From: Myxococcales bacterium | GTDB taxonomy: Bacteria; Myxococcota_A; Polyangia; Fen-1088 | NCBI GenBank assembly: GCA_003157775.1 | Contig: PMKP01000359.1 | Coordinates: 7,404-47,611 of the forward strand | Direction: 5' to 3' | Length of the DNA: 40,208 bases | Part shown: in pieces, positions 1 to 40,208 of the stretch | Layout: each line of letters begins with the position of its first letter | How positions within the stretch are numbered: position 1 is the first letter of the stretch | Notes under the pieces: model-generated | What the model was told of the DNA's origin: nothing | The model's database searches: none | The model's input: only the letters and a program-made list of their open reading frames with translations | Made by a program: the position numbers and the translations under genes

Positions 1-1
1 G

Positions 2-844
2 CTTTGGTGCATGCTCGCCGCGGTCAGTGCGCGCACCTGGCGCGGGGTGCTGGTGACCGCTCTGCTGGTGGGGATTGCGGTCTCAGTCAAGTGGAGCGGC
101 GTCTTCATTGTCATTCCGGCCGTCGTGACCATGCTCTTGCTTGGCCGCGTGCGGTTCTGGTCTCTACTTATCTTCGCGGTGGTTCCCGTGGTGCAGACTG
201 CGGTTTGGCTGCTGGCGCTCCGGCTTTCCCACGAGCCCACTGACCTGGTGTCCCTGTGGCGTCTAGTCAAGGAGTTGGTGCTCCATCACGTCGAAATGAA
301 CCGCTCATCCAATCCGCTCAACTCGTCTTGGTACACCTGGCCGATTTTCTACCGCCCGGTGATTATCAAGAGCACCACGCACGGGGTATTTCGATACTAC
401 TCCTCCACCGTTGGCAACCCAGTCTTCTGGATTGCGGCTGACCTGTTTCTGGTGTGGTCGCTTATCCAGCTTGTCGCGCGCGCCACGGCCGGGGGCGGAG
501 GCATTCGCGCTCGCCTGGCAAGGCTGAAAGATTTTCTCGTGGGCAAGCCGGTGGGCAAGCCGATCCTGCTGACGCTGCTGGGATGGGCTGCGCTGCTTGC
601 TCCCTGGACGATTATTCGGAACAAGTTCTCGTTCACCCACTACTATCTGCCGTCCTATGGGTTTGCCTTGCTCATGCTGGGGGGGCTGGTGGCTTACTTT
701 GAGCGCAAGCGGCCGAGGACGGTGTTGGTATTTGTCGGCTTGGCGCTGCTGGTGGCCATCTGTCTCGCGCCGGTCTGGGGCGAATTCTCGCTAAGAGAGC
801 ACACGGCGAGTCGCCTTCTGTTCCCGCCCACCTGGCGCCCGTAG
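2..844 (+). CDS. Phospholipid-carrier-dependent glycosyltransferase / PMT-family mannosyltransferase, C-terminal part (5' end lies outside the window)
   Basis: Open frame runs to the window edge; hydrophobic segments; PMT-like motifs SVKWSG, WPIFYRPV, GNPVFW and FTHYYLPSYGF. Confidence 0.7.
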   Translation, partial: LWCMLAAVSARTWRGVLVTALLVGIAVSVKWSGVFIVIPAVVTMLLLGRVRFWSLLIFAVVPVVQTAVWLLALRLSHEPTDLVSLWRLVKELVLHHVEMNRSSNPLNSSWYTWPIFYRPVIIKSTTHGVFRYYSSTVGNPVFWIAADLFLVWSLIQLVARATAGGGGIRARLARLKDFLVGKPVGKPILLTLLGWAALLAPWTIIRNKFSFTHYYLPSYGFALLMLGGLVAYFERKRPRTVLVFVGLALLVAICLAPVWGEFSLREHTASRLLFPPTWRP

Positions 845-852
845 CAGCAATC

Positions 853-2412
853 CTAGTTCTTGCGCAGGTAGAGGCTCATCGAACCGAAGCGCAGTGGGGA
901 CGCGTAGTGCTCAGATACAAGAGCCGCCAATCGGGGATAGTGGGCAATTTCAAAGTTGGGAACGGTTCCGTCAACGACAAGCTTGGGCGGGGCGCTGTCC
1001 AAGTCCTTCCAGAAGAGCCGCCAGGCTTCGGGGCGTTCCAGCGGGCGATTCATCTCTGGAGTCGCGCTGGCATGAACGTGCGCGGTTCCATAAATCCTGC
1101 CGGTCATGGGGTTGTTGTTCAAGAACCGCGTGGCAAAGACCCGACCACTGCGAAACGGAAGCATGGGTGAGCCCGCCCAAAGAAGAATCTCGTCTTGCGG
1201 GGTGGTGTTTCGGTGCACGTACTCGACCGCCCGATCGACGGCATCCTGGTCATCATTTCGGCGTGCCAGCAGCACGGAATTGGTCACGGCAAAACCGAGA
1301 CACCAGAGCACCACCAGAGCCGGCAGGGCACGACGGAGGATGCGCAGGCGGTCGGCCGGCACGCGGGTCAGGCCCCAGGCGCCCAGCAGGCAAACAAAGG
1401 GTGCGACTTGCAGGAAGTAGTGACCGTAGAAACGGCCGCCAATTTGATAACCGACTAGGGCGCCGGCAAGCAAGACTAGCAGGAACCGGAGCCGGTTTTT
1501 CTCCTCGGCAGCGCTATCGCGCCCTGCTCTCAGGGCAAGCAGGGCGGCGACGATCATGGGTAGCTGACTGAGCACTGTGCCGAAAATGCGCGCGAGGCGT
1601 TTGCCAATTGCCACGCGGGCGCTTCCCAATTTCACGTAGAAAAGGTTGTCCGCCACGGTCCACAGCCAGAGATCGCCAAGCGCTCCATGGGCCGAGAAAT
1701 ACGCGACCGTGAGCAGGTAGGGAATCACGAAGCCGACTCCGAGAAGCAAGAGGCCAAGCAGGGCGCGCGGGGAGAAACGTAGCGAAATGGCGAGATAGAG
1801 CGCGATGCCGCCCAGGATGCAGACGGCGTGCGTCCGATACAAGCTGGCGACCGCGAGGAGAAGGCCCGCAGCGAACAGCGCCCCCGGGGACAGGCGAAGC
1901 CGCTCCCGGGCGAGGACCCAGAGCCCCGCGAGGGTAAACAGATTCGCATAGGTTTCGGTGTTGGTCGCGATCGAGTCCTGGTAGACCCCGCTGAGAATGG
2001 AGCCGGTGAACAAGAATGCGGCCAGCACGCCGGCCTGTTGGCCGAGGAGGTGGGTTCCGATGGAAAACATCAGCAGGATGGACGCGAAGTCCACCGCGAT
2101 AGTCAGCAGCTTGACCGCGACCATATGGCCCGCACCGAACAGGCTGAACATCGCCGCGAAAGTGGCGTAGATGAGAGGAGGCTTGTTGTCCGCGGCCTCC
2201 GCATAGAGGACATGGCCGGCATTCATTTTCTGGGCGATGAGGGCGTAGGTGGTGTCGTCGCTGAGGAAGGTCCGCAAGAACACCGGCAGGGAACAAAGCA
2301 CAACTGCAAGCAGGCATCCCACTAGCACACGACGTGGCGCCTGCGCAGACCAGGAGCCGGGTTGGGCCGATGCTGCGTTGGTGCCCAGCAAGCTTTTCGC
2401 CAGTTGAAACAT
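853..2412 (-). CDS. Glycosyltransferase family 39-like integral membrane protein
   Basis: 519 aa, multiple TM segments, N-terminal DDTTYALIAQKM...NKPPLIY motif typical of ArnT/PMT_2-like proteins. Confidence 0.75.
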   Translation of the reverse strand: MFQLAKSLLGTNAASAQPGSWSAQAPRRVLVGCLLAVVLCSLPVFLRTFLSDDTTYALIAQKMNAGHVLYAEAADNKPPLIYATFAAMFSLFGAGHMVAVKLLTIAVDFASILLMFSIGTHLLGQQAGVLAAFLFTGSILSGVYQDSIATNTETYANLFTLAGLWVLARERLRLSPGALFAAGLLLAVASLYRTHAVCILGGIALYLAISLRFSPRALLGLLLLGVGFVIPYLLTVAYFSAHGALGDLWLWTVADNLFYVKLGSARVAIGKRLARIFGTVLSQLPMIVAALLALRAGRDSAAEEKNRLRFLLVLLAGALVGYQIGGRFYGHYFLQVAPFVCLLGAWGLTRVPADRLRILRRALPALVVLWCLGFAVTNSVLLARRNDDQDAVDRAVEYVHRNTTPQDEILLWAGSPMLPFRSGRVFATRFLNNNPMTGRIYGTAHVHASATPEMNRPLERPEAWRLFWKDLDSAPPKLVVDGTVPNFEIAHYPRLAALVSEHYASPLRFGSMSLYLRKN

Positions 2413-2462
2413 CCGTCCAGACCGCCAGGTAGCCTAGCCCATCCCGACGGCGGCAAGCAATG

Positions 2463-3506
2463 TCATCGGTCAGACGCGAGGCTGCGGAGGATTTGCAGAT
2501 AGCGCGGCAGCACGGCCGCGATGGAGTACGCCGCCTGTACCCGCTGGCGCGCGCGGCCGCCCACCTGGGCGCGCAGCTCGGGATCCTTGATGAGGCGCAC
2601 GAGCTGCTCCTCCCAGTCAGCCTCGGTGTGAGGCAGGAAACCGTCGCTGCCGTCGGTGACCACCTCGCAGTTGGCCCCCACCGGCGAGGCCAGAGCAGGC
2701 CGGGCAAGGGCCATATACTGAATTAGCTTGAAGGCGCACTTGCCCCGCTCGTGCGGGCCGTCGGGCAGCGGCATCACGCCTACGTCAAGTCGAGCCAGAT
2801 CCTCGATCTCACTTTCGAGGCGCCAGGGCACGAACTCGGGCTGCAGGTCAGCTAGCTCCGAGGGTGGCCGCCGGTCGGAGATGACCAGGAAGCGGGCGCC
2901 GGTGCGGCGCAGGGCGCGTGCGATGGGCTTGCAGGCCAAGGCCAGGTGCCGATAGTTGCACGACATCCCGGTCCAGCCCACGACGACCTGGCGGTCGCGG
3001 GTTTTTCGGGCTGGCGGCACGGACCAGCGATCGGTGTCCACCGCGGTGGGGACGATAGTGGTCTTCTCCGGCGCTTCCGCGGTTTCGGCGAGAAAGCGGT
3101 TGCCCGCCACCACGTGGTCCACTAGCGCGACGGTGCGGCGCAACTTTTCGCGCCCACCCCAGTTGAGGTAGATGGCGTCGTCGAAATCGAACACTGACTT
3201 GCGCCCGCGCGCCGCTAGCTTTTCCAGAAACACCGTGGGTAGCTCGATCATGGGGCGCTGGAAGAACACGACATCGCTCGGCCGCAGATTGCGAAGCTGC
3301 GCCAGCCGGACCAGGACGACAAAGGGCACCAGAGGCCGGCGCCACGGGCCGACGGGGAAGCCAGGCAGCCAGTCGCCGTACACGCTGGGCACCGGGATGC
3401 GCAGGGCGCAATCCAGGCCCGTCGCGCCGAGCGCCCGCGCCACCGCCATCCCCCGGAATCGCGCCGCCGGGACGCGCTGGCCTTGCAGAAAAAAAACGAC
3501 TCGCAT
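2463..3506 (-). CDS. Glycosyltransferase family 4-like protein
   Basis: Start chosen at MRVVFFLQGQR; GT-B features (VVGWTGMSCNYRHL, DVGVMPLPDGPHERGKCAFKLIQYMALARPALASPVGAN). Confidence 0.8.
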   Translation of the reverse strand: MRVVFFLQGQRVPAARFRGMAVARALGATGLDCALRIPVPSVYGDWLPGFPVGPWRRPLVPFVVLVRLAQLRNLRPSDVVFFQRPMIELPTVFLEKLAARGRKSVFDFDDAIYLNWGGREKLRRTVALVDHVVAGNRFLAETAEAPEKTTIVPTAVDTDRWSVPPARKTRDRQVVVGWTGMSCNYRHLALACKPIARALRRTGARFLVISDRRPPSELADLQPEFVPWRLESEIEDLARLDVGVMPLPDGPHERGKCAFKLIQYMALARPALASPVGANCEVVTDGSDGFLPHTEADWEEQLVRLIKDPELRAQVGGRARQRVQAAYSIAAVLPRYLQILRSLASDR

Positions 3507-3555
3507 CGCGTACGATCTTGATCGTCTCTGGCTAATGGCGCAATCATGGATAACC

Positions 3556-5025
3556 ATGAAATACTTGCTGAAGCTAGCCCTATTTATGACCTTCTGCCTG
3601 GGCGCTGCGGCGGGTGCTCCGGAGCGCGGGGCGTTGGCGCAGGAGCAGACCGCTGCAGACCCCGAACTGCAGGCAGCCAAGGCCCAATTCGAGGAGGCCC
3701 AGATCCTCTACTTGCGGGAGCAGTGGGACGACGCTGCGGCCAAGTTCCTGTCGGCCTACGAGAGAAAGCCGTTCAGCTCGTTTCTCTTCAACGCCGCGGT
3801 TGCGTTCGAGAAGGCCCAAAAACTGGACCGCGCCGTCGATCTCTTCCAACGCTATCTCGACAAGGATCCGCAAGCCCGCGATGCCGCCGAGGTCAAAACG
3901 CGCATCGAAAGCCTGAAGGCGCTGCTTGCGCCACCGCCTCCGGTAGCGCAAAAGACCGAGAACGCGCCTGCGCCTGCGGCGGTACTGCCCACTATCGGCC
4001 CCAAGGGTTTGGTGATCATCGAGTCCAAGCCGACCGGCGCCACTATCTACCTCAATGACAAGTCCAAAGGGACGTTCGCCACCACCCCGTGGCAGGGCTC
4101 GCTGGAGCCGAAGCCGGTGAAGTTGCTCTTTGAAGCCAAGGGGTTCAAGCCGGAAGAGCGAGAGATCAGCCCACGCACCGACAAAGTGGTAGAGCTCTAC
4201 ATCGCGCTATCCGAACAGCACTTCCTGGGGTGGATCGAGGTCATCGCCAACGTGCCCGGCGCCGACGTGTTCATCGATCGACAGGACATCGGCGCCATCG
4301 GCAAGACGCCATACACGGGACACCTGAAGCCGGGCAAGCACACCGTGTGGGTAGCGAGGTCTGGGTACCAGACCGGTCAGAAGGAGATCGTCGTCGAGCC
4401 GGGTACCGCAACCACGCACACGATTACGCTTGAGACCGTCGAGTACGCCGTGCTCAAGGCGGGTGGCGTGGATAGTCAAGGCGCGCGTCTCATGGTGGAT
4501 GGAACTGTGGCCTGCGCCATGCCCTGCGAGCATCAGCTCAAGCCGGGCGAACATCAGATTGTCGTTCAGAAGGAAGGGATGGAGGCATACAAGGACAAGC
4601 TAGTGGTCGGCCGCGCGGATGAGACGATGCTGGATCTGAAGTTTTCGCCCAAGCCCCCCAGGATGAAGGCATGGACCTATGCCGTCCTCTCGGCCTTGTC
4701 GTTCGGCGGCGGCATCTACTTGGGCGTGAAGGGCGGCGAAATCAAGGACCAGATCGACAGCGACGTAGCGAACCCTGCCAAGCTCACCAACAGCAACGAT
4801 TCGCGCCGGAACACCGGGAAGTGGTACTACATTGGCGCCGACATGGCGCTCGGAGTGGGGGCGCTGACCGGGCTGTTGTCGCTGTGGAATTTCCTCGAAT
4901 CGGGGCCACCCAGCACGGCCAACGTCAAGAAGGTCAACCTGGCCGGGCCCGAGCCGAAACAGGTAAGCCTGGTGCCCTTCGGATTGCCAGGCGGCGCTGG
5001 GCTTTCTGCCACGGGGAGGTTCTAA
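3556..5025 (+). CDS. Secreted/anchored PEGA-domain protein with N-terminal TPR-like segment and C-terminal TM
   Basis: Start at MKYLLKLALFMTFCLGAAAG signal peptide; TPR-like AQILYLREQWDDAAAKFLSAY; repeated PEGA units (IIESKPTGATIYLNDKSKGTFATTPWQG; VIANVPGADVFIDRQDIGAIGKTPYTGHLKPGKH). Confidence 0.8.
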   Translation: MKYLLKLALFMTFCLGAAAGAPERGALAQEQTAADPELQAAKAQFEEAQILYLREQWDDAAAKFLSAYERKPFSSFLFNAAVAFEKAQKLDRAVDLFQRYLDKDPQARDAAEVKTRIESLKALLAPPPPVAQKTENAPAPAAVLPTIGPKGLVIIESKPTGATIYLNDKSKGTFATTPWQGSLEPKPVKLLFEAKGFKPEEREISPRTDKVVELYIALSEQHFLGWIEVIANVPGADVFIDRQDIGAIGKTPYTGHLKPGKHTVWVARSGYQTGQKEIVVEPGTATTHTITLETVEYAVLKAGGVDSQGARLMVDGTVACAMPCEHQLKPGEHQIVVQKEGMEAYKDKLVVGRADETMLDLKFSPKPPRMKAWTYAVLSALSFGGGIYLGVKGGEIKDQIDSDVANPAKLTNSNDSRRNTGKWYYIGADMALGVGALTGLLSLWNFLESGPPSTANVKKVNLAGPEPKQVSLVPFGLPGGAGLSATGRF

Positions 5026-5026
5026 G

Positions 5027-6430
5027 ATGCGACGGACAATGCTTGCGTCCTCTGTCCTGGCGCTCGCGGGCGGTTGCATGCCCGGCGATTTCGGTGCCGC
5101 ACTCGACAAGGCACCGGTGCAGGTCATGGGCGCGCCCGACGGCTTCGGGTCTAGCGCGGACCTCACTCTTTTGCCCCTGCCCCCACCTGCGGACCCCAAC
5201 CGACCCAACCTGGCGGCACGTCTGCTCTTCGCGGGAACCGACGCTGCAAGCGTGGCCCTGGCGGATTTTGACGGCGATGGTAAGCCCCAGGTTCAGGCTG
5301 TGAGCGGCGACAAGTTCGACACCCTCCTGGGCCTGGATCCCAGCCAGCCCGGACAGGGCATCTCCAGCGCGGCCCGGCTGATCGGTTCGACCGCAGTAGG
5401 CAGTGCCGCGGCCGAAATCATTGTGCTCGGCATGCCGAATCTCGGCTCCTCACTCGGGCAAGGGACGGTTGCGTTCCTCACGCTGGGCGTGGATGCCAGC
5501 GGTAACGCGGACTTCGAGAGTGCCGGCAACCTGCGATACGGATTGTCCACTGAAAGCCAGTTTGGCTTGGTAGTTGCTAGCGGGCGAGTGACCCAGGCTG
5601 CAGCCGATGAGGCGATTGTGGTGTCCGACAGTGGGGTTCACGTGCTGGGCTTCCCCACCGGCGACGTGGTTTCGAATGCCAGTTGCGCTCTCGTCACGCC
5701 GGGGCCCCAGAATATCTACCGGTCGCTCGCGGTTGGGAATTTTCTGCTTGACTCCGACGGCGGCACTAGACAGGAAATCGCCGTCGGACTGGCAAACACC
5801 GGAGGGACCGCACCCGGACGCGTGGTCATCCTCCAGTACAACGCGGGCGCCGTCGGGCTGTCTTGCCCGATCGAGCTATCGGTTCCCGGCGGCAATTCGC
5901 CTGGATTCGGCACGGCGCTGGCGGTGGTGCCGCACCTGAACGGGGATGGCATGGCCGATCTGGTTGTTGGCGCGCCGCCTGATCATGCATATCTTTTCCA
6001 CAGCCCCCTCAACGGCACCACGTTGACCAACACGTTCACCCGTAGCGACCCCAGCTTGCAGTTCGGACAGCGGCTGGCGCTGGTTCACATCGAGGCCGAC
6101 GGCACGCAGCAGGGGATTGCAATCACCGCCTTGCAGGCCAACCTGGGCAGCACCAAGAACGCCGAGCAGGTGCTTGTGTACAAGCTCAATGGCGACGGCA
6201 TAACCCCGGTCGCCGTCGTCGACGACAGTGCCCTGACTGTCACTGGCAACACGGACTTCGGCCTGGCCGAACTGGAGTTCAACAGCAGCCTCGCCTGCGC
6301 CAAGGGCCAGGTCGCGCGCGTCCTGGTGGCGGGCGCCGACGCGGGCATTTTCACGTTCTTCCGCTTGGCAGGCCCGGTTGCCCCGACGACGGTCCTCGCG
6401 CCTGACCCGCGCTGCTTCGCCCAGAAATGA
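5027..6430 (+). CDS. FG-GAP/VCBS-repeat lipoprotein
   Basis: Lipobox-like LALAGGC near N-terminus; repeats such as VALADFDGDGKPQV and PHLNGDGMADLVVGAPP; starts 1 nt after the preceding stop. Confidence 0.75.
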   Translation: MRRTMLASSVLALAGGCMPGDFGAALDKAPVQVMGAPDGFGSSADLTLLPLPPPADPNRPNLAARLLFAGTDAASVALADFDGDGKPQVQAVSGDKFDTLLGLDPSQPGQGISSAARLIGSTAVGSAAAEIIVLGMPNLGSSLGQGTVAFLTLGVDASGNADFESAGNLRYGLSTESQFGLVVASGRVTQAAADEAIVVSDSGVHVLGFPTGDVVSNASCALVTPGPQNIYRSLAVGNFLLDSDGGTRQEIAVGLANTGGTAPGRVVILQYNAGAVGLSCPIELSVPGGNSPGFGTALAVVPHLNGDGMADLVVGAPPDHAYLFHSPLNGTTLTNTFTRSDPSLQFGQRLALVHIEADGTQQGIAITALQANLGSTKNAEQVLVYKLNGDGITPVAVVDDSALTVTGNTDFGLAELEFNSSLACAKGQVARVLVAGADAGIFTFFRLAGPVAPTTVLAPDPRCFAQK

Positions 6431-6433
6431 GGG

Positions 6434-7405
6434 CTAGACCCAGTCACGATCGCGCGCGGTGGAGACCAGCAACGTTGCCAGCCCCGAAATAAAAGCGGGA
6501 TGGTAGCCCACGGCCCGCGCTCGGGCGAAGCTGATGATCCCTCGCGCCGCGGCCCGCTCGCGGTACAGGATATCGATTTCCTGCAGCGTCTCCAGATGCT
6601 CGCCGGTGAAGGAAACCGGAACCAGGACCACGGCTCGGTGGCCCGCGGCAGCCAGGGCGTCGAGCGCCTCTTCCGTGGTGGGCGCAAGCCAGCGCTGCCG
6701 GCCCACACGGCTTTGAAAGGCGAGTTGCGATCGGCTCTCCAGACCGAGCCGCCGGGTGACCGCGGCCACAGTCGAGCGGACATCGTCAAGATAGGGATCG
6801 CCGCGGCGGATGTAGTCTACCGGGAGGCCATGCGCGGAAAACAGCACCGGGGCCGTCGCACGCTCCAGCTCTGGCAGTTGCCCCAAGGCCTCGGTTATGC
6901 GGTCGCACAGGGCCTCGATGTAGCCTGGGGCAGTGGCGTATCCCTCGACGCGCGCCGTGGCGATGCCTGCTAAGGCGGCTTCAATGGTGCGGAACGCTGA
7001 TCCGCTGGTCGTTCTCGATCGATGGGGATAAAGCGGCAAGAGCAGCGCCCGTGTGATGCCGTCGGCTCGCATGGCCGCTGCAGTTTCGGCGGGAAAGGGG
7101 TGCCAGTAGCTCATGGCCAGGTACGGCTGAGCCGCTACGCCCGCCGCGGCCATGGCTCTGATCACCGCCTGCACCTGAGCCAGTGATTCATCACGGATGG
7201 GTGACCGCCCGCCGATCTGGGCGTACGCGGACCGCGAGAAAGCGGCCCGGCGGTGCGCGATGAGGCGCGCCAACAGCGGCTGCACAGGCCGCGCCCACCA
7301 GCCTAACTGGATGAGGTCGGGATCGGCGAACAGGTTGCGCAAGAACGGCTCCACCGCCGCCAGCGAATCCGGGCCTCCCAGGTTGAGGGCAACGACGCCA
7401 AGCAC
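6434..7405 (-). CDS. hemH: Ferrochelatase
   Basis: MLGVVALNLGGPDSLAAVEPFLRNLFADPDLIQL, LFSAHGLPVDYI and PVSFTGEHLETLQEID motifs. Confidence 0.93.
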   Translation of the reverse strand: MLGVVALNLGGPDSLAAVEPFLRNLFADPDLIQLGWWARPVQPLLARLIAHRRAAFSRSAYAQIGGRSPIRDESLAQVQAVIRAMAAAGVAAQPYLAMSYWHPFPAETAAAMRADGITRALLLPLYPHRSRTTSGSAFRTIEAALAGIATARVEGYATAPGYIEALCDRITEALGQLPELERATAPVLFSAHGLPVDYIRRGDPYLDDVRSTVAAVTRRLGLESRSQLAFQSRVGRQRWLAPTTEEALDALAAAGHRAVVLVPVSFTGEHLETLQEIDILYRERAAARGIISFARARAVGYHPAFISGLATLLVSTARDRDWV

Positions 7406-7422
7406 CTTTTCATCCTGTGCGT

Positions 7423-8445
7423 CTACTCGCCCCGCACGGCGCGGACCAGGGCTTCGACATTCTCGACGGGGGTGTCCGGATAGATACCGTGCCCCAGGTT
7501 GAAGATGTGACCGCGGCCTGCCCCGCGGCGGACCACGTCGGCGGCCTGGCGTGCAATCCGCTCAACCGGGCCCAGGAGAACCGCCGGATCGAGGTTGCCT
7601 TGCACGGCCGCATGCGCCGCGCCTCCCAGCGCGAGCCGTGCCCGCGCCTGGTCGAGAGGCAGGCGCCAATCGATCCCGTACACGTCGGCACCCACGCCCG
7701 CGATGCGTTCCAGAATGGTCGTTGCTCCGTTGGGAAAATAGATGACGGGCACGCCGCTCGCCTTGACCGCCGCCACCAGGCTCGCGGTCGGTTCGGCCAC
7801 AAACTCGTCCCATTCCTCGGGAGAGACCACCCCGAGCCACGAGTCGAAGATCTGGATGGCCTGAGCGCCTGCCGCCACCTGAGCCAGGAGATAGGCGCGG
7901 GTGGCACTTTCGATCAGCTCCAAAAGGCGGTGGGCCGTGTCCGGATCCCGATAGAAAAGCTTCTTGGTCTCAACGAAGCGCTGCGAGGTCCTGCCCTCGA
8001 TGGCGTAGGTCGCGGTGGTGAACGGCGCGCCTGCGAATCCAATGAGCGGCGTCTCGCCGAGCTGCGGGCGCAGCAGCCGGATGGCTTCCAGGACGAATGG
8101 CGTGCGTTCCCAAGGATCGAAGGGCGCCAGCCGGGCCAGGTCGGCGGCGCTCCGCACCGGTGGCGCGAGGGTGGGACCGTCTTCGCTGAAGCTAACCGCC
8201 TGCCCCATGGCTTGCAGGGGTATGAGGAGGTCGGAGAACACAATCGCTGCGTCGAAGGCAAAGCGCCGGATGGGCTGCATGGTCACCTCGGCGGCCAGTC
8301 GCGGCGTCTTGCACAGTTCGAGGAAGGTGACGTTCTGGCGGACCTCCCGGTATTCCGGGAGGTAGCGGCCAGCCTGGCGCATCAACCAGAGGGGCGGCCG
8401 CGGCGTGGGTTCGCCGCGGCAGGCATCGAGGAACAAGGAACCCAT
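7423..8445 (-). CDS. hemE: Uroporphyrinogen decarboxylase
   Basis: PPLWLMRQAGRYLPEYREVR, IVFSDLLIPLQAMG, GFAGAPFTTATYAIEG and NLGHGIYPDTP motifs. Confidence 0.96.
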   Translation of the reverse strand: MGSLFLDACRGEPTPRPPLWLMRQAGRYLPEYREVRQNVTFLELCKTPRLAAEVTMQPIRRFAFDAAIVFSDLLIPLQAMGQAVSFSEDGPTLAPPVRSAADLARLAPFDPWERTPFVLEAIRLLRPQLGETPLIGFAGAPFTTATYAIEGRTSQRFVETKKLFYRDPDTAHRLLELIESATRAYLLAQVAAGAQAIQIFDSWLGVVSPEEWDEFVAEPTASLVAAVKASGVPVIYFPNGATTILERIAGVGADVYGIDWRLPLDQARARLALGGAAHAAVQGNLDPAVLLGPVERIARQAADVVRRGAGRGHIFNLGHGIYPDTPVENVEALVRAVRGE

Positions 8446-8495
8446 GGCGCAGTTTTACCACTTGTGCCCAAAAGACCGATGCTAAGTTCCAACCC

Positions 8496-9470
8496 ATGAC
8501 AGAGGCGATCCGCATCCACAACACGGGCGGTCCGGAAGTGATGTCGTGGGAAGCGGTCAGCTTGGCTGCGCCAGGTCCGGGCGAGGCCCTGGTCCGCCAT
8601 CGCTACGTGGGCGTGAACTTCATCGACATCTATCACCGCCGGGGCGTGTACAAACTGCCCCTTCCCAGCGGGCTCGGCAGCGAGGCCGCTGGTGTGGTGG
8701 AGGCGGTTGGCCCAGGGGTCAGCGAGCTGCGGGTGGGAGATCGGGTTGCCTGTGCCACAGGGCCAGTCGGGGCATACGCTGAGGCGCGCGTGCTGCCCGC
8801 CGAGCGCCTAGTGCGCTTGCCCGACGACATCGACGATCGCACCGCTGCTTGCATCATGCTGAAGGGTCTCACGGCTCAGTATCTCTTGTTGCAGACAACG
8901 CGGGTGGAGGCCGGGGACACCATCGTGGTGCACGCCGCGGCTGGCGGGGTAGGGCAGATCGCCTGCCAGTGGGCCAAGCATCTGGGGGCCACCGTGGTAG
9001 GCACGGTGGGCAGCGACGAGAAGGCAGCGTTGGCTCGTGCCAACGGCTGCGACCATGTCATCGTGTACACGCGTGAGGACATCGTCGAGTGCGTGCGCCA
9101 GATCACCGGGGGACACGGGGTGCGCGTGGTCTACGACGGCGTGGGCAAGGATACCTTTGCCGGATCGCTGGATTGTCTGCAGCCGCGCGGCCTCCTGGTC
9201 GCGTTCGGTCAGTCCTCGGGGCTGGTTCCCCCCTTCGATATCACTGCCCTGGGGGTCAAGGGATCGCTGTATCTGACCCGCCCAACCCTGAGCACCTACG
9301 CCGCAACCCCCGAGGCCTTGCGGCGAATGGCCGGAGATCTCTTCCGGGTCGTGCGCTCAGGCGCCGTGCGCATCCAGACGCCGCTGCAGTTTCCCCTGCG
9401 CGAAGCCGCTGCAGCTCATGCTGCCATCGAGGCACGCAGGACAACTGGCTCCGTCGTGCTCGTGGCATAA
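8496..9470 (+). CDS. NADPH:quinone oxidoreductase (MDR/zinc-independent alcohol dehydrogenase family)
   Basis: VGVNFIDIYHRRGVYKLPLPSGLGSEAAGVVEAVG and AAAGGVGQIACQWAKHLGATVVGTVGS. Confidence 0.9.
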   Translation: MTEAIRIHNTGGPEVMSWEAVSLAAPGPGEALVRHRYVGVNFIDIYHRRGVYKLPLPSGLGSEAAGVVEAVGPGVSELRVGDRVACATGPVGAYAEARVLPAERLVRLPDDIDDRTAACIMLKGLTAQYLLLQTTRVEAGDTIVVHAAAGGVGQIACQWAKHLGATVVGTVGSDEKAALARANGCDHVIVYTREDIVECVRQITGGHGVRVVYDGVGKDTFAGSLDCLQPRGLLVAFGQSSGLVPPFDITALGVKGSLYLTRPTLSTYAATPEALRRMAGDLFRVVRSGAVRIQTPLQFPLREAAAAHAAIEARRTTGSVVLVA

Positions 9471-9491
9471 TTCAAGTAACACTTGAATTAT
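9467..9491. terminator. Perfect 11-bp AT-rich inverted repeat with 3-nt loop (candidate terminator or site)
   Basis: ATAATTCAAGT aac ACTTGAATTAT, containing the TAA stop of the upstream CDS; no U-tract follows, so the terminator role is uncertain. Confidence 0.5.
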
Positions 9492-9520
9492 TCGTCATAA
9501 CCAGGTGTATTGCCGAAGGA

Positions 9521-9859
9521 TTATCCTCGTCGGCCGCAGACGCTACACTTGTTGTCGCTGCCTACTACGCCGATGCAAGCCTCGTCAGGGCAGAGCCGTC
9601 GGTTGGGGTTGAAGGCTTCCTCAGCTTCGGCCGCCACTTCCGAACCAGCCTCGTGGTTGGGCTCACCACGCGATTCTGGCTCGGGGGTGGGCAAGGCAGG
9701 CAGGTCCGCGGCTGGTGCCACCCCGGTTCCGCCTGAGCCGAGCGTGCCGCAAACTGTGCACTTCCCGTCAGTCCCTATGAGGCCGATGCAAGAGCCGTCC
9801 GGGCAGAGCCGCCGTCGGCTGGGGTCGAAGGTCGTGTTGCTATCCTGTTTCATCGACAT
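9521..9859 (-). CDS. Small protein with two zinc-ribbon-like repeats
   Basis: From MSMKQDSNTTF: RRLCPDGSCIGLIGTDGKCTVCG and RRLCPDEACIGVVGSDNKCSVCG joined by an acidic/Pro linker; the longer ORF upstream runs antisense through trpB and is rejected. Confidence 0.7.
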   Translation of the reverse strand: MSMKQDSNTTFDPSRRRLCPDGSCIGLIGTDGKCTVCGTLGSGGTGVAPAADLPALPTPEPESRGEPNHEAGSEVAAEAEEAFNPNRRLCPDEACIGVVGSDNKCSVCGRRG

Positions 9860-9919
9860 GACGCGCGAGCGGTTGATTGAATCGGGGAGTACACCAAGGC
9901 ATATAGTGGCGCCACTCAG

Positions 9920-11134
9920 ATGTCCACAGTTCCTCATGCTCCTGGCCAATTCGGTCCCTACGGAGGTCGCTACGTCTCCGAGACCTTGATGCCTGCTCTC
10001 GAAGAGCTGACCGCAGCATGGGAGCGTTTTTCGCGTGACCCGACCTTTCGCGCCGAATTGGACCGGTTGCTGCGCGATTATGTCGGCCGGCCCACGCCGC
10101 TCACCGAGGCGGCGCGGCTGGCCGACCATCTGGCAAGGGCCGAGGGCCGCCGCTTGCGCGTGTTTCTCAAGCGCGAGGATCTTTGCCACACCGGCTCGCA
10201 CAAGTTGAACAACTGCGTGGGCCAGATTTTGCTGGCCCAGCGCCTTGGCAAGAAGCGCATCATCGCCGAGACCGGGGCTGGCCAGCACGGCGTGGCCACC
10301 GCCACGGTGGCCGCCTTGTTTGGAATCCCATGCGAGATCTACATGGGCTCGGTCGATGTGGAGCGCCAGTCGCTCAACGTGTTTCGCATGCAGTTGCTGG
10401 GGGCCAAAGTCCACGCGGTCAAGGACGGCACCGCGACCCTGAAAGACGCCATGAACGAAGCCATGCGTGACTGGGTGACCAACGTAGGGACAACCCACTA
10501 CGTGCTAGGAACCGTCGCTGGCCCGCATCCCTATCCGACCATGGTGGGTGAATTGCAGTCGGTGATTGGGCGCGAGGCGCGCGCCCAGATCCAGTCGGCC
10601 ACCGGCCGGCTAGCCGACGCATGTCTGGCTTGCGTCGGCGGCGGCTCCAACGCCATGGGCCTGTTCCGCGGATTCCTCGACGATCCCGGGGTGCAGCTTT
10701 TTGGCGTGGAGGCGGCGGGCGAGGGCCTGGACACCACTCACCACGCGGCCACCCTGGGCAAGGGCCGGCCGGGCGTATTGCACGGCGCGCGCTCCTACGT
10801 GCTGTGCGACGACGACGGCCAGATATCCGAGGCCCATTCCATCTCGGCCGGCCTCGACTACCCCGGGGTCGGGCCTGAGCACAGTTACCTGCGCGACAGC
10901 GGACGCGCCAAGTACCTGGCTGCGACGGATCGGGAGGCTCTGGCCGCGTGTCGTCTGCTGGCCCGTTGCGAGGGCATCATCCCCGCCCTGGAGAGCGCAC
11001 ACGCAGTGGCAGGACTGCCACGCGTGGCCGAGCAACTCCCCGACGGGGCCAGCGTGATCATCAACATCTCGGGCCGTGGCGACAAGGACATGGGCACCAT
11101 CGCCAAGTACTTCGGCGCGGAGGTGTCGTCATGA
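9920..11134 (+). CDS. trpB: Tryptophan synthase beta chain
   Basis: [40 protein letters not shown] (PLP Lys), [10 protein letters not shown]. Confidence 0.97.
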
Positions 11135-11964
11135 CGAACCCGCCGGGCTCGCCTTTCCCCTCGCGGATAGCTGGAGCTTTTGCCAAGGCTCGCTCGCAAG
11201 GCCGCAAGGCGCTGGTCCTCTACCTCACCGGCTGCGACCCCGACTTCGAGACCAGTCGTCGTCTCTTGTTGGCCGCAGCGCGAGCCGGAGCGGATGTGCT
11301 TGAACTGGGCGTGCCGTGGAGCGACCCATCGGCTGACGGGCCGGCCATTCAGGCAGCGATGCGCAGGGCCCTGGCTGCGGGAGGGGGGATGGGCACGGCC
11401 CTCGATCTCTGCCGGGCGGTGCGCGCGGACAATGCGGACGTTGCGGTCGTGCTCTTCGGCTACGCCAACCCGATCTTCGTGCGCGGCGCTGCGAAGTTTG
11501 CCGCCCAAGCCAAGCAGGCTGGCGCCGACGGTGCGTTGTGTGTGGACTGGCCTGCCGACGAGGATCCCGAACTGGCCCAGGCGCTTTCTCAGCAAGGCCT
11601 CGATTTGGTTCCGCTCATCGCGCCCACCTCCACGCCCGAGCGGGTGAAGGCGATAGCCGCCGTCGCGGGCGGTTTTCTCTACTACGTCTCGCTGACCGGC
11701 ATCACGGGCAGCCAACTGCCCAACTTGGATGAAACCTCCGCACGCGTGCGACAGGTGCGCGAACTGTCCGGCGGGCGCCTGCCGGTCGCCGTGGGATTTG
11801 GGATTGCCACGCCGGCAGACGCGCGGGCGGTGGCCGGGTTCGCCGATGGTGTGGTAGTGGGCAGCGCCGCAGTCCGGGTGATCGAGCGAGCCGTGGCCGC
11901 GGGTCGCGATCCGGTACCGGAGTTGGAGGCATTTGTCGGCGAACTGCGCGCGGCGCTGGGCTAG
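11131..11964 (+). CDS. trpA: Tryptophan synthase alpha chain
   Basis: [51 protein letters not shown]; start overlaps the trpB stop as ATGA. Confidence 0.95.
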
Positions 11965-12032
11965 CACCGCCTCTCGAAGATCCATCCAACTCGCGCCGTC
12001 GAACATCGTCACCAGCTTGGCGACGGTTTTCT

Positions 12033-12062
12033 TTGACCAGTCGGACCCATTACCCTTATAGT
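12033..12062 (+). promoter_or_regulatory. Candidate sigma70-type promoter for the 12099 CDS
   Basis: TTGACC (12033-12038), 18-nt spacer, TATAGT (12057-12062); AAGGAGAAA Shine-Dalgarno shortly before the ATG at 12099. Confidence 0.5.
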
Positions 12063-12098
12063 CGGGCTCTTTCGCGACGACTAACCAAGGAGAAACCG

Positions 12099-12791
12099 AT
12101 GCTTACTCGGGTTGGACTTACCGTAGCCGCCTGTCTCTTGCTTGCCCAAACCGCAATCGCCCAGCAGGCGGCACCGCCGCCACCGCAGCCGGAGTACGCG
12201 CAGCCGCAGCAGTACGCGCAGCCGCAGCAGTACGCGCAGCCGCAGCAGTACGCGCAGCCGCAGTACCCGCCGCAGCCGAGCATGGCGCCCCCAGGTGCGC
12301 CCCCCTACGACAGGCGTACCGACGACTACCGACGACGACAGGAAGAGGGGGTTACGGCCTTCAACTCGGTGTTCGCAGAGGCGCTCGGCGTTGGCGGCCT
12401 GTACTCCATCAACTACGAGCGTCGGTTCGGGCAGTCCGGGTGGGCCGGAAGGATCGGGTTTTCCTACATCTCCCTCGGTGCTTCCGAAGGTGGCGGGAGC
12501 GTTAGTCTTCTCACCTTCCCGATCACCCTCAGCTACCTCGGAATCGGCGACTACTACAACAAGTTCGAGATCGGAGCGGGCGGCATGATCGCGCGTGCCA
12601 GCGCCTCGGCCGGGGGCGTCGGCTCGTCCTACGCGAGCGCGAGCGGGATCGGGGGGGCGGGCACTGTGCTCTTCGGGTATCGCTACCAGTCTGACGGCGG
12701 TGGGTTCCAGTTCCGCGCCGGGATCTCGCCCTTGTTCGGGCCCGGCGGAGTGTTGCCCTGGGGTTACATCAGCTTCGGCGGCGCGTTCTGA
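12099..12791 (+). CDS. Secreted outer-membrane-type protein with Pro/Gln-rich N-terminal repeat
   Basis: Signal peptide MLTRVGLTVAACLLLAQTAIAQ, YAQPQQ repeats, Gly/Tyr-rich beta-strand-like C-terminal region. Confidence 0.7.
   Translation: MLTRVGLTVAACLLLAQTAIAQQAAPPPPQPEYAQPQQYAQPQQYAQPQQYAQPQYPPQPSMAPPGAPPYDRRTDDYRRRQEEGVTAFNSVFAEALGVGGLYSINYERRFGQSGWAGRIGFSYISLGASEGGGSVSLLTFPITLSYLGIGDYYNKFEIGAGGMIARASASAGGVGSSYASASGIGGAGTVLFGYRYQSDGGGFQFRAGISPLFGPGGVLPWGYISFGGAF
12195..12263 (+). repeat. Tandem 18-bp coding repeat tacgcgcagccgcagcag (3 full copies plus a partial)
   Basis: Direct reading; encodes YAQPQQ-YAQPQQ-YAQPQQ-YAQPQ. Confidence 0.95.
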
Positions 12792-12848
12792 CCCTGACCA
12801 AGAGGCGGTGGAGTCGTCTTTCCCAGACGATTCTCGACGGTCGCCAGA

Positions 12849-13232
12849 TCAAAAACGCGCGTCCAGCGGACCCACGCGGGTGCGCAGGTCGGTGACGCTC
12901 CCGGGATCCACCAGCGGCTGCATGCGGGTGAGGATCTCACGCTTGAGCAGGGTGATCTGGTGGGCCAGGGCTGAGCTCGACACGCGCACAAAGAGCGTGC
13001 CCTCATGCAGACTCTCGGCCCTGGTGTGCTGGCGCAAGGGACCTCCCACCGCTTGCTCGTAGGCGGCGAAGATACGGTGCTCGCGGGCTCGGTGCTCACC
13101 GCCGATGCTCGCCACCACGGCCGACATCAAAGATGCCGCAGTCTCGGGTTCGGCGTTCCGGCGTCGCGGCCGCGTTGCAGATCTCACAGCCGAAAAGGTA
13201 CTGCCGCCAGGGTTCGCTTGGCAACATGACAT
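12849..13232 (-). CDS. DUF721 / DciA-like protein
   Basis: 127 aa; WxxAVG-like region AAYEQAVGGPLRQHT, LFVRVSSSALAHQITLLKREILTRM typical of DUF721. Confidence 0.7.
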   Translation of the reverse strand: MSCCQANPGGSTFSAVRSATRPRRRNAEPETAASLMSAVVASIGGEHRAREHRIFAAYEQAVGGPLRQHTRAESLHEGTLFVRVSSSALAHQITLLKREILTRMQPLVDPGSVTDLRTRVGPLDARF

Positions 13233-13276
13233 CCGTGAAAACGTGCCCCAGCGACGCCCCTTGCTATCATCAGGCG

Positions 13277-13669
13277 ATGATCCGAGATGCCGTCTCTACT
13301 TCATGTGCCCCGCGAGCGATCGGCCCCTATTCCCAGGCGGTAGTCGTGGCCGGCGCTCGCTGGATCTACTGTTCGGGCCAGATCCCGCTCGACCCACAAA
13401 CCGGTGAGTTGGTGGGCGGCGGCGACGTTGAAAAGGAAACCCACCGCGTGATGCAGAATCTGGCAGCGGTGCTCAAGGCTGCCGGCGTGTCACTAGACGC
13501 CGTGGTCAAGACGACCATCTATCTGACCGACCTCGGGAACTTCGCTGCCGTGAACCAGGCGTACGCCACATACTTCGGAAACACGCCGCCCGCCCGTGCC
13601 ACCGTGCAGGTCGCAGCCTTGCCCAAGGGAGCGCAGGTCGAAATCGATGCTGTGGCTGTGGCAGCCTGA
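13277..13669 (+). CDS. RidA (YjgF/YER057c/UK114) family enamine/imine deaminase
   Basis: AIGPYSQAVVVAGARWIYCSGQIPLDPQTGELV...PARATVQVAALPKGAQVEIDAVAV. Confidence 0.93.
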   Translation: MIRDAVSTSCAPRAIGPYSQAVVVAGARWIYCSGQIPLDPQTGELVGGGDVEKETHRVMQNLAAVLKAAGVSLDAVVKTTIYLTDLGNFAAVNQAYATYFGNTPPARATVQVAALPKGAQVEIDAVAVAA

Positions 13670-13693
13670 CCTCGGTGCGGCGCCGAATCGAGG

Positions 13694-13885
13694 CTATGGG
13701 GCCTTCGCCACGAAACCGGAGCGTATGCAACGTGTGCAGACGCGCACCCGCTTTCGCGAGCCGCCGATCGTGATATGCACGTTCTGCAGATTCGGCCGCT
13801 GCTGGCTCTTGGTCCTGATATTCGAGTGGCTAACGTTGTTGGCCACTTTCCTTTGTTTGCCGCAAATTGCACACTGCGCAGGCAT
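13694..13885 (-). CDS. rpmB: 50S ribosomal protein L28, four-cysteine form
   Basis: MPAQCAICGKQRKVANNVSHSNIRTKSQQRPNLQNVHITIGGSRKRVRVCTRCIRSG. Confidence 0.92.
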   Translation of the reverse strand: MPAQCAICGKQRKVANNVSHSNIRTKSQQRPNLQNVHITIGGSRKRVRVCTRCIRSGFVAKAP

Positions 13886-13921
13886 GGGTTCTCCGGAAGG
13901 GCGTACCATTAGCACCGACTG

Positions 13922-15499
13922 ATGCGCTCCGCAAGCACTCACAGAAACTCCCTGGTTGTGGCGGCGCTCATTCTCGCGGCCGGCCATGGGCTGGCCTGTC
14001 GAGGATCCAAGTCAAGGCGCGATGCGGCGGTTGATGCGAAGCGGGCGGCGAAGGTGCTCCCGCCCGTCGACCTGGTCGGCGTGGTGCAGGATAGCGGAGG
14101 TGCGCCCCTGCCGGATGCCCTGGTCATCGCTTGGCCCAAGGACAAGGGCGCCGATTCTGTGGTGCAAGCGCGCTCGAATTCCGATGGGCGCTTCGTGCTG
14201 GCTCGCCTGCGGCCGGGGACATGGACGCTGCTGGCTGAGGCAGCCGGTTTCGGCACGCTGGAAATCGACCGAGCCGTGCCAGACGTCGAATCGCTCGTCC
14301 TGGCTCTTGACGGGCAGGGGCGCAGCCTGGGCGGCATTGTGCTCAGACCTCCGAGCAGCCCCGAACCCGGGGCGAATGTGGTGCTCGGCGGGCCGAGCCT
14401 GCGCTGGTCGCGTGAGACGGTGGCAGACGCGCATGGTGTGTTCAGCTTCGCGGGTTTGGGTCTGGGCCGGTTTTCCATCCGCGCCGCGCATGGCACGCTG
14501 GTGTCAGCGACAGCGAGTCAGGTGATTGAGGAGGGCACAAGCCACCTGGCGCCAGTGCGGTTGCTGCTGGCTTCGGGCGCCTTTGTTGAAGGTCGTGTGC
14601 GCGATGACATGGGCCGGAACCTTCCCGGGACCACGGTGGATGTGTTGACCATGCCATCCGATGACTTGCCCGTGACCTGCCAGTCGGACCAGGAAGGCAA
14701 GTTCACCGTCGGGCCGATGCGGCCCGGTCGCTACCAGGTTGTCGCCCGACTGGAAGGCTACGTTCTCTTGGATGCGCCAGAGCTTCTGCTCAGCACCGGC
14801 AGCACGGCTTTTGCAGCCCTCAGACTCGCGCGCGGGGCACTCGTCGCGGGCCGTGTGCTCGACGAGGATGGCTCGCCAATGGGCGCAGTGCCAGTGTCCG
14901 TGGTCGGACTCGTCGGCGGCCGGGACGAGGTGATCGTCCTGCCAGGTGCCTTGCCCACGGCGGCCGAGGCGGCGGAGCTGCCTTTGGGCTCAGTGGCGCG
15001 CCCGGGGAGCATTCGCACGGCGCTTTCCGATGCGCAGGGACGTTTCGAGTTGAGGGGACTGGCCCCGGGACGCTCGCGTCTTGAGGTCTCACCGGCTGAC
15101 AAGCTGCCCTTGCGACGTGAGCCACTGCTGCTCGCGCCGGGCGATGCCCGAGATCTCGGCGATCTCGTCGTGCCAACCGGGGTTCTGCTTTCGGGCCGCG
15201 TTCTGGACCAGGACGGTCAGGTTCTGCCGGGCGCGGAGGTGGAAGCGCGCGCTGCCGGGAAGCCGGCTCGCCCCCCAAGCCGGGTCACATCCGACCCGCA
15301 AGGCCGGTTCTTCATTCGTGTGCCGGTGGGCGAATATGCCCTGGCCGCGAAGGCCAAGGACCATGCTCTTCAGGCCATCCCCATGGTGCGCGCCGTGGGG
15401 CGCCCGGATTCCTTGGAATTCAGACTTGCGCCCCACGCGGCTAGCGCCGACGGAGGAGTGCCAGGGCCAGCGCGAGGAGCACCAGCACGCCGGAGATAG
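13922..15499 (+). CDS. Lipoprotein with repeated carboxypeptidase-regulatory-like (CarboxypepD_reg) domains
   Basis: N-terminal AAGHGLAC lipobox-like motif; repeated G-x-V-xD-xxG-x-PLPDALV...SDGRFVLARLRPG units. Confidence 0.75.
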   Translation: MRSASTHRNSLVVAALILAAGHGLACRGSKSRRDAAVDAKRAAKVLPPVDLVGVVQDSGGAPLPDALVIAWPKDKGADSVVQARSNSDGRFVLARLRPGTWTLLAEAAGFGTLEIDRAVPDVESLVLALDGQGRSLGGIVLRPPSSPEPGANVVLGGPSLRWSRETVADAHGVFSFAGLGLGRFSIRAAHGTLVSATASQVIEEGTSHLAPVRLLLASGAFVEGRVRDDMGRNLPGTTVDVLTMPSDDLPVTCQSDQEGKFTVGPMRPGRYQVVARLEGYVLLDAPELLLSTGSTAFAALRLARGALVAGRVLDEDGSPMGAVPVSVVGLVGGRDEVIVLPGALPTAAEAAELPLGSVARPGSIRTALSDAQGRFELRGLAPGRSRLEVSPADKLPLRREPLLLAPGDARDLGDLVVPTGVLLSGRVLDQDGQVLPGAEVEARAAGKPARPPSRVTSDPQGRFFIRVPVGEYALAAKAKDHALQAIPMVRAVGRPDSLEFRLAPHAASADGGVPGPARGAPARRR

Positions 15500-16382
15500 G
15501 GACACCTCGGGGGTGGGTCGCGTATGAACAGCCCCCGCTTCCTGATGTCGACCCAGATCCCGACGGCGCTAGGCACACGAAGTTGGGGTCGTAGGTATAG
15601 ATGTCGCACGCGGCTTGCATGTCATCGGGCGACAAGCTGCGCAGCCCAACTTCTGCGCTAGGTGAATCAACCGAGACGTACATCGTGGCACCCGTGACGA
15701 TGTCGGGCAGGTTGGTCGAGCTGCAATCGGGCACGGGGTTGCCATTGTTGTCCACAGGCCACAAGCCGTCGGAAGATGTCCCTGGGGTGAAGCAGGTGTG
15801 ATCCAGGCCGATGACATGCCCAAACTCGTGGGTAATCGTGCCCTGGAAGTCTTGGGTGTTGTTGGGCACAAACTGTTCGGGATGGCCCACGAAGTCGCCC
15901 CACGTGAAGTCGGTGGCATTCACTTCCAGGTCGGCGTCCAAGATTTCGCCGGTGTTCTTGAGCTGGAATACGGTAGTGATGGCCAGGGCGCTGTCGTCAT
16001 AGCAGATTGGTTCGTTGGGATCGGTGGGTGGGGGATCGCGGCACCATCCGTTTTTGCGGAAGATCAGGCGATTGTGGTAGTCCATGCCCACCGGACCCGC
16101 AACAGCAGGGACCGACTCCACGGTGAAGATTACGTTGGTACATCGGACCCCATCGAGCGAGGATTGACTCCAGGCCGCGCCCGCTTGCGTGGCCGCATCG
16201 AAATATCCCGCAGCATCCAGCTCGAGCGGAGGAGAGCCCAGGGAGAATTCCATGGTCACGCAAGGGGCTTTCCATGCGGTTGGCACGCCCGCGCTGGTCG
16301 TAGTACGGACGTAGGCCGCGGCAGGCATGGGCAGGGCTGCTATACCTGCCACGGTCATCACCAGGCTGGTTCGAGTTCTCAT
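15441..16382 (-). CDS. Secreted matrixin-like zinc metalloprotease with MYXO-CTERM-like tail
   Basis: Start at MRTRTSLVMTVAGIAALPMPAAA; zinc motif HEFGHVIGLDH; C-terminus GSTSGSGGCSYATHPRGVPISGVLVLLALALALLRRR. Confidence 0.8.
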   Translation of the reverse strand: MRTRTSLVMTVAGIAALPMPAAAYVRTTTSAGVPTAWKAPCVTMEFSLGSPPLELDAAGYFDAATQAGAAWSQSSLDGVRCTNVIFTVESVPAVAGPVGMDYHNRLIFRKNGWCRDPPPTDPNEPICYDDSALAITTVFQLKNTGEILDADLEVNATDFTWGDFVGHPEQFVPNNTQDFQGTITHEFGHVIGLDHTCFTPGTSSDGLWPVDNNGNPVPDCSSTNLPDIVTGATMYVSVDSPSAEVGLRSLSPDDMQAACDIYTYDPNFVCLAPSGSGSTSGSGGCSYATHPRGVPISGVLVLLALALALLRRR

Positions 16383-16401
16383 AGGAGGTGTTCCGGGTTT
16401 C

Positions 16402-16953
16402 CTACGGACTGACCAGCGCGCGCACACGCTGGCGAAGCTCATCCAATCGCATGGCAGGCTCAGGCGACGCCGGTTGCAGGCGTCCCTGGGAATCGCGGCG
16501 TACGACCGCGGAGTGTTCCGCGACTTCGGCCACCCAGCCCTTGACCGTGTCGTCCCAATGCAGAGGGCGCTTGCCCTGGCTCATTCCCACCACGCGGGGC
16601 GCGCCCTGGCCGGCGAGAAAGAGCACCGCCTTCTCGCCGGGCGCAAAGCTGGGCATGCCATGGACGCGCATTTCGATATCGCCCACGGTGCCACCCGGCT
16701 GAACGATGACCACGCGCTGGTCAGGGAAAACCGACCCCTTCCAAGTTTCCTCGACCTTGATCTCGATGCGGGTGTGAATGTTTCGGCCAGAGGAATCCCA
16801 TTCGCTGATTGTCGATACGACCTGGGCAACGACGATGCGATCCGCGCTTGCGGTCAACTCAGCTAGATCCAGTGCCTGGACCAGCGAGCCCGCCGCCAGG
16901 GATGGCAGAAGCAGCGCCGCAAGGCCCAGGGCAACGCTTCGCAAGGGGCTCAT
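16402..16953 (-). CDS. Secreted protein of unknown function
   Basis: Signal peptide MSPLRSVALGLAALLLPSLAAG; conserved-looking DRIVVAQVVSTISEWDSSGRNIHTRIEIKVEETWKG. Confidence 0.65.
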   Translation of the reverse strand: MSPLRSVALGLAALLLPSLAAGSLVQALDLAELTASADRIVVAQVVSTISEWDSSGRNIHTRIEIKVEETWKGSVFPDQRVVIVQPGGTVGDIEMRVHGMPSFAPGEKAVLFLAGQGAPRVVGMSQGKRPLHWDDTVKGWVAEVAEHSAVVRRDSQGRLQPASPEPAMRLDELRQRVRALVSP

Positions 16954-16969
16954 GGCTACAAGAGTAGCA

Positions 16970-19045
16970 CTACAACCCCGGCCGAGTCGCGGGCTCCTTG
17001 TCGATCCTGCGCAACGCCGGCTTGGTTCCGCGGGCTGCAGCAAGCTCCGCAGCCGTCAGACGGCCACTGCGTTTCATCATCGCGAGCAGATCATGAAGTC
17101 TCTGCAGCCAACCGTCGTCCACATGTCCATCACGAAAACGCCGCGCCAGCACGTGCGGGTTGGGCGCCAGCGCCGCCAAGTAGGCGGACTCGATCGGGCG
17201 GAGCTGGTTGAGTTCCTTGCCAAAGTAGGCGCGCGCGGCTTGGCGCACACCGCGAATTCCTGGGCCGAGGTCGATTACATTCAAGTAAAGCTCGAGGATG
17301 CGTTCCTTGCCAAGGAGGTTGTGTAGACGCCACGCCAGCACGGTTTCCTCCAGCTTTCGGGCCAGGGTTCGGTGGGGAGTCAAGAACAGATTCTTGGCCA
17401 GTTGCTGGGTGATGGTGCTGGCCCCGCGTCCAAAGCTGCCGGTTTCGAAATCTTGCACCAAAGCATGGCGAATCGTTTCGATGTCGAAGCCATCGTGAGC
17501 AAAGAAGCGGCTGTCTTCAGAGGTGAGAAAAGCCGCCGGCAGGTGCCTGGGCATCTCGGCCAGTGGGGCAAAATCAGGGTGGTACTTGCCCAGGGGGAGG
17601 CGTGGCGCCAAGGGGCCGGTTGGTGTCCCCCGCACAAGGGCCGGGGTCAAGCTGGCCAGCACCTGCGGTTCAGTCTTGACCGTGCAGCGCGGGTTCACCC
17701 GGACGTCCAGCGCCAGAGTTTCCCAGGCCGCGGCGTCGAAAGAAAGGGCGACGGAAACCCCCAGCTTGCCGCCCAAAACTAGCCCCTCCAATGCCTGCTG
17801 CACAGGTTGTGCTTGTGCAGCTAGCAAGGCGGCGCAAGCCAATGGCGCTGCGGGCGGTGTGCTGACGGTGATCTCACCCCGGGGCGTTCCCAGCAACTCG
17901 GCCCAGCCCTTGACGTTCAGTTGTGCGCCGAACGCACGCACCTCTGCTGCTTCGATGTCCACCCTGCCGGTCGCGCTTGTCCCTTGGCCGCTCGCGTGGA
18001 TCTCCATCCCGACATCGCGCCAGGGCATCCGGTCAACCGCCGGATGGTGCACCTGCAGCCCGCGAAACTGGCTGTCCACCTGAAAGGCAACGCCCATTCG
18101 CTCCATGTCGAAGGACGCCACGATGTGCAGGTCGGCACGCGCTTCATCTAGTCCCAGCCCGCGCGGCTCCGCGATGACGTCAAGCGCACGCAGGGGCCAC
18201 TCGTGTGCTTCGATTTGTAGGTCGGCCACATCACCTGCGGTCCGGCAAGAGATGTGCAGGCCTGAGGATGCGCCATCTGAGTCATCCGTGCGCAGGTCGA
18301 CAGACACTCCCTGCCCGGCGAAGCGTGCCTCGACCGTGGCGCCTTCTGCGAGAATGCCCCCGCCGGGGATCAGCAAGCTGGCTCGCCGACCTGTCGCAGT
18401 CACCGGCATGCCCCGCCCGCCCTCTAGCGCGACCTCAGGCAAGCGCAGGGTCGCGGCTGCACCAACCTCAAGCACAAGATCTCTCAGCAGCGCAGATTCC
18501 TTGCCTTGGGGTGAGTGCTGAAAGCTGGCATCGGGCGTGCGAAAAGCGACCCGCAGTCCGCCCGGCAGAACCACCGCGCCGTGAACCCGCGCCCTTCGGA
18601 CTGAAAAGGCAAGCGGCGCTTCGCGCGAAAGTCGGTGACCGCCCGACGCGGGGGATGGGGCCGCAGCCGACGGCCGGACGGAAAAATTGTCGGCGGTCGC
18701 CGTGCGCAGGTATTCGACGTCGAGACCATCCGCCATCACTTCGGCAGGATCCCAAAACCCGCGTTCCGGGCCGCCCAGGCGCACCACGATGCGTTCGGCG
18801 CGCAGCACCGGCTCTGAGTCGAACGGGGGCGCCCCGAAAACCTCCACTCCATGCGCGACCAGGGTGTGCAACCCGCCTATGCCGAGGCTTTCCACCCGCA
18901 CGTGACGCCCGATCGCCTGTTCCAGGCGCAGGCAAAACCACGGCACAATGCCCTTGTTCCACAGTGCGATGCCGACAGGCACCAGGACCAAGGTAGCCAG
19001 GGCTACGGCCCCCAGAAAAACGAATCGGCGGGATGTAGAGCGCAA
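16970..19045 (-). CDS. Large membrane-anchored protein with AsmA-like N-terminal region and C-terminal GT51 peptidoglycan glycosyltransferase domain
   Basis: GT51 motifs SEDSRFFAHDGFD, GRGASTITQQLAKNLFL and RKLEETVLAWRLHNLLGKERILELYLN; no transpeptidase domain. Confidence 0.85.
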   Translation of the reverse strand: MRSTSRRFVFLGAVALATLVLVPVGIALWNKGIVPWFCLRLEQAIGRHVRVESLGIGGLHTLVAHGVEVFGAPPFDSEPVLRAERIVVRLGGPERGFWDPAEVMADGLDVEYLRTATADNFSVRPSAAAPSPASGGHRLSREAPLAFSVRRARVHGAVVLPGGLRVAFRTPDASFQHSPQGKESALLRDLVLEVGAAATLRLPEVALEGGRGMPVTATGRRASLLIPGGGILAEGATVEARFAGQGVSVDLRTDDSDGASSGLHISCRTAGDVADLQIEAHEWPLRALDVIAEPRGLGLDEARADLHIVASFDMERMGVAFQVDSQFRGLQVHHPAVDRMPWRDVGMEIHASGQGTSATGRVDIEAAEVRAFGAQLNVKGWAELLGTPRGEITVSTPPAAPLACAALLAAQAQPVQQALEGLVLGGKLGVSVALSFDAAAWETLALDVRVNPRCTVKTEPQVLASLTPALVRGTPTGPLAPRLPLGKYHPDFAPLAEMPRHLPAAFLTSEDSRFFAHDGFDIETIRHALVQDFETGSFGRGASTITQQLAKNLFLTPHRTLARKLEETVLAWRLHNLLGKERILELYLNVIDLGPGIRGVRQAARAYFGKELNQLRPIESAYLAALAPNPHVLARRFRDGHVDDGWLQRLHDLLAMMKRSGRLTAAELAAARGTKPALRRIDKEPATRPGL

Positions 19046-19096
19046 GCGGCACTATGGTACCGCAGGAGCGGGCCGGCGAAGAGACTGATTAGACGA

Positions 19097-20086
19097 TCAA
19101 TGCGCGGCCAGAGCCGCATCCGCCCGGCGGTCTGGACCCTCGAAGGTCATGTGTAGAGTGCGCCGATTGCGCCGTATGCCGTGGGCGCGCAGGCGCGCGC
19201 CTGCCAAGATCTCCTCGACCAGTTCGTCGAAGCCCAGGCCGGCCTCGTGCGCCATGCGGGGCAGAGGGGCTCCGGGCAAGAGCAGCGGCGCGGAATCCAC
19301 GTCCACGATGATCTCGTTGAGCCGTTCGCTTAGCACCATCTCCACACAGGCCGGGCCTTCGCAGCCCAGGGCCTCGCAGGCCTGAGTCGCCAGGCGCAAC
19401 ACCGAAGCCTCGCGGGCAGGTGACAGGCGAGCGGGCGTCTGGGGCCGGCCAGGGACGGGCGACTGGGTCCAAGATCCGGTTCGGGACACCTCCACGGCGC
19501 CCAGAGCCTGTCCGTCAAGAACCGGCACGCAGATTGGTCTACCCGGCATGAACCGCTCAACCAGGGCCTCGTCGTCCAGAGCAAATACGCCCTCTAGTGC
19601 GCTTTCCAGCTCCATCTCGTCGCGCACCAGGGTGCCCCCGAAGAGAAGGGTTGCGCCCACCGGTCGCACGACTACGGGAAAACCAAACGCGCCGTGGACG
19701 GCGCTGATGCTGTCCCGTTGCGGGGAGCGAATCAGGTAGGCGGGCGCGGTGGGCAGATTGTGCAGCCGCAGGACATCCTTGGTCTTCGCGCGGTTCATGG
19801 CCAGGGCGCAGGCCAGCACGCCCGAGCCGGTATAGGGGATCGCGAGCATATCCAGCAGCCCCTGCAGGCAGCCATCAGCGCCGTACCGGCCACGCACCGC
19901 CAAGAAGGCCACGTTTATCCCCGACTGGCGCAGGGCCACGTCGACGTGACGATCGACAAAGAGTGCGTGGACGTCATGGCCCGCTTTGCGCAAGGCTGCC
20001 ATGACAGCCTCGCCCGCTCGGACGCTAGCATCCCGTTCCAAGGAAAGTCCGCCGAGAAGCAATCCGATTTTGCGCGCAGAACTCAT
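19097..20086 (-). CDS. Ddl-fold ATP-grasp protein, probable pseudoenzyme
   Basis: IGLLLGGLSLERDASVRAG and YGADGCLQGLLDMLAIPYTGSGVLACALAMNR resemble Ddl; several catalytic motifs altered (see findings). Confidence 0.8.
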   Translation of the reverse strand: MSSARKIGLLLGGLSLERDASVRAGEAVMAALRKAGHDVHALFVDRHVDVALRQSGINVAFLAVRGRYGADGCLQGLLDMLAIPYTGSGVLACALAMNRAKTKDVLRLHNLPTAPAYLIRSPQRDSISAVHGAFGFPVVVRPVGATLLFGGTLVRDEMELESALEGVFALDDEALVERFMPGRPICVPVLDGQALGAVEVSRTGSWTQSPVPGRPQTPARLSPAREASVLRLATQACEALGCEGPACVEMVLSERLNEIIVDVDSAPLLLPGAPLPRMAHEAGLGFDELVEEILAGARLRAHGIRRNRRTLHMTFEGPDRRADAALAAH

Positions 20087-20195
20087 TCCTCACGGGTAAC
20101 GCCTGCGCGGGGCATCGTCAAAAAAACCTGTTTATCGCTCAGCGGAAAGACCCCAACGCCACGCGTGTGCAGTTTGTGGTAGAGACGGGGTCGTC

Positions 20196-21797
20196 ATGAC
20201 CTTTTTGGAAGCAGCCCTCGATATTCTAAAGCGCGAGCGCCGGCCTCTTCACTTCAAGGAACTCACCGAGAAGGCCACCGAGCGCAAGCTACTGACCTTC
20301 GTGGGGCGAACCCCCGAAGTCACCATGCAAACCCAGCTTACCGCCGCCGTGAAGAAAGCCCCGGGCAGTCCCTTCGTGCGGGTCAAGCCGGGCGTGTTCG
20401 GGTTGCTGCGCTATCCGGAGGCCCCTGCCGAACCGGAGCCGGAAGCCGCACCCGAAAAGCCACGCGAAAGCCGGGCGGCTGCCGGCGAAGCGCGCAACGG
20501 GCGCCGACGACGACGGGGAGGGCGAGGACGGCGGCGCGGGCGTGGTGATACGCCGAGCGAAGGCGTGGCGCCGAGCAGCGCTACGGGGGAGACGGCTGGC
20601 GAGGCCAGAGGCCCCGCGGAAGGGGTGGAGGAACGGGATGTGAACGAAGCGCCCGAGGAGCCTGAGAGCGGTTCTCTGTCCGCCGAGGCACGCGCGGCCG
20701 CATTGGCCGAAAGCGGAGTGCTGGAAGGCGACGGAGACGAGAGGGACTCCGAGGAGCCCGGCGAAGGAGGGTCTATCGGCGACGACAGCGCCGCGGGCGT
20801 GGTCCTGAAGGGCGAGGTCGGCGCCGAAAGCACCCAAGAGGCGGAGGCGGAGCCGGAGGAGCTCAAGCAAGGCAGAGATGAAGCCTTCGCCGCCCCAGGT
20901 GAGGCGACCACCCGAGCGGAGCTGCCCGGTGCTTCCGGCCAGCCGCCCGGCCCCAGCCAAGGGGCGGTGCAAGCGGCCGCACCTACAGGCGAGGGCACTT
21001 CGGGAACCCCCGCCCAGCCGGGGCGCAAGATCAGCTCGCCCATCGACGCGGCCATCGAGATCCTGAAAGGCCAGGCCCCTGGCCGCGGGTTGCATGTGCG
21101 TCAGATCGCAGATGCAGCGGTCCGCCGACGGCTCATCCACGGAGAGCCCAACGAGGCATGGCGGGTCATGCGAGCCGCCCTTGCGGCCGAGGGCAAGGAG
21201 AGGCTGCGCGCCGGTCAGCGGCCCCGCGTGCGACCAGCAGGCAGCGGCCTATACGCCTTGGCCCGCCGTCCGCCGGACAGTGATCTTGAGCGAGCCGAGT
21301 TCGTGCTGGGCGAGGCCAGAAAAGCCCTGCGCGAGCGCACCCTGGCTGCACTCGAACAGCGCTTGGCGGAACTGAGTCCGGCGGCGTTTGAGGCCGTGGC
21401 CCGCGTGCTTCTGCAGCGTGAGGGCTTCGGCCCCGCCACCTTTGTCAAGCGGGTCGAGGGCACGATCTACCTCGAAGGGTTGCGAGGCCGTGGCTTCCGG
21501 CCTTCGCGCTGCCTCATCGCCCTGCGGCCAGGCGCCGCGGCTGCGGGCCGCCGAGCTTTGGGCGAGTTGCGCGCGGGCATCCGAGCCCGCAACCAGGACG
21601 AAGGGGTGCTTGTGCTTGCCGGCCGGCTGGCCGACGACGCCGTCGGGGAATGGAAGCAGTCGGGCGCGCCGGTGGAAGTCGTGGATGGCCCCGTGCTGGC
21701 CGAGACCTGCGTCCGCCACGGGGTGGGTGTCATCGGTGCCGTGGTCAACGTCGATTTTGTCGACGCGGACTTCTTCGCCGAGATCTCGGAAGGATAG
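20196..21797 (+). CDS. Tandem HARE-HTH protein with C-terminal Mrr-like domain
   Basis: N-terminal LEAALDILKRERRPLHFKELTEKATERKLLTFVGRTPEVTMQTQLTAAVKK; second copy SPIDAAIEILKGQAPGRGLHVRQIADAAVRR; C-terminal LSPAAFEAVARVLLQREGFG...VVDGPVLAETCVRHGVGV. Confidence 0.75.
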   Translation: MTFLEAALDILKRERRPLHFKELTEKATERKLLTFVGRTPEVTMQTQLTAAVKKAPGSPFVRVKPGVFGLLRYPEAPAEPEPEAAPEKPRESRAAAGEARNGRRRRRGGRGRRRGRGDTPSEGVAPSSATGETAGEARGPAEGVEERDVNEAPEEPESGSLSAEARAAALAESGVLEGDGDERDSEEPGEGGSIGDDSAAGVVLKGEVGAESTQEAEAEPEELKQGRDEAFAAPGEATTRAELPGASGQPPGPSQGAVQAAAPTGEGTSGTPAQPGRKISSPIDAAIEILKGQAPGRGLHVRQIADAAVRRRLIHGEPNEAWRVMRAALAAEGKERLRAGQRPRVRPAGSGLYALARRPPDSDLERAEFVLGEARKALRERTLAALEQRLAELSPAAFEAVARVLLQREGFGPATFVKRVEGTIYLEGLRGRGFRPSRCLIALRPGAAAAGRRALGELRAGIRARNQDEGVLVLAGRLADDAVGEWKQSGAPVEVVDGPVLAETCVRHGVGVIGAVVNVDFVDADFFAEISEG

Positions 21798-21802
21798 TCG
21801 CT

Positions 21803-22525
21803 GTGGCCGCCGGCTGCCGTCCCGACGCGGAAGCCGTGGCCGAATGGTCGTGGTTGGGTCGGGTTGCCTATGGGCCGGCACTGGAACTGCAAGAGCAAAT
21901 TCGGAACGACATCCTGGCCGGCCGCAGGCGAGAAACCCTGCTTCTGCTCGAGCACCCTGCCGTGATCACGTTGGGACGCCACGCCGACCCGGCCCACGTG
22001 TTGCTTTCCATCCCGGCTCTGCGCGCTCGAGGCATCGACGTGTACCGGACGTCACGCGGAGGCGATGTGACCTTCCACGGTCCAGGTCAGCTTGTGGGCT
22101 ACCCCATCTTCCGGCTGCGCCGGGGCGTGCGCGCCTACCTGCAGGCCATGGCGACAAGCATCGTCGAGTGGCTTGCCCGCCTCGGCCTTGCGGCCGAGTG
22201 GCGCGCGTCGACCCCGGGGGTGTGGGTCGGATTCGACAAGATCTGTGCTTTCGGGGTGCACGTGCGACATGGGATCGCCACCCACGGTTTCGCTCTCAAT
22301 CTTGCCACCGACCTCGACGGGTTCTCGGCCATCATCCCGTGTGGTCTGCCAACCGCGGGTGTCACGTCGTTGGCTCGACAGATCGGGAGCACGCCCCCAC
22401 CGGAAGTGGTCGCGCGATCTCTCATCGGCTTGTTTGAGAAGAACTTTGGTGTACAACTAGTAGAGGCGCGTGTTCCCGGTTGCAATTGGACGGCGCAACT
22501 CACTAGAATGATGGAAGCATCGTGA
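21803..22525 (+). CDS. lipB: Octanoyltransferase (lipoate biosynthesis)
   Basis: LLLEHPAVITLGRHAD, RTSRGGDVTFHGPGQLVGYPI, KICAFGVHV, IIPCGLPTAGVTSL; GTG start inferred at 21803. Confidence 0.93.
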   Translation: MAAGCRPDAEAVAEWSWLGRVAYGPALELQEQIRNDILAGRRRETLLLLEHPAVITLGRHADPAHVLLSIPALRARGIDVYRTSRGGDVTFHGPGQLVGYPIFRLRRGVRAYLQAMATSIVEWLARLGLAAEWRASTPGVWVGFDKICAFGVHVRHGIATHGFALNLATDLDGFSAIIPCGLPTAGVTSLARQIGSTPPPEVVARSLIGLFEKNFGVQLVEARVPGCNWTAQLTRMMEAS

Positions 22526-23661
22526 AGGCACGGACCAGGCCGCAGATCGTAGTCCTCTTCAATCGCGACTTCGAGGGAGCCGACGCGGATCCCGAGAACA
22601 AGGCGCGCGAGGATGTGAAGGAGATAGCGGACCACATCGTTCGCATCCTGAGTGCCAACGGCTATGAGGCGTCCGGTCTGGGCGTCACCAGCGACGTGAC
22701 GGGAACGGTGAGCGAGTTGCGTGCGTGCAAGCCGGCTGCCGTGTTCAATCTTTGCGAGTCGATCCATGGGGACAACCGCTTCGAGAGCCTGCTGCCGCTG
22801 CTCATGGAGTTGGAGCGGATCCCCTACACGGGTTCAGGGCCGTTCGCCCTGTCCCTGGCGCTGCGCAAAGAAAAAGTGAAGGACATCCTCTGCGCCCGCG
22901 GCATTCCGGTGCCGAAGGGGTCACTGGTGTGCGAGACGGGCGATCTGGCTGGTCTGGCCTTGGGGTTTCCCCTCATCGTGAAGCCGGCGCGCGAGGACGC
23001 CTCGGTCGGGATCACCCGGGCGTCGGTGGTCAGCGATGAGAAGGCGCTCAACGCGCGTGTCCTCCACATCCTTGACCGTTATCGCCAGCCTGCGCTGGTC
23101 GAGGAGTACATCGACGGACGCGAGATCTACGTGTCCCTACTGGGACAGGTTGACGGCGGGCTTCAGGTCTTCCCATTTTTCGAGATCGACTTCTCTGCCA
23201 TGCCACCGGATCGGCCCAAGATTGTGTCGTTCGAAGGCAAGTGGGTGGAGGAGTCGGTTGAGTACAAGGGCACCCGACCGATCCGCTGCGAAGGACTGTC
23301 GCCTGAACTGCGCGACAAGGTGGCCCAGGCGGCCCGCGATGCCTTTCGCTGCATAGGTCTGCGGGACTACGGACGCATGGACATTCGCCTGGCCGCCGAC
23401 GGCACGCCCTACGTAATCGACGTGAACCCCAATTGTGATCTTTCGGACCTGGCGGGCGGTTTCTCCCGTGCGGCGAAGACGGGCGGGCTCTCATACAAGG
23501 ACGTGATCTTGCGGCTGCTGTCTCTGGCTCTTTCCCGGCGTTCGGATGAGACCCCGATCCCCTTGGCCGAGCCACCGAGTGAAACTGATCTCGATGCCGA
23601 GGGCGAATCACTGCCCACGGGAAGAGGTTTCGCGCCGGCGGGTGTTCGGCGGGGCGGCTGA
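22522..23661 (+). CDS. D-alanine-D-alanine ligase-related ATP-grasp protein
   Basis: AVFNLCESIHGDNRFESLLPLLMELERIPYTGSGPFAL, FPLIVKPAREDASVGI, LRDYGRMDIRL, YVIDVNPNCDL; GTG start overlaps lipB stop (GTGA). Confidence 0.85.
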   Translation: MKARTRPQIVVLFNRDFEGADADPENKAREDVKEIADHIVRILSANGYEASGLGVTSDVTGTVSELRACKPAAVFNLCESIHGDNRFESLLPLLMELERIPYTGSGPFALSLALRKEKVKDILCARGIPVPKGSLVCETGDLAGLALGFPLIVKPAREDASVGITRASVVSDEKALNARVLHILDRYRQPALVEEYIDGREIYVSLLGQVDGGLQVFPFFEIDFSAMPPDRPKIVSFEGKWVEESVEYKGTRPIRCEGLSPELRDKVAQAARDAFRCIGLRDYGRMDIRLAADGTPYVIDVNPNCDLSDLAGGFSRAAKTGGLSYKDVILRLLSLALSRRSDETPIPLAEPPSETDLDAEGESLPTGRGFAPAGVRRGG

Positions 23662-23720
23662 GGCCAACGTGCATGAGCTGGTCGTGGTGGTGGGGGTGGA
23701 TCCGGTGCACCACTTGGGCG

Positions 23721-24593
23721 ATGCTTTCGCTGGGAGCCGTCGCCTGTAAGCAGCCGAGCGCGACAAACCAATTTTGGCTCGGACCCCTAGCCATCACGCC
23801 GACGGCGAGAGCAGGTGACGAGTCTTCGCTTGTCGACCGAGGGGCGCTGGCCCAGAAGGCACGTGCGCAGCTCTTGCAAGCGGGGATCTTCGCCGGCGAA
23901 GTCCCGGAAAGCAGCAAACCCGGCGGAGCCGTGGCAACAATCCGCATCACCCTATCCATGGAAGTGGTGCGGGCCGACGGCAAGGCTGCCGTGCGCGCTG
24001 GTGTGCGGCTGAACGTCTCCACTCGCCCTGCCGGCGTCGCTCCCCAGCACTTTGGCGAAGACGTACAGGCGAATGCCGAGATGCTATACGACCCGGAGGC
24101 ACAGCCGGACAAGAAGGACGTTGTACAGCGGCTGGCAGAGCGCGCGGTCGGCGACTTGCTGGCCGGCTACGTCGCGCGCCAGAAGTTGTGGTCTGCCGAG
24201 CCCCGGACCCTTCACGCGGCCTTGGCTGCTTCCGGCGAGATGCGCCTGGAAGCCATTCGCGTGGCAGCGGCCCGCAAGCTGCGCGATGAGGTTCCCACCC
24301 TGATCGGGTTGCTCTCCGACGACGAGGAAACCATCCGGGACGCCGCACTGGGCGCGCTGGTCGAGCTGCGCGATCCGCGCGCGGTCCCGGCGCTGACCAA
24401 GAGCAAGTCGATGAAGGATGGTCGGGAGATGCGCAAGATCATCGACGCCCTTGCTGCGCTTGGGGGCCAGGAAGCCACCGACTATCTGAGCTTTGTGGCC
24501 GATGCACACGAGGACGAGGAGATCAGGAACATGGCGAAGGCAGCGCTTTCGCGCCAGAGGAGCAGAACCCAGGTTGGGACGGCCTTTCGCTAG
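23721..24593 (+). CDS. HEAT-repeat lipoprotein
   Basis: MLSLGAVAC lipobox; HEAT-like VPTLIGLLSDDEETIRDAALGALVELRDPRAVPALTKS. Confidence 0.7.
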   Translation: MLSLGAVACKQPSATNQFWLGPLAITPTARAGDESSLVDRGALAQKARAQLLQAGIFAGEVPESSKPGGAVATIRITLSMEVVRADGKAAVRAGVRLNVSTRPAGVAPQHFGEDVQANAEMLYDPEAQPDKKDVVQRLAERAVGDLLAGYVARQKLWSAEPRTLHAALAASGEMRLEAIRVAAARKLRDEVPTLIGLLSDDEETIRDAALGALVELRDPRAVPALTKSKSMKDGREMRKIIDALAALGGQEATDYLSFVADAHEDEEIRNMAKAALSRQRSRTQVGTAFR

Positions 24594-24651
24594 GTCATTG
24601 CGTCAAATCTGACAACGAAATAGGCTGACTTCCGAAACCTATTGGAAATCG

Positions 24652-24657
24652 TATAAT
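24652..24657 (+). promoter_or_regulatory. Candidate -10 element (TATAAT) upstream of the kinase-activator gene
   Basis: Exact TATAAT in a GC-rich genome, but no convincing -35. Confidence 0.35.
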
Positions 24658-24662
24658 GAGAG

Positions 24663-27600
24663 TTGGTGGCAGTAGGCAATCAAGTTGGCACATCGAGAGG
24701 GGAGGGCAATGGCCCGTGGCCCCTGGTTGCCGATCGCTATCGGCTCGGTGGACGACTCGGGGTGGGAGCCAGCAGCGAGGTCTACGCGGCCGAGGACTTG
24801 GCCAGCCACACGGCCTGCGCGGTTAAGCTCTTTCCCGCTGACTTGGAGTCGGGCGCCATCGCGCGCTTGCTCGACGAGTTTGGACGCCTGAGCGAGCTCG
24901 GCCACCGCGGCATCGTCAGAGTTCGGGACACGGGACGCATCGCCGAAGGGGCGTTGGCTGGCCGACTTTTCCTGGTGACTGACCGGCTATCTGGGCCAGA
25001 TCTGGCGGCGCATCTGGCCGCGGCCCGTGGCGAAGATCGCTTTCGTCGCTTCGCCGCTGCGGCCGAGGATCTGGCTGACGCCTTGGCCTACCTCCACGGC
25101 CGGGGCCTCGTCCATGGCGACATCAGCACCAGCAATGTTCGCTGCGACCATGAAGGTCGCCCAGTGCTCATCGATTTCGGGCTGTCCGAACGCCTGTTGC
25201 CGGTCACTGGAGCCCACGACGACTTGGGGCTCGTGGTGGCAGGTGCCTCAGGCACCTTGGGCTTCATCGCGCCCGAAGCTCTGGTGGGTGAGCGCGGTCC
25301 AGCGGCTGACCTATTCAGTCTAGGAGCGACCTTGTACGCGGTGTGGACGGGCGTGCCGCCATTCGGTGTGGGAATGGATGCGGTTCGCCGTCTCATGGAA
25401 GGCCCGCCGCCGCCGCCATCCTCGCTTTGTCCGGGCCTGCCGGCAGATTGGGATGCTCTACTAGGCCGCTTGCTGGCCGTCGCGACCGAAAAGCGGCCTG
25501 CCAGCGCGCGCGATCTGCTGCGGGAGATTCGCCGCATTCTTCCCGACAATGTCACTCCGGTTGAACTGGACTTGTCCGTCCCGCATCCAGCCGGTGATCC
25601 CCTGGCGGGTCTCGTAGTTGGCCGCGTCAAGCAAGAGCAAGCGATCTGGGCGCTGGTGGAAAGACTCGCAGAAGGGAATGCCCGAGCCGCCGTGGCAACT
25701 GTTTCGGGTCCACCTGGTTCCGGCCGCCGCACATTGATCCGGCGGGTTCTGCGCGATGTGCGGCTGGCCCTTCTCTCGCAAACCTTGCCGTCCTTCACCG
25801 TGGACGAGCGCGGGTTGGCGGCGCTGCAAGCTGACCTGCCTGTCCACCCCGGCGAGCCAACCCTCCCCTGGGACGAGCCTACCCGTTCGCTGCAGGCTCG
25901 CACGGCCGCACTGGTCGATGCGCTTGAAGCGCGCGCGCAGCAGCGGCCCCTTTGTCTGGTGCTTGGACCGGGCCGGCAGGAGGAGCTGGTGGCTCAGGCG
26001 GTGGCGGAAGGATCACCCGGTGGCCGCCTGCTCGTCATCGTGCCCACCGAGCAGGCCTTGCGCAGCACCGAGGCCATCGATTTTCAACTCGGGCCGCTTC
26101 AGGCCGAGGATATCTGCGCGCTCGCCGGTTACGCGGCAGGGAGCGAGCCCACATCCCGGGTGGTCGAGCAGATCGTGCGCGCCTCTGGGGGGCTGGCGGC
26201 TTCGGCCGCGTTGCTTGTGCGTCGCTGGGTGCAACAGGTACGCGAAGGCCGGCCTGAGGCATTCCGGGTCGACGAAGATGACGCCGACTTCGGTCGCCTG
26301 CTTGATACGACGTTCGCTGGCCTGAGCTGCAACACCCGCGCTTGGCTCACGGCCCTGGTGCTTGCGCAGTCGCCGAAGCTGGTCACTGATCTGGACACTG
26401 CCATGGCTGTGCGCGAGGCGCAGACCGCGGGGTGGTTGGGTTCCTCGGAACTGACGGTTTCCACGGAATCCCATGCAGCCGCGGTTTTTCGCGCCGTCAA
26501 GCGTGACAAGACCCTACATCCCCTCGTGGGTCGGGCTATTCGGCCCTTGTCCGAGTCCGATCCTCGGCGGGCCGAGGCGCACCTGGCGCTGGGAGAGCCG
26601 GAACAAGCGGCCACGTGTTTTCGAGCCGCGGCCCAGGCCGCGGGCGAGGCCGGCCGCTTCGGGGACGTGGCGCGGTTCGCGATGCGGGCCAGGGCCGCCG
26701 TTCCTGAGACCGGCACGCCGTCTGAACACATCGCCTGGGCCACGGCCTTGGGGCTGGTGGGCCAGTACGACGACGCGCTCGCGGTTCTGGACGCGCCACC
26801 GCCGGACGGGAGGATGGAGGTCAAGATCGAGTTGGCAGAACGTCGGGCTTGGCTGCTGGGACGGCGTGGGGATCCGGTCGCCGCCCGGCAGGTGCTCGAG
26901 ACCGCCCTGAAGGAAATGGGGTTGCTGGAAGAGCCGCGGGGCTCTGTGGTCTTGCGACTGCGTGCGCGGCTGGCCCGCCTCCTGGTTTCCTGCGGTCTCT
27001 TTTCTGAGGCTCTGCAGGCGGCCGAGCCGGCGCTAGGGGAGTCATCCGATGCCGGGCTTTTCGCACAGGAGGCGGCTGCCCTGGCGCTGACCTATGCCGG
27101 GCGGCTTTCCGAGGCAGATTCTCTGATCGCGGCGTTGGAAAAGACGGTCGAGACTTCCCCCGATAGGCCGCTTGCCGCCCGGGTGCCGGCCCTGCGCGGG
27201 CTGTATTGGCAACTGACGGGCCAGCCCATGCCTGCCGCCCAAGCCTATCGGGAGGCGGCCCGCCGGTGCGACGAGCTTCACGACATTCACGGCCAGACAG
27301 CCGCCATCCTAAACCTTGGATGTGTTCTGGCTGACACCGGCCAGTTCGGCGAGGCGCTCGATGCTTTCCGACGCGCGCTCCGTGATCTTGGTCGCCTGGG
27401 CATCGTGACCGATCTCGCCCTGGCGCTCTACAACACGGGGTTGCTCCTCCTCCAACTGGGAGACCTGGAGGCCGCCAGCCGCACAGCCCGTCGCCTGCGC
27501 GACGAGGCGAACGCGACCAAGGTGGAGGCATTCTTGGCCTATGCCTCGTCGCTTGACGCCGACATCGCGCGCCGGCGGGGCGCATTTCACACGGCCTTGC

Positions 27601-29726
27601 CACTCTATCTCGCAGCCGAAGAGGCTTTTGCACGTATGGGAAATCCACCCATGGCCGAGGCCAGCTCGCTCTCCCGCGCCGAGGTGTTGGCTGAGGCGGG
27701 ACAGGCCGCGGAAGCCCTCATCGCATGGAACCGGATTCGCTCGACCACGACGAACCAGACTGGCTCGCCCGGGGCTGGGTCCGCGGGCGATGAAATGCTT
27801 ACGCTGGCACAGGCTCGCATCGCCTTGGCTTTGCCAGCAGAGAACGCCGAAAGTGACGGGAAACTCGGCCGCCGTATGTCGGCTTTGGCCGACGCGGCCC
27901 TGGCGCAAGGTCGCCGGCCCGCCGCCTGGCGGGCGGCGCAGATGGCATCGCGGCTGTTGAAGAGGGCCGGCGATGCCCACGCTTTGGAAGAACAAGCCCG
28001 CGCCGCCCGCATCTTCGAGGAGGTCAAGATGAACACACCCACGCCATACCGCTCCGGCCTCGACCACGATCCCGAGGCGCCGTCGGTCAGTCTACTATCC
28101 GCCGACGCTCGAACCGCGACCGCACTTCTGGTCGAACGGGCGGCGAGGGCCGAGGGACGTCTGCGCCGGGTTGCGCGCATCAACAAGCGCCTCAACAGCG
28201 ATCTGCGCCTTCCGCGGGTACTCGAAGCCGTCATCGACACCGCGATCGAAATGACGGACGCGGAACGGGGGTTCCTCCTGCTCAAGGATGGCTCAGGTGA
28301 GTTGGTGGTGAAGGTGGCGCGCAACATCGAGCAGACCACTTTGGATGCGCCTGACTTCGTCTTGTCTCGCTCCATCGCCAAACAGGCGGCTGAAACCGGG
28401 CAACCCGTGGTCACCGTGGATGCGGCGGGAGATCGTCGCTTCCGGGAAGCGGCCTCGGTGAGTGATCTGCATCTGCGTTCAGTGTTGGCCGTGCCCCTGT
28501 CGGTCAAGGGTGCCGTGGTGGGGACTATCTACGTGGACCATCGCCTGCGCAAAGGCGTCTTCGATGACGAGGCGCTGGTCATGGTCATGGATTTCGCCGA
28601 ACAGGCCGCCATCGCCATCGAAAATGCGCGGTTGGTGTCGGAGCTTCGCCGTCGAGAAAACCAGGTCCAGGCCCTGAACCGGCGCCTGGAACACGAACTG
28701 CGCGTGCAAGAGCAGGCGCTGCAAGGCGTTCGCGAAGAGCTGAAAGAAAGTCGCCAGGTGGCTGCCCTACGCTACGACTATCGCCAGATCGTGGGACAAA
28801 CCCCCCGCATGCTGGACTTGTTTCACCTGCTTGACCGCGTGACCGACACGGCCCTGCCGGTGGTCATCGAGGGTGAGAGCGGGACGGGCAAGGAATTGGT
28901 CGCCCGTGCCATCCACTTCAACGGCCCTCGACGGGACCGACCCTTCGTCTCCGAGAACTGCGCGGCGATTCCTGAGACGCTGCTCGAGTCTGCGCTCTTT
29001 GGCCATGTGAAGGGCGCCTTTACCGGCGCCGATCGAGAGGCACGAGGGTTGTTTGCCGTGGCGGACGGCGGAACCCTGTTTCTCGACGAGGTTGCGGAGA
29101 TGTCGCCCGCCATGCAGGGCAAGCTGCTGCGTGTGCTCCAGGATGGGGAGTTTCATCGCGTAGGAGGTGAACGCTCGCAGAAGGTGAACGTCCGTGTTCT
29201 CGTAGCGACCAACAAGGACCTGGAGCGTCTGGTGGAGCAGGGCAAGTTCCGGCAGGACCTCTTTTTCAGGATCTCCGTCGTCCGCCTCGTGCTGCCTCCT
29301 CTGCGGGACAGAAGTGAAGACATCCCCTTGCTGGTGCAGCACTTCATGCACAAGGCGGCTGCGGCGTCCGACACGGCCGTCAAGTCGGTTGATGCGTCGG
29401 CCATGACCAAACTATGTTGCTATCGCTGGCCCGGAAACGTGCGCGAGCTGGAGAATGAGATCACGCGCGCGGCGGCTTTTTCTGGCCCGGTCGTGGCCGT
29501 CGCTGACCTGTCACCCCAGGTGCGAGCCGGCTCCGATCCGGCTGCTGCCTTGGCCGACGAACGAGACGGAATCCGCCTGAGGCCTCGCGTGGAACGGCTA
29601 GAACGGACGTTGATTCGCGAAGCCATGACAAGTTGTGGTGCAAACCAGACCAAGGCAGCCAAGGCCCTGGGCCTTTCGCGGTTTGGCCTGCAGAAGAAAC
29701 TACGTCGGTATCACATCGCCATGTGA
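24663..29726 (+). CDS. Ser/Thr kinase - ATPase-like - TPR - GAF - sigma54 activator (AAA+) - Fis HTH fusion
   Basis: Kinase: [40 protein letters not shown]-like [28 protein letters not shown]+: [49 protein letters not shown]; exact start codon uncertain. Confidence 0.92.
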
Positions 29727-29763
29727 CAACTCAGTTGCCACCATGTGACAGGGTAGTTGGCAC
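29720..29763 (+). repeat. Tandem pair of 22-bp imperfect repeats (candidate activator binding sites)
   Basis: CATGTGACAactcAGTTGcCAC followed directly by CATGTGACAgggtAGTTGgCAC; 17 of 22 positions identical. Confidence 0.7.
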
Positions 29764-29803
29764 AATCCAGAGGGAATATGGCAAGATCTCATAGGAAAGG
29801 GGT

Positions 29804-29819
29804 TGGCGCGTCGCCTGCA
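29804..29819 (+). promoter_or_regulatory. Candidate sigma54 (-24/-12) promoter
   Basis: TGGCGCGtcgcCTGCA versus consensus TGGCACGnnnnTTGCA; GG and GC correctly spaced; predicted start site leaves a very short 5' UTR. Confidence 0.45.
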
Positions 29820-29836
29820 TGCCATAAGGTTCGGAC

Positions 29837-30250
29837 ATGAAACACTTGCTCCGCAGCAGATTCATCCTGCGCTTGATAGCGGCCCTGGTGTTTCCAATTC
29901 TGCTAGCGGTGGGGGTCTCTTGCAACGCACCCGCTATTAGCTCACCGTTCGTTCCCATTCCTCCTCCGACCTTCGGCGCGCCGACACCAGAGATCGACAG
30001 TGCTGGGGTCACGCACACTTATTGGAAGGTGACTAGTCCGCCGAGCTCGAACTTGAGCAATCTGTGGGTGTACCTAACGAACATAAACATGGGCTCTGGC
30101 GTGATCGTTCTCACGGCTCAGGATGGATCCTACACAACCCGAATAGAGGGCCAGCAAGGAGACCCAATCCGATTCAACTTCGGATCCCTGGACGGCGAAT
30201 CTATGTGCAGGCCATTGCGTGAAGGCTTGGCCGACACACCCTGCCAATAA
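29837..30250 (+). CDS. Small lipoprotein of unknown function
   Basis: MKHLLRSRFILRLIAALVFPILLAVGVSC lipoprotein signal; AAGG upstream of ATG. Confidence 0.7.
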   Translation: MKHLLRSRFILRLIAALVFPILLAVGVSCNAPAISSPFVPIPPPTFGAPTPEIDSAGVTHTYWKVTSPPSSNLSNLWVYLTNINMGSGVIVLTAQDGSYTTRIEGQQGDPIRFNFGSLDGESMCRPLREGLADTPCQ

Positions 30251-30261
30251 ATACGGGATGG

Positions 30262-30516
30262 CTAGGCCTGGGTGCGGGCGGGCCCGACACGGCTGGATGA
30301 CTGGTCGGACATGCCGGTTTGTACCGGAGGAGCGCCATGCTCAGCATGCGTGGATGTCGGCACAGTGGATGGCATCTGCTTGACTGCGTCGCGCGCGATC
30401 CGCCAGGCGGCCTGGATGATCCAGGAGATCGAGCGATCTTGCCGAAGGGCCTCTTTCTGGGTCTCCGCCAACATCGCAGCATTGAAGTAAAGCGTGACCT
30501 TCCTCTTCTGCGACAC
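30262..30516 (-). CDS. Small ribbon-helix-helix-like protein (resembles the uncharacterised family I recall as TIGR04563)
   Basis: MSQKRKVTLYFNAAMLAETQKEALRQDRSISWIIQAAWRIARDAVKQMPS. Confidence 0.65.
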   Translation of the reverse strand: MSQKRKVTLYFNAAMLAETQKEALRQDRSISWIIQAAWRIARDAVKQMPSTVPTSTHAEHGAPPVQTGMSDQSSSRVGPARTQA

Positions 30517-30551
30517 AACAGCCTCCTAACCAGTCGTCCCCCAAAAAAACG

Positions 30552-31331
30552 CTAGCGGCTGACTTTGACTTGGGCGGGAAGGAAGAACATGAAGTTCAAC
30601 CCCACCAACCAGTTGTACGTCCACTGCGCGTCCGCAGAGGTCACAGCAGAACTGCCAGTAACGTCGCGGCCTGCGGCGTTGTTGCTGTACATCAGGTTGT
30701 GCAGCTCAATGTTGATGGCGAAGTAGTTGTTGACGAAGGCGTGCATCCCGACGCCCACGTTGACCCCCGTCTTCCAGCCAGTGTAGGGAGTTGCCTTGCA
30801 GCACTCGTTGGAATCGATCGTTCCCTTCTTGACCAGGTTCACAATGCCCGGCCCGGCCGACACGTAGACGTCGTAGTTCATGAACAGCTTGCCAAGGGCT
30901 GAGAACTTGCCGGTGAACGGCACGACGTCGAGCTGGGGCATGATAATCTGGCCGATACGGTTCTCGGCGGCCGCGGCATTGCTTTGCGAGGGCGTCTTGG
31001 TGTCGCCGGTTGCTGGGAGGGCGTCGTTCAGTTGGTTGTTGAACGCGCTCCGCCAGTTTGGGGTCAGGTTGTAGAGCCCGGCCGAGACGCTGATGCCGAT
31101 CCAGTCAGTGATATGAAAACCGAGCCGCAGGTTCAGCATCAAGGCGTTGTAGAAGTCCTGTCCTACGGTGGCAGCCATACCGACGCCCAGCTCGAAGCGC
31201 TTGTCGCGCAGCTCGACGCGTCTGCGGATCGCTGGCGAATCGGCCAGCGGACTCTTGCGTTCCTGTGCGGCCTGCGAGACAGCAGGGATGCCAACCAGAC
31301 ATCCGACGAGCAACGCGATTCCTCTCTTCAT
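30552..31331 (-). CDS. Outer membrane beta-barrel protein (myxobacterial OMP type)
   Basis: Signal peptide MKRGIALLVGCLVGIPAVSQAA; alternating beta-strand pattern; start could also be 31352. Confidence 0.7.
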   Translation of the reverse strand: MKRGIALLVGCLVGIPAVSQAAQERKSPLADSPAIRRRVELRDKRFELGVGMAATVGQDFYNALMLNLRLGFHITDWIGISVSAGLYNLTPNWRSAFNNQLNDALPATGDTKTPSQSNAAAAENRIGQIIMPQLDVVPFTGKFSALGKLFMNYDVYVSAGPGIVNLVKKGTIDSNECCKATPYTGWKTGVNVGVGMHAFVNNYFAINIELHNLMYSNNAAGRDVTGSSAVTSADAQWTYNWLVGLNFMFFLPAQVKVSR

Positions 31332-31364
31332 AGCATGCGCTTTCTTCGTCATGGCATCGACTCG

Positions 31365-32273
31365 TTAGCGGGGTGTCTTGTACTGGAAGGAAGTTGGCAG
31401 GTAGAGCCCGGCCGAAACGAAGACCATAAGATTCTGAGTGAATTCCGACACGCCATTCGCCTTTGCCTGTGCCGCGGTCTGACCCGGCGGACGGTCCCTC
31501 TTCTCGAACTTGTCCTCGAACATGTAGTCGCGCAGGCCGATGCTGAGGGCGAGCCAATCCGTCACGAACATTCGAGTGGAAATGCCCAAGTGCGGCATGA
31601 TATCTAGATTGCTAAATGCCGGAAAACTCTTGGCGTCGGGAATTACCGGGATGGTCTCGGTCCAGATGACCCCGATGCCCGCGTTCACCGTGACATCCCA
31701 GTGGACAATGTACTTGTTGAACAAGCCGAACTTGCCGTAGCCCGGCACGTACCCGAACACGAGGGAGGCCGAGTAGTTGAACCGGTTCAGCGTGGTCGCG
31801 CGGTTGAACTGGAAGCCGACCAGGGACTCGCGCTCAGACCGTTCTTTGATGAAATACTGACCTTCGGCCGCGATTGAAAAGACGTCAGTAAGATAGAAGG
31901 TGAGGTCGCCGCCGAACGAGTAGTGGCGAATCATAGTGTCGTTGAACGAGATCGCCGAGAAGGGCGCCAACTCGAAGCGGTGACGCTTGAGAAATCCCTT
32001 GCGTGGCACCACCACGATGTCCTCCCACGACCGCCGCGCGGCGGTCGCCTCGGAAACCGCTTCCTCTTTTTGGGCAGCGGCCTCCTTCACCTCCTCGGAG
32101 AGATCGGGAAGCTCATCCTTGTTCGCCTCCGCCGCTTCCGGCGCCGCAGGAGCCTCCGCCTCGGAGGTCTTCTCGTCTGCGGTTTCACCGGCGCCAGCGG
32201 CAGATGCCTCTGCTGCTGCGACCAACCCTGGATTTGCAAGAACTAGTAAGAGGCCGAACGCAAGACGTTTCAT
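31365..32273 (-). CDS. Outer membrane beta-barrel protein, paralogue of the neighbour, with Ala/Glu-rich N-terminal region
   Basis: Signal peptide MKRLAFGLLLVLANPGLVAAAEA, then AEAPAAPEAAEANKDELPDLSEEVKEAAAQKEEAVSEA, then beta-rich region. Confidence 0.7.
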   Translation of the reverse strand: MKRLAFGLLLVLANPGLVAAAEASAAGAGETADEKTSEAEAPAAPEAAEANKDELPDLSEEVKEAAAQKEEAVSEATAARRSWEDIVVVPRKGFLKRHRFELAPFSAISFNDTMIRHYSFGGDLTFYLTDVFSIAAEGQYFIKERSERESLVGFQFNRATTLNRFNYSASLVFGYVPGYGKFGLFNKYIVHWDVTVNAGIGVIWTETIPVIPDAKSFPAFSNLDIMPHLGISTRMFVTDWLALSIGLRDYMFEDKFEKRDRPPGQTAAQAKANGVSEFTQNLMVFVSAGLYLPTSFQYKTPR

Positions 32274-32431
32274 GCGGTTCCTTGCTTGGGGCCCGCCGTT
32301 CACCCCATGTCAAAAATCGCTTTGATTTCAAAGGCTTGGCTATGAAGGGCGAGGTGCGGGCAATGTAACACAGGCAAAATCAGCAGATCAACTAAAAATA
32401 GTGATTGTTTCGACCAGGCACCGGTTCGGGA

Positions 32432-33829
32432 CTACGAGACATGTCTTTCACCCACCGAAGCCTCCCCGAAAAGGGCCTCCACGAAGTCCTCCGCCTCAAA
32501 CTCGCGGAGGTCCTCGACTCGTTCGCCCACGCCGATGTAGCGAACCGGGATGCGGAGCTGGTCAGCGATCCCCAGGATCACGCCGCCCTTGGCAGTGCCG
32601 TCGAGTTTGGTGAGCACGATCCCAGTTACCGACATGGCCTGGGTAAAGACTTGAGCCTGGGCGATGGCGTTCTGGCCGCTGGTTGCGTCGATGACCAGCC
32701 AGGTCTCGTGGGGAGCGCCCTCCAGCGCCTTGCCCGTAACGCGGCGCACCTTCTGCAGTTCCTCCATCAGATTGGTCTTGGTGTGCAGACGGCCGGCCGT
32801 GTCTGCGATGACAACATCGATGCCCTCGGCCCGTGCGCGCTTGACGCTATCAAACACAACCGACGAAGGGTCTCCGCCGTCTTTCCCTCGTACTACAGGA
32901 GCCCCCACTTTCGCGCCCCAGACCTCGAGCTGTTCGGTGGCTGCGGCGCGAAAGGTGTCACCGGCCGCCAGCAACACGCTCTTGCCTTGGGACTGCAGTT
33001 TGGAGGCGAGCTTGCCAATCGTTGTCGTCTTGCCGCTCCCGTTGACACCTATGACCAGAAGCACGAAGGGTTGGGCAGTGGCGAAGGCGACCGGCGGAGC
33101 ATCCATGGTGAGAATCTCCACGCTCCGGCGACGGAGGAAGGTCCAGACGGCGGCTGGATCCTTGATCGCCTTCTTGTCCAAGGATTCGCGAAGCTCGCCC
33201 AGGAGCTTCTGGCTGGTCCGCACGCCGATATCCGCAGTGAGCAGTACCTTCTCGATCTCTTCGAGCAGGGCCGGATCCAGTTCCTTCTTGCTTGCGAAGA
33301 GCTGCCCAAGACGACTGACCCAGCCTGAGCGAGTGCGTTCGAGCCCAGGCACAAGAGCGGCGACCTCCCGCTTTCTCGCGGGCATCGGGCGCTCGGGCCC
33401 GCGCGGCTTCTCCACCGGAAGAGCGCTCGACAACCTTCCGGGTGGTGGCGCGACTGGAGTGACCGGCGCGAGCGGAGGCGAGACGGCAGCCGGATGTCTT
33501 GGCGGAAATGCCTCGCGAGGCACCGTGGCTGGCGAAGCAAAGAGTGAGGCTGGTTGACTGGTCGGGAGTGGCTCAGAAGAGGGCGCGGTCGTGAGGGGTT
33601 CGTCTGACGCGGTGGGCTCCGCCTCTGTCGCACCTCCCTCGACGTCTTCGGGTCTCAGGGCTGGCCGTTTGGCTCGCGCCACAGGCAGGGCAGTTGCCGA
33701 GTCTTCAATCTGCCGTCGTCTCGCGGACTTGGCTCGCCGAATGGCGTAGAGGGCCAGGCCAGAAAAGGCGACCAAGCCGCCCAAGGCAACCAGGGCTGCT
33801 ATTAGATCGGTATGGGAACCTCCGCCCAT
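32432..33829 (-). CDS. ftsY: Signal recognition particle receptor FtsY with N-terminal TM segment
   Basis: [66 protein letters not shown]-terminal [24 protein letters not shown]. Confidence 0.95.
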
Positions 33830-33927
33830 CGGCCGCGGAACTTAACAAACAACCGGCTGCAACGTGGTAAGTTTTTTGGCGTTTCGCCGGGCCGGTGGGA
33901 AAAGTGGAATCTGAGGATTGGAAGGGC

Positions 33928-33957
33928 TTTACAACCACCCGCCGGGGATGGTACCTA
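33928..33957 (+). promoter_or_regulatory. Weak candidate promoter for smc
   Basis: TTTACA (33928-33933), 18-nt spacer, TACCTA (33952-33957). Confidence 0.25.
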
Positions 33958-34012
33958 ATGATAGTCATGAAGTGACCCATATGGTCACGTATTGTCACGT
34001 CATGGTGCCAGG

Positions 34013-37000
34013 ATGAGGATAAGACGGATCGAAATCTGCGGTTTCAAGTCGTTCGTTGACCGGACGATCTTGACCTTCGAAGACGCCGTTACCGGGGTGG
34101 TTGGCCCAAATGGCTGCGGCAAGTCGAACATCGTCGACGCGATCCGCTGGGTCATGGGCGAGCAATCGGCGAAGCATCTTCGCGGCCGCGCCATGGACGA
34201 TGTGATCTTCGCTGGTTCGGAAACCCGCGGGCCGGCTGGCGTGGCGGAGGTGTCCCTGACCTTCGACACCGCTGGCTTGCCTGGAGACACGACCAGCGGG
34301 GGCGTCCCCTGGGGTGCGGCCGGCCCAGAGGAAGTCGTCGTGACCAGGCGCTTGTATCGCGGCGGTGAAAGCGAGTACCTGCTGGGCGGCGTGCCTTGTC
34401 GCCTGCGTGACATCGTGGAGTTCTTTCTTGGGACGGGCGTTGGATCCAAGGCGTACGCCATCATCGAGCAAGGACGCATTGGATTCATTGTCTCATCACG
34501 ACCGGAGGAACGTCGCACTCTGATCGACGAGGCCGCGGGCATAACGAAGTACAAAGCGAAGAAGAAGGTGGCCGAGCGGCGCATCGAAGCTTCTCGCCAG
34601 CACCTGCTACGCGTCTCGGACATCATCGCTGAGATCGAGACCCGCCTGCGCTCCTTGCGCTTGCAGGCGCAAAAGGCCGAGCGCTACAAGCGCTACAAGG
34701 CGGAACTGAAGGTCCTCGAGCTGTGCGCTGCAACGCAAAGATACTTTGGGTTTATCGCTGAGCAGAAGTTTCTCTTGAGCAATCGCGAGCAACTGGCGGA
34801 ACGCCACATCCGGCAGACAACCGACTTGCGAGTCGAGGAAACCGCGATCGAAGTCGAGCGCTTGGCCCTGAGCGAGGAGATGGACGAGTTGGCTGCGGCC
34901 AAGGAGGAGCTTTTTGCGCTTGACAACCAGGCCAGGCTGTCTGCCCAAAAGGCCGAGCACTACGCGGACGAGGCGGCCACCTTGGCACAAAGGGTGGAGC
35001 GAGCGCGGCGTGAGATTGAAGGGCTTGTCGGCAAGGAGGCCGACAACGCGCGGGGGTTGGCCGAGCTGCAGAGTGAGGTGGGCCGCTTCGACGAAGAGGC
35101 CGAGGCGCGCAGCCGAGAGTTGGATGCGACCGAGCAGGCCTACGCAACAGCCCGCTCTGCCCTGACGACGGCACGTCATGGTGTGGATCAGGCAACCGCG
35201 GCCGCAACCGCTGCTGCGACACGGATTGCGCGTTTGGAAGCGGACATCGAATCCGCTCACGGACGCGCTGAGGATCTCGCCCAGCGCCTACAAACGGCGA
35301 CGGCCGATGATCGCGTCGCGGTTGAGCAGGTGGAACATCTGATGACCGAGGGCGCGGGCGTGGAGGATCGGCTTGCCCAACTTCAGGTCGGAGCTGAGAC
35401 TTTGCTTGCCCAGCGCGCGGCCACGGAAACCAAAGCGGCCAGCCTGCGCGACGAGGTTACCCGGGGCGAGCTGGAACTGGAGACCCTACGCGAAGAGGCC
35501 CATCGTCGGCGCTCGCGGCTCCAGTCTTTGGCCGAGATTCAGGCCCGCTATGAGAGCTTTCAGCGGGGCGTGCGCGCCATCATGCAGCGGGTTCGCGACG
35601 AAGAACAGACGCCCGCGCTGGGCCAGGACAGGGTGGCGAGCCATCGGACCTGGAGCATGGGCGGAGTGCGCGGCGTGGTGGCCGATATCGTGCAACCGCC
35701 GCCCGAGTTGGAGACAGCGCTGGAGGCTGTGTTGGGTGAAAGGCTGGGAAACATCATCGTCGAGTCGCATGACGTGGGCGTCGAAGCCATCGAGTACCTC
35801 AAGTCCAAGAGCGAGGGCCGTTCTAGTTTCATCCCCGTGGCACTCCGTTCGCCCGCGGCCATCGCGGCCGCTCCCGCCGGTACGGTTGTCTTTGACACAG
35901 GGGACGGCCTGTCGGTCGAGCAGCAGGTTCCGGCCGCCATGCCGGTGGCATTGCCGTTGGGAGAAGGCGTGCGCGGCCCCATGCTGGAACTGATCGGCTA
36001 CGACCGTCAGTACGACCGGGTTGCAGCCTACCTTCTGGGCGACGTGGTTGTGGTCGAAGACTTGCGTTCGGCTTTGGATCTGTGGCGCCGAACCCACACC
36101 GACAAGACCTTGGTCACTCTCGATGGAGAAGTGATTGATCCGCATGGCGTAGTCACCGGCGGTTCACGCGAATCGGCCATGGCCGGCGTGCTGTCGCAGA
36201 AACGGGAGATGCGCGAGTTGGAAGAGGTGGTGGCGCGCCTGGAGACGGACTATCAAGCCGCGCTCGACCGCCATGTACGCACCAAGCAAGCTCTGGCCGA
36301 GGTCAGCAGCACCGGCGAAGAGCTGGCCACGGCGGCTCGCCACAACGAGATGGAGTTGCTGGCACAGCGCAAAGACGGCGATCGGTTGCTGCGCGAGAGC
36401 CAGCAACTGGAGGCCCGTCACGCGCAGTTGCGCTCGAGTGTGGACGACCTGCGCGCCGCGCTGGCACAGAACGAAAAGCGTCTTTCCGAGGCCACCGCCG
36501 CGCTGACCGAGCTACGTGAGTCTTCGCTCGCCCACGAAACCAGCGTTGCGAGCTTGCGCGCAGAAACCGAGGCTCTGCAGGCCAGGGCCGATGGGCTGGC
36601 GGCTGAGCTGTCATCGCACAGGGTGGCTGCGGCCCAGGCCAGCGATCGCCGCAAGACGGGCCGCCAGAATCTCGAACGCTTAGAGCGAGAGACGGCCGAT
36701 TCCGAGCGTCGCCGCACCCAACTCGAAGCCGAGGTGTCCGCCGACTTGGCGCGGGCCCGAACGCTGCGCACCGATGCCGAGCAGCTCAGAGGGGAAGCCT
36801 CTCTGCTGCAGGCCGAAGCGAGCGAGCGTGCCCGCGTTCATGGCGAGCGCCAGGGCGCGGTGGAGGAACGCAACGGCACGCTGGCGCGGCGAGAGGCCGA
36901 CCTGCGGGAAGCCCGCACTCGGGTGACCCATTTGGCCGGAGAATTGGCGGCACTCGATCTGCGCTGCCAGGAGGTCGCGTTGCGTCTCGGCTCGCTGGAA

Positions 37001-37807
37001 GAGCAAGTCAGGGAACGATACCCTGACGTGCCGCGGCTGGCTGACGTTTTGGCCGACTTCCACTTGCGGCCCCTGGCTGGCGAAAAGGAAGACAGCCGGC
37101 TCAAAGAGCTGCGCGGCTTGCTCGAACGCATGGGCGACGTCAACCTGACCGCGATCGAAGAATCGGAAGAGTTGCAGAAGCGCTACGATTTCCTCACCGG
37201 TCAGAAGGCCGACCTCGAATCGGCCATCGCGCGGCTGGAAGCGGCCATCGAAAAGATCAACCGAGCTTCGCGCAAGCGGTTCCGCGAAGTCTTCGATGCG
37301 GTAAACACCAAGTTCCAAGAGGTGTTTCCGCATCTTTTCCGCGGCGGACGCGCCGCCCTCGCTCTCACTGATGAGAGCGACCTGCTTGAGACCGGGGTCG
37401 AGATCGTCGCCAACCCGCCGGGCAAGAAAATTCTGCAAAACATAGAGCTTCTCTCGGGCGGCGAGAAGGCGCTCACCGCCGTCGCCTTGCTGTTCGCCAT
37501 CTTCCTGGTCAAGCCATCGCCGTTCTGCGTGCTCGACGAGGTGGATGCGCCGCTAGACGAAGCCAATGTGGGCCGCTTCAACGAAGCCGTGCGCGAGATG
37601 ACGGACCGTTCGCAGTTCATCATCGTCACACACAATCAACGCACGATGGAAATCGCCGATCGCCTGTGCGGCATCACTATGGAAGAACCCGGTGTATCTA
37701 AACTGGTCGCCGTCAACCTGCGGGCTAGGAACAAGTCGGCGCCGCCGCTGCCCGGAGACACGGCCCCGCCCGAGACCGAGGGCGTGGCGCAACCGTCTTC
37801 TTCATAG
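34013..37807 (+). CDS. smc: Chromosome segregation protein SMC
   Basis: [42 protein letters not shown], coiled coils, hinge, [33 protein letters not shown]. Confidence 0.97.
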   Translation: [1264 protein letters not shown]

Positions 37808-37912
37808 AGTATTGCTAAACCAGGTTGACGGGTGGGTCTCGCCTCACTACACTTCCGTCGTTTCCGAGACAGATGAACCGCGTGATCAGAGGGTCCGAGC
37901 GAAAGGAGCACA

Positions 37913-38218
37913 ATGGCTACGCACATTACCGACGAATGCATCAACTGCGGCGCATGTGAGCCGGAATGTCCAAACGATGCGATCAGCGAGGGTGACAGTA
38001 TCTACGTGATCGATCCCAAGTTGTGCAGTGAATGCGTCGGGTTCTTCGACCACGAGGCCTGCCAGGCAGTTTGCCCGGTGGAATGCTGCGTTCCCGATCC
38101 GAAAAACTCTGAGACTGAGGCAGTGCTCTTGGCTCGCGCCAAGCAGCTCCATCCGGACAAGACCTTGCCTGACCTCGCCAGTCTGCCAGCCTCGCTCTCG
38201 CGTTTCCGGAAAAGCTAG
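37913..38218 (+). CDS. YfhL-type 2[4Fe-4S] ferredoxin
   Basis: ATHITDECINCGACEPECPNDAISEGDSIYVIDPKLCSECVGFFDHEACQAVCPVECC. Confidence 0.92.
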   Translation: MATHITDECINCGACEPECPNDAISEGDSIYVIDPKLCSECVGFFDHEACQAVCPVECCVPDPKNSETEAVLLARAKQLHPDKTLPDLASLPASLSRFRKS

Positions 38219-39114
38219 GATCCGGGCGCGCGTTGGTTGAGCAACTGCGGGTGGCTTTCCACATGGTGGCCTTCGGTCAGCTTTCGGGTGAGCTGATCGA
38301 GCCGTTGCGCGCGCCAGCGTGTGTAGTAGCGCTGGCGTAGCTCTTCTCGAGCCTCGGCGAAAGAGACGTTCTCGGCCGGCCTCTCCCCGGCATAGGTCGC
38401 GAGGAAGAACCCGTCGATGTCCTCAATCAACCGCGTGGTATCGCCAGGGACCTTGAGCTTGACAACCTCGGCACCAACCTTGCGCGAAAATGGCTGGTTT
38501 GGGCCCTGAAGGAGCCGCCGGTAGTCGACATTGCGGGCCGCCCAGGCAGGATCTTTGGCGATGGCCTCGAAGTCCTCGGGGCCAGCAATCCGCCGCGAGG
38601 CCACCGTGGCGGCGAGAGCCCCGGCAGCTTTCGCACGCTCGGCCCGGGGCTCCGGCTTCATGCGGGCGCCGGTGAACACGATGAGAAAACCGGCATCCAC
38701 CAGACGAGGGTGCACGAAGGTCTCGATGGCGGCTTGGTAGATGGATCGCAGTTCCTGGTCTGGCACGCTATCTCGCTGAATCCGCGGCCAGATGTCGCGT
38801 TCGACTAGACGCTCGGCCAGAGCGCTCCTCAGCTCGGGATCGAGCCAATCGGGCCGGAAGGGGATCTTGCGATGGGCCTTTTCGGCCAGCAAGTGCAACA
38901 CAATCAGCTCATCCAGAGCCTCGCGCGGCGTGCTCTCGGAGATAGCCATCTGGGCCTCCACTTCGCGCGCATAGATAAGGACCGAACCGACGCGGGCAAC
39001 CATTGAGCCCAGGTCGGGGGCAGTCTCCGGAACCCATGGCGTCTCGGACGGTGGGCCCCGCTTCGCACACCCAATGCTGCCGAGGAGCAGGATCAGCAGC
39101 GGCAATAATTTCAC
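38215..39114 (-). CDS. Lipoprotein with PpiC/SurA-like peptidyl-prolyl isomerase region
   Basis: LLGSIGC lipobox; VARVGSVLIYAREVEAQMA; DELIVLHLLAEKAHR; IEDIDGFFLATYAGERP...SFAEAREELRQRYYTRWRAQRLDQL. Confidence 0.7.
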   Translation of the reverse strand: MKLLPLLILLLGSIGCAKRGPPSETPWVPETAPDLGSMVARVGSVLIYAREVEAQMAISESTPREALDELIVLHLLAEKAHRKIPFRPDWLDPELRSALAERLVERDIWPRIQRDSVPDQELRSIYQAAIETFVHPRLVDAGFLIVFTGARMKPEPRAERAKAAGALAATVASRRIAGPEDFEAIAKDPAWAARNVDYRRLLQGPNQPFSRKVGAEVVKLKVPGDTTRLIEDIDGFFLATYAGERPAENVSFAEAREELRQRYYTRWRAQRLDQLTRKLTEGHHVESHPQLLNQRAPGS

Positions 39115-39188
39115 CTCTTCATCTTATCAGATCGGCGGCAGCCCTCAGGTGGCCTTTCTCGGGCCGGGCTGCTAGCGTGGCCGGCCTG

Positions 39189-39872
39189 ATGTCCGCACGG
39201 GCAGATTCATTTGTGGTCACCATCGATGGCCCCGCCGGAGCCGGCAAGTCCACCGTAGCAAAGGCCCTTGCGCGGCGACTCGGGTACACATTCCTGGATT
39301 CGGGCGCCTTGTATCGTGCTGGCGCGTGGGCAGCGCATCGCCGGGACATTGCCTGGTCCGACGGTCACGCGCTCGGCCAGCTCATACGCGATCTCGACAT
39401 TCGTTTCGACGGTCGCGACGAAGCCAATCACATCACGGTCGACGGCGAGGATGTCACCGACGAGATTCGCCGGCCAGAGATCTCCGAGGGCGCTTCGCAG
39501 GTGTCAGCTTTCTTGGAGGTGCGCCACGGTCTGCTCGCGCTGCAACGCCGCATCGGCGCCAACCGCCGAGTCGTGGCGGAGGGCAGGGACATGGGCACGG
39601 TGGTTTTTCCCGACGCTCACGTCAAGTTCTTCCTCACTGCGCCCATTGAGGTGCGCGCGCAGCGGCGTACCCTGGAACTGGCAGAGAGAGGTCGGCCACA
39701 GGACCTTGACGTCGTGCTCACGGAGATGCGGCTCCGCGACCAGCGCGACAGCACCCGGGCTGTCGCGCCCTTGCGACGCGCGGAGGACGCCATCGAGATT
39801 GACACAGGCGGCTTGAGGCCCGAGGAGGTGGTGTCGCGCATGGTCGGGGTTGTGCGCGAGCGCGGTGGCTGA
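39189..39872 (+). CDS. cmk: Cytidylate kinase
   Basis: VVTIDGPAGAGKSTVAKALARRLGYTFLDSGALYRA, RRVVAEGRDMGTVVFPDAHVKFFLTA, EMRLRDQRDSTR. Confidence 0.95.
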   Translation: MSARADSFVVTIDGPAGAGKSTVAKALARRLGYTFLDSGALYRAGAWAAHRRDIAWSDGHALGQLIRDLDIRFDGRDEANHITVDGEDVTDEIRRPEISEGASQVSAFLEVRHGLLALQRRIGANRRVVAEGRDMGTVVFPDAHVKFFLTAPIEVRAQRRTLELAERGRPQDLDVVLTEMRLRDQRDSTRAVAPLRRAEDAIEIDTGGLRPEEVVSRMVGVVRERGG

Positions 39873-40208
39873 TGGATGCGTCTCGGCACCCTGAATCGCG
39901 TGGGGAGCCCGCCGGCTCCGCCGACGGCGCACCATCGCGGGAGGGATGGCGAGGCCGAGCGAAGCGAGCGGGGTGGGGGTGGCGGGTGGGGGGCCGAAGG
40001 GCGAAGCGAACCCTGTCAGGGTTCCCATGTCCATTTCAGGAAAATCGACCGGCGCAGGCACGAGACCGATGGCTGGCGCGCCGGCGATGCGCCCGCCTTC
40101 CAGGTGAACCTGCCTGCCACCTGCATCCACCAGCATCTGGGCGAAGCTGGGATCGGAGGTGGCGCACAAGACAGCGCAACCCCGCTCGCGGGCCCACACG
40201 AGAGCCCG
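39504..40208 (-). CDS. Possible ABC-transporter ATPase C-terminus at its upstream end, reading on through a low-complexity region; 3' end uncertain (may stop or be disrupted before 39873)
   Basis: ALVWARERGCAVLCATSDPSFAQMLVDAGGRQVHLEGGRI resembles an ABC ATPase end; the rest is Pro/Arg-rich and antisense to cmk. Confidence 0.3.
   Translation of the reverse strand, partial: RALVWARERGCAVLCATSDPSFAQMLVDAGGRQVHLEGGRIAGAPAIGLVPAPVDFPEMDMGTLTGFASPFGPPPATPTPLASLGLAIPPAMVRRRRSRRAPHAIQGAETHPSATALAHNPDHARHHLLGPQAACVNLDGVLRASQGRDSPGAVALVAEPHLREHDVKVLWPTSLCQFQGTPLRAHLNGRSEEELDVSVGKNHRAHVPALRHDSAVGADAALQREQTVAHLQES
39970..39993 (+). other. Candidate G-quadruplex-forming tract
   Basis: GGGG t GGGGG tggc GGG t GGGGGG. 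Confidence 0.6.
40008..40024. repeat. Perfect 8-bp-arm inverted repeat, 1-nt centre
   Basis: GAACCCTG t CAGGGTTC. Confidence 0.8.

Follow-up and report, generated by a model that had tools for sequence, protein, structure and literature searches.

A degenerate D-alanine–D-alanine ligase homologue, probably a conserved pseudoenzyme, in a family of myxobacteria

Introduction

D-alanine–D-alanine ligase (Ddl) is an essential antibiotic target, inhibited by D-cycloserine. The roles of individual residues have been assigned from Ddl structures: K97 and K144 bind the ATP phosphates, E180, K181 and E187 contact adenosine, D257, E270 and N272 form the metal and phosphate site, and K215, Y216, R255, G276, S281 and L282 serve substrate binding and catalysis, while helices alpha3–alpha5 form most of the dimer interface (PMC6899670). 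Homologues of cell-wall or ATP-grasp enzymes that act without the expected chemistry have been described in other systems. In mycobacteria, CwlM is a cytoplasmic homologue of peptidoglycan amidases that has a non-enzymatic, essential role and activates MurA (PMC4946905). TTLL12 is a TTL-family protein with an ATP-grasp fold, reported to be without the expected ligase activity (PMC3520985). A search of the openly accessible literature found no paper on a conserved Ddl pseudoenzyme.

Here we describe a myxobacterial Ddl homologue, hereafter pseudo-Ddl, whose closest described relative is DdlB (PF07478/PF01820, PRK01372). The two proteins are alike in whole-length homology, in the ATP-grasp fold and in the glycines of the dimer interface; in contrast to DdlB, pseudo-Ddl has 16 of 18 ligand or catalytic residues replaced, has an eroded omega loop, scores below the NCBIfam cut-offs and carries an additional conserved C-terminal tail. 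Its locus is that of the ancestral Ddl, which is the sole Ddl in many relatives. CwlM would be an analogue in the way it works, as a cell-wall enzyme homologue that serves precursor synthesis without catalysis, although its fold and partner are unrelated and its regulatory function has been shown, whereas that of pseudo-Ddl is inferred. TTLL12 likewise comes from an ATP-grasp family of ligases and is reported to lack the expected activity, but it is eukaryotic and belongs to another family and pathway.

Active-site replacements in a full-length Ddl homologue

The window, i.e., the whole stretch of 40,208 nucleotides that was analysed (Myxococcales bacterium, assembly GCA_003157775.1, contig PMKP01000359.1), comes from the genome of a soil myxobacterium, in 485 contigs and 87% complete. 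The gene and its altered motifs are as follows, with replaced residues numbered as in E. coli DdlB and the omega-loop remnant as in pseudo-Ddl:

19097..20086, minus strand: gene for pseudo-Ddl (329 aa), from the ATG to the stop codon inclusive (open reading frame and Pfam PF07478/PF01820)
19634..19666, minus strand: RPVGATLLFGG in place of the phosphate-binding loop VKPxxEGSSxG (K144R, S150L, S151L)
19433..19480, minus strand: omega-loop remnant, residues 203-218, shortened, disordered and drifting (pLDDT, omega, variable columns 215/216)
19340..19348, minus strand: C-V-E in place of R255-x-D257, of which the Arg served catalysis and substrate and the Asp was a metal ligand
19265..19303, minus strand: DVDSAPLLLPGAP in place of ExNTxPGMTxxSL, which holds E270, N272 and the substrate loop
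19100..19186, minus strand: C-terminal tail RR...F.G.(D/E)RR...AH, outside the Ddl fold (alignment of orthologues)

Pfam profile searches of the 329-aa product returned Dala_Dala_lig_C (66.8 bits) and Dala_Dala_lig_N (59 bits), both over the cut-off, and its best matches among solved structures were E. coli and Y. pestis DdlB (E 2.4e-41). The best NCBIfam model was PRK01372 (Ddl), at 213 bits against a cut-off of 243, i.e., below it. We mapped 18 ligand and catalytic positions onto E. coli DdlB, with roles assigned from PMC6899670. The replacements are H63R, E68A, K97R, K144R, S150L, S151L, E187P, K215S, Y216P, R255C, D257E, E270D, N272D, G276L, S281A and L282P, with E15 and E180 still present. 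Both lysines that a functional ligase uses for the ATP phosphates are thus arginines; the Mg/ATP-site residues D257, E270 and N272 are also changed, to E, D and D, with their acidic character kept, and R255 together with the substrate residues K215, Y216, G276, S281 and L282 has given way to C, S, P, L, A and P, respectively. None of the residue signatures of a functional ligase that we examined is present, yet the sequence profile and the fold place the protein in the Ddl structural family. These replacements strongly suggest that pseudo-Ddl would be unable to make D-Ala-D-Ala. Several of them are conservative (the two K to R changes, D257E, E270D and N272D), so that a protein without ligase chemistry could still bind a nucleotide or metal.

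Alignment to DdlB and to the orthologues confirmed all motif replacements quoted in the first-pass annotation of this DNA. The omega loop, which had been described there as missing, is indeed eroded, being shortened and scrambled, but it is not wholly absent; it is the sole part of the protein that drifts freely.

Distribution, origin and the second Ddl

Orthologues were gathered from the genus, the family and the class, giving 118 in the class, and 87 of these retain all 18 residues. The degenerate site is common to 11 genomes of four genera: seven of the genus of the window (g1), two of g5 and one each of g7 and g3, all with full-length open frames. Five other members of the family, from genera g2, g4 and g6, carry at this locus a copy whose motifs are fully canonical (VKPxGEGSSLG; FYDFxNKY or near equivalents; RVDL; LExNTLPGxT). 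The degenerate pattern, present in 11/11 genomes of one clade and in none of 95 intact orthologues, is far more than chance would give.

Phylogenetic analysis grouped the degenerate sequences in one clade (support 100/99). Convergent grouping driven by the lost columns was ruled out, since the clade persists (96/89) when the catalytic columns, i.e., all eight motif blocks, are removed. A species tree built from neighbouring genes recovered the same split between degenerate and intact members, with outgroups too sparse for good rooting. Given a single degenerate clade with intact relatives around it, the simplest account would be one loss of the active site, in an ancestor shared by the four degenerate genera of this myxobacterial family.

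A canonical DdlA, encoded separately, was found in ten of the 11 degenerate genomes and in intact relatives; it was not retrieved for the remaining degenerate genome, which is 76% complete. The first-pass annotation had proposed looking for the true ddl elsewhere in the genome, and in the genome of the window DdlA indeed lies near PBP2/RodA-like genes. Among 25 intact genomes checked, the ddl at the locus studied here is the only Ddl match in 12.

Outside the family, the same gene is partly eroded in f15, f16, f18, f20 and f21, and mildly in f22 and f24. The f20 copies have lost Y216, R255, N272 and G276 and kept K97, K144, E180, E187, D257 and E270, possibly a half-way state that would bind ATP without ligation. 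Another stand-alone Ddl is encoded by ten of the 12 genomes with a partly eroded copy that were checked; the remaining two have a completeness of 70% and 80%. This trend, uncorrected for phylogeny, suggests that a second Ddl frees the copy at this locus for erosion.

Selection on the degenerate gene

Codon models gave an omega (dN/dS) of 0.124 for pseudo-Ddl within the genus, and neutrality (omega = 1) was rejected at a cost of 267 log-likelihood units (2dlnL 534). The gene is therefore under strong purifying selection, and both decay and a sequencing artefact are ruled out by this value and by the 11 genomes that share the site. In the same genus omega was 0.080 for the active DdlA and 0.13-0.26 for neighbouring genes. 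Intact family members showed values of 0.017-0.022 for the gene at this locus versus 0.038-0.040 for DdlA; relative to DdlA, the omega of pseudo-Ddl is thus raised about 3-4 fold in comparison with intact relatives. Constraint was relaxed but stayed strong.

Constraint is distributed unevenly along the protein. Sliding windows gave the lowest omega at residues 49-112 (0.047 and 0.020) and the highest at the N-terminus (0.22) and in the omega-loop region (0.21); by segment, omega was 0.019 for residues 61-108, 0.26 for residues 186-222 and 0.22 for the C-terminal tail.

Predicted fold and the dimer-interface segment

The AlphaFold2 model of pseudo-Ddl has a complete Ddl fold (pLDDT 85.5, pTM 0.83) from which the active-site residues are gone, with pLDDT below 50 restricted to the omega loop (203-205, 207-212) and the C-terminal tail. 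All top Foldseek matches of the model were Ddl crystal structures, with TM 0.87-0.89 to DdlB. Of 64 columns that are invariant in the 95 intact orthologues, the degenerate clade retains 34 of 46 non-ligand columns and 2 of 18 ligand columns (Fisher p 8e-6). Chemistry has been selectively removed from a preserved fold.

The most constrained part of the protein corresponds to the dimer-interface helices of active Ddls:

19763..19906, minus strand: residues 61-108, containing helices alpha3-alpha5, which make up most of the dimer interface in active Ddls (omega 0.019)

The same segment is also the tightest in the active DdlA (omega 0.003), so the constraint may reflect folding and not a special interface. 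We examined five best-conserved interface positions mapped from PMC6899670 (E. coli G70, G74, V88, A92 and D96). G70, G74 and V88 are retained in 11/11 degenerate sequences. The other two are altered in the clade: A92 is kept in three sequences (G in seven, S in one), and D96 is N in 10/11 and N or H overall, H being found in intact orthologues as well. The helix constraint supports a retained structural or dimer surface without proving a special one.

Genomic neighbourhood and C-terminal tail

The genes and the intergenic region that flank pseudo-Ddl are as follows:

16970..19045, minus strand: GT51 peptidoglycan glycosyltransferase, probably membrane-anchored (PF00912, 167 bits), downstream of pseudo-Ddl with a 51 bp gap
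20087..20195, no strand: intergenic region between the divergent genes; in an alignment, blocks ACCACAAAC and TTTTTTTGACG are conserved across the genus (g1) and in one g5 genome
20196..24593, plus strand: syntenic divergent genes for a HARE-HTH/Mrr-like protein, LipB, an ATP-grasp ligase and a HEAT protein (Pfam and synteny)
22522-23661, plus strand: Ddl-like ATP-grasp ligase with R/D/N catalytic residues intact (YGRMDIR...VIDVNPNCD)

The catalytic motifs of the GT51 protein are intact (EDSRFFAHDG, GASTITQQLAKN, RKLEE and KERILELYLN). A GT51 gene lies beside ddl in the degenerate f1 genomes and likewise in f9, f10, f12, f13, f20, f21 and f24. In three intact f1 relatives examined (g2, g4 and g6) its slot is occupied by a polyphosphate kinase gene (ppk1), whereas members with pseudo-Ddl keep GT51. 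The g3 genome (G008) has the GT51 gene next to pseudo-Ddl in two pieces that lie in different frames (L071, around 7056), owing to a frameshift or an assembly error.

The ATG of pseudo-Ddl is not preceded by a well-spaced Shine-Dalgarno sequence, and a leaderless transcript is possible. We regard the divergent genes at 20196..24593 as a fixed neighbourhood and make no claim from them for pseudo-Ddl function. The ATP-grasp ligase among them is syntenic with pseudo-Ddl in f1, f12, f20, f23 and f24. Most of these genomes also contain open frames some 700-900 aa long, and in several cases a single frame holds two Ddl-like ATP-grasp matches (e.g., G008:C1:672836-674785).

The tail RR...F.G.(D/E)RR is present in all 11 degenerate sequences and in 27 other orthologues, intact ones included. 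A basic tail of the form RR-x(n)-F-x-G-x-(D/E)RR occurs on the Ddl of several Myxococcota families, intact and degenerate alike. A search for the tail elsewhere in the window's own genome gave no other clear match and hence no hint of a partner.

Discussion

Based on these observations, we consider it quite probable that pseudo-Ddl is a genuine Ddl pseudoenzyme, whose ligase active site was lost once and which has been kept since for a non-catalytic role. This reading was put forward in the first-pass annotation, and each computational check suggested there, i.e., a separate Ddl in the genome, dN/dS across orthologues and the predicted fold, came out in its favor.

The main rival is a neofunctionalised ATP-grasp enzyme, in which a rebuilt pocket would bind a nucleotide and turn over a new substrate; it deserves this place since the lysine positions have become arginine and the metal positions are still acidic, and we consider it unlikely, though worth keeping in view. 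The rebuilt pocket would consist of R99, R141, E249, D262 and D264 (window numbering) in place of DdlB K97, K144, D257, E270 and N272. K144R and N272D are invariant in 11/11 degenerate sequences, C255, E257 and D270 are kept in 10/11, as is the acidic nature of the three metal positions, and E180 persists. Against this, the ribose/adenine contact E187, the serine loop, the Tyr and Lys of the omega loop and R255 are all lost, and genus g3 breaks the acidic triad (D257H). Replaced columns outside the omega loop are somewhat more conserved than average (0.86 vs 0.80), a difference that is not significant (p 0.12) and so lends repurposing of these residues no statistical support. Some residual or altered chemistry may nevertheless persist, as several replacements are conservative in kind and conserved between genera.

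The two remaining explanations appear very improbable. A pseudogene on its way out once DdlA had made it redundant would agree with the existence of a second Ddl and with an omega that, relative to DdlA, exceeds that of intact relatives; but omega is far from 1, the frames are full-length in every degenerate genome of the four genera, and synteny, the C-terminal tail and the intergenic region are conserved. That the protein is still a D-Ala-D-Ala (or related) ligase with unorthodox residues is equally hard to credit. Its predicted fold and its overall Ddl-like score with PRK01372, itself below the cut-off, speak for such an activity, whereas the loss of R255, Y216/K215, S150, S281/L282, E187 and both lysines speaks against it, as does the presence of an intact DdlA.

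Under the preferred pseudoenzyme reading, a Ddl paralogue would have lost its ligase chemistry with the fold retained. It probably still dimerises, and it may act by protein–protein contact or use the remodelled pocket as a sensor for a nucleotide or metabolite. The adjoining intact GT51 gene and the constrained dimer-interface segment make it plausible that the protein regulates or scaffolds envelope synthesis. The most likely setting would be peptidoglycan precursor supply, which constraint and context suggest less firmly than the replacements suggest dead chemistry. The partner of pseudo-Ddl might be the active DdlA or some other Mur enzyme of the cytoplasm. A direct partnership with GT51 is harder to picture, as the cytoplasmic part of GT51 would be no more than a short N-terminal stretch; for this reason, and with polyphosphate kinase in its slot in the intact g2, g4 and g6 relatives, a direct scaffold for GT51 was ranked lower.

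More tentatively, and with less than even confidence, we suggest that the second Ddl of Myxococcota repeatedly began to lose catalysis at one locus, and that in one family it may have become a dedicated regulatory pseudo-ligase controlling peptidoglycan precursor supply, e.g., by pairing with DdlA or another Mur enzyme and signalling via the C-terminal tail. If true, such a protein would be a CwlM-like control point made from a ligase. An intact ancestor, intermediate erosion and the end state are found at one largely syntenic locus with an active paralogue present, and the path from enzyme to pseudoenzyme is therefore directly testable. Pseudo-Ddl may also bring to light a new regulator of the supply of cell-wall precursors in these bacteria.
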